Source: a bacterium (GTDB lineage: Bacteria > Vulcanimicrobiota > Vulcanimicrobiia > Vulcanimicrobiales > Vulcanimicrobiaceae). From it: 64,000 nucleotides of DNA. The stretch covers positions 1 through 64,000 of the forward strand of contig JAJYFL010000013.1 in NCBI GenBank assembly GCA_021790935.1. The letters are read 5' to 3'. Below are positions 1 to 64,000 of this stretch, piece after piece. Both the position numbers and the translations under genes were made by a program. Position 1 is the stretch's first letter. Each line of letters begins with the position of its first letter. The notes beneath the pieces were generated by a model. It saw only the letters and a list, made by a program, of their open reading frames with translations. It ran no database searches and was not told where the DNA came from.

Positions 1-204
1 CGCGGTGCCGCGGCTGCTCGACGAACTGGTGCCGGTGCCGCTGCGGCGCGGGATCGTAATCGTCAGCGTCGCGTTCGCCTTCCCGTGGTCGGTGATGCCG
101 GTCGGGGGAATCGTGCCGCCGGGGTTAGCGCCTCCCGAACACGCGACGAATGCGAGCATGAAAGTGCCCGCCAAGAGAAGGTGCCCACGTGCGTTCGCGT
201 TCAT
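1..204 (-). CDS. Lipoprotein, N-terminal part (runs off window)
   Basis: Reading leftwards from an ATG at 204, an open frame of 68 codons reaches the window edge. It begins with a short charged stretch and a hydrophobic segment ending in FVAC-SGG, a good lipobox, so the mature protein should be lipid-anchored at Cys22. After this comes a Gly/Pro/Thr-rich linker and a TLTITIP strand. The start is supported by the ribosome site AAGGAG about seven bases upstream. The visible part shows no catalytic domain. The opposite-strand frame over the same bases lacks these features and is taken as a shadow. Confidence 0.7.
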   Translation of the reverse strand, partial: MNANARGHLLLAGTFMLAFVACSGGANPGGTIPPTGITDHGKANATLTITIPRRSGTGTSSSSSRGTA

Positions 205-368
205 GCTGAATCTCCTTCGAACATCCAAGCATCGTTATAGAGAGAGTCACCTTACACGGTGGCTCGGCGTTCTCGTCTCGCGGGCCAAAGAGTCAAGATG
301 CCCGAGGTAGAGAGCACGTGCGAACAGATTAGCAGATCGAGCGTCCGATTATCGTCCGAGCGTTTCGG

Positions 369-575
369 CTATGTACCGACGGCCGGAGAGACGGCGTCGG
401 CGATCTCGGTCAAGAGCTCTCGGCGGGGAGTAGAAGCGCCGTGCGAGAGCAGCTCCTCGAAGCGTTCCGAACCCAGCAAGGCCGAAAGACAGCCCAGCGG
501 CGCGAGGAGTTCGTCGCGAACCCTGCGGGCTGCGCCGGCGGCGAGCGCCGCGATTGCGGGGTCGCCTGCCGCCGC
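369..575 (-). pseudogene. Remnant of a SARP/TPR regulator C-terminus
   Basis: Just downstream of the large regulator gene lies a 68-codon minus-strand frame without a start, bounded by TGA at 576-578 and ending with TAG at 369-371. Its translation, containing ALLGSERFEELLSHG and LLTEIADAV, resembles the usual last 40 residues of ATPase/TPR regulators (LGxxxFxxxxxxG-x-LTxxEAxxxAL). The intact neighbour already has its own version of that ending (ALLGERQFGVAWAYG), so this looks like a decayed second copy or a tandem-duplication scar. A chance open frame cannot be excluded. Confidence 0.35.
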
Positions 576-595
576 TCAGCTCGGATGGCGTCAGG

Positions 596-3565
596 TTAGA
601 CTGGCACAGAGGGGGGCGGCCGTTCTGCAGACTCCTCAGCTGCGCGAGCGATCTGCTTTATCGTCAGCGTCTTGCCGTATGCCCATGCAACTCCGAATTG
701 GCGCTCGCCGAGCAGCGCCTTCACCTGGCCCGTCGTTTCGCAGTAGAATGCGCGGTTCTCTTCTTGTAGGCTGAGGTGTTTACACTCTTGCAGAGTCCAG
801 GCTTTGGCGAAGGCCCGAGCCGCTTCGAGGTGATCCCCGGCGCGAAAGGAGGCGAGCGCGTAGCCGAACAGCGAGAGCATCGTGAAAATCGGATGCTCGA
901 CCTGCGAAAGAATGTGGAGAGCTCGTGCGTAAAGGGCAATCGCCCGCCGCTGGTCGCCCATCCTAGAAAGGAGATTGGACAAGGTCTGCAAGCCGTCCGC
1001 GAGACGAGCCTGTTCGCCAAGCCGTTCGTACGTAGCGATGCATTCGTTACCGTACGTTATCCCCTGATCGTATCTCTCCAACATCTCGCAACAGAGCGTG
1101 AGAGAGCGCAGCGCGTAGGCGACACCACGCTCGTTGCCGATGGCCCGAAACGCTTCCAAGACCCGCTCGAATAATCCAAACGCCCTTTCATATTGGTTGA
1201 TACTTTGGGCGACCGCGCCCAAGTTTGCGATCGTCTCGGCGGCAGCCCATGCGTCTCCCTTACGCTCTTGCATCTCCAGGCACGTTTCGTAGAGCCTGCC
1301 GGCTTTCGCCGGGTCTCCGTGGTTGAACTCTAGGATCGCGAGCGCATTGAGGACCTCGAGCTCTTGCACCTCAACGTTAGCGGCGCGGCATTGTTGAAGC
1401 GCAAGTTCGAAATACGTTCTGGCCGCTGCTGCATCGGCTCTCTCCTTTTCGAACATGCCTGCGGCTTGGAAAGCGCGCGCGCGAAGTTCAGCGGGTTCAT
1501 ATTCGAATACCGGCGAATCCAAGAGCGCACGCAGGACTGCCTGCGCTTCATCGAACGTCCAGCGGAAAATCCAATAGCGCCAGAGCGACGTAATGAGTCG
1601 AAGAGCGATCGAGTGATCGGAATTCGCGCTCCACCGCAGCGCCGCGGCGAAGTTATTTGCGTCGAGGTCACAGCGCCGGTAGGCTTCCAATTCTTCCCCG
1701 CTTACGAACTCCGTTGCGTGGCGTTGAGCGAACTCGGAATAGTGTCTGGCGTGCGAAGTTTGCGCAATTCCCACATCTGCGGACGCGCCTAGACGCTCGG
1801 CTGCAAAGGCCCGAACGGTCTCAAGCAGGACGAAGCGGGGCTCGCTTCCGGCGAATCGCGTCTGCACCAGTGAACTCTCCACAAGTTCTGAAAACGCCGG
1901 TAGGACGTCCGCGCAGAGATCTCCGCACACGCTCTGCACGGCTTCCGTCGTGAAACTTCCGGCAAATACCGAGAGTCGCGCAAACACCTGCTGCTCCGGA
2001 CGAGAGAGAAGCGCATAGCTCCACTGCAGCGACGCTTCGACCGTCGAATGTCGTGTCGTCACGTGGTGCGCGCCGTGGCTGAGACTTGCAAAAGCCGTCG
2101 ACCGGTCGGCGAGCCGCTTGAGAATGCCTTCCAGCGTGAGGAGGTTGGCTCGCGCGGCAACCAGCTCGATCGCCAGCGGCAGACCGTCGATGCGCGCAAG
2201 AATATCGCGCACGTTTCGCGCATTCTCGGCCGTAAGCCGAAGCCACGGTGCGACGGTCGCGGCCCGTTCCAAGAAGAGGCGCGCGGCGGGGTACCGCATT
2301 ACCTCGTCGACGTTGTGGTGCGTCGTCTCCGGTGGAACGGGCAGCGGCTGGAGACGCAATACCGATTCGTCGCTCACTTCCAGGCGATGGCGACTCGTCG
2401 CGAGCACGCTAGCCTCGCTGCCCGCAAAGAGCGCCGCGGCGAACTCGCGCGCGTCGACGCAAACCTGCTCGCAGTTGTCGAGCACCAGCAGCGCCGGTTG
2501 TGCGCCGAGCGCATGCAGGATTGCCGGCATGGAAGATGCGGCAGGGGTGAGCTCTCTTCTCAGTACCTGCGCGACGGTGCGCTCGATGTCCACGCGGCTG
2601 GAGGATTGCGCGAGATCGACGAACCAGACGCCGCCGGGAAACCGCTCTAACTGGTTGAACGCGCTGCGGCGCGCGAGCCTGGTCTTGCCGATTCCAGCGG
2701 GACCGAGAATCGTCACAAGGCGGTGGCCGGCAAGGCGCCTGCCGACCTCTTCCAGCTCCGCTTCACGGCCGACGAACGAGTTGGTCTCTCCAGTCAAATT
2801 ATGCGGGGTCGCGCCGGCCTCCGAGGCGTAGAGGATTTCCTGGAAGAGCTGTGTCGTCTCGCGTTCGGGTTCGACATCGAGCTCGGTCCGCAAACGAGCC
2901 ACGAGGACGTTGTATTCGCGCAACGCCCCGGCGCGATCGCCGGTCTCCCTGCGCAACGACATCAGGGCACGAACGTGACCCTCGTCCAAGGGGTCGGCCG
3001 CGACGAGCCGTTCCAAATAGAGTCTCGCGTCAGGGTGCCGGCCGGTTTTGTAGGAGGCGTTCGCCAAATCCGTCAACATCGCGACATAGCGCTCGTCCAG
3101 GGTCTGACGCTCCGGTCCCAGCGCGTCGTCGTGAACGCCCACGCAGAGTTCGCCCTGGCGAAGCGCCACCGCTTTCGCGAATGCCCGCGGATCCGAGGAG
3201 AGGCGCAAGAAGTCGACGACGTCGCAGCCGAGCTGCTCGCCGTTCCAACAGGCACTGTTCTTGGTCAGAGCAAGCGCATCCGGCGGCAGCGTTTTGACGA
3301 GCAGGTGCAGGTGGCGCCGAAGGTTCGCGCGCGCTTCTTCGTCGGTCGTCTCGGGCCAAAGAATCTCTGCAAGCCGGGAGCGCGGCTGGGGGGTTCCGAA
3401 GTGAACGACCAAAAGCGCTAGCAGCGCCACCGCTTTGGCCGGCACGGCAAGGCGCGTCGTCACGCCACCGGTACAAAGCGCCGGCGTACCGAAGAGTTGG
3501 AGGCGCAACGGCGCCGACTCGTCGGGTACGAGCATCGGTCCGATACTTAGCGTCCGAGCCGCCAC
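596..3565 (-). CDS. SARP-type transcriptional regulator with BTAD, ATPase and TPR domains
   Basis: This 989-residue protein starts with a winged-helix domain (about 18-110, LQLFGTPAL onward) and continues with a bacterial transcriptional activation domain (about 115-260). An NTPase module follows, with Walker A GPAGIGKT near 288 and a Walker-B-like LLVLDNCEQ near 365, and then a long C-terminal array of TPR-like helices (about 620-960). This is the architecture of large signal-integrating activators in which ATP hydrolysis and TPR contacts control DNA binding. No ligand can be deduced. The GTG start follows ACGAGG; an internal ATG ten codons later is an alternative. A small LuxR-type HTH gene lies 45 bp upstream on the same strand, so the two may be co-transcribed. 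Confidence 0.85.
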   Translation of the reverse strand: MAARTLSIGPMLVPDESAPLRLQLFGTPALCTGGVTTRLAVPAKAVALLALLVVHFGTPQPRSRLAEILWPETTDEEARANLRRHLHLLVKTLPPDALALTKNSACWNGEQLGCDVVDFLRLSSDPRAFAKAVALRQGELCVGVHDDALGPERQTLDERYVAMLTDLANASYKTGRHPDARLYLERLVAADPLDEGHVRALMSLRRETGDRAGALREYNVLVARLRTELDVEPERETTQLFQEILYASEAGATPHNLTGETNSFVGREAELEEVGRRLAGHRLVTILGPAGIGKTRLARRSAFNQLERFPGGVWFVDLAQSSSRVDIERTVAQVLRRELTPAASSMPAILHALGAQPALLVLDNCEQVCVDAREFAAALFAGSEASVLATSRHRLEVSDESVLRLQPLPVPPETTHHNVDEVMRYPAARLFLERAATVAPWLRLTAENARNVRDILARIDGLPLAIELVAARANLLTLEGILKRLADRSTAFASLSHGAHHVTTRHSTVEASLQWSYALLSRPEQQVFARLSVFAGSFTTEAVQSVCGDLCADVLPAFSELVESSLVQTRFAGSEPRFVLLETVRAFAAERLGASADVGIAQTSHARHYSEFAQRHATEFVSGEELEAYRRCDLDANNFAAALRWSANSDHSIALRLITSLWRYWIFRWTFDEAQAVLRALLDSPVFEYEPAELRARAFQAAGMFEKERADAAAARTYFELALQQCRAANVEVQELEVLNALAILEFNHGDPAKAGRLYETCLEMQERKGDAWAAAETIANLGAVAQSINQYERAFGLFERVLEAFRAIGNERGVAYALRSLTLCCEMLERYDQGITYGNECIATYERLGEQARLADGLQTLSNLLSRMGDQRRAIALYARALHILSQVEHPIFTMLSLFGYALASFRAGDHLEAARAFAKAWTLQECKHLSLQEENRAFYCETTGQVKALLGERQFGVAWAYGKTLTIKQIARAAEESAERPPPSVPV

Positions 3566-3609
3566 GCTTCCTCGTTTTTCTGCCTCTGGGGGCTAAGAGA
3601 TCGTCTGGC

Positions 3610-3819
3610 CTATGAAAGCGTATTCAATCTGCCGCGTTCGTGCGAGAGGACGAGAAGCGCCAGTTCCGCTCGCGAACCGACCTCCGTCTTCTGATAGATC
3701 GACTGCAATCGCTGCTCGACGGTCCGGAGGCTGACGCCGAGCGCGGCAACAATCTCGGCGTTCGACTTCCCGGCGGCCACCATCCGAGCGATCTCGAGTT
3801 CTCGGCGCGTGAGTTCCAT
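3610..3819 (-). CDS. Stand-alone LuxR/GerE-type HTH protein
   Basis: Sixty-nine residues starting MELTRREL cover almost exactly one LuxR-family DNA-binding domain: ELTRRELEIARMVAAG, the SNAEIVAALGVSLRTVE helix-turn-helix, and a dimerisation helix. There is no receiver or sensor domain in front. The frame stays open upstream to 4179, but that extension is Arg/Pro-rich, overlaps the promoter and start of the divergent gene and looks non-coding, so the internal ATG at 3819 is preferred even though its ribosome site is weak. It may be a free-standing regulator like GerE or the remainder of a truncated one. Confidence 0.6.
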   Translation of the reverse strand: MELTRRELEIARMVAAGKSNAEIVAALGVSLRTVEQRLQSIYQKTEVGSRAELALLVLSHERGRLNTLS

Positions 3820-3998
3820 GCCGCCAGCGTATAGCGCCGGCCGTCCGATTTGCGTCCGAGGGGCTCGGGGTGCGAACGAGGCGCCATCGCTTCCCGTTCC
3901 CGAAGACGGCTTCCGTACGGTCCGTCGAGGCCGCTCCTGATGCCCGGTTCGGGACGAGGCGCGTTTCGCCGTCGCTGTAACGCATATGTAACGTCCAT

Positions 3999-4112
3999 CT
4001 GGTATACTGGTGCCGTGCCTAGGGCCACGCTCGAGGTCCCCTATGGGGGATTGAGAAGCCCCTGGCTTTTGTCGTTCGCCTGCCGGTCCCAGAGTTGGAA
4101 GGATTGCCATAT
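3999..4112 (+). promoter_or_regulatory. Extended -10 promoter and structured leader of the CsgG-like gene
   Basis: TGGTATACT at 4000-4008 matches an extended -10 (TGnTATACT); no good -35 is seen. The roughly 100-base leader that follows contains a compact hairpin (TCCCC-TAT-GGGGGA around 4038-4052) and a ribosome site GGAAGGA at 4097-4103. It does not match any riboswitch class that I can recognise by eye. Confidence 0.4.
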
Positions 4113-5036
4113 ATGAGACGTTTACCAGCGCTTTTCGCCCTTCTCGCGCTTGTCTTGACGCCGCTCGCTGCAGCGGCAAACCCGACGGTCGCGGTCATCT
4201 CCATTTCATCCAACGGGATCGATCCTTGGTGGGGGGTCGGGTTCGAGCCCGGTAAAGCACTCCAGGACTTACTGACCAACGACCTCGTTGACACCAATAA
4301 ACTGACCGTCGTCGAGCGCCAGGATATCGAACAAGTCTTCAACGAGCAGAAACTCAACATGAACTCCGACTTCTCGGCGTCCAACGCGGTCGCGCTCGGA
4401 CATACCCTCGGCGCCAACTACCTCATCGTCGGCCGCATCGTCCACCTCGATAAAGTCGCCCAGAACCAAGCGCTGCTCGGATCGATCCTCTCGCGAGTCC
4501 CGCTCAACATCGGCGGCGTAGGCGCGAGCGCAACCAAGGTTCATCTTGGGGTCGCATTGCGCGTCATCGACGCCTCCACCGGACAGATCGTCAAAGCCTT
4601 TACCTTCGATCGCAGCAAGTCGGGCACGTCGCTCATCCTCGGAGACATCTCCGATAACGTAGGCGGCTACAGCAGCCAGCAGTTCAAGTCGTCAGTCATC
4701 GGCCAGCTCCTCACGCAGGCTGCAGATCAACTCGCAACCCAGATCGCGGACGCCAATTTCGCGGCGGAGCCGGCCGGGCCGAGCCTCACCGCAACGGTCA
4801 TCGCGATCGTAGGCACCAACGTCATTCTCAACCTGGGCAGCGCCGACGGCATCACGCAAGGCATGTACCTCAACGCATTCCAGCGCGTGACGGCCACCGA
4901 TCCCACGACCGGCCGCAACCTGACGACCGACGTTCCCAACGGACAGTTACAGATCATCTCCGTCGACGCGCACTCGAGCGTCGCTCGCGAGCTTACAGGA
5001 CAAAGCAAAGTCGGAGACATCGCAAAGACTCCCTGA
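4113..5036 (+). CDS. CsgG-like exported protein
   Basis: The 307-residue product has a clear signal peptide (MRRLPALFALLALVLTPLAAAA). A CsgG/HfaB-type core follows: VAVISISS at the mature N-terminus, a stretch like ELxxxLxxxxRFxVVERxxLxxLLxEQ (LTNDLVDTNKLTVVERQDIEQVFNEQ, split over about 60-85), then LGANYLIVGRI. The C-terminal part (about 225-300, LNLGSADGITQGMYLNAF) resembles the SH3-like C-terminal domain seen in FlgT and related proteins. CsgG proteins form outer-membrane secretion pores or envelope assemblies, but there is no lipobox here. The ATG at 4113 is chosen over an upstream TTG because GGAAGGA lies at the right distance. Confidence 0.7.
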   Translation: MRRLPALFALLALVLTPLAAAANPTVAVISISSNGIDPWWGVGFEPGKALQDLLTNDLVDTNKLTVVERQDIEQVFNEQKLNMNSDFSASNAVALGHTLGANYLIVGRIVHLDKVAQNQALLGSILSRVPLNIGGVGASATKVHLGVALRVIDASTGQIVKAFTFDRSKSGTSLILGDISDNVGGYSSQQFKSSVIGQLLTQAADQLATQIADANFAAEPAGPSLTATVIAIVGTNVILNLGSADGITQGMYLNAFQRVTATDPTTGRNLTTDVPNGQLQIISVDAHSSVARELTGQSKVGDIAKTP

Positions 5037-5069
5037 TTTTCTTCACTCGCGACTTACAAGGAGGCGTTC

Positions 5070-7091
5070 ATGTCCGCCAAGGCGATCACTCGCGCTACCG
5101 CAGCGTTCCTCACGCTGTCGCTCCTCGTTGCTCCCTTGACGGCCATGTCGCAGGTCGTTCCGCCCATGCCAGGGGCATCGCCCGCGCCGACGCAAGCGCC
5201 CTCCGGGGGGCCGCCGGTACTGCCCCCCCTCATTGCGCCGCCGCAAATTAATCCGAGCCGGCAACCGAGCGCGCTCGGCCGTCCGCCGGCCCTTCATCTG
5301 GTCCCGATTAACGTACGGTTCCTTCAAGCGCATCCGGCGCTGCGGACGATGATCCGCAGGCCGCTCGCGCCGGAGCGCATGGAGTATATCCAGAGGCCTC
5401 CGATCGCGTTCAGACCGCTCACGCTGCACGATCTCCCGGGTAGCCCGAGAACCGCGAACACGCTCATTCGCATTCCGGTCCCCGGTGGACTCTACGCCGC
5501 GAACTCGGCGGGTAAGCAAACCTTCCGCGAGCGCCGAGAAGGCTTCCGCATGGTGCGGGCCGGCGCATACCTGGAGGCGATGAACCGCATCGAGCGCGCG
5601 ATGAATCGCTCCGGTTACACCCTGCGCGCGAGGCCCGCGGCAGCAACGTCGACCACGATCGGCGGCCAGCCCGGATACGAGCTCGTCGTTGGCCGCTTGC
5701 GCTTCAACCACGCACTGTTAGATCGCCAGATCCGGTCGTTCAGGGCGCTCCAGCATCCGCTCCTAGCCGCCCCTCGGTTCCGCGACCTCAAAACCGACAT
5801 CCATCTCCTCAACATGGTCAGCCATCACCAACTCACGATCGAAAAGCTGCCGCAGAAGATTCGCGGGCCGCTCCTCGTGCATCAACTGCATTACTACCCC
5901 AACCTGCGTCCACTCGGCGCACCAACCGCATCGCCGGCACCGTCGTACACGATGTCCGGAAGAACGACATTCCATGGCGGTTCGGTCAACCCGTACGCGC
6001 ACCCCAGTGCAGCCGCCCTGACCACGCCGAATCCGCTTGCTGGATTACCGTCCTATCCCGGCACTTTTTCGTGGGACTACCCCTTGAACAAGGACTTCGG
6101 CGATCCGAACTCCGTTGACGCGTACCTCAACTTCGACTTCCAGTTAGACGGCGACATCTCCAAAGGTGCGGACGGGAGCGCAAGCGCCGACACGGGGATC
6201 ACGCTCTTCAACAATCCCTTCGATATCTTCTCGGCAAAGGCGCAGTTTCAAGGAACCGACCCGTCCGTAACCTCCGCTACTATCACGACCTCTAAGGGCG
6301 TCGATTCGGCGTCGATCAATATCTTGCTCGGAGGCAATAACGTCTGGAGCAAGAGCGCTAAGGCCGACTGGAATAATTCATCAAACCCGTGGACGGAATC
6401 GGAAACCTTCGTGAGCATCACCGTCCCGATTCCAATCATGCCCGGGCTCAACGTCGCCTTCAGCGCGGCGGTCGCCGGAACGCTCGGTCTTGCGTATAAC
6501 ATCGCCCTCGAAGGCATCGGCGTCGCCGCCACGGTCACGCCGTCGGCCGGGCTGACGGCAAGCTTCGCCGTCGCTCTCAGCATCGATGCCGTGGTAGCGA
6601 GTATCTCGGCCGGCGTCGAGGGCAACCTCAGCGTCCTGACATTTAGCGTCGACCTCATCGGAGCAGCCGATCTTATCGGTCTCCCAGAGGGCCCAGCCAT
6701 CCCCGGACCGGCATCTCTCGGTACCCCACCATCGGGAATGGAGTATCAAGAGGTACCGACGCAGTTGGCGTTCCAATACAGCTACCAGATCAACGATACG
6801 TTGACCACCCTCAGTGGAAGTGTCGATATCTTCGCCCAAGAATGCATCCTCTGGGGCTGCGCCAAACAGACGGTACCGCTCTTTTCGTTCAAGGGAGCGA
6901 CCCTGGAATCAGGTACGATAGCGGGCGGGCCTTCCTGGACGAATGTCAACATCGGCGGACCGTTCTTGAAAGAAGAGCTCGTGTACCCACCGGCTATGAA
7001 ACTGCCGCCTATAAGAGTCAAAACACTGTGCTGCGGCGGGCGCCGTTCGACCGCCAAACGAGTATCCTCTACGACCCTCAACGTGCGCTAA
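5070..7091 (+). CDS. Large secreted protein of unknown function
   Basis: The gene starts 33 bp after the CsgG-like gene behind a strong AAGGAGG site. The 673-residue product has a signal peptide (about 1-28) and a Pro-rich linker (PPMPGASPAPTQAPSGGPP). A basic, Arg-rich region spans about 70-290, and the remainder is a long Gly/Ala/Ser/Thr-rich section with alternating polar and hydrophobic residues typical of beta structure. The C-terminus is Arg-rich with a Cys pair (TLCCGGRR). I do not recognise a family. Its position suggests co-expression with the CsgG-like protein, perhaps as an exported or surface substrate; that link is inferred from position only. Confidence 0.65.
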   Translation: MSAKAITRATAAFLTLSLLVAPLTAMSQVVPPMPGASPAPTQAPSGGPPVLPPLIAPPQINPSRQPSALGRPPALHLVPINVRFLQAHPALRTMIRRPLAPERMEYIQRPPIAFRPLTLHDLPGSPRTANTLIRIPVPGGLYAANSAGKQTFRERREGFRMVRAGAYLEAMNRIERAMNRSGYTLRARPAAATSTTIGGQPGYELVVGRLRFNHALLDRQIRSFRALQHPLLAAPRFRDLKTDIHLLNMVSHHQLTIEKLPQKIRGPLLVHQLHYYPNLRPLGAPTASPAPSYTMSGRTTFHGGSVNPYAHPSAAALTTPNPLAGLPSYPGTFSWDYPLNKDFGDPNSVDAYLNFDFQLDGDISKGADGSASADTGITLFNNPFDIFSAKAQFQGTDPSVTSATITTSKGVDSASINILLGGNNVWSKSAKADWNNSSNPWTESETFVSITVPIPIMPGLNVAFSAAVAGTLGLAYNIALEGIGVAATVTPSAGLTASFAVALSIDAVVASISAGVEGNLSVLTFSVDLIGAADLIGLPEGPAIPGPASLGTPPSGMEYQEVPTQLAFQYSYQINDTLTTLSGSVDIFAQECILWGCAKQTVPLFSFKGATLESGTIAGGPSWTNVNIGGPFLKEELVYPPAMKLPPIRVKTLCCGGRRSTAKRVSSTTLNVR

Positions 7092-7115
7092 CCGGACTGA
7101 ACGGAGAAGCGTACG

Positions 7116-9047
7116 GTGAGATCTGTGCGTAGGACCGGACGATCGCGTAGCGATCGCCCGGTCCTACCTCTGTGGGTGCTCGTTCTAGCCGGCGGCGTAC
7201 TGGCTGCGTTCGCGACGTTCGGAGCCGTTTCCAGCCAACGCTCTCCGGCCTATGCGTGGAAGCCGGGAAGCGCCACCGTCTACGATCTGACCTATCAATC
7301 GAGCGCCGCCGCCCGGCCGGGAGCGCTTTTCAACGCCGCGCGCCGAGACGCTGCGCTGGGAGATCAAACGCTCGCTTACGCTTTCGCCGATCGCTTGACC
7401 GTGACCGTCCTCTCTTCGAGCCCGAGCCGCGAACTCGTCGCGCTGCAGTTCGGCCGGCCGCGCGTACGACTACTGCATAATGGCGTGGAAGACGCGGCAG
7501 GCGAAGACCGCCTTGCGCGCGATATCGGCGTCTCGGTCGATCTGAGTCTCAGCCCAACGGGGAAGATCGAATCGCTCCGTTTCCCCGCCGATACGTCGCC
7601 CGTCGATAGCGCCATGCCGCGCGCCGTCGTCGCGCTCATACAGGCCGTCACCGGTCCGGCCGGCACGCGCGCATGGAGCGTCGTCGAGGGAGACCCGGAT
7701 GGCGGCCATCGAGCGGACTACGCGGTGGAGCCGCTGCAGACCGCCTTCTCGCCAACGATCGTCTTTCAGGAGAGTACCCGATCGCTGCCAGCGCCGCCGG
7801 CGCGGCCCAATAGGCGTTTCCTGCGCCCTTACGTGAAGGCCGACGGCCATTTTGACGGACGCTTCAGCTCCGCCGGCTATCTCGCCTCGCTGCACGGAAC
7901 GCTCGTTACGACATCGACGCTCTCGGGCCAAGAACTCTCTGCCTCGAAGTCGGTCGTCTCGCTGGTCGAGGTCCGTCGCTCGACCCTTAGCCCGTCGCAA
8001 CTCGCGAATCTCGTACGGCGCGCGTCGCTGCGCGCCGCCCGCGTCAAGGCTATCGGTTTCGTTCAGCATCGTTCGCACGCAGCGGTCGAACGGCAGACGT
8101 ATGCGTCGACTCTCGGGCCCGATGACCTCGACGTACTGGTGCGCGCGCTCGCCAAAGCGCAAGATCGCGGACATCAATATCTTTTCGGAACCCTGGAACC
8201 CAAGTTCCAGGCGCTCTTCGTTCTCGACCCCGCCGCCATCGCGAGCCTCGAACCGGTCGCGCTCAGAGCGAGCACGGGCAGTGCCACGTTCCGCGTCTTG
8301 GCGAGCGCGCTCGGAGGCGCCGGCACGCCGCAGGCGCAAGCCGCGTTGCGCCAACTCATTCGTTCGCGGCGCAACGACCGCCAAGCCGAGTCGTCCCTCA
8401 TAGGAAACCTCACCGCGGCCGCCCGTCCCGAGGCCCGCACGATTGCGCTGCTCGAGAGCGTCGCCTCCGGCCCGCTCACCCGCGAGGTACCGAGCACCGC
8501 GCTGCTCACGCTCGGAATAGCAGCACAACGATTGAGCGCCTCAGATGCTCGGCGAGCGGCAGCGGTCGTGCGCGGCCTCATCGGCCGGCTCGCGGCGACG
8601 AGATCGCCGCAGGGACGGTTAGTCGTCCTCGAAGCGCTAGGGAACGCCGGGCTGCCCGAAGCGAAGCCGGCGATCTTTGCATATCGGAAGGATCCAAACG
8701 ACGACATCCGGGCCGCAGCCATCTACTCCCTGCGCTGGCTGCACGGCAACGATGTCGATGCAGCGCTGCGTTCGGCCGTGACGAGCGACGCTAGCGGGAA
8801 CGTGCGAGCCGCAGCCGTTGCGGCATTCTCCTATCACCGGATCCGGGCCGGCGATTTTTCGGCGCTCGCCCGTGCAGCCCGCCACGACCCGAGCAGCCAA
8901 GTACGGATCCCGGCGGTTGACGCGATCTGGTCGGTACGCAGCAGCTTCCCGAACGCATATCGCGTCGTGCAAGCCGTCGCCCAACGCGACCCGAAAGAGA
9001 CGGTGCGCCGCGCCGCGCAGCAGATGCTCCAGATGGACGGCTCCTAG
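7116..9047 (+). CDS. Membrane-anchored HEAT-repeat protein, vitellogenin/lipid-transfer-like
   Basis: The 643-residue product has one N-terminal membrane segment (about 20-42), then a beta-rich domain opening with SATVYDLTYQSSAAA, and a C-terminal HEAT-like helical region from about 380 to 640. The helical region includes GGAGTPQAQAALRQLIRSR and STALLTLGIAAQRL, a pattern close to the superhelical part of the vitellogenin/MTP lipid-transfer N-terminal module, where a beta barrel precedes helical pairs. The resemblance is by eye. The GTG start lies 25 bp after the previous gene behind GGAG. The stop TAG is inside a 14-bp palindrome at 9039-9052. Confidence 0.6.
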   Translation: MRSVRRTGRSRSDRPVLPLWVLVLAGGVLAAFATFGAVSSQRSPAYAWKPGSATVYDLTYQSSAAARPGALFNAARRDAALGDQTLAYAFADRLTVTVLSSSPSRELVALQFGRPRVRLLHNGVEDAAGEDRLARDIGVSVDLSLSPTGKIESLRFPADTSPVDSAMPRAVVALIQAVTGPAGTRAWSVVEGDPDGGHRADYAVEPLQTAFSPTIVFQESTRSLPAPPARPNRRFLRPYVKADGHFDGRFSSAGYLASLHGTLVTTSTLSGQELSASKSVVSLVEVRRSTLSPSQLANLVRRASLRAARVKAIGFVQHRSHAAVERQTYASTLGPDDLDVLVRALAKAQDRGHQYLFGTLEPKFQALFVLDPAAIASLEPVALRASTGSATFRVLASALGGAGTPQAQAALRQLIRSRRNDRQAESSLIGNLTAAARPEARTIALLESVASGPLTREVPSTALLTLGIAAQRLSASDARRAAAVVRGLIGRLAATRSPQGRLVVLEALGNAGLPEAKPAIFAYRKDPNDDIRAAAIYSLRWLHGNDVDAALRSAVTSDASGNVRAAAVAAFSYHRIRAGDFSALARAARHDPSSQVRIPAVDAIWSVRSSFPNAYRVVQAVAQRDPKETVRRAAQQMLQMDGS

Positions 9048-9095
9048 GAGCCTTCGGAGGTATTCGCCAGCCGGTGGCGCAGATGACGGCAAACA

Positions 9096-9264
9096 CTAGC
9101 AGGTTGCGGAAGAACCCGCGGTGTCCGGATCGGGCCCGAATGTTTCGTCGAAACGAGGAGCGATGAGGAAGCAACGCCGTAGCGTTGTGACCGAAGAGCG
9201 ACGAAGCTTTCGGCGGAACAGGCGGGTTCGAGACGGCGCTGGGGGTTTTTCCGCAGCCTGCTAG
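9096..9264. repeat. 169-bp CTAG-ended inverted-repeat element, type B copy 1
   Basis: The element runs from CTAG to CTAG with imperfect terminal inverted repeats (CTAGCAGGTTGCGGAAGAACCC on the left; the reverse complement of the right end reads CTAGCAGGCTGCGGAAAAACCC). The interior has a small hairpin, GCAACG-CCGTAG-CGTTGT. It is nearly identical to the copy at 56858-57026 and related to the three type A copies. The right end abuts the ribosome site (ACGGAG) of the downstream phosphoesterase gene. Confidence 0.85.
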
Positions 9265-9278
9265 AACGGAGCCACGCC

Positions 9279-10964
9279 ATGCATCGTTTTGTAGCGGCCT
9301 TATGTGCGGCCGTCCTCCTGCTCTCCGCCGCCCCAGCGCGCTCGGAGACGCCGGTGCCGCCCCGTAGCGACGAAAACGCCTCGTTCGTCGCCAACCTGCG
9401 CGCTCACGTCAAGCACGTCTTCGTCATCTACCAAGAGAACCGGTCTTTCGATTCGTACTTCGGCACGTTCCCAGGCGCCGACAACCTCGCCTCACCCAGT
9501 GCACAGAGACACGGCTTCCGGCAGTACGACGCGCTCGGCAACCAGTGGGTCACGCCATTCCGCATCGTCGATCCCGACGTCTCCGACGCCAACCACGCGC
9601 GCCCCGCGCTCATCACCAAGGCCGACGACGGCCGCATGGACTTATACGTCGCGACGCAGGAGTTCGACGCGCTCGCCGAGGGCCAGAGCCGCGAGAATGC
9701 CCAGCGCATTGGGCTCTTGACGATGGCACACGAGGACTGCGACACGATTCCCTTTCTGTGGAAGTATGCGAACACGTTCGCACTGTACGATCACTTCTTC
9801 CAAGGGATGTACGGCCCGTCGACGCCCGGCAACATCGACTTGATCGCCGCACAGACCGGGCAGACGCAGTGGGCGCGAAACCCAAAAGAGCGCGTCGCTC
9901 GCAACGACCGCGGCCCCGGCGAACCGGTCGTCGACGACATGGATCCGGCCTTTGGACCGTATCGCTCGCAACCACGCCACACCCAGCTCGACCAGACCTA
10001 CGCCAACATCTTTCTGACGCTTTCCGGTAAGACCGCCGTCGACGCCCGCAAGGACGCCGCCGGCGTTCGCCAAGACATCGGCGCGCTCGCGCGCATGGGC
10101 CACCCCGCGATTCCGTGGGGATGGTACCAAGAGGGCTACCACGCGAAGAAGCCCTCGCAAGCCTACGTGACCCACCACAACGCGCTGCAGTACTTCGGGT
10201 ACCTACGGAACAACTCGCATTTTTGGAACGGCGTCCACAACATACGCGACCTCGTCCCGGCGATCGAACACGGAACCCTCGGAAGCCGCAGCGTCGTCTT
10301 CGTGAAGGGCGGCTACAGGAACTCCTTCGGATGGAAGCCTGCAAATAAGAACCCCGAGGTGCAACGCAACTTCCAAGGCGACGACGACCACCCCGGATAC
10401 TCCGATTCACAGCTCTCCGAGTCGCTCGTCGCGACGGTCGTCAACGCCGTCGCACACAGCAAGTACTGGCACGATTCCGCGATCTTCGTCTTCTGGGACG
10501 ACTCCGAAGGATTCTACGATCACGTTCCGCCGCCGCAGTTCGAGCGCTGCCCCGACGGTCACCCCTGCGGTGACGGACCGCGCGTGCCAGCGCTGCTGAT
10601 CTCGCCCTACGCCAAGTCGCACGCGATCGTCAGCGAGATCTCCGATCACGCCTCGTTCGCGAAGTTCCTCGGCGTGCTCTTCAACCTGCCCGCGCTGGCG
10701 ACGCTGCCCGACGAAGCGCCCTTCATGCCGGAGGGCCCGCGCGACAACGACTCGCGCCTCAGCGATCTCTTAGGCGCCTTCGATGCGGCTCGTTTGGCGG
10801 GCACGCAAGCACCGATCCCCGCAAGCGCCGCCGAGATTCCGAGCAGCATCGTGGACTCGTTCCCAGCCAGGATGTCGTGCAGCACGCTCGGCATCACGCC
10901 GGTCAAGATCCCGGGCGAAGATACCCTCCCCGCCGGATTCGCCCCCCGCAGGAGCCGGCGCTAG
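9279..10964 (+). CDS. Secreted phosphoesterase (phospholipase C / acid phosphatase family)
   Basis: This 561-residue enzyme has a signal peptide (about 1-23) and the phosphoesterase-family opening VKHVFVIYQENRSFDSYFGTF, whose Glu-Asn pair belongs to the metal/phosphate site. Later motifs include a YDHFFQGMYGPSTPGN block, IPWGWYQEG, FVFWDDSEGFYDHVPPP and DGPRVPALLISPYAK. These match phospholipase C/AcpA-like enzymes that hydrolyse phosphoesters outside the cytoplasm. A role in scavenging organic phosphate would suit the pst genes nearby, but this is inference. Its ribosome site abuts a repeat at the 5' side, and its stop codon TAG is the first part of the repeat at 10961. Confidence 0.88.
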   Translation: MHRFVAALCAAVLLLSAAPARSETPVPPRSDENASFVANLRAHVKHVFVIYQENRSFDSYFGTFPGADNLASPSAQRHGFRQYDALGNQWVTPFRIVDPDVSDANHARPALITKADDGRMDLYVATQEFDALAEGQSRENAQRIGLLTMAHEDCDTIPFLWKYANTFALYDHFFQGMYGPSTPGNIDLIAAQTGQTQWARNPKERVARNDRGPGEPVVDDMDPAFGPYRSQPRHTQLDQTYANIFLTLSGKTAVDARKDAAGVRQDIGALARMGHPAIPWGWYQEGYHAKKPSQAYVTHHNALQYFGYLRNNSHFWNGVHNIRDLVPAIEHGTLGSRSVVFVKGGYRNSFGWKPANKNPEVQRNFQGDDDHPGYSDSQLSESLVATVVNAVAHSKYWHDSAIFVFWDDSEGFYDHVPPPQFERCPDGHPCGDGPRVPALLISPYAKSHAIVSEISDHASFAKFLGVLFNLPALATLPDEAPFMPEGPRDNDSRLSDLLGAFDAARLAGTQAPIPASAAEIPSSIVDSFPARMSCSTLGITPVKIPGEDTLPAGFAPRRSRR

Positions 10965-11091
10965 GAGGCTGTCGGAGTTGAGCCGTTTTCGGATTTGGTG
11001 CCGAATTTTGTTCGGAGACGAGGCGCGAAGAAGTATTCGGGCAAAAGGCGGCCCAAAGACGGAAACGTGCTTAACTCCGACAGCCTCCTAA
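10961..11091. repeat. 131-bp CTAG-ended inverted-repeat element, type A copy 1 (internally deleted)
   Basis: Its ends are CTAGGAGGCTGTCGGAGTTG and, reverse-complemented, TTAGGAGGCTGTCGGAGTTA, i.e. terminal inverted repeats of roughly 25-30 bp. Compared with copies at 27459 and 49569 it lacks about 38 bp from the middle, the part that carries the small internal hairpin. The left CTAG contains the stop codon of the phosphoesterase gene. The right end is five bases from the stop of the convergent flavoprotein gene. Confidence 0.85.
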
Positions 11092-11096
11092 CGCGG

Positions 11097-12275
11097 TTAT
11101 GCGAAGAGCCGGCGAAGCCAGGTCCGTTCGAAGATAACTTTGGCCCAGTGCCGCGGGCGGCTCGGCGGGTACAGCGTCACCTCCGGCACCGGTTCGGCAT
11201 AGAAGTTCCCCTTGCCGATGGCGGCGCGGCCGTCGCCCACTTCGACGAAACAGGCACCATGCCCATCGAAGGCTGCCGCTTTGCCGCGTTTCGTCCATGC
11301 GCGCACGATGTTTCGGGCGACGACCTGTGCTTGCGCATGAGCGAAAACGCCGGCCTTGGGTAACGGTTTCCCAAGCGATAGCGGAATCGTCGACACGTCT
11401 CCGAGCGCGAAGATCCCCGCATGTGTCGTCTCGAGCGTGTTGCGATTCACGGGAATCCAGCCGGTCGCGTCGGTGAGCCCCGCTGCGACGACGACCTCGG
11501 GCGCGCGATGCGGCGGCACGTAGACGAGCAGATCGTAGTCGGCCGTCGAGCCATCCGTAAAGGTTAGGCGTCTGCCGGATGCATCGGCTCCCAAAACCTG
11601 CCGTCCGGGATGGTAGGCGATATTTTTCGCCCCGAGCGCCGCCTTGACGGAGGCCGATACGGCCGGCCCCGCGACGCCCATCGGCCCCGGTTCCGCCGCA
11701 AAAACGTCGATGCTGACGTCTTGCCGTACGCCGCGGCGACGGCAATCGTACTCGATGAGCATGGCCGCTTCATAGGGCGCAGCCGGGCACTTGTAGAGGG
11801 GTGCGGCGGTGAGGACGGCGATCCGGCCGGTTCGGAAAACGCGCAGTGCCTCGCGCAGAGAAAGCGCTCCCTCGAGCGTATACACGTCATGACCCGCCTC
11901 TTCGAGACCCGGAATGACTTGCGGAGCCAGCTGCGCCCCCAACGCGATGACGATAGCATCTCCTTGGTACCGTTCGCCGTTTGCCGTTACGGCGCGCTGC
12001 AGCGGATCGATGAACTCCACGCTGCCGTGGACGACCTCGATGCCGTGGCGTAACAACCGGGAGAGCGGCGCGCGGATCGCGCCGGCAGCGCGATCTCCGA
12101 TGGCAAGCCACAAGAGCGATGGCGCAAAGACGTGTTCCTCTGCGCGCTCGAAGACCAGAACGCGATCGCCGCGCGGCAAGCGGCGGCGAAGTTCGTTGGC
12201 CACGACGACACCGCCAATGCCGCCGCCAAGAATCAACGCCGTCTTTGCATTAGAAGACAAGGACGCGCTCCGCAT
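11097..12275 (-). CDS. Sulfide:quinone oxidoreductase-like FAD-dependent oxidoreductase
   Basis: This 392-residue flavoprotein has an N-terminal FAD-binding Rossmann motif (ALILGGGIGGVVVANEL), the SQR-like PLYKCPAAPYEAAMLIEY segment near 165, and a second FAD contact GIFALGDVS near 310. SQR-family enzymes oxidise sulfide to sulfane sulfur and pass electrons to quinone. Only some of the usual redox cysteines are visible (Cys in YKCP and in YDCRRR), so the substrate is uncertain. It overlaps the upstream dsrE-like gene by 26 bp, and with that gene and the ArsR-rhodanese gene it forms a sulfur-redox operon. Confidence 0.8.
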   Translation of the reverse strand: MRSASLSSNAKTALILGGGIGGVVVANELRRRLPRGDRVLVFERAEEHVFAPSLLWLAIGDRAAGAIRAPLSRLLRHGIEVVHGSVEFIDPLQRAVTANGERYQGDAIVIALGAQLAPQVIPGLEEAGHDVYTLEGALSLREALRVFRTGRIAVLTAAPLYKCPAAPYEAAMLIEYDCRRRGVRQDVSIDVFAAEPGPMGVAGPAVSASVKAALGAKNIAYHPGRQVLGADASGRRLTFTDGSTADYDLLVYVPPHRAPEVVVAAGLTDATGWIPVNRNTLETTHAGIFALGDVSTIPLSLGKPLPKAGVFAHAQAQVVARNIVRAWTKRGKAAAFDGHGACFVEVGDGRAAIGKGNFYAEPVPEVTLYPPSRPRHWAKVIFERTWLRRLFA

Positions 12276-12597
12276 TCTGAGTCCAGTCCGTCAACTCGTC
12301 CAGGCTGCTGCGGTGAGCGCCTTCCACGAGATCCGCGTCACCGATCCCGCGAGCATCCATGCAGGTACCGCAGACGCCGATCGTCCCCCCGTGCCTGGCG
12401 ACCGCTTTCAGCATCGTCTCAATATTGTAGTAGCCGTTCGGTACGCGCTGACCGTGCTTTGCGCATGCCGCCGCATCGCCCAAAAGAAAGAGGAAAATCG
12501 TTTGACCTCTTCGCGCCAGCGATCCCGCAAGGCGCAGCCCGTTGTAACTTCGCTCGGTGCCATATGGCGGGTCGTTCAAGATGAATAGCGTTGCCAC
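12250..12597 (-). CDS. DsrE-family sulfur-relay protein
   Basis: The 115-residue protein fits the DsrE/DsrF-like fold: TLFILNDPPYGTERSYNGLRLA at the N-terminus, FLFLLGDAAAC in the middle, and a CGTCMDARG cysteine pair near 75-83, the position where DsrE-like proteins carry sulfur as persulfide. The GTG start has a GGAGGT site nine bases ahead. It sits six bases after the ArsR-rhodanese gene and overlaps the SQR-like gene, which suggests transfer of sulfane sulfur between these partners. Confidence 0.8.
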   Translation of the reverse strand: MATLFILNDPPYGTERSYNGLRLAGSLARRGQTIFLFLLGDAAACAKHGQRVPNGYYNIETMLKAVARHGGTIGVCGTCMDARGIGDADLVEGAHRSSLDELTDWTQNAERVLVF

Positions 12598-12602
12598 GAT
12601 CT

Positions 12603-13289
12603 CTATACCTCCGAAGAAGAACTATGCACGACCGGCAGCCCGGCCGCTTGCCACTCCAATACTCCGTCGGATAACCGGAGTGCGTTGAAACCGCGCCGGC
12701 GAAGCACCTTCAAAGCCTCCACGGAGAGCACGCAATAGGGTCCGCGGCAGTATGCCACGATCTGCTTGTTGCGCGGCAAAGTTGCCAGACGCTGTTCGAG
12801 TTCGGCGAGGGGCAGCGATCTCGCATACGGTAAGTGCGCCTTCTCGTATTCGCTCGCCGGGCGAACGTCGAGTACGACGACTTGACCGCGCCGCGCCTTT
12901 CCCAGCAGTGCTTGGCGATCGAGCGGCAACATGACTTCGCGTTCCTTGAAATAGCTCTTCACGGCCCGCTCCACCTCGGCAAAACGGTGCTCGGCCATCG
13001 AGCGGGTCATCAGCCAGTAGTGCGCGACCATCTCGTCCGCTACCGTGTAATGGGCATACTTGCCCTCGCGCCGCACCTCCACCAAACGCGCCGAGTGCAG
13101 CACCTTCAGGTGCGCGCTCGCGTTCTTCACATCGAGTTGCGCCTGCTTCGCGACCTCCTCGACGGTCTTTTCGCCTTGACAGAGGAGGTCGAGAATCTCC
13201 AAGCGCTTGGGGCTGCTCGTAGCCTTCCCGATACGCGCGAAGTACTCGTAGAGCGTGTCCTTCAGGCGGCGTGCGTCAGGCATCGTCAT
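12603..13289 (-). CDS. ArsR-family HTH regulator fused to a rhodanese domain
   Basis: This 228-residue two-domain protein has an ArsR-type winged helix at about 15-95 (KRLEILDLLCQGEKTVEEVA, then NASAHLKVLHSARLVEVRREGKYAHYTV) and a rhodanese domain at about 125-220. The catalytic loop is YCRGPYC, with the active Cys at the start. ArsR-rhodanese proteins are commonly found with sulfur-oxidation genes and are thought to sense persulfide. As the first gene of the operon, behind a near-perfect palindrome, it probably represses its own transcription. Two ATG codons, at 13289 and 13283, are possible starts. Confidence 0.85.
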   Translation of the reverse strand: MTMPDARRLKDTLYEYFARIGKATSSPKRLEILDLLCQGEKTVEEVAKQAQLDVKNASAHLKVLHSARLVEVRREGKYAHYTVADEMVAHYWLMTRSMAEHRFAEVERAVKSYFKEREVMLPLDRQALLGKARRGQVVVLDVRPASEYEKAHLPYARSLPLAELEQRLATLPRNKQIVAYCRGPYCVLSVEALKVLRRRGFNALRLSDGVLEWQAAGLPVVHSSSSEV

Positions 13290-13299
13290 TCACTCATTC

Positions 13300-13319
13300 T
13301 ATCGTTCTATAGAATGATA
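13300..13319. promoter_or_regulatory. Palindromic operator of the sulfur-redox operon
   Basis: TATCGTTCTATAGAATGATA is a 20-bp inverted repeat with one mismatched pair, 11 bp upstream of the ArsR-rhodanese start. Its size, symmetry and AT-rich core are typical of ArsR-family operators, so autoregulation is likely. No other copy was noticed in the window. Confidence 0.6.
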
Positions 13320-13373
13320 CTCCATGGCAGTGCGGCCGTCAACGGGGCGAGCCGAAAGAGAGGTTATCCGGTA

Positions 13374-14225
13374 CTAGCCGCGGCGCGAGCGCGCGCTCCA
13401 GTATTCGACCGCGCTGCGCGAGACCAGGTTCGTCAGAAAGATGAAGATCATCAACAGCGCGGCCGCCGCGTACGCCAGCGCGTGCGCCTGCGGGAACGGC
13501 TGGCTGATGAACGTCCAGACGACGTAGGTTAGGTACCCGACCGGGCTGTGCGTCGGCGCGAGGCTCGGCATGAAGTTCGACCAACCCGCCGTGTAGATGA
13601 GCGGCGCCGTTTCGCCCAGCCCGATACCGGTCGCCACCAACAGCCCGGTCAGCATGCCCGGTATCGCCCACGGAATCGCGACGCCGAAGAGCACGGTCGC
13701 GCGGCGCGCGCCCAGCGCAAACGCACCTTCGCGCAACGCTTGCGGCACGCCCGAAAGCGCGAGATCGCTGCTGCGCACCACGTACGGCAGCATCACGATC
13801 GTCAGCGCGAACGCGCCGGCGACCAGCGAGAAGCCCCAGCCGAGGCCTTCCACCAGGACGACGTAGAGAAAGTACCCGACCACGATCGAGGGCACGCCCG
13901 CGAGCACGTCGATGAGAAAGCGCGAGACGTCTTGCGCGCGCGGCGGCGCGTACTCCACGATCCAGATCGCCGTACCGATCCCGACGAGCGTCACCAGCAC
14001 GAGCCCGGCGCCGACCAGGAGCAGCGTACCGGCGATGGCGTTCTCGAGACCGCCCGCGACGCCGCTGGTCACCGTCGTGAAGAGCGCCGGGCGCAGCGCC
14101 GGAACGCCGCGCACCGCAACGAACCAGAAGATGCCGAACAGCACGACGAGCACCCCGGCGAGCGCCAAAACGCTCACGGACCACCACGCGCGCGACGCCA
14201 GCCTGCTGATGCGCTGATGTCTCAC
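13374..14225 (-). CDS. pstA: Phosphate ABC transporter permease PstA
   Basis: The 283-residue membrane protein has six hydrophobic segments and the permease coupling region LPYVVRSSDLALSGVPQALREGAFALGA (split about 150-180), which contains the EAA-type loop that contacts the ATPase. GLGETAPLIY near 205 is characteristic of PstA. It is the last gene of the pst group and overlaps pstC by four bases. The ATPase gene pstB, normally next, is not found downstream; the neighbouring gene belongs to the sulfur operon and ends in a different context. Confidence 0.9.
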   Translation of the reverse strand: MRHQRISRLASRAWWSVSVLALAGVLVVLFGIFWFVAVRGVPALRPALFTTVTSGVAGGLENAIAGTLLLVGAGLVLVTLVGIGTAIWIVEYAPPRAQDVSRFLIDVLAGVPSIVVGYFLYVVLVEGLGWGFSLVAGAFALTIVMLPYVVRSSDLALSGVPQALREGAFALGARRATVLFGVAIPWAIPGMLTGLLVATGIGLGETAPLIYTAGWSNFMPSLAPTHSPVGYLTYVVWTFISQPFPQAHALAYAAAALLMIFIFLTNLVSRSAVEYWSARSRRG

Positions 14226-15211
14226 TGCGCGCTCCTATCGGCACCGCGCAGCGTCAAGCGTGCGACCACGTTGACGACCAGCGTGATCAGGAAGAGCACC
14301 AGCGCGAGTTCCGCGAGCGAGCGCTGCGCCATACCGCTCGCGTCGGTCAGCGCAGAGTCGAGCTGCGACACGATCACCGCCGCGATCGTGTTGACGGCCT
14401 GGAATATATTGCTCGGGAACTGATTGATCGCCGCCCCGCAGACCATCAGCACCGCCATCGTCTCGCCCAGCGCGCGTCCGAGCGCCACCAGCACCGCCGC
14501 CAAGAAACCCTTACGAACGCTGGGAAAGACCGCGCGCGTCACCGCTTGCCAGGTCGTGCTCCCGAGCGCCATGCTCGCCTCGAAGATCGTCGGCGGCTGC
14601 GCGAGAATCACGTCGCGCAGCGTTGCGACCATGATCGGCAGCACCATGAGCGCCAGAATGATTCCGGCGGCGAGCAAACCGTTGCCGCTCCCGGTCTCGC
14701 CACGTACGAGCGGGACCCAGCTCAGGTGCGCTTGTGCGAATGGCCCCAGCTGGTTGCCGACCCACGGCACGAGCACGACGATGCCCCACAGCCCGTAGAC
14801 GACCGACGGGACGCCCGCCATCAGTTCCACCAGCGTGTTCGCCAGCGGCTGCAGCTTGCGCGGGACGCGATAGACCAGCGCCACCGCTACCAGAAACGAG
14901 AGCGGCACCGCTATCACCATCGCGAGCGCCGACGTCGCGATCGTCCCGAAGACGAAGACGAGCCCGCCAAAAGAGGCGCCCGCCTGTGCCGTTACCCCGT
15001 TGTGGGTCACCGTGGACGAACCGTACTGGTTGCCTATATTCCAGATGACGCCAGTCAAGATGCCGCTACCGTTGAAGCGGATCGCAGGCCACGCGAAGAC
15101 CAGCAGAAAGATCAAGATCAGGAAGACGATCGCAGCGCTCGCGAACGCGGCGATCCCCGTCCCTACTCCTAGTACCGGCTGCATGCGTGCTCGCTGCGTG
15201 AGGTTATTCAT
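14222..15211 (-). CDS. pstC: Phosphate ABC transporter permease PstC
   Basis: The 329-residue permease has an N-terminal membrane anchor (about 20-45), a periplasmic insert of about 50 residues, and five further membrane segments. Family motifs include LVELMAGVPSVVYGLWG near 140 and EASMALGSTTWQAVTRAVFP (the ATPase-coupling loop), then ALGRALGETMAVLMVCG. It pairs with PstA to form the channel for phosphate delivered by PstS. Eleven bases separate it from the upstream pstS, consistent with one transcript. Confidence 0.9.
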   Translation of the reverse strand: MNNLTQRARMQPVLGVGTGIAAFASAAIVFLILIFLLVFAWPAIRFNGSGILTGVIWNIGNQYGSSTVTHNGVTAQAGASFGGLVFVFGTIATSALAMVIAVPLSFLVAVALVYRVPRKLQPLANTLVELMAGVPSVVYGLWGIVVLVPWVGNQLGPFAQAHLSWVPLVRGETGSGNGLLAAGIILALMVLPIMVATLRDVILAQPPTIFEASMALGSTTWQAVTRAVFPSVRKGFLAAVLVALGRALGETMAVLMVCGAAINQFPSNIFQAVNTIAAVIVSQLDSALTDASGMAQRSLAELALVLFLITLVVNVVARLTLRGADRSAQ

Positions 15212-15222
15212 CGTCCGGATCG

Positions 15223-16305
15223 CTAGTGAATCTTCGCGATCTGCTCTTTGCTCAGCTTCACGATCGATGGCGGCAGCGGCAAGAAATGCACCTCGTCGAG
15301 GAAACGCGACGCGTTACCGCCGTTCGGGAGAATGGCCCACGATAAGAACGCGACCAGATTCGCTCTCGCCGCCGCGCCGGTTTGGTGCGGGTTGACGATG
15401 GCGTATTCGTAGTTGATGATCGGGTAGGATTGCTTACCCGGCGCAAAGACCAGCGAGATACGCTCGTCTTTGGGCGTCTTGTTCACCATCGCTTGCGCCG
15501 CCGCGGCGATCGTCGCGTGCGCCGGTAGGACGAACGCTCCCGCGCGGTTGCGGAGCGCCGCGTAACCCAGGTGCGCCGCCTGCGTCTGATCGAGGAAACT
15601 CACCCCGATGTACGCGATCGAGTAGGGCGTGTTCTTGCAGGTTTCGACCATACCCGGATTGCCGTTGGCACCGACGCCGCTCGCCACCGCCGGCCAACTG
15701 ATCGTCGTCCCCATCCCCGGGCCCTGCGCCCACGACGGCGTCGAGTACGAAAGGTACTGCGAGAAGATGAACGTATCGCCCGAGCCGTCCGAGCGGTGAA
15801 TCGGGACGATCGTATGATGCGGCAGCTTCGAAGCGTATCTTGGGTTGATCCCCACAATCGCGGGATCGTTCCAGGTGAGGATCTTGCCGCTGTAGATGCC
15901 CGCCAGCACCGGCCCCGACAGGCGCAGGTGCACGCCGTTTAGGCCCGGGACATTGTAGTTGATCTGCTGCGCGCTGATCGCAAGCGGGATGTTGAGCATC
16001 GGCGTGCCCTTCATCTGCGCGTCCGACATATACGCGTCGGAGGCGCCGATCTGCGCGACCCCGGCGATCGCCTGCGAGATGCCGGTACCGCTGCCGGTGC
16101 CCTGCGTCGTGATCTGCACGCCCGCATGCTGCTTCTGATAGCTTGCAACCCACAGATTCATCAGGGGGTAGAGCAGGGTGGAGCCGGTCTCGAGCAGCCG
16201 GCCCGATACCTCGGGTGCCGTCGCGGTCGCAGTGGTCGTCGTCGTTTGACTCGCGCACCCCGCCGTCAAGGCCAAGGCGAGCGCGGTCAGAGCAAGTTTA
16301 CGCAA
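15223..16305 (-). CDS. pstS: Phosphate-binding lipoprotein PstS (copy nearest pstC)
   Basis: The 360-residue binding protein has a lipoprotein signal ending LTAGC, a Thr-rich linker (TTTTTATATAP) and the PstS core: ETGSTLLYPLMNLW, TQGTGSGTGI (phosphate site), ASDAYMS and HRSDGSGDTFIF. It delivers phosphate to PstC/PstA. It is paralogous to the gene immediately upstream. Their first 110 mature residues are almost identical while the rest has drifted, and the DNA of that part is nearly the same too, which points to duplication plus later gene conversion. Confidence 0.92.
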   Translation of the reverse strand: MRKLALTALALALTAGCASQTTTTTATATAPEVSGRLLETGSTLLYPLMNLWVASYQKQHAGVQITTQGTGSGTGISQAIAGVAQIGASDAYMSDAQMKGTPMLNIPLAISAQQINYNVPGLNGVHLRLSGPVLAGIYSGKILTWNDPAIVGINPRYASKLPHHTIVPIHRSDGSGDTFIFSQYLSYSTPSWAQGPGMGTTISWPAVASGVGANGNPGMVETCKNTPYSIAYIGVSFLDQTQAAHLGYAALRNRAGAFVLPAHATIAAAAQAMVNKTPKDERISLVFAPGKQSYPIINYEYAIVNPHQTGAAARANLVAFLSWAILPNGGNASRFLDEVHFLPLPPSIVKLSKEQIAKIH

Positions 16306-16346
16306 GTGCTGACTCCAAGAGCGGCAAGAGTGATGTAGGGCCGAAG

Positions 16347-16388
16347 CCCCGGCGAAGAGCCCCGCGTAGCGGCAACTCCTCGCCGGGG
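16347..16388 (-). terminator. Intercistronic hairpin between the two pstS genes
   Basis: CCCCGGCGAGGAG and CTCTTCGCCGGGG form a 13-bp stem with a single G-U pair in the 113-bp gap between the two pstS genes. No U-run follows, so it is more likely an mRNA-stabilising or partial-termination structure that raises output of the promoter-proximal pstS over the permeases than a full terminator. Confidence 0.5.
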
Positions 16389-16417
16389 TTTCCCAAGACC
16401 TGCAGGCTCGCAGCCAT

Positions 16418-17470
16418 TTAGCGGATTCCCAAGATCTGCTCCCGGCTCAAGCGGACGACCGAGTCCGGCAGCGGCAGGAAGTGCACGCTGTTGAGGAAGT
16501 GCGCGGCGTTCCCGCCGTTGGACCGGATCGCCCACGAGAGGAACGTTGCCAGCTGGCGCCGGACGGCGGGGTCCGCCTGGTGCGGGTTCACGATTGCGTA
16601 TTCGTAGTTGATGATGGGGTATGAATCGGCTCCCGGCGCGTAGACCAGCGAGATGCGCTCGTCCCTCGGGGTTTTCGCAACCATAACACGGGCGGACGCA
16701 CCGATCGTTGAGGCGGTCGGAAGGACGAACCGTCCGTCGCGATTCTCCAACGCTGCATAGCCGAGATGGGCGGCGTTGGTTTCGTTGAGGAAGCTCACGC
16801 CGATATAGGCGATCGAGTACGGCGAGGCTTTGCACGTCTGAACCATGCCGGGGTTACCGTTGGCTCCGACCGCGGTTGCAACGGCAGGCCAGCTGATCGT
16901 TGTCCCGTAGCCTGGACCGTTGCGCCACGACGGCGTCGAGAACGAAAGGTATTGCGAGAATATGAACGTGTCGCCCGAGCCATCCGAACGGTGGACCGGA
17001 ATGATCTCGTGGTGCGGCAACCGGGCAGCGTAACTCCGGTTCAGCGCCTTGATGTGCGGATCGTCCCAGAAGCGGATCTGCCCACTGTAGATGCCCGCCA
17101 GCACCGGCCCTGATAGGTGCAGGTGCACGCCGTTTAAGCCCGGGACGTTGTAGTTGATCTGCTGCGCGCTGATCGCAAGCGGAATGTTGAGCATCGGTGT
17201 ACCCTTCATCTGCGCGTCGGACATATACGCGTCGGAGGCTCCGATCTGCGCGACCCCGGCGATCGCCTGCGAGATGCCGGTACCGCTGCCGGTGCCCTGC
17301 GTCGTGATCTCGACCCCGTGGTGCTCTTTCTGATAGGTTGCGACCCAAAGGTTCATGAGCGGATAGAGAAGCGTCGAACCGGTCTCGAGCAGACGGGTGC
17401 TCGCGAGTGCCGGCCCGGCACAGAGCAACGCCGCGGCTACAACGAGCGCGGGCATCGAAAACTTGCGCAT
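16418..17470 (-). CDS. pstS: Phosphate-binding protein PstS, promoter-proximal paralogue
   Basis: The 350-residue paralogue shares ETGSTLLYPLMNLW, TQGTGSGTGI, ASDAYMS and HRSDGSGDTFIF with the next gene. It differs in its export signal: MRKFSMPALVVAAALLCAGPALAS looks like an ordinary Sec signal cleaved after ALA rather than a lipobox, so this copy may be released or periplasmic while the other is membrane-tethered. It is the first gene of the pst transcript, directly behind the Pho-box-like repeats. The pair could differ in affinity or location. Confidence 0.9.
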   Translation of the reverse strand: MRKFSMPALVVAAALLCAGPALASTRLLETGSTLLYPLMNLWVATYQKEHHGVEITTQGTGSGTGISQAIAGVAQIGASDAYMSDAQMKGTPMLNIPLAISAQQINYNVPGLNGVHLHLSGPVLAGIYSGQIRFWDDPHIKALNRSYAARLPHHEIIPVHRSDGSGDTFIFSQYLSFSTPSWRNGPGYGTTISWPAVATAVGANGNPGMVQTCKASPYSIAYIGVSFLNETNAAHLGYAALENRDGRFVLPTASTIGASARVMVAKTPRDERISLVYAPGADSYPIINYEYAIVNPHQADPAVRRQLATFLSWAIRSNGGNAAHFLNSVHFLPLPDSVVRLSREQILGIR

Positions 17471-17518
17471 GTATTCTCCGTGATGACGTAGTGCGATATC
17501 CCCACGTTACGCCACCCG

Positions 17519-17559
17519 AGCTAAGCCCCGCTTAACCCCCGCTAAGGCGACCTTAACCC
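17519..17559. promoter_or_regulatory. Pho-box-like direct repeats upstream of pstS
   Basis: Between 17519 and 17559 the plus strand reads CTAAGCC, CTTAACC, CTAAGGC, CTTAACC in tandem, the TTA cores on the minus strand being spaced 11, 10 and 11 bp. Direct repeats at helical spacing with a CTTAAC-type core are the hallmark of PhoB/PhoP sites, and the block lies about 50-90 bp before the first pstS. Phosphate-starvation control of the pst genes is the natural reading. The rest of the gap up to 17738 shows no gene. Confidence 0.65.
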
Positions 17560-17738
17560 CGCATTATGATCCACTAACCTCCGGCGACGCCGCCACGACC
17601 GCCCCACCACCATGTCACTACCGTGGCACCGTTGCGTCACCCCGAGCTCGTCGAACGGCAAAGGGTGCTCGCCGTGGCGGGAATCTCCGCACCGGTATGG
17701 TAAAGATGCGAGGACAATAGGACAGCGAGGGACGTGCG

Positions 17739-18719
17739 GTGGCTTTAGAGGCGCGGTTCGTTGACGTCGTCGGAATCGGCAGTTGTACGGTCGATTATTT
17801 CGCTATCGTTCCGCGGTTGCTCGGCCCGGAAGAAAAGATCAATGCCGACCGGACCGAGGTTCACGCCGGCGGCGTTACGGCCAATAACTTGACCCAAGTC
17901 GCCCGTCTGGGCGCGAGTACCGGCTGGCTGGGCCTGATCGGCGACGACGAAAACGGCCGCATCATCAAACAGGCCTTCGTCGACGACGGCATGGATCTTT
18001 CGGGCATCGAGATGGTCGCGGGCGAGCGCTCCTCCCTCACGTGGATTCCGGTGGATTCTAACGGCGACCGCTGCATCTACATGTTCCCGAACGTCACCGG
18101 CACGGTCACGCCCGTGCAGATTCGCGACCGTTTCGCGCCGCATATCCGCCACGCGAAGCACTTTCACAGCGAGGCGTCGCAGCTGCCGATCGCACCGGTG
18201 AGCGAGGCGATGCGGATCGCGAAGGATGCGGGCGTTCGAACCATCTTCGATCTCGACGTCGAACCGGGATTCTTCGCGCAGTCGGGCCTAGGCACGCATG
18301 AAGAACTGCTCGAAGGGCTGAATCTCGTCGACGTCCTCAAGCCGTGCAAAGCCGCCGCTCGCGAGCTCACGGGCGAGACAGATTACGAACGGATGGCGAG
18401 GCGACTACTCGACCTCGGCCCATCGGTCGTCGCGCTGACGATGGGTGCCGACGGATGTTTGATCGCGAGCCGAGAACGTGTCGTTCTCGTTCCGGCCTTT
18501 GAAGTGCACGTCGTCGACACCACCGGCGCGGGCGACGCCTTCATGGGCGGGCTCTCGTACGCCCTACTGCAAGGCTGGGACTTTCATCGAGCCGGCGTCT
18601 TCGCCAACGCCTGCGCGGCCCTATGCTGCACCAAGATCGGCGCGCGCGCGATGTCCGCTCGCGCCGACGTCCTCAGCTTCATCGCATCGAACGGAGGCCT
18701 CGATGTTCGTCCCGCATAG
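17739..18719 (+). CDS. PfkB-family sugar/nucleoside kinase
   Basis: The 326-residue kinase has the PfkB signatures: a Gly-rich N-terminal region (GGVTANNLTQVARLGASTGWLGLIG) and the C-terminal DTTGAGDAFMGGLSYALLQ, whose Asp is the catalytic base and whose GAGD loop forms the anion hole. The substrate cannot be read from sequence. The next gene, overlapping by 17 bp, is a sugar-type transporter, so the pair probably imports and phosphorylates one carbohydrate or nucleoside. The GTG start has GCGAGG upstream, and TATGGT at 17696-17701 could be its -10. Confidence 0.85.
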   Translation: MALEARFVDVVGIGSCTVDYFAIVPRLLGPEEKINADRTEVHAGGVTANNLTQVARLGASTGWLGLIGDDENGRIIKQAFVDDGMDLSGIEMVAGERSSLTWIPVDSNGDRCIYMFPNVTGTVTPVQIRDRFAPHIRHAKHFHSEASQLPIAPVSEAMRIAKDAGVRTIFDLDVEPGFFAQSGLGTHEELLEGLNLVDVLKPCKAAARELTGETDYERMARRLLDLGPSVVALTMGADGCLIASRERVVLVPAFEVHVVDTTGAGDAFMGGLSYALLQGWDFHRAGVFANACAALCCTKIGARAMSARADVLSFIASNGGLDVRPA

Positions 18720-19680
18720 TTTCGGCGTCGCGCTCCTCATGATGGTGATCACCGCGATCTGCTGGGGCAGTTGGGCGAATACGTTTAAGGGCGTCAAGGG
18801 TTATCGCTTCGAGCTCTTCTACTGGGACTACGCCGTGGCGATCTTCCTGTTCGCCCTGATCTACGCGTTTACTATGGGAAGCAGCGGGCACGATGCCGCG
18901 AGTTTCCTCCAAAACCTTCGCTCCGCGAATCCTTCGAACGTTGGCTGGGCGCTCGCTGCGGGGGTGATCTTCAACCTCGCAAATCTGCTGCTCGTCGCCG
19001 GCATCGACATGGCGGGCCTTGCGGTCGCTTTTCCGCTCGCCATCGGCATCGCGCTCGTCGTCGGCGTCGTGCTGAGCTACGCGCTGCAACCGATGGGCAA
19101 CGTCGCCCTTCTGGCCGCGGGCGTGCTCTGCGCCGTCGCAGCCGTCACCTTCGACGGCCAGGCCTACGCGCAACTGGGCACGGGCAACGCGGTCTCGCGC
19201 AAGAGCATCGTCACCTGCGTCGTCTCGGGCGTTTTGATGGGGCTATGGGCACCGCTCTCGACCCGAGCGCTCACGCACGGACACCCGCTCGGCCCTTACG
19301 GCGTCGCGGTCTTCCTCACCCTCGGTGCGCTGCTCTCGTGCTTCGTGTGGAACGTCTACTTCATGCGCCGTCCGCTGGTCGGCAAACCGGTGCACTTCTC
19401 CGGCTTTTTTCGCGCCCCGGCGCGCTCGCATCTGCTGGGCTTGCTTGGCGGAGGCATATGGACGACGGGAATGGTCTTCAATCTCGTCGCCGCGAACTTC
19501 ACCGGCGAAGCGATCTCCTACGCGATCGGTCAGTCCGCTCCGATGGTGGCCGCTCTCTGGGGCATCTTCGCATGGCGAGAGTTCGCCGGAGCGAATCGCA
19601 AAGCCATCACCTTTTTGGTCTTGATGTTCGTTTTCTACGCGCTCGCGATCTTGCTGGTCGCGCACGCCCACACGGCTTGA
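18703..19680 (+). CDS. GRP/DMT-type sugar permease
   Basis: The 325-residue protein consists of about ten hydrophobic segments. The opening FGVALLMMVITAICWGSWANTFKG and the later ISYAIGQSAPMVAALWGIFAWREF fit the glucose/ribose-porter branch of the drug/metabolite transporter superfamily. The ATG at 18703 follows GGAGG inside the end of the kinase gene, so the longer frame starting at 18478 is rejected. Its last 46 bp overlap the convergent glycosylase gene. Confidence 0.75.
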   Translation: MFVPHSFGVALLMMVITAICWGSWANTFKGVKGYRFELFYWDYAVAIFLFALIYAFTMGSSGHDAASFLQNLRSANPSNVGWALAAGVIFNLANLLLVAGIDMAGLAVAFPLAIGIALVVGVVLSYALQPMGNVALLAAGVLCAVAAVTFDGQAYAQLGTGNAVSRKSIVTCVVSGVLMGLWAPLSTRALTHGHPLGPYGVAVFLTLGALLSCFVWNVYFMRRPLVGKPVHFSGFFRAPARSHLLGLLGGGIWTTGMVFNLVAANFTGEAISYAIGQSAPMVAALWGIFAWREFAGANRKAITFLVLMFVFYALAILLVAHAHTA

Positions 19681-20843
19681 TCGGAGCGCACGCGCTCTAA
19701 ACCGAGCCACGCCGCCATCCGTGCCAGATCGCCGCGCAGGCGCGCTCGTGCCTCGGGCCCGTCGGCACCCGGCTCGAAGTGCACCGCGTGCACGAGCAGC
19801 GCGCTCGCGTGCCGGTCGGCTTTCAAATCGACGCGCGCGATCAGCGCCTCGCCGAGCAGGTACGGCAACACATAGTATCCGTGGATCCTCTTATGCGCCG
19901 GCGTATAAATTTCGATGCGATAGTGGAAATCAAAGAGCCGTTTCGTCCGCACGCGATTCCACACGAGCGAATCGAACGGCGAGAGCAACGCGCTTGCATC
20001 GATGCGGCGCGGTACGCGCGCCTCGGGATGAACGTACGCTTTCTGCTTCCATCCTTCGACGGTCGCCGGGAGCAGGCGCCCCGCCTCCACTAACTCGGCG
20101 ATGCGCGGCCTCGCGTCCGCCGTCGCCAGCCGAAAATAATCGCGCAGATCGGCCTCGGTCGCGACGCCGAACGCGCGCGACGCGATCGCGAGCAGTTCTC
20201 GGTGCGCGTCGTGCTCCGGCAGCTCCGCCGCGTTCGCCAGCCGCGCCGGCAATACGCGCTCGGTCAGGTCGTAGACACGTTCAAAGCTGCTCCGCCGCGT
20301 TACGGCCATGAGCCTGCCGCTCCAAAACAGGTACTCGACGGCGCGCTTGGTTTCGTTCCAGCCCCACCAACTTCCGGTACTCTTCGTATCCTCGAATTCG
20401 GATGCGCTCATCGGGCCGCGCCGCTCGATCGTCGCGCGCACGCTCTCCACCAGATCTGCGCGCTCCCGGCCTACGCGCGCGACGTTGCTCCACGTGCCGC
20501 GCCCGTCCCGGGCGCGCCGCATGCGCCAGCGCAGCAGTGGATACGTTTCGATCGGCACCAGCGACGCCTCGTGCGCCCAGTACTCGAAAAGCCGCCGTGG
20601 ACGACGATACGCGAGGCGCTCGAGCAAACCGCGGTCGTACGGTCCCAAACGCGAGAACGCCGGAAGAAACTGCGATCGAACGAGGACGCTGACGGAGTCG
20701 ATCTGCACCGCACCTAGCCCCCGAACGAGATTCAACAGGCGTCGAGCGGTGACGAGCTCCGGGCCGGCGCCTCCGAAGCCTTGCGCCGCCAGCGCAATAC
20801 GCCGTGCCTGCGCCGCGCTCAAAGACTCCAGTCGCCGATGCAT
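19635..20843 (-). CDS. YcaQ/AlkX-type DNA glycosylase (winged-helix family)
   Basis: The 402-residue protein matches the HTH_42 family of crosslink-repair glycosylases. LNLVRGLGAVQIDSVSV near 45 carries the Q-x-D catalytic signature of the YcaQ/AlkX branch (AlkZ has Q-x-Q). Other conserved blocks are RLFEYWAHEASLVP near 95, RRGPMSASEF near 150, the LLSPFDSLVWNR block and YYVLPYLLGEALIARVDLKADR. These enzymes unhook alkylated bases or interstrand crosslinks. The internal ATG at 20843 is chosen because the upstream 22 codons are low-complexity and match no family sequence. Confidence 0.82.
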   Translation of the reverse strand: MHRRLESLSAAQARRIALAAQGFGGAGPELVTARRLLNLVRGLGAVQIDSVSVLVRSQFLPAFSRLGPYDRGLLERLAYRRPRRLFEYWAHEASLVPIETYPLLRWRMRRARDGRGTWSNVARVGRERADLVESVRATIERRGPMSASEFEDTKSTGSWWGWNETKRAVEYLFWSGRLMAVTRRSSFERVYDLTERVLPARLANAAELPEHDAHRELLAIASRAFGVATEADLRDYFRLATADARPRIAELVEAGRLLPATVEGWKQKAYVHPEARVPRRIDASALLSPFDSLVWNRVRTKRLFDFHYRIEIYTPAHKRIHGYYVLPYLLGEALIARVDLKADRHASALLVHAVHFEPGADGPEARARLRGDLARMAAWLGLERVRSDQAVWACATSKIASA

Positions 20844-20949
20844 CGAATGAGTATTCTCGCTGCGACGGCCCCCGTTCCCGCAGGGGGAGGGTCGCGGGTC
20901 TTCCGACACCGAAGCGCTAGGCGAACGCTACCGAATAGGAACATCGATT

Positions 20950-22024
20950 ATGACTGACGCTAACCTCCTTCCATTCGTTCGTACGGCGAAAAATGCGTCG
21001 GTCTCCGACGAGACGCTTGTCGCACTCCTGCGGCAGCGCGGATGGCAAGAGCAACAGATCTATCGAGCGTTGACGGCGTATTACGAAGAGACGCTCGGCG
21101 TAGCGCTGCCGTCGCGCGGCGATCGCATGGAGAGCGCGCGACGCATTCCTCTATCTCCTTGTATTCATCATGCTCGGAACTTGGGTCACGGCGCTCATCG
21201 GGCTCGGCGATGTGCTGGTCGACCGCTTCTTGCCGGGCGGCCCGGTATCCGATTACATGAACAACGGTCGACTCGGCGACGTCGCATGGAACATCGCCGA
21301 GATCATCATCGCCTATCCCATCTATCTCTGGATAAATGCCGTCATTGGACGCGAGATCTCGCGGCGCCCCGAGGCTTTAGAATCGGGCGTTCGCAAGTGG
21401 CTCACGTACGTCGCGCTCGTGATGGCAGCCGTGGTCTTGCTCGGCGATGCGGTCATCTTTCTTTCGCAATTCCTCCGTGGCGATCTAACGGAACGCTTCG
21501 TGCTGAAATCGCTCGTGCTCGTCATCGTCACCGGCGGCGTCTTTTGGTACTACCTCGGAACCGTGCAGGCCCACGAGGTCTCGACATGGCGTGGTCACAC
21601 CTTTGCCTGGACGGGAACGGCCGCCGTCGCTATCGGTCTAGTACTCGGCTTCATGCCGCTTGGAACGCCGGCGCACCAACGCGCGCTCGCGCTCGACCGC
21701 ACCCGCATAGCGGATCTACACGACATCGCCGCCGTGATTCACGGGCGATGGCAGCACGCGAAGCCGCCCGGTGCCTTTAGGCTACCCACCAGCCTCGGAA
21801 GCTTGGCCACGCTTCCGCCTTCGGAACGCAAAGACCCGGCCTCGGGTCTCCCCTATGCCTATCGCCGCGGCTCAGGCGCCACCACCTTCCAGCTCTGCGC
21901 CGTGTTCGACGGCGCAGCGGGCGCCACGCGCTCAGCGGCGTTTTGGCAGCATCCACGCGGCGCGCATTGCTTCACGTTCGACGCGAGCAAGAGCATCCCG
22001 TACGAGCCGGACTCCCCGACCTGA
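20950..22024 (+). pseudogene. Frameshifted DUF5671-like membrane protein gene
   Basis: The first frame (20950-21140) encodes a small N-terminal domain (LLPFVRTAKNASVSDETLVALL...GWQEQQIYRALTAYYEE). The conserved membrane part continues in another frame from the GC run, with FLYLLVFIMLGTWVTALIGLGD and three further hydrophobic segments up to 22024. Joining the frames requires one shift at GCGCGCG (21134-21140), where loss of one GC dinucleotide would explain it. The product would be an inner-membrane protein of unknown role with a C-terminal soluble tail (about 190 onward). Either a real mutation, a phase-variable tract or an assembly error is possible. Confidence 0.6.
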
Positions 22025-22115
22025 CAGCCTCGATCGGTCCCTAAAGGTTGCCACTTCTCGTGCGTAGGCGCCCCGCACACAGGCTCCGCCGGCCTGCTCC
22101 GCCAAATTGCCTCGG

Positions 22116-23870
22116 GTGATCTCCGAGCCAGAACACCCATCCCGTACCCCGCTTCCGGAACTCCGGCATACGGCCGCGCACGTGCTGGCCTATGCGGTGC
22201 AGGATCTCTTCCCGGATGCCAAGCCGACGATCGGCCCCGCCATCGAGAACGGCTTCTACTACGATTTCGACCGCGGGGCGCCGTTCACGCCCGAAGACCT
22301 CGAGCGCATCGAGAAGCGCATGCTCGAGATCGTAGCGGCTAACTACGAGATGACCGGCCGGCAGGTCACGCGCGCCGAAGCCGTCGCGCGCTTCGAAGAG
22401 AATCCGTATAAGGCGGAGCTCGCGCGCGAGATCCCAGAAGGCGAGCCGATCACGCTCTACACCATCGGCGCTTTTACCGACCTCTGCCGCGGCGGCCACG
22501 CAAGCGCTACCGGCGAGATCGGCGCCATGAAGTTGACGAGCGTCGCGGGCGCCTACTGGCGCGGCGACGAGCACAACCCGATGCTGCAGCGCATCTACGG
22601 CACGGCCTGGCACACGCAAGCCGAGCTCGAAGCGTACCTCCGGTTCCTCGAAGAGGCGCAAAAACGCGATCACCGCAAGCTCGGCGCCGAGCTCGACCTC
22701 TTCTCGATCGAGGAAGAGGCCGGCGGCGGCCTCATCTTCTGGCACCCTCGGGGAGCCGTCATGCGCGCCGTCGTCGAGAACTTCATCCGCGACGGTCTGC
22801 GCGAACGCGGCTATCAGCCCGTCGTCACGCCGCACGTCGTCCACGAGAAACTCTACGAAATCTCCGGACACCTCGAAAACTACGCGGAGAACATGTTCGG
22901 GCCGCTCGAGGTCGAGGAGCAACGCTTCCGCCTCAAGCCGATGAACTGCCCCGGGCATATCCTCATCTACAAGGGCCACCCGCGCAGCTATCGGGATCTA
23001 CCGTTACGTTTCTCGGAGTTTGGGACGGTCTATCGCTACGAGCGCAGCGGCGTGCTGCACGGCCTCACGCGCGTGCGCGGCTTTACGCAGGACGACGCGC
23101 ATCTCTTCTGCACGCCCGACCAGCTGCAGGGCGAATTCGAGCAGACGCTCGACGAGGCGTTGCGCCTGATGCACGCGTTCGGTTTCAAAGACTTCGAGTA
23201 TTTTCTCTCGACGCGCGAAGCGAAGCTGCGCGTCGAAACCGACCCGCTCGCCGAAGAGGCGATCCGCAAAGCGCTGCAGAGCCGGGCTCTCCCCTATGGC
23301 ATCGACGAAGGCGGGGGAGCGTTCTACGGTCCGAAACTCGACATTTACGTACGCGACGCGATCGGGCGTAAGTGGCAACTCGGGACCGTGCAGGTCGATT
23401 TCGTGCTGCCCAAGCGCTTCGATCTCCACTATCGCGGCAGCGACGGGCAGGACCACCCGCCCGTCATGATTCACCGCGCGCTCGCCGGCTCGCTCGAGCG
23501 TTTTTTCGGCATCCTCATCGAACACTTCGGCGGCAACTTCCCGGCCTGGATAGCACCGGTTCAAGCCGTCGTCGTGCCGATCTCCGAACATCAACAAGAG
23601 TACGCGCGCGAGGTGCGCGATCGCCTCTTCGCTCGCGGCTTCCGGATCGAGATAGACGAGAGCAACGAGAAGCTCGGCTACAAGATCCGCCGCTGGAAGA
23701 CCCAGAAGATCCCCTATATCCTCGTCGTCGGCAAACAAGAGGCCGCCGGCGGCACGGTCAACGTCAACGAACGCGCCCCCGCCGGCGGCGCGGAGCCGGC
23801 GGAGAAGCGCACGATAGCGGTCGACGCCTTCGCCGCCGAACTCCAGGCAAGAATCGACGGTAAGACGTGA
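22116..23870 (+). CDS. thrS: Threonyl-tRNA synthetase without TGS domain
   Basis: The 584-residue enzyme charges tRNA-Thr. The N-terminal editing-type domain begins at once with RHTAAHVLAYAVQDLFP (HxxxH metal/editing motif) and has the paired CRGGH motif. The class II core follows with RLKPMNCPGHILIYK (motif 1-2 region), the YRYERSGVLHGLTRVRGFTQDDAH motif 2 block (split about 295-325) and PPVMIHRALAGSLERF (motif 3). The C-terminal anticodon domain ends the protein. The usual TGS domain is absent. GTG 22116 or TTG 22107 are the only nearby starts; neither has a ribosome site. Confidence 0.92.
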   Translation: MISEPEHPSRTPLPELRHTAAHVLAYAVQDLFPDAKPTIGPAIENGFYYDFDRGAPFTPEDLERIEKRMLEIVAANYEMTGRQVTRAEAVARFEENPYKAELAREIPEGEPITLYTIGAFTDLCRGGHASATGEIGAMKLTSVAGAYWRGDEHNPMLQRIYGTAWHTQAELEAYLRFLEEAQKRDHRKLGAELDLFSIEEEAGGGLIFWHPRGAVMRAVVENFIRDGLRERGYQPVVTPHVVHEKLYEISGHLENYAENMFGPLEVEEQRFRLKPMNCPGHILIYKGHPRSYRDLPLRFSEFGTVYRYERSGVLHGLTRVRGFTQDDAHLFCTPDQLQGEFEQTLDEALRLMHAFGFKDFEYFLSTREAKLRVETDPLAEEAIRKALQSRALPYGIDEGGGAFYGPKLDIYVRDAIGRKWQLGTVQVDFVLPKRFDLHYRGSDGQDHPPVMIHRALAGSLERFFGILIEHFGGNFPAWIAPVQAVVVPISEHQQEYAREVRDRLFARGFRIEIDESNEKLGYKIRRWKTQKIPYILVVGKQEAAGGTVNVNERAPAGGAEPAEKRTIAVDAFAAELQARIDGKT

Positions 23871-24736
23871 GGAGATATCTGCACGTATTCTTCGCCGTAG
23901 CGGCTCTGGCGCTCGCCGCCTGTTCGCAAGGTTTTAGTACCGGCGGCAGCATGCCTGGCAACGTGTTGCCGCCCAACGGCGCGGCGTCACCGGCTACGTT
24001 ATCTGCCGCGCAGGCCTCCCCACCGGTCTCCGCCAGCGCTTCGCCGGGGGCGTCCAGCGACGTTGCAGTCGACCCGCTGGCGGACGCCGCGTCGGGCCTC
24101 GCGTGTCCGAAGCTCGGCGAGTACACCTGTACGCTGCGTTTCAACGTACCGGATGCGACCCCGGCGCCGAGCCCGGGTGCCAGCACGCCGCCGACTCCGA
24201 GCCCGAGCCCGAGCCCGAGCCCGAGCGCCTCGCCAAACGGCGGCGGCGGTTTCGTGACGATGGCGCCTTCCGTCAACCCCTCGCCGACGGCTAGCCCGGC
24301 CGCCGACACGCTGACGATAACGCTCGCGGCGCTGCCCAAGGACGCGCCCGCCATGGTTCGCGCGCCCAAGAATGCACTCCACATCACGGCCTTGATGCAA
24401 GTGGGGCTGACGCCATCCGCAGATTTCCATCTCGACGGAAACGCGATCGCGCAATTCACGCTTCCGAAGGAGCAGATCGACGGGCGCGCCTTCGCGCTTC
24501 AACTCTTTGCGGAGAAGACGGTAAAGGGAAAGCATACGTACAACGCGATCTGGACGTTCGTCAAATCGGAGCGCCGCCATAATACGCTTTCGTTTGCCTT
24601 CCGGCCGCCGAAGATGACCGTAGCTAAGGGCACGACCTACATCCTCGTCCTCTACGCGAGCGACGTCCCCAGCACGCCGTCGCCGTCGCCGTCGGCGTCA
24701 CTGTCGCCCACGCCCACCGCCAACTCCGGGCCATGA
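23867..24736 (+). CDS. Lipoprotein with Pro-Ser repeats
   Basis: The GTG start overlaps the thrS stop by four bases. The 289-residue product has a lipoprotein signal ending LAAC, then a disordered Ala/Ser/Pro linker with a run of PSPSPSP near 108-118, a beta-rich domain of roughly 130 residues (DTLTITLAALP to TYILVLYASDV), and a second short Pro-Ser tail. It resembles surface lipoproteins whose linkers keep a domain away from the membrane. No known family was recognised. The gene overlaps the transporter gene that follows by four bases. Confidence 0.7.
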   Translation: MRRYLHVFFAVAALALAACSQGFSTGGSMPGNVLPPNGAASPATLSAAQASPPVSASASPGASSDVAVDPLADAASGLACPKLGEYTCTLRFNVPDATPAPSPGASTPPTPSPSPSPSPSASPNGGGGFVTMAPSVNPSPTASPAADTLTITLAALPKDAPAMVRAPKNALHITALMQVGLTPSADFHLDGNAIAQFTLPKEQIDGRAFALQLFAEKTVKGKHTYNAIWTFVKSERRHNTLSFAFRPPKMTVAKGTTYILVLYASDVPSTPSPSPSASLSPTPTANSGP

Positions 24737-26004
24737 ACGCGCGCGCTGCGCTCGCATCGCTCACCCGAGACCAGCGTAACACCTTCGTCGCGAGCTTCCT
24801 CGGATGGACGCTCGATGCGTTCGACTTCTTCCTCGTCATCGTCGTCGTCTCGCACGTCGCGAGCGACTTCCACGCGGCGGTTGAAGAGGTCGCGTTTGCG
24901 GTAACGCTGACGCTCATGATGCGCCCGCTCGGCGCTCTGATCTTCGGCTGGATCGCCGACCGCTACGGCCGCCGCACGCCGCTCATGATCGACGTCGCGA
25001 TCTACTCGCTCATCGAACTGCTCACCGCCTTCTCGCCGAATCTGGGCGTCTTCATCGCGTTGCGCGCCCTCTACGGAGTCGCGATGGGCGGTGAGTGGGG
25101 CATCGGCGCGGCACTCGCCATGGAGGCGATGCCGCCGCAGAACCGCGGCCTCTTCTCCGGCATCCTGCAAGAGGGCTATGCCGTAGGCAACCTGCTCGCC
25201 GGCGTCGTGCTCGGCACGCTCTACACGCATATTGGCTGGCGCGGCATGTTCGTCGTCGGCGTACTTCCCGCGCTGCTCATCTTCTACATCCGCGCGAAGG
25301 TACCGGAGTCGCCGGTGTGGCTCGCCGGCAAAGCCCAGCGTATCGGCAAGCACGGCGACGTCCTGTGGGCGTCGATCCGCCGCTACTGGCCGCTCTTCAT
25401 CTACGCGATCCTATTCATGTCGGCGTTCAACTATCTTTCGCACGGCACGCAGGACCTCTATCCGACGTTCCTCGCGTTGCAGCATAAATTCGACCCCGGC
25501 ATGGTTGGACTGCTGAACGCGATCGCATCGGTCGGGGCGATCCTCGGCGGCATCGCGTTCGGTACGCTTTCGCAGCGCTACGGACGGCGTAGCATGATCG
25601 TCGTCTGCGCGGTGCTCGGTATGGCGCTGGTTCCGCTCTGGGCGTTCAGCCACACGGTCGCGCTGTTGGGGCTCGGCGGCTTCTTGATGCAATTCATGGT
25701 ACAAGGCGCCTGGGGCATCATTCCGGCGCATCTCAACGAAATCTCACCGCCGTCGGTACGCGGTACCTTTCCGGGCTTCACCTATCAGATGGGCAACCTC
25801 ATCTCGGCCAACGCACTTCAACTCGAAGCCGCCTTTGCCGCAAGAACGTTTCCGCTGCCATCCGGCCATCCAGATTACGCCAAAGCGATGTCGGTCGTCG
25901 CGTTGGTCGTCTTCGTCGCCGTTATCCTGCTGACGCTCGTCGGGTACGCGGTCGTCCCCGAACGGCGCGATGCCGCGTTCGAGATGCCTCCTCCCGCAGA
26001 GTGA
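24733..26004 (+). CDS. MFS transporter, sialate/lactate-type (SHS) family
   Basis: The 423-residue protein has 12 predicted membrane segments and the MFS loop motif GWIADRYGRRTPL after helix 2, repeated as GTLSQRYGRRSM after helix 8. The opening FLGWTLDAFDFFLVIVVVSHVA resembles carboxylate carriers of the Jen1/NanT type, which import lactate, pyruvate or sialate with protons. The substrate is not certain. The start overlaps the preceding lipoprotein gene (ATGA). Confidence 0.82.
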   Translation: MNARAALASLTRDQRNTFVASFLGWTLDAFDFFLVIVVVSHVASDFHAAVEEVAFAVTLTLMMRPLGALIFGWIADRYGRRTPLMIDVAIYSLIELLTAFSPNLGVFIALRALYGVAMGGEWGIGAALAMEAMPPQNRGLFSGILQEGYAVGNLLAGVVLGTLYTHIGWRGMFVVGVLPALLIFYIRAKVPESPVWLAGKAQRIGKHGDVLWASIRRYWPLFIYAILFMSAFNYLSHGTQDLYPTFLALQHKFDPGMVGLLNAIASVGAILGGIAFGTLSQRYGRRSMIVVCAVLGMALVPLWAFSHTVALLGLGGFLMQFMVQGAWGIIPAHLNEISPPSVRGTFPGFTYQMGNLISANALQLEAAFAARTFPLPSGHPDYAKAMSVVALVVFVAVILLTLVGYAVVPERRDAAFEMPPPAE

Positions 26005-26016
26005 AGGCGGTACGCA

Positions 26017-27462
26017 ATGAAGCACCCGCTATTGATTCCGGCCGCCGTCGTAACGCTGCTCGCCATCTTTTCGGCGACGGCAGGCGCGACGTTTCCCACG
26101 AACGGCGCGCCACTGTACGTCTATCAAGAGACGTTTAACGGCCTGGCCACCATCCCGAACTACAACGATCCCGCGTCGTTCAACACGGCATATTACGGCG
26201 GCCCGACGCCGCCGCCGGCGGATCTGCTCGGAACCTCGCAGTTCGACGGTACCTCGACCGACCTCACCGCGCCGGGAAACCAACCGAGCGGCGTAATAGT
26301 CGTCAACCCCTGCACCGGGTTCACGTACGGTAATTCGAACGGCTGCGCCGCAGCGTCGACGGCAACCACGAGCGATGAGACGGAGTTCATGACCGTTCAG
26401 TCGTGGCCATTCTACGTCGGGTCGGGCACGTCGGCAAACGTCAACCCCGGGACCTTCGCCGTCGAAACCTATACCGACGACGGTTCTTGGATGACGCTCT
26501 CGGGACAGGCCTACACCTACGCGCAGCCGGGTAATTTCCAGAATACGACCGGTTTGACGGCGGGCATCGCCGCGGTCGACAACGGCGGCATGCACGCACC
26601 TGCGGGCGTGACGTCGACGTTCACGATTCCCGGCACCGGCGAATGCGCCACCAATCTCTACTACCTCACGTTCGAGTACTTCGAGGCTGCGGGCGGGCAG
26701 GCCAACATCGGTTACACGTGGCAACCGCCCGGCGCATCCTCGCAGACGGCCATACCGCAAGCGGTCGTCTGGGGACAGGTGCTCTACAACGGGCAGCCGG
26801 AGCCGGGTGCAACGATCTCGATTCCTCTGCCGAGCGGCGGTACTGCCACGGTCACCTCCGATACGGGCGGCTGCTTCGGCTACAACTACGCTCCGACATG
26901 GGCGGGAGCGTTGAACGTCGGAACCGTGAAGGCAACCGATACGCCTCACGGCTCGGGGACGCAAAAGAATAAAAACACGATCGTCACTATGGGTGATGCG
27001 ACCTTCGTGCAGTTCTCGTTTCCCAATCCGGTGCCGTACGTAAATCTCTTCAAGCGTATTACCCAGATTCAAACCAAGGGCCCGACGCCGGCTCCCGGCG
27101 CAACCTACCAAACCGTCGTCCCCACGCCCGATCCAAACAATCCACCCGGCGTCGCGGGGACGGCGAGTACCCTGAACGTCTACCCCGGCGACATCGTGAC
27201 GTACACGATCTACTTCGATAACTCCGGCAGCACGCCGGCCTATCAGCCGAACCTCACCGACGTCCTCTCACCCGACATGACGTACGTTCTCGGTTCTGCG
27301 ACCGGTACGTGCTGCGTGAATCCAACGGTCTCGATCCCCATAACGCCCTCCGTCACCGGCAATACGGTGACGTGGACGCTCGCGACTCCGCTCCCGACCG
27401 CGTCGCCGCTCTCTCCTCAGACGATTCAAGGCAACGTCTCCGTCCAAGCCAAAGTGAACTAG
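26017..27462 (+). CDS. Secreted protein with DUF11-like C-terminal domain
   Basis: The 481-residue product has a signal peptide (about 1-24) and a long extracellular part rich in Gly, Thr, Asn and aromatic residues. Near 385 comes a DUF11-like domain: LNVYPGDIVTYTIYFDNSGS, then LTDVLSPDMTYVLGSATG, the pattern used in surface adhesins and stalk proteins. A carboxypeptidase-regulatory-like segment (LYNGQPEPGATISIPLPSGG) lies near 252-271. The last codons end with stop TAG that belongs to the CTAG end of a repeat. Confidence 0.75.
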   Translation: MKHPLLIPAAVVTLLAIFSATAGATFPTNGAPLYVYQETFNGLATIPNYNDPASFNTAYYGGPTPPPADLLGTSQFDGTSTDLTAPGNQPSGVIVVNPCTGFTYGNSNGCAAASTATTSDETEFMTVQSWPFYVGSGTSANVNPGTFAVETYTDDGSWMTLSGQAYTYAQPGNFQNTTGLTAGIAAVDNGGMHAPAGVTSTFTIPGTGECATNLYYLTFEYFEAAGGQANIGYTWQPPGASSQTAIPQAVVWGQVLYNGQPEPGATISIPLPSGGTATVTSDTGGCFGYNYAPTWAGALNVGTVKATDTPHGSGTQKNKNTIVTMGDATFVQFSFPNPVPYVNLFKRITQIQTKGPTPAPGATYQTVVPTPDPNNPPGVAGTASTLNVYPGDIVTYTIYFDNSGSTPAYQPNLTDVLSPDMTYVLGSATGTCCVNPTVSIPITPSVTGNTVTWTLATPLPTASPLSPQTIQGNVSVQAKVN

Positions 27463-27626
27463 GAGTTTGTCTGACTTGGGCCGTTTTGGGATCCGGAGGC
27501 GATTTTTGTCCGAAGACGAGGCGCGAAGAAGGAGCGAAGCCGTAGCTTCGTGACTGATGAGCAACGATGTATTCGGCAAAAAGCGACCCGGAGACGGAAA
27601 CGCGCTCAAGTCAGACAAACTCCTAG
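27459..27626. repeat. 168-bp CTAG-ended inverted-repeat element, type A copy 2
   Basis: The element has near-perfect terminal inverted repeats, CTAGGAGTTTGTCTGACTTG on the left and the same sequence reverse-complemented on the right. It differs from the other type A copies by changes that occur in both arms. The interior carries GCGAAG-CCGTAG-CTTCGT and the long arms TTTTTGTCCGAA and TTCGGCAAAAA. The left CTAG supplies the stop of the secreted protein gene. Confidence 0.88.
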
Positions 27627-27670
27627 GCTCCTAGAAGGCTGCGGAACGTGCTTCCCGTAAATCCGCACGC

Positions 27671-28696
27671 ATGCTCGTGTTGGGTATCGAAACCTCGTGC
27701 GACGACACGGCCACCGCGGTCGTACGCGGCGGGCGCGTCGTACTCTCCAGCGTTTCGACCGATCAGGACCGCTTCCACGCGAAGTACGGCGGCATCGTCC
27801 CGGAGATTGCAAGCCGCCGGCATGTCGCGCTGCTCTCCGCCGCCGTCGAGGACGCGCTCGACCGCGCGGGCACCACGTTCGAGCAGATCGACGCAATCGC
27901 CGTCACGCGTGGGCCGGGGCTGATCGGCAGCTTGGTGGTCGGTGTCGCTGCGGCCAAAGCGCTGGCGTTTGCGCTGCGCAAGCCGCTCTACGGCGTCAAC
28001 CATCTACACGGACACATCTTTGCGTCGTTTCTAGGCGAGGGGGAGGTTCCGCGGTATCCGTTTCTCGCGCTGCTGGTCTCAGGGGGACATTCGCAGCTGG
28101 TCGAAGTCGAGTCTCCAACCGCGATGCGCGTCATCGGCCGCACGCGCGACGACGCGGCCGGCGAGGCCTACGACAAGACCGCTCGCCTCCTTGGGCTCGG
28201 CTTCCCGGGCGGACCGCAGCTCGACGCGCTCGCGCAGCGCGGCGATCCACGCGCCATCGCGTTTCCGCGCAACCGCGTGCCGGCCGGTTCGCTCGATATG
28301 TCGTTCTCCGGGCTCAAGACCTCGGTTCGGTACTTCCTCGAATCCAGCGCCGGCAAACGCGCTCGCATCGAAGACGTCGCCGCATCCTTTCAAGCCGCCG
28401 TTATCGACGTGTTGATAGCGCGCGTTGGTGCTGCGTTCGCCCTCCGCCCGTACGCGAGCGTCGTACTCTCCGGCGGCGTCGCGGCTAACTCAGGGCTGCA
28501 GCGCGCGCTACGCGAGTGGTCGCAAGGCAATGGCGTCGACGCTTTTATTCCGCCCCCGAAGTACTGTACGGACAACGCCGCGATGATCGCCGCAGCCGCA
28601 TTCTATCAAGGGGATGCCCTGCTCGCCGACCCGATCGCGCTCTCGGCCGACCCGAACCTCCCGTTCGCCCTTCGTCCTTCGACAAGCTCGGGATGA
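27671..28696 (+). CDS. tsaD: tRNA threonylcarbamoyladenosine transferase TsaD
   Basis: The 341-residue enzyme transfers the threonylcarbamoyl group to A37 of ANN-decoding tRNAs. It shows the ASKHA-fold start LVLGIETSCDDTATAVV, the iron-binding NHLHGHIFAS, the nucleotide loop LLVSGGHSQLV and the C-terminal CTDNAAMIA. The last residues (RPSTSSG) are encoded by an interspersed repeat, and the stop overlaps the next gene's ATG. No ribosome site is visible before the ATG. Confidence 0.95.
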   Translation: MLVLGIETSCDDTATAVVRGGRVVLSSVSTDQDRFHAKYGGIVPEIASRRHVALLSAAVEDALDRAGTTFEQIDAIAVTRGPGLIGSLVVGVAAAKALAFALRKPLYGVNHLHGHIFASFLGEGEVPRYPFLALLVSGGHSQLVEVESPTAMRVIGRTRDDAAGEAYDKTARLLGLGFPGGPQLDALAQRGDPRAIAFPRNRVPAGSLDMSFSGLKTSVRYFLESSAGKRARIEDVAASFQAAVIDVLIARVGAAFALRPYASVVLSGGVAANSGLQRALREWSQGNGVDAFIPPPKYCTDNAAMIAAAAFYQGDALLADPIALSADPNLPFALRPSTSSG

Positions 28697-28700
28697 CGGT
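28672..28700. repeat. Short interspersed repeat, copy 1
   Basis: TCCTTCGACAAGCTCGGGATGA matches a short palindromic-type repeat, with copies near 35130 (minus strand sense) and 40970. Here it encodes the last TsaD residues and contains both the tsaD stop (TGA) and the start codon (ATG) of the following binding-protein gene. Confidence 0.7.
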
Positions 28701-30363
28701 GCGAGGAACGGTCGTTGCCTTTGCAGGCATCACACTTGCCGCCGCCTTGCTCGCGCAGTGTACGCGCGGCGAGCGTTTCGCCGTGCCGGCCGGCGTTCTC
28801 GTGATCGCTCAGCAGCACGAGCCGATGTCGCTTAATCCCGAGCTCGAGAACGGCACGTCCTCCTCGGAACTCGGGTTGCTCCTCTTCTCCTATCTCCTGA
28901 AGTACGACAGCTCGGGGCATCTCGTCGGCGACGCCGCAACCACCGTACCGACGCTGCGCAACGGCGGCATCAGCCGGAACGGCCTCACCATCGTCTACCA
29001 CATTCGCAAGGACATCCGCTTCGCCGACGGCGTTCCCCTGACGGCACGGGACTGCGTTTGGACGATCGACGCGATAAACAACCCGCGCAACGACGTGCAA
29101 AGCCGCTACGGGTACGACCGCATCGCAGAGGCCGACGCACCGAACCCATATACGCTCGTCCTGCACCTCAAGCGGCCGTTCGCGCCGGTGCTGACGCTCG
29201 TGCTCGCGCCCGACGGCTACCCGATCCTTCCCGAGCATCTTCTCGCACGCTACCCGAACTTCAACGACATTCCGTTCGATTCCAAACCCGTGGGCTCGGG
29301 CCCGTACGTCGTGACGCGGTGGCTTCGCGGCGATCGTATCGAGATGCGCGCAAACCCTAACTATTGGCGCGGCAAGCCGAAGATCGCGCGCATCACCATA
29401 CGGTTCGTTCCGGATGCGACGACGGCGATCGACCTGTTACGTACGCACGAAGTCGATGGGTACTTCGACGATCTCGATCCGCGCAACTACCCGGTCCTGC
29501 GAAGCATCCCGGGAATCCGCGTGACCAGCACGCGGCTCGATGCCGTCGGCGCGCTCATCTTCAACACGCGCAGCCCACTCACGAGCGACCCGCGCGTGCG
29601 TCACGCCATCGCCATGGCCATCGATACGCACTCGCTCGTAGCCAAAGTCTACCGCGGCGCACTCGATAGCCGCAACGCCGGGCGCGGGCTCTTCATCTGG
29701 GCCTACGATCCTCAAGCGTTCAAGGACGTGCCGTACGATCCGAAGCGCGCGCGTCGCCTGCTCCAACAGGCCGGCTGGACGATGGGGGCAGGCGGCATAC
29801 GCCGTAAGGACGGCCGCGCGCTGGACCTGCTACTCATCATTCAGGCCGACACACCGAGCGATGCCATGGCGGGAAACATCATCGCACAGTACGAGCGTGC
29901 GATCGGCGCCGGCGTAACGCTCAAGCAGTTTAACGTCACGCAGTTCGTCGCGCCGCCAGCGATGGGCGGTCCCATCTATGGCGGCAAGTTCGATCTGGCG
30001 CTGTACCCGTTCATCAACGGAGACGACCCCGATACCACCGATCAGTTTGCCTGTTCGCACGTGCCGCCCGCCGGGTACAACAAGTCCCGCATCTGCGATC
30101 CACGCATCGACGCACTCCTCTATGCCGGGCGCGCGACCTACGACGCCGCCAAGCGCATCGCGATCTACCGGCGGCTGCAGGCCCGGCTCTATCGCGAGCT
30201 CCCGCTGGTCCTGCTCTATCAAGGACGCCAGATAAACGCTTTCACCGATCGACTGCACGGCGACACGGCCTCGCTCAATGGGATATTCTGGAACGTCGGC
30301 GCGTGGCGTCTGTCGCCGCGCCCAGATCGGCGAGCGCTCGATCGATCTGCGCGTCCTCTATAA
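28693..30363 (+). CDS. Peptide/dipeptide ABC transporter substrate-binding lipoprotein
   Basis: The 556-residue protein starts at the ATGA shared with the tsaD stop. A lipoprotein signal ends LLAQC near residue 17, and the SBP_bac_5 fold follows: IAQQHEPMSLNPELENG, then RKDIRFADGVPLTARDCVWTI (split about 100-120), FDSKPVGSGPYVV and VRHAIAMAIDT. Such proteins bind oligopeptides or related ligands for an ABC importer; no permease genes lie nearby. Its last 29 codons overlap the convergent argD gene, and the tail beyond NVGAWRL looks like read-through, so the end may be unusually extended. Confidence 0.82.
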   Translation: MTVRGTVVAFAGITLAAALLAQCTRGERFAVPAGVLVIAQQHEPMSLNPELENGTSSSELGLLLFSYLLKYDSSGHLVGDAATTVPTLRNGGISRNGLTIVYHIRKDIRFADGVPLTARDCVWTIDAINNPRNDVQSRYGYDRIAEADAPNPYTLVLHLKRPFAPVLTLVLAPDGYPILPEHLLARYPNFNDIPFDSKPVGSGPYVVTRWLRGDRIEMRANPNYWRGKPKIARITIRFVPDATTAIDLLRTHEVDGYFDDLDPRNYPVLRSIPGIRVTSTRLDAVGALIFNTRSPLTSDPRVRHAIAMAIDTHSLVAKVYRGALDSRNAGRGLFIWAYDPQAFKDVPYDPKRARRLLQQAGWTMGAGGIRRKDGRALDLLLIIQADTPSDAMAGNIIAQYERAIGAGVTLKQFNVTQFVAPPAMGGPIYGGKFDLALYPFINGDDPDTTDQFACSHVPPAGYNKSRICDPRIDALLYAGRATYDAAKRIAIYRRLQARLYRELPLVLLYQGRQINAFTDRLHGDTASLNGIFWNVGAWRLSPRPDRRALDRSARPL

Positions 30364-31468
30364 CGAGCGGCGGCGCGAAGCGCAGGGTGTTGCCGCCGGC
30401 TTTGTTCGCGAGCACGTGCCGCTCGCGCAACGCATCGACGAGATCGCTTGCGTCGTAGGGAGAGCGGACGGGCAGGCCGATCAGCAACCCGATGCCGCGC
30501 GGCGCGTCGAATACGTCGTCGTAGCGCAGCGCGAGCGCGCGCAGCCCGTCGAATAGCCGTGCGCTTGCTACGGGAACGCGTGCCTCCAGCATCTGCACGT
30601 CGCGTACGCGCAGATGCGCGAGCGCGGCCGCGCACGGAACCGGCGAACCGCCGAAGGTACTCCCGTGGTCGCCCGGCCTCAGCGCACCGGCAAACGTCTC
30701 CTTCAGTAACAGCGCACCGATCGGTAGACCGTTTGCCAGCGATTTCGCCAGCGTAATCGCGTCGGGCTCCACACCGAAATACTGGAAGGCGAACGTCGGT
30801 CCGAGGCGCCCCATGCCGCATTGGATCTCGTCGAATACCAAAAGCGCTCCTCGCTGCGTGCAAACTTTCCGCGCCGCCCGCAGGAACGCAGGATCGGCCG
30901 GATGCACGCCGCTCTCCCCCTGGACCGGCTCGATCAGCAATGCGGCAACGCTCTCGTCGAGATTGATTTCCAGCGCTTCTAGGTCGTTAAACGGTGTCGT
31001 GCGGAATCCGCCGGGCAGCGGCCCGAAGCCCTCTTGGTACGCGGCGTTCGGCGTAGCCGCCAAAGCGCCCAAAGTGCGCCCGTGAAAACCGCCCGTACAC
31101 GACAGGATCGTCGTGCGCTCGGTCTCCCCGCGGCGGTACGCGTACTTGCGTGCGAGTTTGATCGCCGCTTCGTTGGCCTCCGTGCCGGAGTTACAAAAGA
31201 ATACGCGATCGAAACCCGAGCGCCGTGCGAGCTCTGCCGCCAATCTCCCAGCCGGTTCGTGTTCGAACAGGTTGCTCGCGTGCACGAGCGTGGCAGCCTG
31301 GCTTGCGACGGCTCGGGCGATCTCCGGATGCGCGTGCCCGAGCGCGCAAACCGCGATCCCGCCGATGAGATCCAGATACCGTTCCCCTCGATCGTCGATC
31401 AGCTCGCAGCCCTCGCCGCGCACGAAGGTCAGCGGCGCGCGGTTGTAGTTCTGCAAGAGCGCCGTCAC
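30275..31468 (-). CDS. argD: Acetylornithine aminotransferase ArgD
   Basis: The 397-residue PLP enzyme converts N-acetylglutamate semialdehyde to N-acetylornithine in arginine synthesis. Motifs are DLIGGIAVCALGHAHP near 30, FFCNSGTEANEAAIKLARKYA near 90, LVFDEIQCGMGRLG near 210 with the cofactor Asp, and ITLAKSLANGLPIGAL with the Schiff-base Lys. The GTG start at 31468 overlaps the argJ stop (GTGA), so the longer frame starting at 31639 is not used. Last gene of the arg transcript. Confidence 0.93.
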   Translation of the reverse strand: MTALLQNYNRAPLTFVRGEGCELIDDRGERYLDLIGGIAVCALGHAHPEIARAVASQAATLVHASNLFEHEPAGRLAAELARRSGFDRVFFCNSGTEANEAAIKLARKYAYRRGETERTTILSCTGGFHGRTLGALAATPNAAYQEGFGPLPGGFRTTPFNDLEALEINLDESVAALLIEPVQGESGVHPADPAFLRAARKVCTQRGALLVFDEIQCGMGRLGPTFAFQYFGVEPDAITLAKSLANGLPIGALLLKETFAGALRPGDHGSTFGGSPVPCAAALAHLRVRDVQMLEARVPVASARLFDGLRALALRYDDVFDAPRGIGLLIGLPVRSPYDASDLVDALRERHVLANKAGGNTLRFAPPLVIEDAQIDRALADLGAATDATRRRSRISH

Positions 31469-32697
31469 GTGCGATAGCTCGCGTTGATGCGCACGTAGTC
31501 GCGCGAGAGATCGCAGCCCCAGCCGGTCGCGTCTGCAGGGCCGCAGCCGAGGTCCAATTGCACCCGCACTCCGCTCTGCTCGAGTTCGGTATGTGCCTCG
31601 GCCTCCGAGAGCACCTCGATCGCTCCGGCACCCACCCAAACCTTACCGTTCAGGTACAGCGACCACGCAGCAGGATCCAGCGACGCGTGAGCCGCTCCGG
31701 CCGCCGCCACGATCCGGCCCCAGTTCGGGTCCTCGCCATAGAGCGCGGTCTTCACGAGGTTGCTATTGATGACGGCGCGTGCCACCGCGCGCGCCTGCGC
31801 CCGGTCCCGCGCGCCCGACACATGCACGGTCAGCGTCTTGGTTGCGCCTTCGCCATCCCCTACCATCGCTAGAGCGAGGTCGAGACAGACCTGCCGCAAC
31901 GCCGCCGCAAAACTCTCGGGCGCCGCTCCTTCCCCCGGCGGAGCGAATGCGTAGACCGCGTCGTTGGTGGACATGTCGCCATCGACGGAGATCATGTTGA
32001 AACTCTCATCGACGCACTGCGCGAGAGCCGCTTGCAAGGCTGCCTGCTGCATCGGAACATCCGTCCCTATGAAGGCGAGCATCGTCGCCATGTTGGGCGC
32101 GATCATCCCCGAGCCTTTGGCGATGCCGCCAACCACGTAGCGTCGCGCGCCCTCGTAAAACGCGTGAGCCGCTAGTTTCGGAACGCGATCGGTCGTCATT
32201 ATTGCCTCGGCCGCGTCGTAGGCCGCCTTGCCGCCATATTCCAGCTCGGTGACCGCACGTTCCAAGCCCTTCGAGACGCGGTCCATCGGAAGCGGCACGC
32301 CGATGACCCCGGTGGACGCGACCACCACCGCGCGCGCATCGATCCCCAAAAGCGCGCCGGCCTGGCGGGCCGTCGCGCGCGCGTCGCGCTCGCCGCGCTC
32401 GCCGGTACATGCGTTGGCGCAGCCCGAATTGCAGACCAGCGCCTGCATCGCGCCTCCGTTCTCGCGCAGGTGTTCGCCGCTCACGAGCAGCGGTGCGGCC
32501 TTGATTTCGTTCGTCGTAATCGAAGACGCGCAGACCTGCGGACGCTCGAAAGCGATCAGCGCCAGGTCGCGCTTGCGCTTCTTGATGCCGGCATGCACGC
32601 CCGCGAGACGTACGCCCGGCACCGTGCCGATGCCGCCGCGCAGCGCGATGAGCCGTACGGCTCCGGCACTTTCGTCAACCTGCGATCGCGCGAGCAT
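31465..32697 (-). CDS. argJ: Ornithine acetyltransferase ArgJ
   Basis: The 410-residue precursor recycles acetyl from N-acetylornithine to glutamate, and may also make N-acetylglutamate from acetyl-CoA. This would remove the need for argA and argE, which are not seen here. GIAKGSGMIAPNMATMLAFI contains the Ala-Thr autocleavage site whose Thr becomes the nucleophile. VCNSGCANACTG near 85 and EDPNWGRI near 325 are further family motifs. The ATG at 32697 overlaps argC by 23 bp. Confidence 0.93.
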   Translation of the reverse strand: MLARSQVDESAGAVRLIALRGGIGTVPGVRLAGVHAGIKKRKRDLALIAFERPQVCASSITTNEIKAAPLLVSGEHLRENGGAMQALVCNSGCANACTGERGERDARATARQAGALLGIDARAVVVASTGVIGVPLPMDRVSKGLERAVTELEYGGKAAYDAAEAIMTTDRVPKLAAHAFYEGARRYVVGGIAKGSGMIAPNMATMLAFIGTDVPMQQAALQAALAQCVDESFNMISVDGDMSTNDAVYAFAPPGEGAAPESFAAALRQVCLDLALAMVGDGEGATKTLTVHVSGARDRAQARAVARAVINSNLVKTALYGEDPNWGRIVAAAGAAHASLDPAAWSLYLNGKVWVGAGAIEVLSEAEAHTELEQSGVRVQLDLGCGPADATGWGCDLSRDYVRINASYRT

Positions 32698-33646
32698 CGA
32701 ATCCCATCTCCTCCGGATAGCCGTACATGATGTTGAGGTTCTGGACGGCCTGCCCGGCCGCACCCTTGCCCAAATTGTCGATCGCGCAGATACTCCGCAC
32801 GACGTTTCCGTGCACCGAGTAGGCGATCTCCGCGTCGTTCGTACCCACGACCGCCCGAATGCTCGGAGCTTCGCCGGGCGGCAGCACGCGCACGAAGGCG
32901 TTGCCGGCATACTCCCCTGCAAACGCAGCCGCCACACGCTCTTCCGAAAGTACGCGACCGAATATGCAGTACGCATCCACCAGCATGCCGCGTACGATTG
33001 GAACGACGTGCGGCGTAAACGTCAGCGGGACGCCGGCGGCTACGGCGCGCAACTCCTGTAGGATCTCCGGCTCGTGGCGGTGTCCGGCCAAACCGTATGC
33101 GCGAATCTCCCCAGCGACCTCCGCGAAGAGCGAGCCGACCGCGGGCGTTCGGCCGGCGCCGGTGATGCCGCTCTTGGCGTCGACGACGATCTGCGCGATG
33201 CCGCCGATCCGCACCGCCGGCAGCGTGGCGAGGAGCGTAGCGACTGGATAGCAGCCGGGATTCGCGACCAGGCCGGCGACGGCGATCGCATCGCGATACC
33301 GTTCCGGAAACCCGTAGGTGCCGATGCTGGGCTGCAGGCGGAAGTCTCCCGAGAGGTCGATAACGCGCACGCCGCGCTGCAGCAACGCCGGCGCGAGTTC
33401 GCGCGCCGCACCGGAGTTTCCGGCTAGGATCGCGCACTCGCCGCGCTGCGCCTGCGCGAGCACCGCCCCCTCCCCATCGAAGCGTCGTGGTAAGGTGCGA
33501 AGCAACGGGGCGTGCGCGCCGATCGGCTCGCCTGCATGGCTGCGGCTTTCCAGCGCCCCGAGCTCTACGGCCCCGTGTGCGCGCAGCAGCCGCAGAACCT
33601 CGGCAGCGGCATAACCCGCGGCGCCATATACGTGCACCCGCGTCAT
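32675..33646 (-). CDS. argC: N-acetyl-gamma-glutamyl-phosphate reductase ArgC
   Basis: The 323-residue dehydrogenase reduces N-acetylglutamyl phosphate with NADPH. The Rossmann start is VHVYGAAGYAAAEVLRLL, the catalytic Cys sits in VANPGCYPVATLLAT near 140, and HRHEPEI near 205 supplies the catalytic His. The ATG at 33646 overlaps the argH stop (ATGA), which replaces the much longer frame that reads antisense-like sequence through argH. Confidence 0.93.
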   Translation of the reverse strand: MTRVHVYGAAGYAAAEVLRLLRAHGAVELGALESRSHAGEPIGAHAPLLRTLPRRFDGEGAVLAQAQRGECAILAGNSGAARELAPALLQRGVRVIDLSGDFRLQPSIGTYGFPERYRDAIAVAGLVANPGCYPVATLLATLPAVRIGGIAQIVVDAKSGITGAGRTPAVGSLFAEVAGEIRAYGLAGHRHEPEILQELRAVAAGVPLTFTPHVVPIVRGMLVDAYCIFGRVLSEERVAAAFAGEYAGNAFVRVLPPGEAPSIRAVVGTNDAEIAYSVHGNVVRSICAIDNLGKGAAGQAVQNLNIMYGYPEEMGFDARAIAG

Positions 33647-35058
33647 GCCGCGTCTTCCGCCGCGCGCAGATCCAAGAGTAACGAGTCGAGTTGCTCGCGC
33701 ACGTCCGGCGCGCTCGTCGAACCCGCCGTTCGCTTTGCGGTTATCGATGCGCGCGCCGTTAGCGGCGCGTCCAGCGGCGTATCGAGACCGGCCGCAGCGG
33801 CCAAGGCGCGCAGGTCTTCGGCGTTCAGTTCGCGGTTCTCGCGCTCGGCGCCCGCGACGGCTCTCCCGACCAGCACGTGGGCCTCGCGCGCGGTGACGCC
33901 GCGTGCGACGAGCGCGTCGGCTATATCGGTAGCGATCGCGTAACCCGCGGCCGCCCGCGAATCGAGTCTTTCGCGCACGAACGTGCAGGCGGGCAGTGCG
34001 CGTTCGAAGGCGGCCAGCGCCGCCAGCCCTTGTTCCGCCGTCGCGATAGCCAGCGCTTTGGTCTCCTGCAGATCGCGATGGTACGACAGCCCGAGCCCGC
34101 AGAGCGTGCCGAGTGCCCCGGCGTATGCCCCCACCAGAGTCGACGCCTTTCCACGAACGAGTTCGAACGGGTCCGGATTGCGCTTCTGGGGCATCAAACT
34201 CGATCCGGTCGAGGCCGCATCGCCGAGCCGCACGTAGCCAAACGCCGGCGTCGCCCACAGCACCAGTTCCTCGCACGCCCGCGATGCGTCGACCGCGGCG
34301 CGCACGTATGCGTGCGCCAAATCGAGAGCGGCATCGCGATTGCCGACCGCATCCAGCGCGTTTCGCGACGGCGCCGCAAACCCGAGCGCGCGCGCCGCCG
34401 CGTCGCGGTCCAGCGGCAGCGTCGACCCCGCTAGCGCCCCCGAGCCTAGCGGGCACCGGAGCGCGGCCGATCGCGCCACGTGCCCGAAGCGCTGCGCCGC
34501 GCGAAGGAACGGCTCGGCGGCGGCGGCCATCCAAAACGCCAGGAGCACCGGCTGCGCCGGCTGCCAATGCGTCGTCCCTGCCAGCAGCGTCCCGCACGCC
34601 AGTTCTTCGCGCCCGCGCGCGACCCACTGTTCCCCAATCGCCGCGGCGATGCGCGCTCCGCGGCGCGCGCGGTCGCGCACGTAGAGCGCAAGCGTCGTCG
34701 CGACCTGATCGTTACGGCTGCGCCCGGAATGCAGGCGCAGGCCGGCCTCACCGGCCAGCGCACGAACGCGCGCGTCGATCGCACCGTGCACGTCCTCCGA
34801 AGCGCTCTCCCGCGCGAACGCCGCAAAGCTCCCGTCGCCAATCTCAGCCGCTACGCGCTCGAGCGACGCGAGCAACGCCGCCGCGTCCTCGTCGCCGACG
34901 ATCCCGCCGCCTCGCAGCGCGAGTACGTGCGCGCGCGAGCACGCAACGTCGAACGGCGCCAAGACGAGATCCTCCTCGAGCGACGACCCGAACGCAAGCA
35001 ACCCCGCATCAGGCGGCCCGTTAAAGCGCCCGCCCCACTGCAAATCCTCTCCGGTCAT
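33643..35058 (-). CDS. argH: Argininosuccinate lyase ArgH
   Basis: The 471-residue lyase releases arginine and fumarate from argininosuccinate. It begins WGGRFNGPPDAGLLAFGSSL, has ESASEDVHGAIDARV near 90, LHSGRSRNDQVAT near 110, the catalytic loop SSLMPQKRNPDPFELVRG near 277, and TTHWQPAQP near 155. ATG 35058 gives the usual start MTGEDLQWGG; a TTG four codons earlier is possible. A 49-bp gap with a short repeat separates it from argG. Confidence 0.92.
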   Translation of the reverse strand: MTGEDLQWGGRFNGPPDAGLLAFGSSLEEDLVLAPFDVACSRAHVLALRGGGIVGDEDAAALLASLERVAAEIGDGSFAAFARESASEDVHGAIDARVRALAGEAGLRLHSGRSRNDQVATTLALYVRDRARRGARIAAAIGEQWVARGREELACGTLLAGTTHWQPAQPVLLAFWMAAAAEPFLRAAQRFGHVARSAALRCPLGSGALAGSTLPLDRDAAARALGFAAPSRNALDAVGNRDAALDLAHAYVRAAVDASRACEELVLWATPAFGYVRLGDAASTGSSLMPQKRNPDPFELVRGKASTLVGAYAGALGTLCGLGLSYHRDLQETKALAIATAEQGLAALAAFERALPACTFVRERLDSRAAAGYAIATDIADALVARGVTAREAHVLVGRAVAGAERENRELNAEDLRALAAAAGLDTPLDAPLTARASITAKRTAGSTSAPDVREQLDSLLLDLRAAEDAA

Positions 35059-35107
35059 CTCACCCAACAACCCCGCAACCCTATCACCGTATCACCCCAT
35101 CGCGTTA

Positions 35108-36364
35108 TCACCCTCTCATCCCGTCACCCTGAGCCTGTCGAAGGACGGGCGAAGGGCGGAGTACCCGTGCGTGTACTTCCAGCGCGAGGCCGTGTAACGT
35201 AATGAATCCCTCGGACGCGTGATGATCGAACTCATCGCCGGCCCCGTAGGTTGCGAGGGCCTCGGCGTAGAGCGCGAACGGCGAGCGCACGCCCGTAGCC
35301 GTCGCGGTGCCCTGGTGCAGGCGCAATCGCACCTCACCGGTCATGCGCGAAGCGAGAGATGCGTTAAACGCGTCGAGCGCGCCGCGCAGCGGCGACATCC
35401 ATAACCCGTCGTAAACCAATTCGGCGTACTTCTGATCGCAGCCGGCCTTGAAACGCAACTCGTCGCGCGTGAGCACCAGCCGCTCGAGCGCGCGGTGCGC
35501 CGTAATGAGCGAGACGGAACCCGGGCACTCGTAGACCTCCCGCGACTTGACCCCGATGACCCGATCTTCCATCAGATCGATCCGCCCCACTCCGTGCTTG
35601 CCCGCGAGCGCATTTAGATGCGCGACGAGCGCGTCGCTCGCCAGATCCCCTACCTGCGGGACGCCGTCGACGAACGCGATCGCGATGTCGTCGGGCTCCG
35701 CCGGCCGCGCACCCGGCGAAGCGGTCCACGCGTACGCGTCCTCCGGCGGCGCGCTCCACGGGTCTTCCAATACGCCCGCCTCGATCGAGCGGCCCCAGAG
35801 GTTCGCGTCTACGGAGTACGGCTTGGCCTGCGTGTGCGCGATCGGAACGCCGTGCTCGTTGGCAAACGCAATCGCGTCGGGGCGCGAGAGCGGCTGCTCG
35901 CGCAGCGGCGCGCGGCAGCGCAGCGACGGGTCGAGCGCGCGCACCGTCAAATCGATGCGTACTTGGTCGTTACCTTTTCCCGTACAGCCGTGCGCCACCG
36001 TTCGCGCGCCGTACTTATGCGCCACGTCGACCAACATCTCGCCGATGAGCGGGCGCGAGAGCGCGGCCGAGAGCGGATAGACGCCTTCGTAGAGCGCGTT
36101 GGCACGCAAAGCGCGCAGCGCGAAGCCCTCGATGAAACGCGACTTCGCGTCGACGAGCAGGGCCTCCACGGCGCCCAGCGCAAGGGCCTTGCGCCGAACC
36201 GCTTCCAGCGCTGCGGGCGCGCCGCCGCCCGACGTCGCGCCGTCACTCTCTCCCAAATCTGCGGTGAGCGCGATGACGTCGTAACCGTCCAAAACAAACC
36301 GCTTGAGCAGTACCGACGTGTCCAGACCGCCGGAGTAGGCGAGGATGATCTTTTCGTGGTTCAT
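35108..36364 (-). CDS. argG: Argininosuccinate synthase ArgG
   Basis: The 418-residue ligase joins citrulline and aspartate using ATP. The PP-loop AYSGGLDTSVLLK lies at the start, and TVAHGCTGKGNDQVR near 125 and the YSVDANLWGRSIEAG block near 185 are typical. The last residues (RPSPVLRQAQGDGMRG) come from a short interspersed repeat, so the original C-terminus has been replaced or extended. The ATG overlaps the argR stop by four bases. Confidence 0.93.
   Translation of the reverse strand: MNHEKIILAYSGGLDTSVLLKRFVLDGYDVIALTADLGESDGATSGGGAPAALEAVRRKALALGAVEALLVDAKSRFIEGFALRALRANALYEGVYPLSAALSRPLIGEMLVDVAHKYGARTVAHGCTGKGNDQVRIDLTVRALDPSLRCRAPLREQPLSRPDAIAFANEHGVPIAHTQAKPYSVDANLWGRSIEAGVLEDPWSAPPEDAYAWTASPGARPAEPDDIAIAFVDGVPQVGDLASDALVAHLNALAGKHGVGRIDLMEDRVIGVKSREVYECPGSVSLITAHRALERLVLTRDELRFKAGCDQKYAELVYDGLWMSPLRGALDAFNASLASRMTGEVRLRLHQGTATATGVRSPFALYAEALATYGAGDEFDHHASEGFITLHGLALEVHARVLRPSPVLRQAQGDGMRG
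35124..35157. repeat. Short interspersed repeat, copy 2
   Basis: Read on the minus strand, GTCCTTCGACAGGCTCAGGG matches the tsaD-end repeat with a few changes. It encodes the last residues of ArgG (RQAQGD) in a different frame from the one used in TsaD. Confidence 0.7.
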
Positions 36365-36828
36365 TGGTTCTCCCGTAGGTCGTTGAAGCGTTGCATGATG
36401 ACGGGCATCTCCGCCGCGGAGCGCACGATTGCCAAGATCGTATCGTCGCCGCCGAGCGTTCCGACGATCTCCGGCCAGGCGGCTTCATCGATCGCGGCCG
36501 CGACCATCATCGCGTGGCCGGGCGGGGTGCGCAACACGATGAGGTTGACGCTGCCCGCCACCGACGTCACGAGCTCCGCGACGGCGCGATGGAGCCGGCT
36601 CGCAAAAGTCATCGTGCTGCCGGGGACGACGTACTTGAACTGCGGCGCGCTGCCGCCGGCATCGCGCAACGGCACCTTTACCAGACCAAGTTCCTTGATG
36701 TCGCGCGAGATCGTAGCCTGCGCCGCATCGAACCCCTGCTGCTCGAGCAGGAGTGCGAGTTCTTCCTGCGATCGCACGGGCCGGGTCGCGACGAGCGTTA
36801 GGATAGCTCGCTGCCGCCGTTCTTTCAT
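36361..36828 (-). CDS. argR: Arginine repressor ArgR
   Basis: The 155-residue regulator has a winged-helix N-terminal domain (RQRAILTLVATRPVRSQEELALLL, then ATISRDIKELGLVKVP, the DNA-reading helix) and an oligomerisation/arginine-binding C-terminal domain with the GTLGGDDTILAI motif near 125. With arginine it forms a hexamer and represses arg operons. Being inside the operon it should limit its own supply. The gene overlaps argF and argG by four bases each. Confidence 0.93.
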   Translation of the reverse strand: MKERRQRAILTLVATRPVRSQEELALLLEQQGFDAAQATISRDIKELGLVKVPLRDAGGSAPQFKYVVPGSTMTFASRLHRAVAELVTSVAGSVNLIVLRTPPGHAMMVAAAIDEAAWPEIVGTLGGDDTILAIVRSAAEMPVIMQRFNDLRENQ

Positions 36829-37796
36829 ATGGGAATACCTCGTAGGTCGGTCAGGAGGGCGGCTAGCAGCGCCTTCTGTGCGTGCATTCGGTTCTCGGCC
36901 TGCGTGAAGACGACGCTGCGCGTTCCCTCGATGACTTCGTCGGTGACTTCCTCGCCGCGGTGTGCCGGAAGGCAGTGCATGAAGATCGCGTGCGGCGCGG
37001 CGTGCGCGAAAAGCGTCTTGTCGACGCGGTACGGCGCGAGTACGGCGCGATTGCGCTCCGCAAGCGCCTCCTCGCCCATCGAGGTCCAGACGTCGGTGTA
37101 TACGACGTCGGCCCCGCGGACCGCGCGCACCGGATTAGCAAAGGCGCGCGCACCCCCGCCATGCGGCTTGCCCAAACGTTTGAGCCAAGCGAGGAACGAC
37201 TCACTCGGACGATGCGAGTTCGGTGCGCCAAAGTGGACCGTCGCACCGGCCAGCACGGCGGCTTCAGCCAACGATATGGCAACGTTGTTACGCGCATCGC
37301 CGATGTAGGCTACGCACAGGCCGGCTAGCGTTCCGAAAGACTCCTCGATCGTCAGCATGTCCGCAATCGCCTGGCATGGGTGCGCCGCCGCCGAGAGGCC
37401 GTTGATCACCGGGACCGTCGCCGCTTCCGCGAAACGCGCGAGCGGTTCGTGCGCGTGCGTGCGGATGACGATAGCGTGCGCGTAACGCGAGAGCACGCGC
37501 GCTGCATCTTCCGGCGTCTCGCGCGAACCGATGGAAAACTCGTTCCCCTGCGCGAAAACGACGTGCCCGCCAAGTTGCGTCATCGCGACCTCGAAGGAGA
37601 CCCGCGTCCGCAGGCTCGGCTTCTCGAAGAGCATCGCGAGCGTCTTGCCGCGTAGGAGCGCCAACTGCTCGTTCAAACCCCGCCCCTTCAGATAAGCAGC
37701 CAAGCGGAGGATCGCGGAGAGTTCCTCTGCCGTCACGTCCGAGACGCGGAGGAAATTCCGTCCTTGCAGCCGGGGGGCTGGCGCCACTGCGTACAT
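36825..37796 (-). CDS. argF: Ornithine carbamoyltransferase ArgF
   Basis: The 323-residue transferase makes citrulline from ornithine and carbamoyl phosphate. It has the carbamoyl-phosphate site EKPSLRTRVSFE near 60, the HPCQAIADMLTIEE block near 140 and the ornithine/catalytic Cys motif FMHCLPAHRGEEVTDEV near 275. The ATG at 37796 has no ribosome site and lies a few bases from TATACA-like DNA inside the ARG region, so translation of a leaderless or near-leaderless mRNA is possible. First gene of the arg transcript. Confidence 0.93.
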   Translation of the reverse strand: MYAVAPAPRLQGRNFLRVSDVTAEELSAILRLAAYLKGRGLNEQLALLRGKTLAMLFEKPSLRTRVSFEVAMTQLGGHVVFAQGNEFSIGSRETPEDAARVLSRYAHAIVIRTHAHEPLARFAEAATVPVINGLSAAAHPCQAIADMLTIEESFGTLAGLCVAYIGDARNNVAISLAEAAVLAGATVHFGAPNSHRPSESFLAWLKRLGKPHGGGARAFANPVRAVRGADVVYTDVWTSMGEEALAERNRAVLAPYRVDKTLFAHAAPHAIFMHCLPAHRGEEVTDEVIEGTRSVVFTQAENRMHAQKALLAALLTDLRGIPI

Positions 37797-37797
37797 A

Positions 37798-37829
37798 TGT
37801 TGTATATTTATGCATATTGCGCATAATCT
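37798..37829. promoter_or_regulatory. argR operator: ARG-box-like operator between argF and argB
   Basis: TGTATATTTATGCA at 37801-37814 agrees at 12 of 14 positions with the ArgR consensus TGAATWWWWATTCA. A weaker overlapping match, TGCATATTGCGCAT, follows at 37811. The stretch is strikingly AT-rich for this genome and sits between the divergent argF and argB starts, so one site can repress both. Confidence 0.7.
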
Positions 37830-37843
37830 TGCAAGGGGTAGGC

Positions 37844-38626
37844 GTGCTTCTGGTCATAAAATACGGCGGGAACGCCATGGGCGCCACGGGGGACGAAGCG
37901 CTCCTCGAGGAGCTGGCGCTGCTCGTAGGGGCCGGCCACGAGCCGGTGGTCGTCCACGGCGGAGGGCCCGAGATCGACCGCGCGCTCGCCGAGCGCAAGG
38001 TGCCGACCACCCGCATCGACGGCCTGCGCGTTACCGACGCCTCGACGCTCGTCATCACCGAAGCGGTCCTTTGCGGAACGCTCAACAAACGGCTTGTCCG
38101 TGCCTGCCTGCAGCACGGTATACCGGCCGTCGGCATATCCGGAGAAGACGGCGGCCTCGTGCGAGCGCGCCGCGCGCGCGCTCGCGGCGGCGACGATCTG
38201 GGCTTCGTCGGGGAGATCGTCTGCGTCGAACCCGCCCTCCTGCGCGTGCTCTCGAACGGCGGCTTCGTGCCCGTCGTGGCCCCGCTCGCGGTCGCGCTCG
38301 ACGCGACGCACGCATATAACCTGAACGCCGATACCGCAGCCGGGGCCATAGCGGGCGCGTTACATGCGGATGCCTTCGTCGTCATCACCAACGTCGCCCG
38401 CGTCTTGCGCGACCCGAGCGAACCCGGCAGCGGCATCGACACCCTCTCGCTCGAGCAGGCACGTGCCTTCGCCGAATCGGACGTCTGCCGGCAAAGCATG
38501 CGCCCGAAAATTCTCGCTGCCGTCGCCGCCGTCACCGCCGGCGCGCGCGCGAGTTACGTCTGCGCTGCCGGTCCCGGTGCGATCGCTCGCGCCCTCGCTG
38601 GAGATGCGACGGTCGTCGCAGCTTGA
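37844..38626 (+). CDS. argB: N-acetylglutamate kinase ArgB
   Basis: The 260-residue kinase phosphorylates N-acetylglutamate. It begins LLVIKYGGNAMG, the ATP-binding start of the amino-acid-kinase fold, and has VVVHGGGPEIDRALAE near 38-53, YNLNADTAAGAIAGAL near 160 and the C-terminal family pattern. GTG 37844 is preferred over ATG 37817 because AAGGGG lies at the right distance and the upstream frame overlaps the operator. The gene is divergent from the argF-argD operon. Confidence 0.92.
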   Translation: MLLVIKYGGNAMGATGDEALLEELALLVGAGHEPVVVHGGGPEIDRALAERKVPTTRIDGLRVTDASTLVITEAVLCGTLNKRLVRACLQHGIPAVGISGEDGGLVRARRARARGGDDLGFVGEIVCVEPALLRVLSNGGFVPVVAPLAVALDATHAYNLNADTAAGAIAGALHADAFVVITNVARVLRDPSEPGSGIDTLSLEQARAFAESDVCRQSMRPKILAAVAAVTAGARASYVCAAGPGAIARALAGDATVVAA

Positions 38627-38652
38627 CGCGCGACCGGAATCGATGCTATGGT
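38623..38652 (+). promoter_or_regulatory. Promoter of the methionine leader
   Basis: TTGACG (38623-38628) and TATGGT (38647-38652) are separated by 18 bp and match a sigma70-type promoter at five and four of six positions. The leader ATG at 38660 lies only seven bases beyond the -10, so transcription should begin at or next to the start codon. Confidence 0.55.
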
Positions 38653-38659
38653 GTCCGCA

Positions 38660-38737
38660 ATGTTTCGGCTTACCATGCGAATGTTTGGTTTTATGTGCTG
38701 CTCGCAGAAGCGTGCGGCGCGGGCGGTTTTTGCATAG
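38660..38737 (+). CDS. Met/Cys-rich attenuator leader peptide of metY-metX
   Basis: A 25-codon ORF begins MFRLTMRMFGFMCC and contains four Met codons (including the start) plus two consecutive Cys codons in its first 14 residues, far above chance. It ends with TAG at 38735-38737, whose last base starts GGCGAGG, the segment that can pair with the terminator's 5' arm. Slow translation at Met or Cys codons would leave that segment free and favour read-through; smooth translation would cover it. The peptide itself probably has no other function. Confidence 0.7.
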   Translation: MFRLTMRMFGFMCCSQKRAARAVFA

Positions 38738-38810
38738 GCGAGGCTCGGAACGAGATCATCGACTGTGACTAAAAAGCCCCTCGCCGCAAGCGGCGAGGGG
38801 CTTTTGTTAT
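38737..38810 (+). terminator. Attenuator: antiterminator segment and intrinsic terminator before metY
   Basis: The terminator stem AAAAGCCCCTCGCCGC (38772-38787) pairs perfectly with 38790-38805 and continues into TTTTGTTATT. An upstream segment GGCGAGG (38737-38743) is complementary to CCTCGCC (38779-38785) within the 5' arm, with two further pairs across a bulge, so the two structures exclude each other. The metY start lies about 100 bases further on. Confidence 0.75.
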
Positions 38811-38908
38811 TCCTTATCTCTCGTAATCTGGAACGACCCAACCTCGCACGAAGCTCCGGCATCGCAGGCATCGCCCGCGGACTCATGGCCGGGATAAAGG
38901 AACGCACG

Positions 38909-40207
38909 ATGTCCCCGACACTCGAAGGGCAGCAGCCCCGGCGATTCGACACCGTCGCAATTCACGGCGGCCACGGCGGCGACCCGACCACCAAATCGCG
39001 CGCCGTCCCGATCTACCAAACGACCTCCTATACCTTCGATAACGCCGATCATGCCGCACGTCTCTTCGCACTCGAAGAGTTCGGCAATATCTACACGCGC
39101 ATCAACAACCCCACGACCGATGTCCTCGAACAGCGCCTCGCTCGGTTGGAGAACGGCGTCGCCGCGCTCGCCGTCGCGAGCGGTCAGGCCGCTAATCTGT
39201 ACGCCATTTTAAACCTGGCGCGTGTCGGCGATCGCATCGTTTCGTCCGCTTCGCTCTACGGCGGAACCTACAACGCCTTCGCCTACACGCTCCCGCGCTT
39301 CGGCATCGGCGTAGACCTCGTCGACTTCGACGACCTGGCGCGCGTTCGCGCCGCCATCGCGCCGAACACCAAAGCGATCTTCGCGGAATCGATCGGCAAT
39401 CCGAAGATCGACGTGCTGGACCTCGAGGGCGTGGCCGCCATCGCGCGCGAGTTCGGCATTCCGCTCATCGTCGACAACACGCTCGCGACGCCGTACTTGC
39501 TGCGGCCCATCGAGTACGGTGCGAACGTCGTCGTACACTCGGCGACCAAGTTCATCGGCGGGCACGGCACCGCCATCGGCGGCGTTATCGTCGATGGCGG
39601 AAACTTCGACTGGAGCGCGAGTCCGCGCTTCGCCGATTTCGTCGAGCCGGACCCCTCGTACCACGGCATCCGCTATCACGCGGCGTTCGGGCAAGCTGCG
39701 TATGCCGTGAAGGCGCGCGTGCAACTGCTGCGCGACGTCGGCGCGGCGCTATCTCCCTTCAACGCCTGGCTGCTTCTGCAAGGCCTCGAAACGTTAGGTT
39801 TGCGCGTCGAACGCCATTGCGCGAACGCCCAAATCGTCGCCGAATATCTCGCCGTGCATCCGAAAGTCGCCTCCGTGGCGTATCCCGGGCTTGCGGGTCA
39901 CGACTCCCGCGCGCGCGCCCAAAAGTATCTTCCCAAAGGGCAAGGCGCGATTCTCACCTTCCGGATTCGCGGCGGCGAAGCCGTCGCCAAGCGCTTCATC
40001 GATCGCTTGAAGCTCTTCTCGCTGCTGGCCAACGTCGGCGACGCGAAGTCGCTCGTCATCCATCCGGCGACGACGACCCACCAGCAACTGAGCGAGCGGG
40101 AGCGCCTACGCAGCGGCATCGACGAATCGACGGTCCGTCTCTCCGTGGGTATCGAAGATGCGCGCGATATCGTCGCCGATCTCGCGCAAGCATTGAGCGA
40201 TGATTGA
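38909..40207 (+). CDS. metY: O-acetylhomoserine sulfhydrylase MetY
   Basis: The 432-residue PLP enzyme combines O-acetylhomoserine with sulfide to give homocysteine. Evidence includes FDTVAIHGGHGGDPTTKSRA, the PIYQTTSYTFDNADHAA block, ASGQAANLYAILNL near 95, PLIVDNTLATPYLLRPIEYGA and VVHSATKFIGGHGTAIGG with the Schiff-base Lys near 210. The ATG at 38909 has AAAGG eight bases upstream; a GTG inside the terminator at 38765 is rejected as a start. It overlaps metX by eight bases. Confidence 0.92.
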   Translation: MSPTLEGQQPRRFDTVAIHGGHGGDPTTKSRAVPIYQTTSYTFDNADHAARLFALEEFGNIYTRINNPTTDVLEQRLARLENGVAALAVASGQAANLYAILNLARVGDRIVSSASLYGGTYNAFAYTLPRFGIGVDLVDFDDLARVRAAIAPNTKAIFAESIGNPKIDVLDLEGVAAIAREFGIPLIVDNTLATPYLLRPIEYGANVVVHSATKFIGGHGTAIGGVIVDGGNFDWSASPRFADFVEPDPSYHGIRYHAAFGQAAYAVKARVQLLRDVGAALSPFNAWLLLQGLETLGLRVERHCANAQIVAEYLAVHPKVASVAYPGLAGHDSRARAQKYLPKGQGAILTFRIRGGEAVAKRFIDRLKLFSLLANVGDAKSLVIHPATTTHQQLSERERLRSGIDESTVRLSVGIEDARDIVADLAQALSDD

Positions 40208-41201
40208 AACCACGATCGACGTCGGCCGCCTCGACCTGGTCGAAGGCGGCCGTCTAGGCGGCGTGCGCCAGCACGCAACCTGCTACGGCACTTTGAACGC
40301 CGATCGCAGCAACGCCATATTGGTTCCTCACGCGTTGACGGGCAGCAGCCGGGTTGCAGAGTGGTGGAAGGGATTGATCGGCGAGGATCGCCTACTCGAT
40401 CCGCGCCAATGGTACGTCATCGGCATCAACGCGCTCGGGAGTTGCTACGGTTCGACGGGTCCCGCTTCGGCGGCTCCCGACGGCTCGCCGTACGGATCGC
40501 GCTTCCCGCAGGTCACCGTGCGCGATATCGTGCGGGCACAGACGCGCGCGTTGGAACGGCTTGGTGTCGAGCGCCTCGCGCTCGTCATCGGGGGGTCGCT
40601 CGGGGGCATGCAGGCGCTGCAGTGGGCGGTGGATTTTCCCGAGCGCGTCCGAAACGCGATCGTCATCGGTTCGCACGATCACCACTCGGCGCTGGGCATC
40701 GCCCTCAACGCGGTCCAGCGCGACTGCATTCTGAACGATCCACTCCAGGGAATCAGAACCGCGCGCAAAATCGCCATACTCACCTACAAGAGCGACGCGC
40801 TCCTACGCCGGCGTCACGGGCGCAACGCCGACCGAGCCGGCCGCCATCGCTTCGACGTCGAGGGGTATCTGGAACACCAAGCCGATCTTTTCGAGCGGCG
40901 CATGGACCCAGCCAGTTACGTCGCGCTCACCCGCGCGATGGATTCGTTCGACGTCCGCCCCCCTCATCCCGAACCCGTCGAAAGACGCGCGACGCAGAAT
41001 ACGCCGGCGCTTCGTTTCGTCGGGATATCTTCGGACTGGTTGTTTCAGCCGAGCGACGTGCGCGCGGCAGCCGGGCGCTTCGCTGCGCTCGGTTTCGACG
41101 CTCGCTATCTCGAGCTGCAATCCGAGCACGGCCACGATGCCTTCCTCGCAGAGCCACAAACGCTCGCGACGCTGCTCGCAACGGAGATCCCTGGGATCTA
41201 A
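40200..41201 (+). CDS. metX: Homoserine O-acetyltransferase MetX
   Basis: The 333-residue alpha/beta hydrolase acetylates homoserine, supplying the MetY substrate. Key motifs are ILVPHALTGSSR (oxyanion region), GGSLGGMQALQWAVDFP with the nucleophilic Ser near 132, and EHGHDAFL with the catalytic His near 315. Between residues about 255 and 268 the sequence PPHPEPVERRA is encoded by an interspersed repeat that is read in frame, in the linker before the last strands. It is convergent with tyrA, and their stop codons overlap by three bases. Confidence 0.92.
   Translation: MIETTIDVGRLDLVEGGRLGGVRQHATCYGTLNADRSNAILVPHALTGSSRVAEWWKGLIGEDRLLDPRQWYVIGINALGSCYGSTGPASAAPDGSPYGSRFPQVTVRDIVRAQTRALERLGVERLALVIGGSLGGMQALQWAVDFPERVRNAIVIGSHDHHSALGIALNAVQRDCILNDPLQGIRTARKIAILTYKSDALLRRRHGRNADRAGRHRFDVEGYLEHQADLFERRMDPASYVALTRAMDSFDVRPPHPEPVERRATQNTPALRFVGISSDWLFQPSDVRAAAGRFAALGFDARYLELQSEHGHDAFLAEPQTLATLLATEIPGI
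40966..40992. repeat. Short interspersed repeat, copy 3 (inside metX)
   Basis: On the minus strand CTTTCGACGGGTTCGGGATGA is a diverged match to the tsaD and argG repeats. It lies inside metX and is translated as HPEPVER. Confidence 0.6.
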
Positions 41202-42013
41202 TCGCCGCGCGCAGCGGCGAACGCCGCGCGCAGCGGCGCGGCGTCGCCCGCCCGCAGCGCGTCGGCCGCCTCCAGTAGCGCCCGCGCGAATGCGCGCGTC
41301 TCTTCTTCGACGTTCGCGCTATTGTACCGGAGGATCTCGCCCCATATCGCATATGGAGAACGCCCCAGGCGCCGTAGTTCGCGCGCCGCCGGACCGCATG
41401 CCGCGTCGGCGCTTTCCGGCGGAAGTGACGCATTGACGCGCTGCGCGAAGAGCGTGGCGCAGATCTGCGGCAAGTGCGAAGTGAGGGCCACGCGCCGGTC
41501 GTGCTCCCGCGCGTCGATCGCGACGGGCGTTGCGCCGAAGCCGGCGAGGAATGCGGCTGCGCGCCCGTCCAGATCGGCGTCGGGCGAGGGAACGTAGAAC
41601 CACGTTCGCTCTTCGAAGAGCGCCGCACGTGCGGCGGATGCTCCACTGCGCTCGCCGCCCGCCATCGGATGCGTGCCAACGAAGCCGGGCAGCCCGCGAG
41701 ACGCAGCCATCACGGGCGCCTTCACCGATGCGACATCGAGGATCAGCCGCGCTCGAGCGGGCGGGGCGTCACGCAACGCCTCGAGTTCCAAGAGCGTCGC
41801 TTGCAGGTACGGCGCGAGTACGACGACATCGCTGCGCGCGTAGAGCTCGGCGCGCGTTACGCCCGCGTCTATGGTTTCGCACGCGAGCGCCTCGGCCACC
41901 CCAGCTTCGGACAGGTCGTAGCCCAGAACGTGCCAGCCGTTCGTCCGCGCGCGCAGTCCGATCGATGCCCCGATCAGTCCGGTACCGACCACTCCGAGAA
42001 CCGGCGCGGTCAC
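41198..42013 (-). CDS. tyrA: Prephenate dehydrogenase TyrA
   Basis: The 271-residue enzyme oxidises prephenate to 4-hydroxyphenylpyruvate for tyrosine. It opens with the Rossmann motif GVVGTGLIGASIGL and has LILDVASVKAPV, GTHPMAGGERSG (prephenate-binding region) and ALTSHLPQICATLFA near 185. There is no C-terminal ACT domain, so allosteric control may be absent and the operon attenuator may matter more. The GTG start overlaps aroH (GTGA). Confidence 0.9.
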   Translation of the reverse strand: MTAPVLGVVGTGLIGASIGLRARTNGWHVLGYDLSEAGVAEALACETIDAGVTRAELYARSDVVVLAPYLQATLLELEALRDAPPARARLILDVASVKAPVMAASRGLPGFVGTHPMAGGERSGASAARAALFEERTWFYVPSPDADLDGRAAAFLAGFGATPVAIDAREHDRRVALTSHLPQICATLFAQRVNASLPPESADAACGPAARELRRLGRSPYAIWGEILRYNSANVEEETRAFARALLEAADALRAGDAAPLRAAFAAARGD

Positions 42014-42384
42014 GGCGAGGCCTGCGTGAGGTCCGGGCGTAGCCCAACCGCACCGTCAAGATAAACGTGCCGCACCTCCCGCTGACCCCGTTCCGTATTC
42101 ACGTGCATCAGCACGCGGATGCAGCGGGGCAGCGCTCCTGCAACCTCGACCTCCGTGAAATGCAGCATCGGGACGTATGCCCACCCGAGCTCCCGAGCGC
42201 CCCGTGCCGGAAACTGCGCGTGGAGGTCCGCCGTCACGCTGAAGAGTACCGACGCGATGTCGTCGAGCTCGATATCGTTGCGCGCCACGATCTCGCGCAG
42301 AAGCCGCTTGGTCGCCGCGACGATTGCTTCCGCCTCGTCGCGCTCCACGGTAATCGCGCCACGGATTCCCCGAACGACTTTCAT
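42010..42384 (-). CDS. aroH: Monofunctional chorismate mutase AroH
   Basis: The 124-residue protein matches the trimeric Bacillus-type chorismate mutase. [18 protein letters not shown] carries the active-site Arg near the start, and [26 protein letters not shown] and [14 protein letters not shown] supply the other ligands (split about 42-70 and 85-100). It forms prephenate from chorismate, feeding both the PheA domain and TyrA on either side. The ATG overlaps the upstream stop (ATGA). Confidence 0.92.
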
Positions 42385-44147
42385 CGCTGCGTCACCGGGC
42401 CCGCGATGGGAATCCGTTCCAGGTCCGCTACGATCTCCGCGAAGTCGTCGAACGTCAACGCCTGATCTTTGTCGCTCTTGGCCTCGGCGGGATTGGGATG
42501 CACCTCGACCAGCAGGCCGTGTGCGCCGACGGCCTTGGCCGCGCGGCAAAGCGGAGCGATCCAACGCCGCACTCCGACGCCGTGACTCGGATCGACCAGC
42601 ACGGGCAAGTGCGAGCGTTCGCGCAGAACCGGCACGGCCGAAAGGTCGAGCGTGTTGCGCGTCGCCGTCTCGAAGGTGCGGATGCCGCGTTCGCATAGGA
42701 TGACGTTCGGATTGCCTTCGGCCAGGATATACTCGGCAGCCCCCAGGAGCTCGTCGAGCGTTGCCGAGAGCCCGCGTTTGAGCAACACGGGATGCCCGGT
42801 ACGTCCCACGGCCTTGAGCAGATCGAAATTCTGCATGTTGCGCGCGCCGATCTGCAACACGTCGATCTGCGATGCCATCCGCTCCACCTGATCGATCGTC
42901 ATCACCTCGCTCACGGTCGGCATCCCGGTCGCACGCCCCGCCTCGGCGAGCAGCGCGACGCCGTCCCACCCAAGCCCTTGGAAGGCGTAAGGGCTCGTGC
43001 GGGGCTTGAAGGCGCCGCCGCGCAGCATCACGGCGCCGCGCCGCTCTACCGCGTGTGCCGTCGCGAGAATCTGCTCGCGCGACTCCACCGAACATGGCCC
43101 GGCAACGATTACGAACTCCCCGTCGCCGATGCGCACGCCGCCGATCTGCAACGTGCTGCCCTCCGGGCGCGCGCCTCGCGAGACGCGCGGCAGCGCCGCA
43201 TCCGGGAAAACCGACGGCTGCCGAACGTGCCGCGTCTCCGCTATCCGCTCCACAGTCGCGCGCACCGGCCCGTCGTTCGCGCCGATCGGTGCACCTGCGT
43301 GCGCGTCGTAGCTCCCAAGTACGACCAGCGTCTTCGCGTCGCGTTTGATGGCGGCAAGCGCCGTCGCCACGGCCGCGTCGGCGATGTCGCCGTCGAGATC
43401 GGCGTAAAAGGTGTGCTCGGTGCCGTGCCCGAGGCGCGGCTTCGACTCCAGTTTGCTCACGTTTACGCCGCCCTGCGCGAGATGCTGCAAGCAACGCGCA
43501 AGCGCGCCTGGCGCGTCCTTCAGGCTGAAGATCAGCGAAGTCTTGCGCCGCGCCGCCGGCGCGACCTGTTCGAGCGGGCCGCCCTCCCGCAGATGCGCCG
43601 CGCGGACGATCAGGAACCGGGAGTACGCGCGCGGATCGTCGGCGCAGTTCGCGGCCAGTTCGATTAGATCGTACATCTGCGCTGCGGCGGCCGGAGCGAG
43701 CGCAGCAATCGTGGGATTCCCACCGCGCGCGACCTCGCGCGCCGCGACGCCGGTATCTTCGCACGGAATCGCGCGCGCTCGGGCGAGTCCTCCCAGGAAC
43801 TTACCGCACTCCGCGATCACGAGCGGATGCGCGAGTACCTCACGCACGCCCTCGAGCGCCGCACCGCGTACGCCGAGCAAGCGGTGATCGGTCCGCCACA
43901 GCACTTCCTCGAGGGGCACCAGAGCAAACTCGGCGACCAAATCGTACGCCTCGCGTACCGTGCCGCCGATCGCGTTTTCGATCGGGATCGCGCCCACCTC
44001 GGCACGCAAGCCGGCGACCGCCGCCGCGACCGCACGATAACTCGGCACGCCGAGCGTCTGCGCGTCGATCGCGCGCGCGCGCAGGTAGTGGTCGGCGACC
44101 AACTGCGAGTACGCTCCGTCGACACCCTGATAGACCGCTACCGTCAC
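42381..44147 (-). CDS. pheA-aroF: Fused prephenate dehydratase - DAHP synthase
   Basis: The 588-residue protein joins two enzymes. Residues 1-280 are a prephenate dehydratase: [17 protein letters not shown], the [17 protein letters not shown] block, AYSRFLIV near 175, and an ACT domain with GALARCL and LESKPRLG for phenylalanine binding. Residues about 320-588 are a KDO8P-type DAHP synthase: [43 protein letters not shown] and [12 protein letters not shown]. The two ends of phenylalanine synthesis are thus in one chain, so the ACT domain may sense Phe for both. The GTG start has TTGGGAG before it. First gene of the operon. Confidence 0.92.
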
Positions 44148-44172
44148 CGTTCAACTCCCAAAAGAAGACACG

Positions 44173-44249
44173 AAAAAACCCTCGCCGGATCGGCGAGGGT
44201 CTGCGAAACCGGGTGCTCTATCCCGTTATGCGCAAACGAACCCTCACCG
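44173..44249 (-). terminator. Attenuator: antiterminator segment and terminator before pheA-aroF
   Basis: On the minus strand a perfect 10-bp stem, ACCCTCGCCG with CGGCGAGGGT (44200-44178), closes a three-base loop and runs into six T residues (44178-44173), 26 bases before the operon start codon. Upstream CGGTGAGGGT (44249-44240) can pair with the terminator's 5' arm over all ten bases with one G-U pair. The competing pairings are the hallmark of attenuation. Confidence 0.8.
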
Positions 44250-44309
44250 GCCCGGCGGGCGGCAAAAGTAATAATAATACGCAAACGCGAGCGAGCGATC
44301 CGTCAACAT
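44244..44309 (-). CDS. Tyr/Phe-rich attenuator leader peptide of pheA-aroF-aroH-tyrA
   Basis: A 21-codon ORF on the minus strand contains FAYYYYFC: four consecutive Tyr codons flanked by Phe, in a short peptide ending with TGA at 44244-44246. The stop lies inside the antiterminator segment 44240-44249, and the last Tyr codon is 18 bases upstream of that segment. A ribosome stalled for charged tRNA-Tyr or tRNA-Phe would free it, while a ribosome reaching the stop would mask it. This is the classical design for aromatic biosynthetic operons. Confidence 0.75.
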   Translation of the reverse strand: MLTDRSLAFAYYYYFCRPPGR

Positions 44310-44317
44310 GTGCTGCC

Positions 44318-44346
44318 ATAGAACCACGAATCCATCGCTCTGTCAA
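44318..44346 (-). promoter_or_regulatory. Candidate promoter of the aromatic leader
   Basis: On the minus strand TTGACA (44346-44341) is a perfect -35; 17 bp later TTCTAT (44323-44318) is a poor -10. If used, transcription would start within a few bases of the leader ATG at 44309, as in the methionine leader. The rest of the 44148-44490 gap holds the attenuator and the ribosome site of the divergent ankyrin gene. Confidence 0.4.
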
Positions 44347-44490
44347 GCTCGAACGCACTGCGGCGGCCGTATGGCACCATTTTGCAACGAACGCAACGAA
44401 GGGGGGCAGGCGACCTAGGCGCCAACCGGAATGTTAAGCGTAGCTCATGGCGCTCTTGGAGCGTCACTGTCCGCGCAAACGAGGAGACTT

Positions 44491-45423
44491 ATGCTTAAAC
44501 GCCTGACGCAAGTCACCGCGGGATTAGCCGTGATTCTGAGCTTGGCCTTTGTCTATTTGCCGGCATCGTCAGAAGACGCTGCGTCGGCGCTGATCGCCGC
44601 CGCAAAATCCGGGGATACCGCAACCCTTGGCAAGATTCTCCGTCAGGGCGTCAGTCCCAATACGCACGATGCAAACGGCATCAGTGCGCTTGAATGGGCC
44701 GCCGGCAGAGGGCACGTGGATGCGGTCAAAGCCTTGTTGAGCGCTCGCGCGGCCGTCGATGGCGCCTACAACCCTATGAAATACACGCCGCTCATGCGCG
44801 CGGCGAATTTCGGGTTTCGGGCCGTTGCCGCCATATTGATCGCGCACGGGGCGAATATCAACGCGCGCGCCGCGAACGGCTATACACCGCTCGATTACGC
44901 GCTTCTCACCAACCATAGAGACGTCGCCGCCTTCCTCAAGAGCCACGGAGCTAAGCGTGGCAGCGCGACCGTCGGCCTGGAGCACCCTCAAATTCTCTGC
45001 AAGATCGGCGCGGACGCGGGGTTCGGAGGGCTCTCCTGGGCTGCCTACGCTAAGATCCCGGGGCTGTACTTTTGCCAAGGCGTGAATCACGACTTCCCGC
45101 CCGGCGCAGGCGATGTGATCATGTACACCTATGAAGTCGATGGGAATGCGCTCGCGGCACGAAGCATTTTCATCGAGACGGCCATCTTCTCAGATTCGTT
45201 ACCTAAGGAGATGATCGACCGAACGCTCCGGCCCTTGCTGGCGCGGATATATTCGGCGGGTGGGAAGGGCCCGATGCCGAGCGCTCTCGCCGACGCAATC
45301 GGCACTCTATCCAACGTGCGGCAAGACACCGCATTCGGCCTCGTCACCGCCACATACCAGGCGGGCGATCCTGGCGAAAATACGAACGGCGCGAAATATA
45401 CGATCCGAATTACCCTGCATTAA
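44491..45423 (+). CDS. Exported ankyrin-repeat protein
   Basis: The 310-residue product has a signal peptide or membrane anchor (about 1-27) and three ankyrin repeats (about 30-150) with typical ISALEWAAGRGHVDAVKALL and GYTPLDYALLTNHRDVAAFLKSHGA segments. A C-terminal domain of about 150 residues follows, with three Cys and no recognised family. Ankyrin repeats mediate protein binding; export suggests a periplasmic or surface partner. ATG 44491 is chosen for the GAGGAGA site, rather than the longer frame starting at 44431. Confidence 0.75.
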   Translation: MLKRLTQVTAGLAVILSLAFVYLPASSEDAASALIAAAKSGDTATLGKILRQGVSPNTHDANGISALEWAAGRGHVDAVKALLSARAAVDGAYNPMKYTPLMRAANFGFRAVAAILIAHGANINARAANGYTPLDYALLTNHRDVAAFLKSHGAKRGSATVGLEHPQILCKIGADAGFGGLSWAAYAKIPGLYFCQGVNHDFPPGAGDVIMYTYEVDGNALAARSIFIETAIFSDSLPKEMIDRTLRPLLARIYSAGGKGPMPSALADAIGTLSNVRQDTAFGLVTATYQAGDPGENTNGAKYTIRITLH

Positions 45424-46589
45424 TTGCCGCATTCGGCGGCGCCGCGGCTTCCCGAGTGCTCGTAGACCCAGCGCATGATGCCGCCCGCGAGCACGCGGTG
45501 CTCGAGTGGGTGTAGACGTTTGAGGATCGCGCCCTCGTCCTCCTCCGGATCGATGCGCAGCGGTTTGCGAACGAGGACCCGTCCACGATCGGCATCGCGA
45601 GCGAGCTCGTGTGCGCTCGCGCCGGTCCAGGGGCTGCGCGCCCGGATCGCGTCCGCAAGCGCGTGCGCTCCGCGAAACGCCGGCATCGTCGAGCCGTCCG
45701 CCATCCCGACGCGATCGCACCGCTGGTCCAGCGGCAGGAACGCCGGGTGAATGTTAATCGCGTCACCGTACCGCGCCACGAACGCGTCGTCGAGCAGGTG
45801 CATCCAGCCAAGCAATAGCACGAGTTCCGGTTCACTGCGCTCGACCGCAGCCAGCAGCCGTGCGTCGTACTGCGCGCGCGACTCGCCGGTGCGATCGCGA
45901 AGCAGCGTTACCACGTTCTCGACGTTCGCATCGCGGGCGCGCTCGATCGCGCCCGCTCCGGCTCGGTTACAGAGCAGCGTCGTAATCGCGAGCGGCAAGC
46001 GCCCGGATCGCGAGCCGTCAAGTACCGATTGGAAGTTGGTGCCGGCGCCCGAGGCAAGCACCGTGGTGCGATATCGGCGAGCCTGCCACCGCTTCTTCTC
46101 AAAGCGCTCGACCACGCTCGCCCCGCAATGTGCGGCGTAGTACTCCACGAGCTTCTCTTCGCCAACGGCTGGGATCAGCGCGTACGCGTAGCCGCATTCG
46201 CGCAGCGACGCAAGCGCGGCCACGAGCAGGTTCGGGCCGAGCGAGGAGCCGCGAAAATGCGGAGCGACGCCGAACGGTCCGAAGATCCCGACATCTTCGC
46301 GCGCTCCCCAGCCCCGCAGCCACGCGAACCGCAACCCGTGCGGATCGTACGTCGCGAAGCCCGCTATATCGGCACCCGCGCGCGCGATCGCGCTCTTTCC
46401 CGCAAAGGCTTCGGAACTCCAGGTCCCGCCGAAGACGTCGTCCAGCCACGCGAGAAAGCGGTCCTCCGGTGCCGGCGTTCGTTCGATGCGCAAGCCGGCT
46501 GCCTCGATCGCGCGCAACGAGCCTGCGAGAGCCTCGGCGCCGAAACGCGCGTCGCGCAGATCGACCGCGAGATTGACCATCTCCTCCAC
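45420..46589 (-). CDS. purN: GNAT acetyltransferase-like domain fused to phosphoribosylglycinamide formyltransferase PurN
   Basis: Residues about 1-170 look like a GNAT domain: GPFGVAPHFRGSSLGPNLLVAA (the acetyl-CoA loop region) followed by YAYALIPAVGEEKLVEYYAAH. Residues about 175-389 are PurN, which formylates GAR in purine synthesis: VLASGAGTNFQSVLDG, LLLGWMHLLDDAFVARYGDAINIHPAFLP with the catalytic Asn and His, and ARDADRGRVL with the catalytic Asp. The region after INIHPAFLP contains an insertion relative to typical PurN. It lies four bases after purM, so the two are co-transcribed. Confidence 0.85.
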   Translation of the reverse strand: MEEMVNLAVDLRDARFGAEALAGSLRAIEAAGLRIERTPAPEDRFLAWLDDVFGGTWSSEAFAGKSAIARAGADIAGFATYDPHGLRFAWLRGWGAREDVGIFGPFGVAPHFRGSSLGPNLLVAALASLRECGYAYALIPAVGEEKLVEYYAAHCGASVVERFEKKRWQARRYRTTVLASGAGTNFQSVLDGSRSGRLPLAITTLLCNRAGAGAIERARDANVENVVTLLRDRTGESRAQYDARLLAAVERSEPELVLLLGWMHLLDDAFVARYGDAINIHPAFLPLDQRCDRVGMADGSTMPAFRGAHALADAIRARSPWTGASAHELARDADRGRVLVRKPLRIDPEEDEGAILKRLHPLEHRVLAGGIMRWVYEHSGSRGAAECGN

Positions 46590-46592
46590 GCG

Positions 46593-47627
46593 TTATCCGC
46601 GCGCCGGATGAACGGTGACCTGCGGCTCCCCGCTCTCACGCGCTTCGATCCAGCCGATCGCCCGCGCGCCGGGAACGGCAGCAAGCGCTTTCGGCGCATC
46701 CGCAAGCGATACGACCAGCGTATAACCGATCCCCATGTTGAAGGTGCGGTAGCGCTCGCCGTGCTGCAGTTTGCCGCGCGCGCACAACTCTTGAAGGAGC
46801 GGCGGAATCTCCCAGCGCGACTGCTCGAATACCGCTTTGACGTTTGACGGCAGCGTCCGCGGCACGTTTTCGAGCAGACCCCCGCCCGTAATATGCGCCA
46901 TCACCTTTACCTTCGCCACCCGTTGCATCGCGCGCACGGCACCGTAATAGGAGGGATGCTCGGCCAGGAGCGCCTCGCCGTACGTGCGCCCGTCGAACGG
47001 CCGCTGCCATTCACGCTCCGGGATCAGTTCGCGCGCCAGGGTGTAGCCGTTGGTGTGGAGCCCAACCGACGGCAGGCCGAGGAGCACGTCGGTGGGCTCG
47101 ACGTCCGCCGGTTTCGGCACGCTCTCGATATCGACCATGCCGACGATCGTGCCGGCCAGATCGAAATGCCCCGGCGCGTACAGACCCGGCATCTCGGCCG
47201 TCTCCCCGCCGAGCAGGGCGCACTCGTTGCTGCGGCAGGCCGCGTGGCAGCCCTTGACGATATCGGCCGCAACCGCCGGATCGAGCTTGCCAACCGCCAG
47301 ATAGTCTAAGAAGAAGAGCGGCGTCGCGTTCACAACCAGAATGTCGTTGACGCAGTGGTTCACGAGATCCGCACCCACGCTATCGTAGCGGTGCATCTCG
47401 GCCGCGACGAGAATCTTCGTCCCGACGCCGTCGGCCGAAGCCACCAGCGCCCTGCCGGCGTCGCCCGGCATCTTGAAGAGTCCGCCGAAGCCGCCCAGCG
47501 CCTCGAGCTGGCCGGGGTGGCGCCACCCCTGCGTGAGATCTTTGTAGCGAGCGACGGCCTCGTTGCCCGCGGCGATGTCGACGCCGGCCCGCGCGTACGC
47601 GTCGCCGTTTTCGCTTGGGATGTCCAC
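46593..47627 (-). CDS. purM: Phosphoribosylformylglycinamidine cyclo-ligase PurM
   Basis: The 344-residue ATP-dependent enzyme closes the imidazole ring to form AIR. It has AYARAGVDIAAGNEAVARYK at the start, LVASADGVGTKILVA near 65, HCVNDILVVNATPLFFLDYLA (split about 90-110), LLGGETAEMPGLY near 145, and VGLHTNGYTLARELI near 190. The GTG start at 47627 lies behind AAGGGGA; upstream frame sequence to 47930 has no family match. Confidence 0.93.
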   Translation of the reverse strand: MDIPSENGDAYARAGVDIAAGNEAVARYKDLTQGWRHPGQLEALGGFGGLFKMPGDAGRALVASADGVGTKILVAAEMHRYDSVGADLVNHCVNDILVVNATPLFFLDYLAVGKLDPAVAADIVKGCHAACRSNECALLGGETAEMPGLYAPGHFDLAGTIVGMVDIESVPKPADVEPTDVLLGLPSVGLHTNGYTLARELIPEREWQRPFDGRTYGEALLAEHPSYYGAVRAMQRVAKVKVMAHITGGGLLENVPRTLPSNVKAVFEQSRWEIPPLLQELCARGKLQHGERYRTFNMGIGYTLVVSLADAPKALAAVPGARAIGWIEARESGEPQVTVHPARG

Positions 47628-47735
47628 CTCAGTCCCCTTCCGTGCCGCGCAGGGCCGCGCCGCGCCGGCGCACAACCTTGCAGGCGTCCGCCACACTGCG
47701 GCTTCCGAGACGTTCACCCTGCTGAAAGGTTGACC

Positions 47736-49241
47736 ATGCAAGTTCGTATCGCACATGATGCGCCGGTTTCGGTGCGCGCGGGGGCCCTGGTCGTCCCCGT
47801 TTTCTCCGACGGCTCGCTCGACGGCGCCGCCAAGGCCGTCGATGCCGAGTTGAACGGCGCGCTTGCCGACGTGCTCAAGAGCGGTGAAACCAAGGGCAAA
47901 CTCTGCGAGTTGAGCCTGATCCACGCCCACGAAAAGAGCTATCGCCGCGTCCTGATCGTCGGGCTCGGTGAGAGTAACGCGTTCGAGCCCTATATGCTCG
48001 CGCGCTACGCCGGGAGCGCGGTACGGTATCTCGGCAAGCGCGGCATCCGCGATATCGCAATCGCACTGCCGGAGCGCGCCGTAGGGAACGAGGCCGCGAG
48101 TGCTTCCTTCGTCGCCGAAGGCGCGCTAACGGCCAGCTTCGACACGACCGCCTACCAGAAAGAGCCCGAGAAGTCCAGCCGCATCGAGAGCCTCGCCATC
48201 CTCGCGGGCTCGTGTGACGCCGCGGCGCTCGAACGGGGCCTGCAGCACGGGCAGGCGGTCGGCGAAGCGGTGAACTTCGCGCGCCGCCTGGCACTGACGC
48301 CGGCCAACGACATGACGCCCACGCACCTCGCACATGAAGCGGCCCAGGCCGCGAAGGCAGCCGGGCTCCAGGTCGACGTGCTGGACGAAGAGCGCGCGCG
48401 CAAGGAAGGCATGGGGGCGTTTCTCTCCGTCGCGCAGGGCAGCGCGCAGCCGCCCGCGTTCATCGTCATGCGCTACGACGGCGATCCGAGCAGCAAAGAT
48501 CTGCTCGCGCTGGTCGGCAAAGGCATCACCTTCGATACCGGGGGCATCTCGCTGAAACCGCCCGAGCGCATGGAAGAGATGAAGTACGACATGTCGGGCG
48601 GTGCCGGCGTGATCGCGGCCATGCGCGCCATCGGCCGGATGAAGCCGAAACTCAACGTCGTCGGCATCGTTCCCGCGACCGAGAACATGCCCGGCGGCAA
48701 AGCCACCAAACCCGGCGACATCTTCACGGCAATGAACGGCAAGACCATCGAAGTCATCAACACGGATGCCGAGGGCCGTTTGGTTCTGGCCGACGGCTTG
48801 TGCTACGCAAACAAACTCGGCGCCACGAAGATCGTCGATGCCGCGACGCTCACCGGCGCCTGCGTGATCGCGCTCGGCCACGCCGCGAGCGCCGCGGTCG
48901 GAAACGACGACGCGTTCGTTCGCACGTTCCTCGGCGCGGCGAAGCCGACCGGGGAGCGCTACTGGCAGATGCCGCTCTACGACGATTACTCGCAGGCCAT
49001 GAAGAGCGAGATCGCCGATCTCAAGAACACCGGCGGCCGCCCGGCCGGGACGCTTACGGCGGCCGCATTCTTGAAGGCCTTCGTCGACGCGACGCCCTGG
49101 GTGCATCTCGATATCGCCGGGACCGCGTATCTGGATAACGAGTCGGCGTGGCAGGCCAAGGGGCCGACGGGAACGCCGGTCCGCGCCTTCATCGCCCTCG
49201 TCGAACAACTCGCGGGCGTACCGAAAAAGGCCGATGAATAA
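47736..49241 (+). CDS. pepA: Leucyl aminopeptidase PepA
   Basis: The 501-residue M17 metalloprotease removes N-terminal residues from peptides. The family signature NTDAEGRLVLADGL lies near 345, and the metal-site Lys/Asp region GKGITFDTGGISLKP near 265. TPTHLAHEAAQAAK and LTGACVIALGHAAS are further conserved segments. ATG 47736 has AAAGG upstream, and the 380 bp longer frame from 47355 runs antisense to purM and is rejected. Divergent from purM, with 108 bp between them. Confidence 0.93.
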   Translation: MQVRIAHDAPVSVRAGALVVPVFSDGSLDGAAKAVDAELNGALADVLKSGETKGKLCELSLIHAHEKSYRRVLIVGLGESNAFEPYMLARYAGSAVRYLGKRGIRDIAIALPERAVGNEAASASFVAEGALTASFDTTAYQKEPEKSSRIESLAILAGSCDAAALERGLQHGQAVGEAVNFARRLALTPANDMTPTHLAHEAAQAAKAAGLQVDVLDEERARKEGMGAFLSVAQGSAQPPAFIVMRYDGDPSSKDLLALVGKGITFDTGGISLKPPERMEEMKYDMSGGAGVIAAMRAIGRMKPKLNVVGIVPATENMPGGKATKPGDIFTAMNGKTIEVINTDAEGRLVLADGLCYANKLGATKIVDAATLTGACVIALGHAASAAVGNDDAFVRTFLGAAKPTGERYWQMPLYDDYSQAMKSEIADLKNTGGRPAGTLTAAAFLKAFVDATPWVHLDIAGTAYLDNESAWQAKGPTGTPVRAFIALVEQLAGVPKKADE

Positions 49242-49572
49242 ACGAACGCGCATGGCGACCGCCGTCCTGGCGCTCGCCTTCGCGCTCGGCGGATGCGCAG
49301 CCCACCGTTCCGCATCCTCGATTGCGTTCCGCAAACATTTCGCGGCGACTTTTCTGCGCACGTGTACGACCGGAGCGAAAGGCCATCTCGGTGCCGCGGT
49401 AGTCAAGCGGTTTTGCGGATGTTCCGAGGCTCGCATCGAGCGGCGCTACTCCGACGCGCAGATCGTCGCGATCGCTGCCGGCACCGAACCCAAAAGCGTG
49501 AACGCCGGTATCGCGAGCATCCAGCGCGCTTGCGCACACGTCGCCTTTACTGCTGCGACGCCCGCGCCCTAG
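49234..49572 (+). CDS. Small Cys-containing lipoprotein
   Basis: The 112-residue product overlaps the pepA end by eight bases. It has a lipoprotein signal ending LGGC and a small domain with four more Cys (RTCTTGAKGHLG, FCGCSEARIERRYSDAQIV, RACAHV). The pattern suggests a small folded alpha-helical domain with disulfides outside the cytoplasm. No family recognised. Its TAG stop is the CTAG end of the following repeat. Confidence 0.7.
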   Translation: MNKRTRMATAVLALAFALGGCAAHRSASSIAFRKHFAATFLRTCTTGAKGHLGAAVVKRFCGCSEARIERRYSDAQIVAIAAGTEPKSVNAGIASIQRACAHVAFTAATPAP

Positions 49573-49737
49573 GAGGCTGTCGGAGTTAAGCACGTTTCCG
49601 TCTTTGGGCCGCCTTTTGTCCGAATACTTCGTTGCTCATCAGTCACGAAGCTACGGCTTCGCTCCTTCTTCGCGCCTCGTCTCCGAACAAAATTCGGCGC
49701 CAAATCCGAAAACGGCTTAACTCCGACAGCCTCCTAG
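49569..49737. repeat. 169-bp CTAG-ended inverted-repeat element, type A copy 3
   Basis: This full-length copy is inverted relative to the one at 10961. It runs CTAGGAGGCTGTCGGAGTTA to its complement and contains the middle hairpin absent at 10961. It supplies stop codons to both flanking convergent genes: TAG at 49570-49572 (plus) and at 49736-49734 (minus). Confidence 0.88.
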
Positions 49738-50330
49738 ACGCGGGCGAAAAGCTGCTCTGCGGCGTCCGCGTCGAGGTTCCCCGGCGATCGTCCGTGCGAC
49801 TCGCCGTCGGCGTGAAAGACCAGCACCAGCACGTCGGCCCTCGTCAGCGGCCGCGCCGTCAGCGTCGTCAGGCGCGCCCAACCTCGGATCGAGGCTTGAA
49901 AGGAGTCGTGCAGGCCGCTGCCATCCAACGGTACGAGCGCCGCGTGCGGGTGCGCGATGTTCCCGACAAACACGCTGTAGATGCCGAATGGTATGAGCCG
50001 ATGGAACGTGCAGATCGCGCGGTCGCGCCCCTTCTCAGGCTCGATCGTCGCGGAACCGTTCGCGGCCGCCCAACGCCCAAGCGATACGCCCAGGCCCAAG
50101 CCGGCGGCCGTGAACGTCGGCTCGTCGGGTGCGTCCTTGGCTGTGGCGGGCCGGATACCGTCGACGTGCGGCAATTCGCCCGGCGCCGTGCCGGCCTTGG
50201 CTCGCGCGTCGGCCACGAAGACGCGGCCGACGTTTTGGCCGGCGTCGAAAAGGATGGTGCGGGGCGCGGCTGCGCCTACGCAGAACGCTAAGGCCAGCCA
50301 TGGAGCGAGCAGCAAGCCAACGACTTTCAC
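49734..50330 (-). CDS. Secreted protein of unknown function
   Basis: The 198-residue product has a signal peptide (VVGLLLAPWLALAFCVGAAA) and a globular part with TILFDAGQNVGRVFVAD, FGIYSVFVGNIAHPHAALVPLDGSG and VLVLVFHADGESHG. These suggest a beta-sandwich with an exposed acid/His loop, but I recognise no family. The GTG at 50330 lies nine bases after GGAGGT; the longer TTG start would contain that site. It is divergent from panB, whose start is only four bases away, so their promoters must overlap the partner's coding DNA. Confidence 0.65.
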   Translation of the reverse strand: MKVVGLLLAPWLALAFCVGAAAPRTILFDAGQNVGRVFVADARAKAGTAPGELPHVDGIRPATAKDAPDEPTFTAAGLGLGVSLGRWAAANGSATIEPEKGRDRAICTFHRLIPFGIYSVFVGNIAHPHAALVPLDGSGLHDSFQASIRGWARLTTLTARPLTRADVLVLVFHADGESHGRSPGNLDADAAEQLFARV

Positions 50331-50334
50331 AACC

Positions 50335-51168
50335 GTGATACCTCCAACCAACCCGTTATCCGATAACGCGGAGGCCCGTCCCTACGTCCCGGTCAAAGGG
50401 GCGACCGTCCGGCGCCTGACCGCAAGCGCGATCGCGCGCCGCAAGGGCAAATCGGCCTTTCCCGTCGTCACCGCCTACGACGCGCCCTTCGGGCGCTTCG
50501 CCGAGGAGGCCGGGATCGACGTCCTACTCGTCGGCGACAGCCTCGGCAACGTCGTGCTCGGCTACGACGAAACCACGCCGGTGACGCTCGAAGATATGAT
50601 CCATCATGCGCAGGCCGTCTGCCGGGGCACCTCGCGCGCACACGTCATGGTCGACATGCCGTTCGGATCGTATCAGGTGAGCGACGAGGACGCCGTGCGC
50701 AGCGCGATTCGCCTCGTGAAAGAGGGCGGCGGCTGCTCCGTAAAGATGGAAGGCGGCGAGCACGTTGCCGACCGCATCGGCGCGATCGTCGGAGCCGGCA
50801 TCCCCGTCGTCGGCCACATCGGCGTAACGCCCCAGACCGCCGGCCTCGGCCCCGGCTATAAGGTACGCAGCAACCGCGAGCAGCTTCTCGCAGATGCTAG
50901 AGCCGTCGAGGCCGCCGGTGCCTACGCGGTGGTGCTGGAAGTCGTCGATCGCGATATCGCAGCAGAGATCACGCAAACGCTTGCGATCCCCACCATCGGC
51001 ATCGGCGCGGGCCCGCACTGCGACGCCCAGGTGCTCGTGCTCTACGATCTGCTCGGCATGTACCCGCATGCCCCCAGCTTCGCCAAACGCTACGCGCAGG
51101 TCGGCGACGTTGCCACTGAAGCCCTACGCGCTTACGCCGACGACGTGCGCCAGCACCGCTTCCCCTAA
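50335..51168 (+). CDS. panB: 3-methyl-2-oxobutanoate hydroxymethyltransferase PanB
   Basis: The 277-residue enzyme adds a hydroxymethyl group to ketoisovalerate, the first committed step of pantothenate and CoA synthesis. Signature blocks are FPVVTAYDAPFGRFAEEAG, the LLVGDSLGNVVLGYDET block, VMVDMPFGSYQVS near 105, SVKMEGGEHVADRI near 135, and VVGHIGVTPQTAGLGPGYKV (split about 160-180). The GTG at 50335 is the first in-frame start but lacks a ribosome site. No panC or panD lies nearby. Confidence 0.9.
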   Translation: MIPPTNPLSDNAEARPYVPVKGATVRRLTASAIARRKGKSAFPVVTAYDAPFGRFAEEAGIDVLLVGDSLGNVVLGYDETTPVTLEDMIHHAQAVCRGTSRAHVMVDMPFGSYQVSDEDAVRSAIRLVKEGGGCSVKMEGGEHVADRIGAIVGAGIPVVGHIGVTPQTAGLGPGYKVRSNREQLLADARAVEAAGAYAVVLEVVDRDIAAEITQTLAIPTIGIGAGPHCDAQVLVLYDLLGMYPHAPSFAKRYAQVGDVATEALRAYADDVRQHRFP

Positions 51169-51186
51169 CCTTGATCTAACTGGTTG

Positions 51187-52551
51187 CTAAACCAACAGGC
51201 GCGTTTTGTGCGTGGCCGGGACGTTCGGATAAGCGCCCGTTAGGCACCCTAAACACATCTCCGCGCGCGACCGGCCGGTCGATGCGATCAAGCCGTCGAG
51301 GCTCAGATAGCCGAGCGAGTCCGCGCCGATCTTTCGCCGAATCTCGTCGACCGTGAAATTCGCAGCAACGAGTTCGTCGTAGGTCGCCATATCCACGCCT
51401 AGGTAGCACGGATGCTTGATCGGCGGTGACGTGATGCGTACGTGCACCTCGCGAGCGCCGGCGTCGCGCAGCAACTTCACGATACGCGGCGTCGTCGTTC
51501 CGCGCACGATCGAATCGTCGACGACGATCACGCGCAGGTCCTTCAGGTTCTCGATCACGGGGTTGAATTTGAGCTGCACGCCGCGGCTGCGCATCTCTTG
51601 GTCGGGGCTGATGAAGGTCCGCCCGATATAGCGGTTCTTGATCAGGCCCTCGACGTACGGTAGACCGCTCTCGGCCGCGTATCCGATACCGCCCGGCACG
51701 GCGGAATCGGGAACCGCCATCACCACGTCGGCCTCGACCGGGTGTTCGATCGCCAGAAGCCGACCCATGCGATGGCGCGCCACGTAAATCGACTGCTCGT
51801 TCAACTTCGAGTCGGGCCGTGCGAAGTAGATGTACTCGAACATGCACAGCGCGGGCTGTTCCCGAGTGGGCGTGGAGATCGATGTGACTCCGTCGGCCGA
51901 GATGCGGAGGATCTCACCCGCACCGATCTCTCGCAGATAGGTCGCACCCACCGTTAAGAGCGCGCACGATTCGGAGGCGACCGCGTGCCCGCCGTCGGGC
52001 AGCGTGCCGATGCAGAGCGGCCGCACGCCCCACGGATCGCGGAAGGCATAGATCTCGTCCCTCGTCGAGAGGATCACGGAATACGCGCCGCGTGCCCGGC
52101 CGAGCGCGCTCGCGATGCGGTCGAGCATCGTCCCCGAGCCCTCTACGATGAGCTTTGCCAGCACCTCCGAGTCGGAACTGGCCTGCAGGGTGACCGTCGG
52201 CGAGAGCGTCTCACGAAGCTCGTCGGTATTGGTGATGTTGCCGTTGTGTGCGAAGGCGAAGTCCCCGATATCGCTTCGTTCGAGCAACGGCTGCGCGTTG
52301 ACGACGATCGACGAACCCGTCGTCGAGTAGCGCGTATGCCCGACGGCGATGTGCCCGCTCAGCCCACTGAGTATCCCCTCGTCGAAGATCGCGCCGATGA
52401 GCCCCATCTCCTTATGCGAGCGAATCGTGCCGCCGTCGGATGCGGCGATACCCGCCGACTCCTGTCCGCGGTGCTGTAAGGCGTAGAGCGCAAAGAATGC
52501 CAGGCGTGCCGCGTCGCGTCCGGGGGCAAAGATTCCGGCGATGCCGCACAC
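51187..52551 (-). CDS. purF: Amidophosphoribosyltransferase PurF
   Basis: The 454-residue enzyme starts purine synthesis from PRPP and glutamine. The N-terminal glutaminase begins with catalytic Cys2 (MCGIAGIF) with no propeptide, and GHTRYSTTG and FAFAHNGNI are its other site motifs. The PRPP loop VIVVDDSIVRGTTTPRIV lies near 340. Cys residues toward the end (CYLGVDMA, CLGCLTGAYP) match the iron-sulfur binding PurF type. GTG start. It follows a Bax-inhibitor gene by one base. Confidence 0.94.
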   Translation of the reverse strand: MCGIAGIFAPGRDAARLAFFALYALQHRGQESAGIAASDGGTIRSHKEMGLIGAIFDEGILSGLSGHIAVGHTRYSTTGSSIVVNAQPLLERSDIGDFAFAHNGNITNTDELRETLSPTVTLQASSDSEVLAKLIVEGSGTMLDRIASALGRARGAYSVILSTRDEIYAFRDPWGVRPLCIGTLPDGGHAVASESCALLTVGATYLREIGAGEILRISADGVTSISTPTREQPALCMFEYIYFARPDSKLNEQSIYVARHRMGRLLAIEHPVEADVVMAVPDSAVPGGIGYAAESGLPYVEGLIKNRYIGRTFISPDQEMRSRGVQLKFNPVIENLKDLRVIVVDDSIVRGTTTPRIVKLLRDAGAREVHVRITSPPIKHPCYLGVDMATYDELVAANFTVDEIRRKIGADSLGYLSLDGLIASTGRSRAEMCLGCLTGAYPNVPATHKTRLLV

Positions 52552-52552
52552 G

Positions 52553-53227
52553 TTAGTTCCGGCTGCGCCGGCCGGAGAATATCTCTAGAAGCGCCAGGAA
52601 GATGTTTATCGCATCCAGGTATATCTGCACCGCGAGTTGGACGGGCGTGTATCCGTCGCCGCCCGCGCGGATGCGGGCAAAATCGATGAGGACGAGTCCG
52701 GAGAAGATGACCAGCGTAGCCCACGCATAGAGCGTCGGATGCACGAAGTGCGTGAACGCCGAGACGATGCCGAAGAGCACGAGGGCGATCAGCGCGAGGA
52801 ATAACAAACCTTGAAAGCGCCGCAGATCGAGCCCCGTAGCGTAGACGACGACGGCCAGCGCCAGCAGCCCCAAACCCGTCGTGAGCGCCGCCTGCGTCAC
52901 CACGTCCGGGCCAAGATAGCGAACGAAATGCGCGATCGTCGGAGCGAGCCCGATGCCCTCGAGGAATGCGAAGAGGTAGAACAGCCCGAGCGAAAGGGTC
53001 TCGTTGGCGCGCGTCGCGTTGATCGCGAACAGGAGGGCGAAGCCGCCAAGCAGCGCGAGCAAGCCTACGCCAAAACCGACGATCCCGCCAAACTCATAGG
53101 CGGAGAACGCCGTGATCAGAAGCCCCAGCGCCGTAATGCCCAGAACTTGCCCGAGCAGCGAGTGTGCGGGGATCGCGGCGGCCGCCGGCGCGCCAACGCG
53201 GCTCTGCGGCTGGATGCGAAATGCCAT
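52553..53227 (-). CDS. Bax inhibitor-1 family membrane protein
   Basis: The 224-residue protein is almost entirely hydrophobic with about seven membrane segments. FAFLEGIGLAPTIAHFVRY and the C-terminal IYLDAINIFLALLEIFSG carry the TMBIM signature and its Asp residue, which in bacterial homologues forms a proton-sensitive calcium leak. Its gene is in the purine transcript between purD and purF, an unexpected place. ATG 53227 follows AAGGA. Confidence 0.85.
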   Translation of the reverse strand: MAFRIQPQSRVGAPAAAAIPAHSLLGQVLGITALGLLITAFSAYEFGGIVGFGVGLLALLGGFALLFAINATRANETLSLGLFYLFAFLEGIGLAPTIAHFVRYLGPDVVTQAALTTGLGLLALAVVVYATGLDLRRFQGLLFLALIALVLFGIVSAFTHFVHPTLYAWATLVIFSGLVLIDFARIRAGGDGYTPVQLAVQIYLDAINIFLALLEIFSGRRSRN

Positions 53228-53331
53228 GGCGTTCCTTACTAACCTCCGTTCGTATCCGAAGTTTCACCTACGAGCGCGCCTCTCCCACGTTCGCCCGCCG
53301 GCAGCCCGAGCGAGCACACGGCCTCCTAACG

Positions 53332-54603
53332 TCAGAGCTTCGCGATATCGGTGCGATAGGTGAGCGCACCGGCCGCGCCCAGACGCTTGGCGAGCGCCCG
53401 AACGGCATCGTACGCGTTGGCGTGTGCCCGCGCAACGTCGTCGCCGAGCGCGGTTACGGTCAGAACGCGGCCGCCCGTCGAACGCACGGTGCCGTCGGCG
53501 GCAAGCGCCGATTCTCCCCAGAAGGCGTGCGCGTCGGCCCCGAGGCCGACATTGGCGCAGAGGCCCGCAAGCGGCGTGCTGCTCCGCGGGTAGGCGCTCG
53601 TTGCCAGCACGACGCCTGCGCAGGCCCTGCTTGCGAACGATACCGTGCCCAGATCCAGCGCGCCGTCCGCGGCGGATTTGAGCAGCTGAGCGAAATCACC
53701 GTTGATGCGCGGCATCAGCACTTGCGCCTCCGGATCGCCGAATCGTACGTTGAACTCCACGACGTACGGGCCGTCAACGGTCCACATCAGCCCGCAGTAC
53801 AAGATGCCCACGTAACTCTCGCCCTCGGCGAGCAAGCCGCGCAATACGGGAGCGAGTACGCGCTCGCGCACGCGATCGACCATATCTTTCGGAAAGCCGA
53901 CGGGCGGCGAATAGGCGCCCATGCCACCGGTGTTCGGCCCGGTGTCGCCGTCGCCGGCTCGTTTGTAATCGCACGCACCGGCCAGGGGGTACATCGCGCG
54001 GCCATCGCAGATTGCGAAGATGCTGACCTCGCGCCCGACCAACAGCTCTTCGAGCAGCACGTCCCGCCCGCCGCCGGGGACGTGCCCGCTCGCGTACCAC
54101 TCCGTGACCACGCCGCGTGCGGCCTCCACGTCCGGCGCAACGACGACGCCCTTACCCGCCGCCAAGCCGTCCGCCTTGACGACGCACGCCCCGCTCCATT
54201 CTTCCAGCACCTTTAGCGCGCCGTCGAGCGAATGCACGGCCACCGCGCGTGCGGTCGGAACGCCGTGGCGCTGCATGAAGCGCTTGGAGAATATCTTACT
54301 CGATTCCAAACGCCCGCTCGAACGGTTCGGGCCGAACGTCGCGATGCCGGCTTCGCGCAAACGATCGCAGACGCCGGCCGCGATAGCGGCCTCCGGACCG
54401 ACGACCGCTAAATCGATCTTCTCCCGCAAGCACGTCTGCACGAGCGCCTTGCCGTCGGTGGCCGGAATCGCCCAGTTCTCGCCGCGCGAAGCCGTCCCCG
54501 CATTACCGGGCGCGGCGTAGACCGCTTCGCACGAAGGCGACGCCGCGATGCGCCACGAGAGCGCATCCTCGCGCGCGCCGGAGCCCACGATCAAGACTCT
54601 CAT
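53332..54603 (-). CDS. purD: Phosphoribosylamine-glycine ligase PurD
   Basis: The 423-residue ATP-grasp ligase makes GAR from phosphoribosylamine and glycine. It starts RVLIVGSGAREDALSWRIA and has APGNAGTA near 30, VVKADGLAAGKGVVVA near 140, the GPNTGGMGAYSPP block near 215, and EFNVRFGDPEAQV near 290. The ATG overlaps the guaA stop by one base (TGATG), so it is translated with guaA. Together with purM and purN it covers several early purine steps. Confidence 0.94.
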   Translation of the reverse strand: MRVLIVGSGAREDALSWRIAASPSCEAVYAAPGNAGTASRGENWAIPATDGKALVQTCLREKIDLAVVGPEAAIAAGVCDRLREAGIATFGPNRSSGRLESSKIFSKRFMQRHGVPTARAVAVHSLDGALKVLEEWSGACVVKADGLAAGKGVVVAPDVEAARGVVTEWYASGHVPGGGRDVLLEELLVGREVSIFAICDGRAMYPLAGACDYKRAGDGDTGPNTGGMGAYSPPVGFPKDMVDRVRERVLAPVLRGLLAEGESYVGILYCGLMWTVDGPYVVEFNVRFGDPEAQVLMPRINGDFAQLLKSAADGALDLGTVSFASRACAGVVLATSAYPRSSTPLAGLCANVGLGADAHAFWGESALAADGTVRSTGGRVLTVTALGDDVARAHANAYDAVRALAKRLGAAGALTYRTDIAKL

Positions 54604-56180
54604 CACTCCCACTCCACCGTCGAGGGCGGCTTCGACGTGATATCGTAGGCCACGCGGTTGACGCCCGCCACCTCGTTGACGATGCGCGTGCTGATGCACT
54701 CGAGCAATGCGTGCGGCAGGCGTGCCCAGTCGGCCGTCATCCCGTCCTCGCTCGTTATTGCGCGAACCGCCACCAGATTTGCGTAGGTCCGCCCGTCGCC
54801 CATGACGCCGACGCTTCTCACCGGCGTGAGCACCGCAAAGTATTGCCAGGGCTTCGGATCGGGCGCGGCCGCCTCGATCTCCTCGCAGACGATCGCGTCG
54901 GCTTCACGCACGATCGCCAAACGCTCCGGCGTAACGTCGCCGATGATGCGTACGGCCAGCCCCGGCCCCGGGAAGGGCTGGCGCTCGACGATGCGCTCGG
55001 GTAAATCCAAGACGCGTCCGACCGCGCGCACTTCGTCCTTGAAGAGCGAGCGCAGCGGCTCGACGAGCTCGAGGTTCATCTGCTCCGGCAAACCGCCGAC
55101 GTTGTGGTGCGACTTTATCTTGTGACCGGCCTTGCTAGCCGGCGTCTTCGACTCGATGACGTCCGGATAGAGCGTCCCCTGCACCAGATACTTCACGCCG
55201 GGAATCTTGGCCGCTTCCTCCTCGAAGACGCGGATGAACTCGTGGCCGATGACGATGCGCTTGCGCTCGGGATCGCTCTCGCCGAGGAGCTTGCCGAGAA
55301 AGCGCTCGCGCGCGTCGACCGCCACCACGTTCAAATGCAGCACGTCGCGGAAGGCCGCTACCACCGCTTCGGCCTCGCCCTTTCGCAGCAGGCCGTGATC
55401 GACGAAAATGCACGTGAGCTGCGTACCGATCGCTCGCGCCGCCAGCGTCGCCGCTACCGCCGAATCCACGCCGCCGGAGAGCGCGCAGATCACGTTGTCG
55501 CTGCCGACCGAAGCGCGAATCTCCGCAACCGCGCGCTCGACGAACGACTCCATCTCCCAGCGCTCGGTGATCCCGGCAATGCGATGGAGAAAGTTATCGA
55601 GGATCTGCTTGCCGAACTGCGTGTGCGCAACCTCGGGATGAAACTGCACGCCATAGATCTTCCGCCGTGCGTCGCCCATCGCCGCGACGCGGCAGCGCGG
55701 GGTCGACGCAAGTTCCGCAAACCCGTCGGGCAGCTGCGTCACCGAATCGCCGTGCGACATCCAGACGCGCGACTCCCTCGGAACTCCTTCGAACAGCGAG
55801 CTCGCCGCCCGATCGAGCCGCAGCTCCGCCGGCCCGTACTCGCGACGATCCACGCGCACGAGCTCGGCGCCGAGATCGCGAGCGAGCAACTGCATGCCGT
55901 AGCAGATGCCGAGAATGGGCACGCCGGCGGAGAGGACGGCCGGGTCGATGCCCGGCGCGTCCGGCACGAGCGTGCTCTCGGGTCCGCCCGTGAGGAGGAT
56001 CGCTGCAGGCTCGCGCCTTTCGATCTCGATCCACGGCGTGTCGTGGGGAACGATCTCGCAATAGACGTTCAACTCGCGAATGCGGCGCGCGATCAGCTGG
56101 CCGTACTGCGCGCCAAAATCGAGAATGCATACGCCGCGCGGGAGGCGGTCCCGGCGCGGGGCTTGGGCAGGTGAGAGCAT
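54603..56180 (-). CDS. guaA: GMP synthase GuaA
   Basis: The 525-residue enzyme converts XMP to GMP. The N-terminal glutaminase has the catalytic Cys in [10 protein letters not shown] near 93 and the His-Glu pair in [11 protein letters not shown] near 180. The ATP-PPase domain has [12 protein letters not shown] near 240, and the C-terminal dimerisation domain ends with [20 protein letters not shown] 56180 follows AAAGGGGG; the longer frame from 56300 has no match. Head of a guaA-purD-Bax-purF transcript. Confidence 0.95.
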
Positions 56181-56265
56181 CGGTGCCCCCTTTCGGCCCG
56201 CCTGCGCTCGGCTCTTTGTACGGCCGGGCGATAGGATCGGGCAACCTCCGGATGAAGGGTGTGGG

Positions 56266-56928
56266 ATGGAACACGATTGCGATCGCCGCCACGGGGCCAA
56301 GCAGCCCGAGATCTTCAGTCACGAGCGCGCGGCACGGCTCGACGACCCGCAACGAGAGAGCTTCCTGCCGACGCCGGTCTTGATCGCGGCCCTCGACGCA
56401 CCGCACGGAGCGAACGTGCTCGATTTCGGCGCCGGAACGGGGCGGTACGCCATCGCACTCGCCCGCGCGCGTCCCGACCTGCACGTCGTCGCCTTCGACG
56501 TTCAGCCGGAGATGACGGCGATCGTTGGCCGGCGCGCCGCTGAGGCCGGACTCTCCAATATCGAGACGGTAGAGACCGACGTGGCGCGCCTGCCGCGGGC
56601 GTCTTTCGCGCGGATCCTCGCGGTCAACGTCCTGCACGAGATCGGCGATATCGACGTACGCGCGCTCGGCGATCTTCTCGGGCCGGGCGGTTACGCGCTT
56701 CTAGTCGACTGGGACGGCGGAGTGCCGCGCGAGGTAGGCCCGCCGGCCGATCACGTACACACGCTCGCCGAAGCCCGCGAACGCCTGCTGCGCTGCGGCC
56801 TCTCGGCGCAGTCGCTCGGCATCGCCGAGTTTCCGAATCACTACGTGTTGCGCGTCACTTGCAGGTTGCGGAAAAACCCGCGGTCTCCGGATCGGGCCCG
56901 AATGTTTCGTCGAAACGAGGAGCGATGA
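56266..56928 (+). CDS. SAM-dependent methyltransferase with repeat-encoded C-terminus
   Basis: The 220-residue protein is a class I methyltransferase: [17 protein letters not shown] is the SAM-binding motif I near 50, [18 protein letters not shown] motif II, and [14 protein letters not shown] motif IV. The substrate is unknown. The last residues ([22 protein letters not shown], about 22) are translated from the repeat that begins at 56858, so the native C-terminus probably ended near NHYVLRVT and the insertion replaced the original stop. The gene is divergent from guaA. Confidence 0.8.
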
Positions 56929-57026
56929 GGAAGCAACGCCGTAGCGTTGTGACCGAAGAGCGACGAAGCTTTCGGCGGAACAGGCGGGTTCGAGACGGCG
57001 CTGGGGGTTCTTCCGCAACCTGCTAG
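56858..57026. repeat. 169-bp inverted-repeat element, type B copy 2
   Basis: This copy is nearly identical in interior sequence to that at 9096-9264. The left end reads CTTG instead of CTAG, which removes the stop and lets the methyltransferase frame run on. The right CTAG supplies the TAG stop of the convergent purP gene at 57025-57023. Confidence 0.88.
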
Positions 57027-58156
57027 GTAAGTATTTCGCCAAGACGGTCGCCGTCGCGCGCGAAGACGACCTCCATCGCGATGCGCTCCCCAACGGAGAC
57101 GTCGCGCCCCCACCGGTACGCCGAATACGGCGTATAGCGCGTGCCGGGCGAACCCGGGATCCGCAAGGATACGTCGTAGCAGACGAACTCTTTCGGCGGT
57201 CCCGCGACGACGACGCACTGCAGGGCGAACGGACCGATAACCCCCGGCGGATTCGCCGCGCGCGCGGCTGCGACGAAGCGCTCTCCCATCTCGAAAGCCT
57301 TCTCCAGCATGGACTCGGTGAGCGTCGTCGCGATATGCCCGGCCTCTTCGAGGCGCATCGGGACGTCGCGCAGCATCTCCAGCGCCGCGGGCGGCACGTT
57401 CCGGAGACCCTCGAGATTGGTTTGGCGACGCGTATCCGTGCCGCATAACTCCAGTTCTCCGAGGATCGGCGAATAGAAAAAGTTCAGATTGACGGAGGGC
57501 CCGAGCGCGTACTCCTCGATGACGGCCGCGGCTAGCCCATCGGGCGTCAGCATGCCTGCAGCGATCAGCCGCGCGGCGGTCTCCGCGTACTCGCGTGGGT
57601 TCGAGCACAGAAAGAACGCTCGCTCGAAACTCACCTTCGCATGCGGCGCCTTGACGATCGCCAAGCGATCGATCTCCGCAGGGAAACCGAACTGCCGCGG
57701 GTGCCGGATGCCGGCAGCGCGCAAGAGGGCATACTGGTTGTTCGCCTCGTCGCGTTCTTCGGCGCGTAAGAGCCGGCGGTTCCCGAACATCGGCACGCGC
57801 ATTCCACGCTCGATCTCGTCGTAACTGAATCTCTGGTGGAGGTAGACCTCGAAGGAGCGGTTCGCGATGAAGATGACGTTACTTGCGAGCAGCCGCCGCT
57901 GCACGGCGTCGTCGAGCAGATCTGAAAACGCGTTCAGTTCCAGCGTCGCGTCGACGCAGCCGCGCGCGGGCTCCCGCGCACGCGCGTAATAACGGGCGTA
58001 GGTCTGCTGCCGGCCGGCGGCCGTCACCACCAGATTGCGCAGTCCGGCAGCTCTGGCCCCGGATGCCACGTCGAGCGCGGAATGACTGCCGATCGAACAG
58101 AGCGTCAACTGCGTGCGGTCGTATGCAGCCAGCCTGCGAGCAATCTCCGGATCCAC
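57023..58156 (-). CDS. purP: Archaeal-type FAICAR synthetase PurP
   Basis: The 377-residue protein resembles PurP, an ATP-grasp-like ligase that formylates AICAR with formate and ATP: LTLCSIGSHSALDVASGARAAG at the start, LLASNVIFIANRSFEVYL near 90, MRVPMFGNRRLLRAEERDE near 120, RLAIVKAPHAKVSFERAFF near 165, the EEYALGPSVNLNFFYSPILG block, and ELCGTDTRRQTNLEGLRN near 240. PurP is best known from archaea, where it replaces the PurH transformylase. No purH is visible here. The stop codon comes from the adjacent repeat. Confidence 0.85.
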   Translation of the reverse strand: MDPEIARRLAAYDRTQLTLCSIGSHSALDVASGARAAGLRNLVVTAAGRQQTYARYYARAREPARGCVDATLELNAFSDLLDDAVQRRLLASNVIFIANRSFEVYLHQRFSYDEIERGMRVPMFGNRRLLRAEERDEANNQYALLRAAGIRHPRQFGFPAEIDRLAIVKAPHAKVSFERAFFLCSNPREYAETAARLIAAGMLTPDGLAAAVIEEYALGPSVNLNFFYSPILGELELCGTDTRRQTNLEGLRNVPPAALEMLRDVPMRLEEAGHIATTLTESMLEKAFEMGERFVAAARAANPPGVIGPFALQCVVVAGPPKEFVCYDVSLRIPGSPGTRYTPYSAYRWGRDVSVGERIAMEVVFARDGDRLGEILT

Positions 58157-58240
58157 GAGCGCCCTTGTTGGACGATCGCAGCGGATCCACCCGCTTCTAC
58201 CGGGAGAGACGCACGCTTGCTGCGAAGTATCTGCATTCTT

Positions 58241-59749
58241 ATGGAAACCTCAACGCGGCTCAGGGTCATCGGACACTACATCGACGGCAGCCTCGCCGGA
58301 CTGGACGCGCCGCGGTGCGGCGACGTCTACGATCCGGCTCGAGGCGAGGTGCAGGCGCGCGTGGCCTTTGCCGACGCCGCGGCCATCGATCGCGCGGTGC
58401 GAGCCGCCAAGGCCGCCTACCCGGCTTGGAGCCGCCTGTCGCTCGGCAAACGCGCCGAGATCTTCTTCGCATTCCGCGGCCTGGTCAAGGAGCACGTCTC
58501 GCAGTTCGCGGCGCTGGTGTCGAGCGAGCATGGCAAGGTCGTTAGCGACGCCGAAGGCGAGCTCGCACGTGCCATCGAGGTGATCGACTTCGCATGTGCC
58601 CTTCCGCTGACACTCAAGGGGCAGTTCAGCGAAAACGTCTCCACCAGCATCGACACCTACTCGATCCGTCAGCCGCTGGGCGTCTGCGTGGGGATCACGC
58701 CGTTCAACTTTCCGATGATGGTGCCGGTTTGGATGTTCGCCATCGCCATCGCGGCGGGCAACACCTTCGTCCTCAAACCCTCGGAGCGCGACCCCTCGGC
58801 CGCGCTGCTGCTGGCCGAACTCTTCTCGAAGGCCGGCTTGCCGAATGGCGTCTTCAACGTCGTGCACGGGGACAAGACCGCCGTCGACGCCCTGCTCGCT
58901 CATCCCGACGTCGCCGCGGTGAGTTTCGTCGGCTCCACGCCGATCGCGCGCTACGTCTACCAGACCGCAGCCGCGCACGGTAAACGCGTGCAGGCCCTCG
59001 GGGGCGCGAAGAACCACATGGTCGTGATGCCCGACGCCGATATCGACGCCGCCGCCGACGCGCTGGTCTCTGCGGCCTACGGCTCGGCCGGACAGCGCTG
59101 CATGGCGATCTCCGCATCGGTGGCCGTCGGAGAAGCCGCAGAGCCACTCTTGGAGGCCATCCGCGCGCGCGTCGCGACGTTGCGCGTCGGTCCGGGCAAC
59201 GATCCGGCAAGCGACATGGGCCCGGTCATCACGGCGGCCGCTCGCGACCGCATCCACGATTACATCGAACAGGGCGTTCGCGCGGGAGCGGCCCTCGCCA
59301 TCGACGGCCGTTCGATCTCCGTGCCGGGCTGCGAGCGCGGTTTCTTCGTCGGCCCGACGCTCTTCGACCGCGTAACCCAGGAGATGTCGATCTACACCGA
59401 CGAGATCTTCGGACCGGTGCTCGTAAACCTGCGCGCCGCCTCGCTCGACCAAGCCCTCGAGATCTTACGGCGCAACCCCTACGGCAACGGCACCGCGATA
59501 TTCACGCGCAGCGGCGCCGCCGCTCGCCGTTTCCAGAACGAAGTCGAGGTCGGCATGGTCGGCATCAACGTCCCGATCCCCGTTCCGGTCGGCTACTACA
59601 GCTTCGGCGGCTGGAAGCAGTCGCTCTTCGGCGACCTGCACGTCTACGGCGAAGACGGCTTCCGTTTCTACACGCGCGGAAAGGTCGTCACCAGCCGCTG
59701 GCACGACTCCAACGCCGGGATGAATCTCGGTTTCCCAACGCATAAGTAG
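58241..59749 (+). CDS. mmsA: CoA-acylating (methyl)malonate-semialdehyde dehydrogenase MmsA
   Basis: The 502-residue aldehyde dehydrogenase has the catalytic Cys in GSAGQRCMAISASV near 285, the NAD site FVGSTPIARYVY near 230, and GITPFNFPMMVPVWMFAIA near 140, typical of MmsA/IolA. It turns malonate or methylmalonate semialdehyde into acetyl- or propionyl-CoA. Malonate semialdehyde is the product of beta-alanine transamination, so it would finish degradation of uracil begun by the next genes. ATG 58241 is used. Confidence 0.9.
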   Translation: METSTRLRVIGHYIDGSLAGLDAPRCGDVYDPARGEVQARVAFADAAAIDRAVRAAKAAYPAWSRLSLGKRAEIFFAFRGLVKEHVSQFAALVSSEHGKVVSDAEGELARAIEVIDFACALPLTLKGQFSENVSTSIDTYSIRQPLGVCVGITPFNFPMMVPVWMFAIAIAAGNTFVLKPSERDPSAALLLAELFSKAGLPNGVFNVVHGDKTAVDALLAHPDVAAVSFVGSTPIARYVYQTAAAHGKRVQALGGAKNHMVVMPDADIDAAADALVSAAYGSAGQRCMAISASVAVGEAAEPLLEAIRARVATLRVGPGNDPASDMGPVITAAARDRIHDYIEQGVRAGAALAIDGRSISVPGCERGFFVGPTLFDRVTQEMSIYTDEIFGPVLVNLRAASLDQALEILRRNPYGNGTAIFTRSGAAARRFQNEVEVGMVGINVPIPVPVGYYSFGGWKQSLFGDLHVYGEDGFRFYTRGKVVTSRWHDSNAGMNLGFPTHK

Positions 59750-59759
59750 GTTGACATCT

Positions 59760-61100
59760 ATGGCCGCCCCCGTCCCGTCGCTCGGCGAACCGTTTCACCG
59801 ACCGCTCACGCATCTGGAAGTCAAACTCGAGGCCAACCGCTGCCTCTACTGCTACGATGCGCCGTGCATGAACGCATGCCCCACGCACATCGACGTCGCC
59901 TCGTTCATCGCGAAGATCGCCGCCGGCAACCTCGCAGGCAGCGCGCGCGTCATCATGGACGCGAATCCGATGGGCGCGAGCTGCGCCCGGGTCTGCCCAA
60001 CGGACCAACTCTGCGAGGGCGCGTGCGTTTACAGGAAGGACGACACGCCCATTCGTATCGGCGACCTGCAGCGCTACGCCGTAGATGCCGCGATGCGCGA
60101 CGGCACGCGCCTCTTCGAAGCCGGCGCACCGACCGGGCACACCGTCGCGATCGTCGGCGGCGGCCCGGCCGGACTCTCGGCCGCTCGCGATCTGCGCCGC
60201 ATGGGGCATGCCGTCACGATCTTCGAGGCGCGCGAGATGCTCGGCGGGCTCAACACCTATGGCATCGTGCCGTTCCGCCTCCCCATCGAAACCGCCCTCT
60301 GGGAGGCCGAGCAGGTCGTCGAGCTCGGCGCCGAGGTTCGCACGAACGTCCGCGTCGGACGCGATCTCGCCATGGATGCGCTGCTCGCAGAGTACGATGC
60401 GGTCGTGCTCGCCTGCGGCATGGGCGGCGTGCCGCAGATCGGCATTCCCGGGGAAGACCTCGCGGGCGTCTGGGATGCGCTCGAGTTCATCGAGCAAGCG
60501 AAGCTCGGGCGCGACGTCGGCGCCCTCGGCTCTCGAATCGCCGTGATCGGCGCCGGCAACACCGCGATCGATGCGCTGACCTGCAGCCGCCGGATCGCTC
60601 GACAGGCTAGCGGCGGCGGCGAGGCACGCGTGACCATGTACTACCGGCGTGGCGAGAGACAGATGAGCGCCTATGGCTTCGAGTACGACTTCGCCAAACA
60701 AGAAGGCATCGAGTTCCGCTTCTTCTGCGCCCCGGCGCGCATCCTGGGCGAGGGCGGGCGCGTGAAAGCGATCGAGTTCGTACGGACGCGCCTGGAGACG
60801 TCCGAAGGCGGCGAGGCCGCCGTCCCGGTCTCCGGTACGGAGTTCGTCGAGCCGATCGACACGGTCGTCCGCGCGATCGGGCAGAGCCGGCTCGTCGAAA
60901 CGTTCGACCGGCTCGGCATCGCCCACGATGGAGGCGTGGTCCGCGTCGACGAGAGCCTGCAGACGACGCGCCCGGGCGTCTATGCCGCGGGCGATTGCAT
61001 CTTCGCCAAGGGCACGCGCGAAGCGATGGTCGTCGAAGCGGCCGAACAGGGCAAGCGCGCGGCCCGCAGCATCGATACCTATCTGCGCGGGGGAGCATAA
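59760..61100 (+). CDS. preT: Dihydropyrimidine dehydrogenase subunit PreT
   Basis: The 446-residue NAD(P)H-oxidising subunit has an N-terminal iron-sulfur region (CLYCYDAPCMNACPTHIDV and CARVCPTDQLCEGACV), an FAD motif VAIVGGGPAGLSAARDLR near 120, and a pyridine-nucleotide motif IAVIGAGNTAIDALTCSRR near 260, ending with an FAD contact GVYAAGDCIFAKGTREA. It passes electrons to PreA to reduce uracil and thymine. ATG 59760 follows three bases after an in-frame TCT; a TTG three codons earlier is possible. Confidence 0.92.
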   Translation: MAAPVPSLGEPFHRPLTHLEVKLEANRCLYCYDAPCMNACPTHIDVASFIAKIAAGNLAGSARVIMDANPMGASCARVCPTDQLCEGACVYRKDDTPIRIGDLQRYAVDAAMRDGTRLFEAGAPTGHTVAIVGGGPAGLSAARDLRRMGHAVTIFEAREMLGGLNTYGIVPFRLPIETALWEAEQVVELGAEVRTNVRVGRDLAMDALLAEYDAVVLACGMGGVPQIGIPGEDLAGVWDALEFIEQAKLGRDVGALGSRIAVIGAGNTAIDALTCSRRIARQASGGGEARVTMYYRRGERQMSAYGFEYDFAKQEGIEFRFFCAPARILGEGGRVKAIEFVRTRLETSEGGEAAVPVSGTEFVEPIDTVVRAIGQSRLVETFDRLGIAHDGGVVRVDESLQTTRPGVYAAGDCIFAKGTREAMVVEAAEQGKRAARSIDTYLRGGA

Positions 61101-61103
61101 CGT

Positions 61104-62366
61104 ATGGCCGATCTACGCAGCAACCTCGCAGGCATCGCAAGCCCCAACCCATTTTGGCTGGCTTCCGCCCCTCCGACCAATAGCGGCTATCAAGTGATGC
61201 GCGCGTTCGAAGCCGGTTGGGGCGGCGTCGTTTGGAAGACGCTCGGCACGCCGATCGTCAACGTCACCTCGCGTTTCGCGGGCATGAACTACAAGCAGAA
61301 CAAGATGGTCGCGATGAACAACATCGAGCTCATCACCGACCGGCCGCTCGACGAAAATCTTAGCGAGATCGCCAAGTGCAAGCGAGCCTTTCCCGACCGC
61401 GCGATCGTGGCATCGCTGATGGAGGCCTGCGAACGCGACGCCTGGCGCGAACTCGTCAAGCGCGTGCAAGAGGTCGACATCGACGGCTTCGAACTCAACT
61501 TCGGCTGCCCGCACGGCATGAGCGAACGCGGCATGGGCGCGGCCGTCGGCCAGCACCCCGATCTCATCGCGCGCGTCACGGAGTGGGTCGTCGAAGCCTC
61601 GCGCGTGCCGGTCATCGTCAAACTAACGCCCAACGTCACCGATATTCGCTTCCCGGCGCGCGCGGCGGCACGCGGCGGCGCACATGCCGTCAGCATGATC
61701 AATACGATCAACAGCATCATGGGCGTCGACGTCGAGACCTGGAACCCCATTCCGCACGTCGATGGCAAGAGCAGTCACGGCGGCTACTGCGGGCCGGCCG
61801 TGAAGCCCATCGCACTCAACATGGTGAACGATTGCGCGCGCGACCCCGAGGTCGGTATCCCGATCTCCGGCATCGGCGGCGTCGAAACGTGGCAGGACGT
61901 GGTCGAGTTTCTGCTGCTCGGCGCGAGCAACGTACAGGTCTGCACGGCGGTTATGCACCATGGTTTTCGCATCGTCGAAGAGCTGGCCGACGGCTTGAAC
62001 CGCTATCTCGACGCGCGCGGCATCAGGAGCGTCGCCGAGATCGTGGGCGGGGCCGCCAACCGGATCACGAGCTGGAATAACCTAAACCTCAACTACAAGA
62101 TCGTCGCGCGTATCGATCAGTCTGCTTGCATCCATTGCAACAAATGCTACATCGCCTGTGAAGATGCGGCGCATCAGTGCATCGACCGGGTCCGCCAGCC
62201 CGGCGGATCTACGAACCTGGTGGTCGACGAGGGGCATTGCGTAGGCTGCAATCTCTGTTCGATGGTCTGCCCGGTCGACGAGTGCATCGAGATGGTCCGC
62301 GTCGATACCGGCCGCCCGGCACAATCTTGGAAGGAACGCGCTGCAGCCATGGGAGAGGTGGGATAA
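61104..62366 (+). CDS. preA: Dihydropyrimidine dehydrogenase catalytic subunit PreA
   Basis: The 420-residue subunit has an FMN-binding barrel related to dihydroorotate dehydrogenase: NPFWLASAPPTNSGYQVMRAFEAGW near 13 (split), VDIDGFELNFGCPHGMSERG near 130, and the PISGIGGVETWQDVVEFLLLGAS flavin-phosphate loop. Two C-terminal 4Fe-4S motifs follow (CIHCNKCYIAC and CVGCNLCSMVCPVDEC). It reduces uracil or thymine to the dihydro form. It starts three bases after preT and overlaps hydA by one base. Confidence 0.93.
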   Translation: MADLRSNLAGIASPNPFWLASAPPTNSGYQVMRAFEAGWGGVVWKTLGTPIVNVTSRFAGMNYKQNKMVAMNNIELITDRPLDENLSEIAKCKRAFPDRAIVASLMEACERDAWRELVKRVQEVDIDGFELNFGCPHGMSERGMGAAVGQHPDLIARVTEWVVEASRVPVIVKLTPNVTDIRFPARAAARGGAHAVSMINTINSIMGVDVETWNPIPHVDGKSSHGGYCGPAVKPIALNMVNDCARDPEVGIPISGIGGVETWQDVVEFLLLGASNVQVCTAVMHHGFRIVEELADGLNRYLDARGIRSVAEIVGGAANRITSWNNLNLNYKIVARIDQSACIHCNKCYIACEDAAHQCIDRVRQPGGSTNLVVDEGHCVGCNLCSMVCPVDECIEMVRVDTGRPAQSWKERAAAMGEVG

Positions 62367-63757
62367 TGGGAACGATCGTTCGCGGTGGAACCGTCGTCAC
62401 GGCAACCGACACGTATCGGGCCGACGTGCTGATCGAGGGTGAGAGCATCGCCGCGATCGGGAGCCATATCGCCGACGGAGCGCACGAGATCGTCGACGCC
62501 GCCGACGCCTACGTCTTCCCCGGCGGCATCGATCCGCACACGCATCTCGACATGCCATTCGGCGGCACCGTTACGGCCGACGATTTCGAAACGGGAACTC
62601 GCGCCGCAGCGCTCGGCGGCACGACCACGATCGTCGACTTCGCGCTGCACTCACGCGGCGGCTCCCTGCACGACGCGTTGAATACCTGGCACGAGAAAGC
62701 CGCCGGCCGCGCCTGCATCGATTACGGTTTCCATCTCACGATCGCCGACGGCCGCGACGAAACGATGGCGGAGATCCCGAAGATCATCGACGAACAGGGC
62801 GTCAACTCGTTCAAGGTCTTCATGGCCTACAAGCACGTGCTGCAAGTCGACGACGAGACGATCTTCAAGACGCTGCAGACCTGCGCCAAGGCCGGCGGGC
62901 TCGTGCAAGTGCATGCCGAGAACGGCGACGTCATCGAGGTTACGACCAAACAGGCGCTCGCGGCCGGTAAGACCGATCCCAAGTGGCACGCGCTGACGCG
63001 GCCGGTCGAGTGCGAAGGAGAGGCGACCCACCGGGCGATCCGCTTGGCGGAGATCGCCGGCGCGCCGCTCTACGTCGTGCACGTCTCGAGCGCGATGGCG
63101 GCCGACGCCATCGGTGAAGGGCGCAAGCGCGGCCTAGCCGTCTATGGCGAGACCTGCCCGCAGTATCTCGTCTGCGATTTCACCGACTACGAGCGCCCGG
63201 ATTTCGAAGGCGCGAAGTACGTGCTCTCGCCGCCGATCCGCGACAAGTGGAATCAGGACGTGCTGCTGCGCAAACTCAAGAATATGGAGCTGCACTCCTT
63301 CGGGTCGGATCACTGCTCCTTCAACCTCTGCGGGCAAAAGGAACTCGGCAGGCACGACTTCTCGAAGATCCCCAACGGCGCGCCGACGATCGAAGATCGC
63401 CTCTCGATTCTCTACGAGGTGGGCGTCAATCGCGGCGTCTTGGGGCTGAACAACTTCGTCGCGCTCGGCTCGACCAACCCGGCGAAGTTCTTCGGGCTCT
63501 TCCCACGCAAAGGCACGATAGCCGTCGGAAGCGACGCCGACATCCTCGTCTGGGATCCCGCGGCGGCCCGCACGATCTCGGCCAAGACCCACCACATGAA
63601 CGTCGACAACAGCGTCTTCGAGGGCATGACCGTCAAAGGCAGCCCGCGCTACGTCTTCTCGCGCGGACGCAAGATCGCCGACGGCGCCACCTTCATCGGC
63701 GAGAAAGGCTACGGCCGCTTTCAAAAGGGCGCCCGTTTCTACCCGTTACAGGTATAG
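62366..63757 (+). CDS. hydA: Dihydropyrimidinase HydA
   Basis: The 463-residue cyclic amidohydrolase opens dihydrouracil to N-carbamoyl-beta-alanine. It has the zinc ligands in GGIDPHTHLDMPFGG near 55, the carboxylated Lys in NSFKVFMAYKHVLQ near 145, HAENGD and YVVHVSSAMAADAI for further His ligands, and FGSDHCSFNLCGQKE with the catalytic Asp near 310. The stop of preA overlaps its ATG (TAATG). Confidence 0.93.
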   Translation: MGTIVRGGTVVTATDTYRADVLIEGESIAAIGSHIADGAHEIVDAADAYVFPGGIDPHTHLDMPFGGTVTADDFETGTRAAALGGTTTIVDFALHSRGGSLHDALNTWHEKAAGRACIDYGFHLTIADGRDETMAEIPKIIDEQGVNSFKVFMAYKHVLQVDDETIFKTLQTCAKAGGLVQVHAENGDVIEVTTKQALAAGKTDPKWHALTRPVECEGEATHRAIRLAEIAGAPLYVVHVSSAMAADAIGEGRKRGLAVYGETCPQYLVCDFTDYERPDFEGAKYVLSPPIRDKWNQDVLLRKLKNMELHSFGSDHCSFNLCGQKELGRHDFSKIPNGAPTIEDRLSILYEVGVNRGVLGLNNFVALGSTNPAKFFGLFPRKGTIAVGSDADILVWDPAAARTISAKTHHMNVDNSVFEGMTVKGSPRYVFSRGRKIADGATFIGEKGYGRFQKGARFYPLQV

Positions 63758-63781
63758 CACGACATATGCGAGGTACTCGTT

Positions 63782-64000
63782 TTGGATTCTAAAGTTACCA
63801 TCGGACTGATTCAGGCGCATCACGACCTCGATGGCGGCGAGCCGGTAGAGGCGCACAAGAGAGCGGCGATCGAGAAGCACGTGCGGCTGATTCGCGAGGC
63901 CAAGCGGCGCGGCGCGCAGATCGTCTGCCTGCAGGAGATCTTCTACGGTCCGTATTTCTGCACCGAACAGACGCCGAAATGGTATGCGGCGACCGAGCGC
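63782..64000 (+). CDS. Beta-ureidopropionase / nitrilase-family amidase, N-terminal part
   Basis: The frame open to the window end (73 codons) begins DSKVTIGLIQAHHDLDGGEP and has IVCLQEIFYGPYFCTEQ, in which Glu is the first residue of the nitrilase catalytic triad. In this position, 24 bp after hydA, the likely substrate is N-carbamoyl-beta-alanine, giving beta-alanine, CO2 and ammonia. The only start in frame is TTG 63782, behind GAGG. The Lys and Cys of the triad lie beyond the window. Confidence 0.8.
   Translation, partial: MDSKVTIGLIQAHHDLDGGEPVEAHKRAAIEKHVRLIREAKRRGAQIVCLQEIFYGPYFCTEQTPKWYAATER

Follow-up and report, generated by a model that had tools for sequence, protein, structure and literature searches.

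What controls the metY-metX operon in a member of the Vulcanimicrobiaceae? Methionine genes are usually controlled by SAM riboswitches or T-boxes. In the window (the whole 64,000-nt stretch of contig JAJYFL010000013.1 that was analysed), metY and metX are instead preceded by a promoter, a short open reading frame (ORF) rich in Met and Cys codons, and an intrinsic terminator (Table 1). We consider it very likely that this leader acts as a ribosome-mediated transcription attenuator, through which metY-metX respond to the supply of methionine and probably also to that of cysteine.

Table 1. Positions of the leader elements, genes and related features in the window
Feature	Position	Strand	Remarks
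Promoter	38623..38652	+	-35 TTGACG (38623-38628), 18-nt spacer, -10 TATGGT (38647-38652; extended -10 TGcTATGGT, 38644-38652)
Leader peptide ORF	38660..38737	+	MFRLTMRMFGFMCCSQKRAARAVFA, 25 codons, TAG stop at 38735-38737
Putative regulatory codons	38675..38701	+	Met6, Met8, Met12, Cys13, Cys14; conserved in congeners; Met/Cys core of the class
Predicted antiterminator segment	38714..38732	+	complementary to the terminator 5' arm; inside the ORF tail
GGCGAGG, weaker alternative pairing	38737..38743	+	-12.8 kcal/mol; GGCGAGA in both congeners
Intrinsic terminator	38772..38812	+	15-bp GC-rich hairpin (38772-38805), then GTTATT in a T-rich tail
metY hairpin	38849..38899	+	45 nt within this interval; P1 and P2 of ~7 bp each; 7-nt 3' bulge
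metY, O-acetylhomoserine sulfhydrylase	38909..40207	+	TIGR01326, 660 bits vs cut-off 495
metX, homoserine O-acetyltransferase	40200..41201	+	best match PRK00175, 330.4, just under the curated cut-off of 331
Aromatic leader	44172-44346	minus	MLTDRSLAFAYYYYFCRPPGR, leaderless-type promoter, before pheA-aroF

The leader of metY-metX and its predicted mode of action

In the classical attenuators of trp, his, ilv and thr operons, a leader ORF with cognate codons is followed by an antiterminator and an intrinsic terminator that are mutually exclusive. The metY-metX leader resembles these, with two differences, namely, specificity for Met plus Cys and a probable leaderless start. The 25-codon ORF and the terminator of the original prediction are both present, the terminator lying between the ORF and the first gene, metY; the last G of the stop codon is shared with GGCGAGG, and the complementary CCTCGCC is found at 38779-38785. 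Codons for the amino acid that the operon produces are abundant in the ORF, and the presence of at least five Met or Cys among 24 residues has a chance of ~1e-4 at the local background. The leader RNA also folds more stably than its shuffled versions (z = -4.1). The -10 element ends 7 nt short of the leader ATG (38660), so that transcription probably starts at or beside this ATG, which would make the leader mRNA leaderless. The same promoter-to-ORF spacing is seen at the leaders of 35 metY or hom-metY loci, and a search of the genome itself for the leaderless-type pattern returned 17 matches vs 1 with a reversed control.

From the codon content and geometry of the leader, we infer that the signal is tRNA charging. 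With ample charged Met- and Cys-tRNA, the ribosome would reach the stop codon and cover the ORF tail, the terminator hairpin would form, and transcription would halt short of metY. A shortage of charged Met- or Cys-tRNA would stall the ribosome at one of the five Met and Cys codons, leaving the tail segment, which begins 12 nt past the last Cys codon, free to pair with the 5' arm of the terminator, and metY-metX would be transcribed. An untranslated leader would fold on itself and terminate by default. Methionine limitation should, however, also lower fMet-tRNA-dependent initiation and thereby favour default termination, against this main reading; hence, the response may peak when limitation is mild, and the Cys codons may serve as a second input.

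Conservation and codon content of the leader

In two congeneric species, the whole arrangement is kept at 93% identity. Within codons 1-14, 8 of the 42 nucleotides vary among the congeners, and the five Met and Cys codons are all kept: the changes between the Met codons are T/S, F/L/S and F/L, and the one change in a Cys codon is synonymous. The spacer 3' of the terminator shows many changes and indels.

We then gathered metY loci across the family and across Candidatus Eremiobacterota, the phylum in which the named close relatives of this genome place it. In many of these loci, hom lies directly upstream of metY, and the leader then precedes hom. To avoid choice by composition, the search for leaders before metY or hom-metY used only the promoter spacing and the presence of a short ORF, a procedure that is blind to codons. 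A leader was present in 35 of 54 metY or hom-metY loci, yielding 29 distinct peptides. Residues 2-20 of these peptides include 102 Met and 70 Cys among 547 (19% and 13%, respectively), against ~5 of each (about 1%) expected from the genes of the window, a large bias, although the relatedness of the sequences forbids a literal reading of p-values. Conservation of the Met and Cys codons, on which the original prediction had been made to depend, is thus seen both in the congeners and in related leaders. The cores of the leader peptides include MMCPMCCMQM, MMCSMCRMQM, MAIMAMCA, MMMMCC, RMMTMAMCC and MFGFMCC; one genus has seven near-identical leaders (MISF[AT]SRMSTCC...) with few Met codons. In the first 60 nt of the leaders, ATG triplets are distributed over the three reading frames as 102:6:1, which, together with the synonymous Cys change, lends indirect support to translation of the leader ORF. 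The architecture search left 19 of the 54 loci with a leader missing or undetected (some of the contigs are truncated), so that the phylum does not use this control throughout. In the sister family, no leader was detected at any of the three metY loci (L147, L148, L149).

Could the leader sense cysteine only, in the manner of the mycobacterial polycysteine leaders, with the Met codons being secondary? The Cys codons are nearest to the antiterminator, MC occurs in 25 and CC in 16 of the 29 peptides, and the enzyme family TIGR01326 is named as also able to make cysteine. Nevertheless, Met outnumbers Cys (102 vs 70) and the product of the operon is homocysteine and methionine, and we regard Cys-only sensing as unlikely.

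Leaders of the same architecture stand before other operons. The parallel with the aromatic operon drawn in the original prediction holds: the leaderless-type ORF before pheA-aroF contains Tyr/Phe codons (MLTDRSLAFAYYYYFC), and GGTGAGGG lies opposite the terminator ACCCTCGCC...GGCGAGGGTTTTTT. A YSYWW leader (Tyr/Trp) precedes a probable DAHP synthase gene, FLVRVLL (Leu/Val) precedes ilvB, and thrC and a probable aspartokinase gene are preceded by Thr-, Ile- and Met-containing leaders (DAHP synthase, ilvB, thrC and aspartokinase were named by eye from translations). At two loci, one in the genome itself (L230, contig C11) and one designated L173, leaderless-type leaders were noted before leuA, ilvB, thrC and the probable aspartokinase and DAHP synthase genes. 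Two relatives (L232 and L233) have, on the minus strand some 2.2 kb before the hom-metY leader, leaders with 8 and 10 successive Thr codons; the gene that follows them begins like threonine synthase. The pattern search of the genome itself gave no leader before cysK, before a second cysK-like gene, or before the covered stretch of metH, outside which the metH start lies. As far as such sequence patterns go, attenuation looks like a general scheme for amino acid operons in this genome.

These sister operons bear on a further reading, in which the leader encodes a ligand-sensing arrest peptide, a Met/Cys-rich nascent chain that would halt its ribosome upon binding S-adenosylmethionine or a metal. 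Clusters of Cys and Met such as MCSMCC could bind thiophilic metals, and the leader peptide is short and conserved within genera. Between genera, however, the spacing and the neighbours of Met and Cys differ freely (compare MMCPMCCMQM, MAIMAMCA and MFGFMCC), and the sister operons combine the same architecture with pathway-fitting Thr, Tyr/Phe, Trp or Leu/Val codons, which are not explained by Met/Cys ligand binding. An arrest peptide is, accordingly, an improbable explanation.

Pairing within the leader RNA and riboswitch searches

The 7-bp pairing of GGCGAGG with CCTCGCC, proposed originally as the antiterminator, is real but is not the best one available: its computed energy is -12.8 kcal/mol, vs -19.5 kcal/mol for the duplex of 38714-38732, in the ORF tail, with 38772-38786. 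Because it is the weaker of the two, and one base shorter in the congeners, we rejected GGCGAGG as the antiterminator. In the congeners, 0 of the 19 sites of the ORF-tail segment are changed, and the segment has counterparts in other genera. For 35 loci, the leader between codon 11 and the terminator was compared with its own shuffles for complementarity to the terminator 5' arm. The mean z was -2.35, with 24 of the 35 loci in the top 5% of shuffles, and in 23 representatives, cognate antiterminator-terminator pairs averaged -19.1 vs -16.8 kcal/mol for non-cognate pairs, a difference equalled in 0 of 20,000 permutations; as the leaders share ancestry, the binomial and permutation figures overstate independence. 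In the 35 loci, the segment that pairs follows closely on the 3' side of the Met/Cys core and, for the most part, falls within the ORF. By these comparisons, the predicted antiterminator and the terminator are co-evolving across loci.

When the RNA was folded from 38714, so that its first part was masked and the hairpin had been made no further than the 5' arm, the antiterminator was obtained, whereas the terminator resulted if the tail was masked or no ribosome was assumed. In these computations, the two structures are mutually exclusive, and the antiterminator is freed by a stalled ribosome. With the hairpin complete, equilibrium folding from 38714 prefers the terminator, so that the switch must operate kinetically, like known attenuators.

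The same pairing argues against the view that the hairpin merely terminates argB and that the short ORF is incidental. The argB gene ends at 38626 on the same strand, 145 nt upstream of the hairpin. Yet promoter, leader, antiterminator and terminator remain one unit in genera whose adjacent genes differ, and the antiterminator co-varies with the terminator, which makes the argB reading very improbable.

Searches with Rfam detected no family at threshold in the window, in the leader or in the sampled Eremiobacterota loci, and a permissive threshold added solely sub-threshold matches, mostly on the terminator palindrome; the absence of a SAM riboswitch from the leader had been anticipated in the original prediction. 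Under strict filters, which weak copies could escape, SAM-I was found in none of the genomes of the same family and in 9 of 147 genomes of the phylum, all in distant families (f14-f16). SAM-I (RF00162) controls methionine genes without an ORF, by sensing SAM directly, and has no match here. Thus, although SAM riboswitches and T-boxes are the usual controls of methionine genes, we give next to no credence to the already disfavoured view that one of them controls this operon from the leader, with the ORF as a by-product, given that Rfam matches are lacking in the window and leader and that SAM-I in the phylum is confined to f14-f16.

A second RNA element, and methionine leaders in other bacteria

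Between the terminator and metY lies another hairpin, with a bulge consensus near ACUCAU and with P1 adjoining the ribosome-binding site. In an alignment of 14 sequences and 14 pairs, 92% of the cells are standard pairs, and 9 of the 14 pairs show two-sided changes; sliding the pairing partners abolishes the covariation signal. The covariance model built from it (R1) scores 63.7 bits in the window; with matches of at least 47 bits, 24 Eremiobacterota genomes each have a single copy, located before metY, and no confident match lies elsewhere. Rfam contains no counterpart. In hom-metY loci, the hairpin overlaps the last hom codons, so that part of its conservation could be coding. Its retention in two lineages whose operon has lost hom, namely, the genus of the window and a single species of another genus, speaks for a role as RNA. 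We guess that it exerts translational control of metY. That metY is under two stacked RNA controls, the Met/Cys attenuator and a new translational hairpin element whose bulge might bind a pathway metabolite, is a possibility that we raise tentatively and with more doubt than belief.

Several further observations concern this hairpin. The spacer before metY (38826-38897) reads as the last hom codons (IWNDPTSHEAPASQASPADSWPG, stop) and is, by its sequence, a remnant of a hom-metY operon; the hom gene of this genome is now on contig C11, beside thr and ilv genes. A hairpin before the metY start in the sister family (L147-L149) folds alike and is bulged, but is unmatched by R1 and was not counted, and a weak R1 match in a distant family (L263) was dropped as apparent coding sequence. 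The window contains another weak match to the hairpin model (17.6 bits, 16342-16387).

Methionine leader peptides as a type are already known from Campylobacter jejuni and Streptomyces lividans. MetL of C. jejuni, a short ORF of 20 codons, 3 of them Met, located before the methionine biosynthesis genes metBA, was proposed in 2013 (PMC3847290), and its translation start was reported from Ribo-seq in 2025 (PMC11955535). A short RNA ends just past its stop codon, and antitermination upon shortage of Met-tRNA has been proposed. In contrast to the leader described here, MetL was sought as an ORF with a ribosome-binding site and not as a leaderless one, the passages on MetL in PMC3847290 mention no Cys codons, and they confine it to C. 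jejuni, C. coli and C. doylei. The metL leader of S. lividans (MSTTSDRTPATEATTTPGARCMCRRMCAF) is leaderless and contains Met and Cys codons, but it precedes metNIQ, for methionine import, and its authors saw no typical intrinsic terminator (PMC8079986). Mycobacterial polycysteine sORFs, predicted in PMC1262725 and treated by Canestrari et al. 2020 (as cited in PMC13236596), are leaderless, with runs of sulphur amino acid codons before sulphur metabolism genes; as characterized in the passages concerned, they differ in containing Cys only, preceding cys operons, having no conserved terminator and acting translationally. The present leader, with more Met than Cys and a strong terminator, falls outside that Cys-only, terminator-less class.

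A scan of metY upstream regions in 80 mostly unrelated genomes for Met-rich ORFs gave isolated matches besides those in Flavobacteriaceae. In that family, Met/Cys-rich short ORFs occur in 7 of 29 metY upstream regions, whereas shuffles gave 0.4 on average and 2 at most; this is the only comparison that counts here because these peptides were picked by composition. Six of the seven loci (L166, L185, L186, L188, L196, L205 and L209) have tandem leaders, with a terminator behind each leader in four of the six, and in ten scorable leader-terminator units, the antiterminator ranked 0 to 18 of 200 shuffles. SAM-I or SAM-II riboswitches lie near several of these loci. Leader-peptide attenuation before amino acid operons has been mentioned for Flavobacterium psychrophilum, in a transcriptome report that, in the portions of its main text bearing on this, does not name methionine (PMC9723704).

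Our literature search found no paper on leader peptides in Eremiobacterota; an attenuator survey by Lopatovskaya et al. 2010, doi 10.1134/S0026893310010164, cited in PMC4833913, may contain an earlier prediction of a Met attenuator. What is new is a conserved Met-plus-Cys attenuator, with a terminator and a co-evolving antiterminator, before hom-metY-metX in many genera of the phylum. A lineage without detectable SAM-I would regulate its methionine operon by ribosome-mediated attenuation, and the leader peptide seems to belong to a genome-wide series that serves Thr, Leu/Val, aromatic and sulphur amino acids. The recurrence of Met-plus-Cys leaders in Eremiobacterota, Flavobacteriaceae and, from the literature, Streptomyces suggests that a joint sensor of sulphur amino acids has been repeatedly invented, and attenuation by methionine poses a puzzle of its own, in that the scarce amino acid is also needed to initiate the leader peptide.

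What the first reader, a model, noticed from the sequence alone, without database searches (positions are those of the whole stretch)
44173..44346. Tyr/Phe leader-peptide attenuator in front of a fused pheA-DAHP synthase operon
Seen: a minus-strand 21-codon ORF (44309-44244) with FAYYYYFC, a stop inside a 10-base segment (44249-44240) able to pair with the 5' arm of a perfect terminator (44200-44173, six T residues), 26 bases before the operon start. Known: this is the logic of trp/phe attenuators of enterobacteria. Inference: transcription of all Phe/Tyr genes here is set by charging of tRNA-Tyr and tRNA-Phe. The design outside well-studied phyla is, to my knowledge, little described.
Basis: partly seen in the sequence, partly recalled or inferred. 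Interest (0 to 1): 0.9.

Follow-up and report, generated by a model that had tools for sequence, protein, structure and literature searches.

The report
Leaderless aromatic attenuator before pheA-aroF operon
A short stretch of RNA in front of the phenylalanine/tyrosine genes of an uncultivated bacterium very probably acts as a self-contained amino-acid sensor: a ribosome reading a tiny tyrosine- and phenylalanine-rich peptide decides whether transcription continues, and the same design recurs across this little-studied phylum, including its first cultured species.

Summary
The interpretation, a ribosome-mediated transcription attenuator, is supported by comparative evidence but has no experiment behind it. 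The window lies in a Vulcanimicrobiota (Eremiobacterota) genome. Of 36 assessable fused pheA-aroF loci in its family, 28 (14 genera) carry a short ORF with an aromatic run, followed by a terminator; all eight exceptions belong to one genus. A covariance model built on these leaders found three leaders not used to build it, upstream of unfused DAHP synthases. Segments 2 and 3 pair better with their own partner than with another species' (p 0.0002; 0.002 stratified).

Corrections: (1) orthologous runs usually include Trp, so the likely signal is aromatic supply in general. (2) The start codon sits 8-10 nt after the -10 box, so the leader is probably translated leaderless. (3) The stop inside segment 2 is not conserved: sister species read on to a conserved TAA. 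(4) It is not isolated: ilv/leu and met/hom operons carry similar leaders, including a Met/Cys one in this window (38660-38806).

Mechanism class, leaderless leaders and aromatic aroF leaders are each known in Actinobacteria or Proteobacteria. New here are the phylum, the target and an apparently shared scaffold. Vulcanimicrobium alpinus carries it, so it can be tested.

The parts
44318..44346 (-). predicted promoter TTGACA - 17 nt - TTCTAT
   Evidence: Read from sequence. TTGAC plus a -10-like box at the same distance from the start codon in the leaders compared. The strict sigma-70 scan did not list it because the -10 lacks A at position 2.
44309..44312 (-). predicted transcription start, within a few nt of the leader ATG (leaderless or nearly so)
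   Evidence: -10 end to start codon is 8 nt here, 8-10 nt in most of 41 leaders, median 9. Inference, no TSS data.
44244..44309 (-). leader ORF, 21 codons, MLTDRSLAFAYYYYFCRPPGR*
   Evidence: orthologues; in-frame aromatic count 5.2 per 8 codons against 1.1 and 1.2 in the other frames.
44265..44285 (-). regulatory codons TTT GCG TAT TAT TAT TAC TTT (F A Y Y Y Y F)
44246..44263 (-). hairpin 1:2 (CCGCCC-GCC-GGGcCGG), the suggested protector structure when the leader is not translated
   Evidence: Folds at -9.2 kcal/mol but is no better than shuffles (z 0.71); pairing swap test not significant when stratified. Weakest element.
44239..44249 (-). segment 2 (CGGTGAGGGTT), 5' arm of the antiterminator
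   Evidence: Pairs with 44201-44191; 64-nt antiterminator -30.4 kcal/mol, z -2.73, 0 of 200 shuffles; swap test p=0.0002, 0.0018 stratified.
44226..44234 (-). conserved TGCGCATAA: TGCG (44234-44231) pairs with CGCA (44205-44202) in the antiterminator; TAA (44228-44226) is the leader stop in sister species
   Evidence: Alignments A1 and A2; fold; L084/L085 ORFs end here.
44202..44205 (-). CGCA, partner of TGCG in the second antiterminator helix
   Evidence: folds of orthologues.
44191..44201 (-). segment 3: 5' arm of the terminator and 3' arm of the antiterminator (GACCCTCGCCG)
44173..44190 (-). terminator loop, 3' arm (segment 4, 44187-44177) and U tract
   Evidence: equivalent terminators found downstream of 26 of 28 orthologous leaders by script, the other two (L098, L100) by eye.
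42381..44147 (-). pheA-aroF fusion: prephenate dehydratase, ACT, DAHP synthase
   Evidence: Pfam PF00800 3.7e-34, PF00793 1.5e-77, PF01842 weak.
42010..42384 (-). AroH-type chorismate mutase, ATG overlapping the pheA-aroF stop
   Evidence: Pfam PF07736 6.1e-47; ATGA overlap.
41198..42013 (-). prephenate dehydrogenase (tyrA), last gene of the operon
   Evidence: Pfam PF02153 1.5e-17, PF20463.
38622..38806 (+). sibling attenuator in the same window: promoter (TTGAC at about 38622), leader ORF 38660-38737 MFRLTMRMFGFMCCSQKRAARAVFA*, terminator 38771-38806, before metY-metX
   Evidence: orthologous Met/Cys leaders.

Best explanation
It is a ribosome-mediated transcription attenuator of the trp/phe type, with a leader peptide translated from a leaderless or near-leaderless transcript. 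Transcription starts at or just before the leader ATG (inferred). If charged tRNA-Tyr or tRNA-Phe is scarce, the ribosome stalls in FAYYYYF. A ribosome on the last Tyr/Phe codons covers hairpin arm 1, so segment 2 is free to pair with segment 3; a second helix (TGCG with CGCA) extends that stem. The terminator cannot form and RNA polymerase enters the operon. If supply is good, the ribosome reaches the stop and masks segment 2. Segment 3 then pairs with segment 4 and transcription ends 25 nt before the gene. Without translation, the folded leader also gives the terminator, so the default is off. In most relatives the run includes Trp, which fits control of the first step shared by all three aromatic amino acids. 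Shown: sequence, conservation, predicted folds, partner-specific pairing. Inferred: transcription start, translation, termination, response to amino acids.
For: Aromatic leader in 28 of 36 assessable fused loci in 14 genera, with terminators. Frame-specific enrichment. Chance expectation 0.033 per window at >=5 of 8. Swap test: own segment 2 x 3 pairing -21.1 against -18.4 kcal/mol with foreign partners, p 0.0002; stratified p 0.0018; terminator 5e-5; most control pairings not significant. Masked folding of the window leader: stalled gives antiterminator and no terminator pairs; stop or no ribosome gives the terminator; over 26 leaders the terminator forms in 26/26 at stop and 26/26 untranslated. 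Model R1 found leaders not used to build it before unfused DAHP synthases in genus g31 (MTTRSTTFAYAYFSRPSGSA..., MIAFTSAAFTYSYFSRPEGSA...) and in another family (G117, MHQAAWASYYRYGWP...). Start codon 8-10 nt from the -10 in most of 41 leaders.
Against: No transcript, toeprint or reporter data. Column-by-column covariation on the model alignment is not above shuffles except for one measure (68.8% of cells paired against 41-55% when slid), possibly because subtypes differ in register. Hairpin 1:2 is not statistically supported. At equilibrium the antiterminator wins in only 11 of 26 leaders with a mid-run stall; the others need co-transcriptional kinetics. One control pairing (run x segment 3) is marginal in two unstratified sets (p 0.02). 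Genus g35 keeps the operon without the leader.
Confidence: 0.92

Rival explanations
1. A non-translated structured RNA (riboswitch, T-box or protein-binding leader) controls the terminator, and the ORF is incidental.
For: Terminator and alternative stem are real and conserved.
Against: No Rfam family at threshold in the window, nothing relevant at E<=10 in the leader. Aromatic codons are enriched in one frame only. Other operons have runs of their own product amino acid at the same place.
Confidence: 0.04
2. A constitutive terminator or pause site after a strong promoter sets a fixed low expression level; no amino-acid sensing.
For: At equilibrium many orthologous leaders favour the terminator even when stalled.
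Against: Does not explain aromatic runs, the partner-specific segment 2 x 3 pairing, or leaders matched to each pathway.
Confidence: 0.03
3. The peptide or the terminated leader RNA acts in trans, as rnTrpL/peTrpL does in Sinorhizobium meliloti, and this is its main role.
For: Precedent in S. meliloti, also a leaderless leader (PMC7298713).
Against: Peptide sequence is poorly conserved outside the aromatic run. An added trans role is not excluded.
Confidence: 0.02
4. Chance ORF over an ordinary hairpin.
For: Short ORFs are common.
Against: Expectation well below one per window at this aromatic density; conserved in 14 genera; leaders outside the training set found by a structure model.
Confidence: 0.005

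Closest known systems
Corynebacterium glutamicum aroR-aroF attenuator (Neshat et al. 2014, as summarised in PMC11802643)
   Same: Leader peptide with Phe-Tyr-Phe in front of a DAHP synthase operon; ribosome-mediated attenuation
   Different: Actinobacterium, shorter run; reported to respond to Phe and not to Tyr. Here four Tyr in a row, a prephenate dehydratase-DAHP synthase fusion, and Trp in most relatives
E. coli/Salmonella pheL-pheA and trpL-trpE attenuators
   Same: Run of product codons, competing 1:2, 2:3 and 3:4 stems, intrinsic terminator
   Different: Those leaders have a 5' UTR with a ribosome-binding site (own knowledge); here start codon and predicted transcription start nearly coincide; different phylum, no Rfam leader family matched
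Leaderless leader peptides of Streptomyces lividans (leuL, trpL, ilvL, metL) and S. meliloti trpL (PMC8079986, PMC7298713)
   Same: Leader ORF at the transcript 5' end, regulatory codons, several pathways in one organism
   Different: No aromatic leader on aroF/pheA in the passages read; S. lividans metL is upstream of a transporter and lacks a clear terminator; no shared scaffold is described in the passages read
uORFC-13-1 motif, Acholeplasma aroF (PMC8632094)
   Same: uORF with Phe codon(s) and terminator upstream of aroF
   Different: Has a ribosome-binding site and only a short U/Phe run; confined to Acholeplasma and environmental sequences

Membership tests
Ribosome-mediated (leader-peptide) transcription attenuators, trp/phe type | Short translated leader ORF rich in codons of the operon's product | tested here: met
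   6 Tyr/Phe in 8 codons, conserved in 14 genera, frame-specific. Translation itself not shown.
Ribosome-mediated (leader-peptide) transcription attenuators, trp/phe type | Intrinsic terminator between leader ORF and first gene | tested here: met
   z -5.9; orthologues.
Ribosome-mediated (leader-peptide) transcription attenuators, trp/phe type | Antiterminator that excludes the terminator and is freed by stalling at the regulatory codons | tested here: met
   Predicted for the window leader under ribosome masks; partner-specific pairing. At equilibrium in 11/26 relatives only; a prediction, not a measurement.
Ribosome-mediated (leader-peptide) transcription attenuators, trp/phe type | Protector/pause hairpin 1:2 | tested here: inconclusive
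   Can be drawn in the alignment; not better than shuffles; stratified swap p 0.13.
Ribosome-mediated (leader-peptide) transcription attenuators, trp/phe type | Read-through rises when the cognate charged tRNA is scarce | not testable with these tools
   Needs transcripts or a reporter.
Leaderless attenuators (S. meliloti trpL, S. lividans leaders) | Transcript starts at, or within a few nt of, the leader start codon | tested here: inconclusive
   Promoter-start spacing 8-10 nt in most of 41 leaders predicts it; no transcription start data.
T-box / riboswitch leaders | Match to a known Rfam leader family | tested here: not met
   0 matches at gathering threshold in the window; only noise at E<=10 in the leader.
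C. glutamicum aroR type | Homology of the leader RNA or peptide | not tested
   Only the published description was read; no sequence comparison made.

The most novel reading that the evidence does not exclude
Vulcanimicrobiota regulate much of their amino-acid biosynthesis through one family of leaderless attenuators with a common RNA scaffold (promoter - ATG at the transcript end - run - segment 2 - TTTGCG..TAA - apical stem - CGCA - CCCTCGCCG terminator), into which codons for aromatic, branched-chain, or Met/Cys/Thr amino acids have been exchanged during evolution.
Probability: 0.45. Interest if true: 0.72.

Novelty: new variant of a known kind. Interest (0 to 1): 0.57.

Why it matters
Leader-peptide attenuation is textbook in Proteobacteria and described in Actinobacteria; a 2010 survey (PMC2965389) knew of no such leaders outside those two phyla before adding Firmicutes. 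Here it appears in a phylum known almost only from metagenomes. It is found on several pathways, apparently leaderless throughout, and on the committed step of aromatic synthesis with all three aromatic codons in most relatives. This gives a directly testable regulatory code in organisms that can hardly be studied genetically, lets pathway function be read from short upstream ORFs, and makes the relation between leaderless translation and attenuation a testable question.

Tried and rejected
Rfam search for a T-box, riboswitch or known leader: nothing. RNAalifold on the MAFFT alignment gave almost no consensus because helices shift register between subtypes; replaced by per-sequence folds and the swap test. 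Column covariation on the model alignment was weak and is reported as such. Leaders with the strict promoter-terminator pattern were not found near pheS, hisG or trpE among relatives, although two trpE leaders with WWWW exist in family f3. A second window-genome hit of the model (G000:C33, E 0.95) was judged to be chance from its score alone. The metY ORF start at 38765 given by the ORF lister lies before the terminator; 38909 is the likelier start.

Full report
WHAT IS THERE. On the minus strand, 44309-44244 reads MLTDRSLAFAYYYYFCRPPGR*. The stop lies in CGGTGAGGGT, which can pair with the 5' arm of a strong terminator (44201-44177 plus U tract; dG -20.9, z -5.9). 25 nt later comes the GTG of a prephenate dehydratase-ACT-DAHP synthase fusion, followed by AroH-type chorismate mutase and prephenate dehydrogenase with overlapping starts and stops. 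The gene upstream is divergent, so the terminator sits between this operon's own promoter and its first gene. No other short ORF in the window reaches even 4 Tyr/Phe in 8 codons; 0.033 are expected at 5 or more, and none of 60 simulated windows had 6.

WHERE IT IS. The first cultured species of the phylum therefore carries the element.

CONSERVATION. The fused gene was found only in family f1 of the phylum. Of 38 fused loci read upstream, one is truncated (L116) and one has an assembly gap (L114). Of the other 36, 28 have an aromatic leader (14 genera) and eight, all in genus g35, have none. Examples: MSHVSWLYVAYYYLQLPAGSA, VKNVRAYAYWYSFSGLGGR, VTRNGFSFAYWYYYFGLTGRRGFAHA, MTVAGWSYRYFYASCNAHRRGRPLP, MLATASFYAYYFYWVESPLG. 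The true frame has 5.2 aromatics in its best 8 codons on average, the other two frames 1.1 and 1.2. A script found terminators in 26 of 28; in the other two (L098, L100) a G+C hairpin is visible by eye. Most runs include Trp; the window's own does not.

STRUCTURE. With the ribosome placed on the run and RNA made up to segment 3, most leaders fold into a nested stem: segment 2 with segment 3, then TTTGCG-like with CGCA-like, then a variable apical hairpin. For the window, 44249-44239 pairs with 44201-44191 and 44234-44231 with 44205-44202. Masked folding gives the expected switch for the window leader: stalled, antiterminator and no terminator pairs; stop or no ribosome, terminator. Over 26 leaders the terminator forms 26/26 at the stop and 26/26 untranslated; the antiterminator wins at equilibrium in 11/26 for a mid-run stall, so the others would depend on segment 2-3 pairing forming first.

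IS THE PAIRING SELECTED? Segment 2 of one species was paired in silico with segment 3 of every other. Own partners give -21.1 against -18.4 kcal/mol, p 0.0002; one per genus p 0.0002; permuting only within clades p 0.0018. Terminator arms behave likewise (5e-5). Segment 2 x 4 and apical x 3 controls are not significant; run x 3 is marginal in two unstratified sets (p 0.02). Hairpin 1:2 is not supported once stratified. Column covariation on the model alignment is weak. The antiterminator is therefore well but not perfectly supported, and hairpin 1:2 is conjecture.

INDEPENDENT PREDICTIONS. A covariance model of the antiterminator (R1), searched over 149 genomes of the phylum, recovered the leaders and pointed to two places not used to build it: directly upstream of unfused DAHP synthases in genus g31. 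Both encode aromatic leaders, MTTRSTTFAYAYFSRPSGSA... and MIAFTSAAFTYSYFSRPEGSA.... A third, in family f3 (G117), reads MHQAAWASYYRYGWPIRPVGTPLR before a DAHP synthase. E-values were modest (0.2-0.3 per genome or search), so the reading frames are the real test, and they pass.

LEADERLESS START. In the window TTGACA - 17 - TTCTAT is followed after 8 nt by the ATG. In 41 leaders of aro, ilv and leu operons the gap is mostly 8-10 nt, median 9. A usual start 6-8 nt after the -10 leaves essentially no 5' UTR and no room for a ribosome-binding site. This is inference from sequence, but from strikingly constant spacing. The strict sigma-70 scan does not list this promoter because of its atypical -10.

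STOP CODON. The TGA inside segment 2 is not essential to the design. In the two sister species it is TTA and the ORF continues to the TAA of TTTGCGCATAA; several genera stop at the same TAA. A ribosome there would still cover segment 2.

A REGULON. A detector blind to amino acids (TTGAC, spacing, -10-like box, ATG/GTG 6-12 nt on, ORF of 12-40 codons, terminator) gives two hits in the 64-kb window, none in 2 Mb of simulated sequence, and four in 1.07 Mb (both strands) of other phyla. The second window hit is MFRLTMRMFGFMCCSQKRAARAVFA, with Met codons and Cys-Cys, before metY-metX. Met/Cys-rich leaders recur before met/hom genes in the family: MFTAVAMMCPMCCMQMH..., MSAHARMMTMAMCCFPRGSA. ilv and leu operons have MFAHNLVLVVVILISRS..., MSSQILVVSLILVRLEWGRWG, MADGINSALALSILLLSEPTSG; the window genome's own ilvB has MPTATRFLVRVLLTRRFRSDPCRSAFA. 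R1 hits many of the ilv leaders weakly at the right place (E 0.02-2), and several fold into the same nested stem. A shared scaffold is plausible, common descent not proven.

WHAT IS KNOWN. Mechanism class: classical attenuation. Leaderless leaders: S. meliloti trpL (PMC7298713) and several in S. lividans (PMC8079986). Aromatic leader on a DAHP synthase: C. glutamicum aroR (PMC11802643), Acholeplasma uORFC-13-1 (PMC8632094). Searches of the open library found nothing on leader peptides in Eremiobacterota; most subscription journals are not covered. I file it as a member of leader-peptide transcription attenuators by structure, with response and translation untested, and as a new variant by phylum, target, aromatic breadth and apparently shared leaderless scaffold.

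Noticed in passing
window 38622-38806 (+): A second leaderless-type attenuator in the same window: Met/Cys-rich leader MFRLTMRMFGFMCCSQKRAARAVFA and a strong terminator before metY-metX; orthologous Met/Cys leaders in many relatives.
   Followed up: partly
L216, L218, L219, L220, L221, L212 (ilvB), L217 (upstream of ilvC-like gene), L184, L192, L181 (leuA): Branched-chain operons of the phylum carry Leu/Val/Ile-rich leaders with similar promoter-to-ATG spacing and a terminator.
   Followed up: partly
L254, L256, L264, L269 (hom loci): Met/Thr-rich leaders before homoserine dehydrogenase genes, e.g. MTLSMSMAITMSMITTCLRDEAAFSVR.
   Followed up: partly
L163, L164 (trpE, family f3): trpE leaders with four consecutive Trp codons in another family of the class; none seen at trpE in the window's own genome.
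   Followed up: no
L048, L081, L057, L053, L066, L067, L063, L051, L071, L078 upstream of DAHP synthase: Clostridia, Aerococcus, Synergistaceae and others also have short aromatic ORFs upstream of aroF (MNKNFYAFAYNYYYYFTNVK; MTTTKFYFFFNFYFYFFGSSKGDFVVAS; a recurring ..FYFSAGYF.. form); no Rfam family covers those stretches.
   Followed up: partly
genus g35 (L088, L090, L092, L093, L096, L097, L118, L120): One genus keeps the fused pheA-aroF gene but has lost, or never had, the leader; different sequence lies directly upstream.
   Followed up: partly
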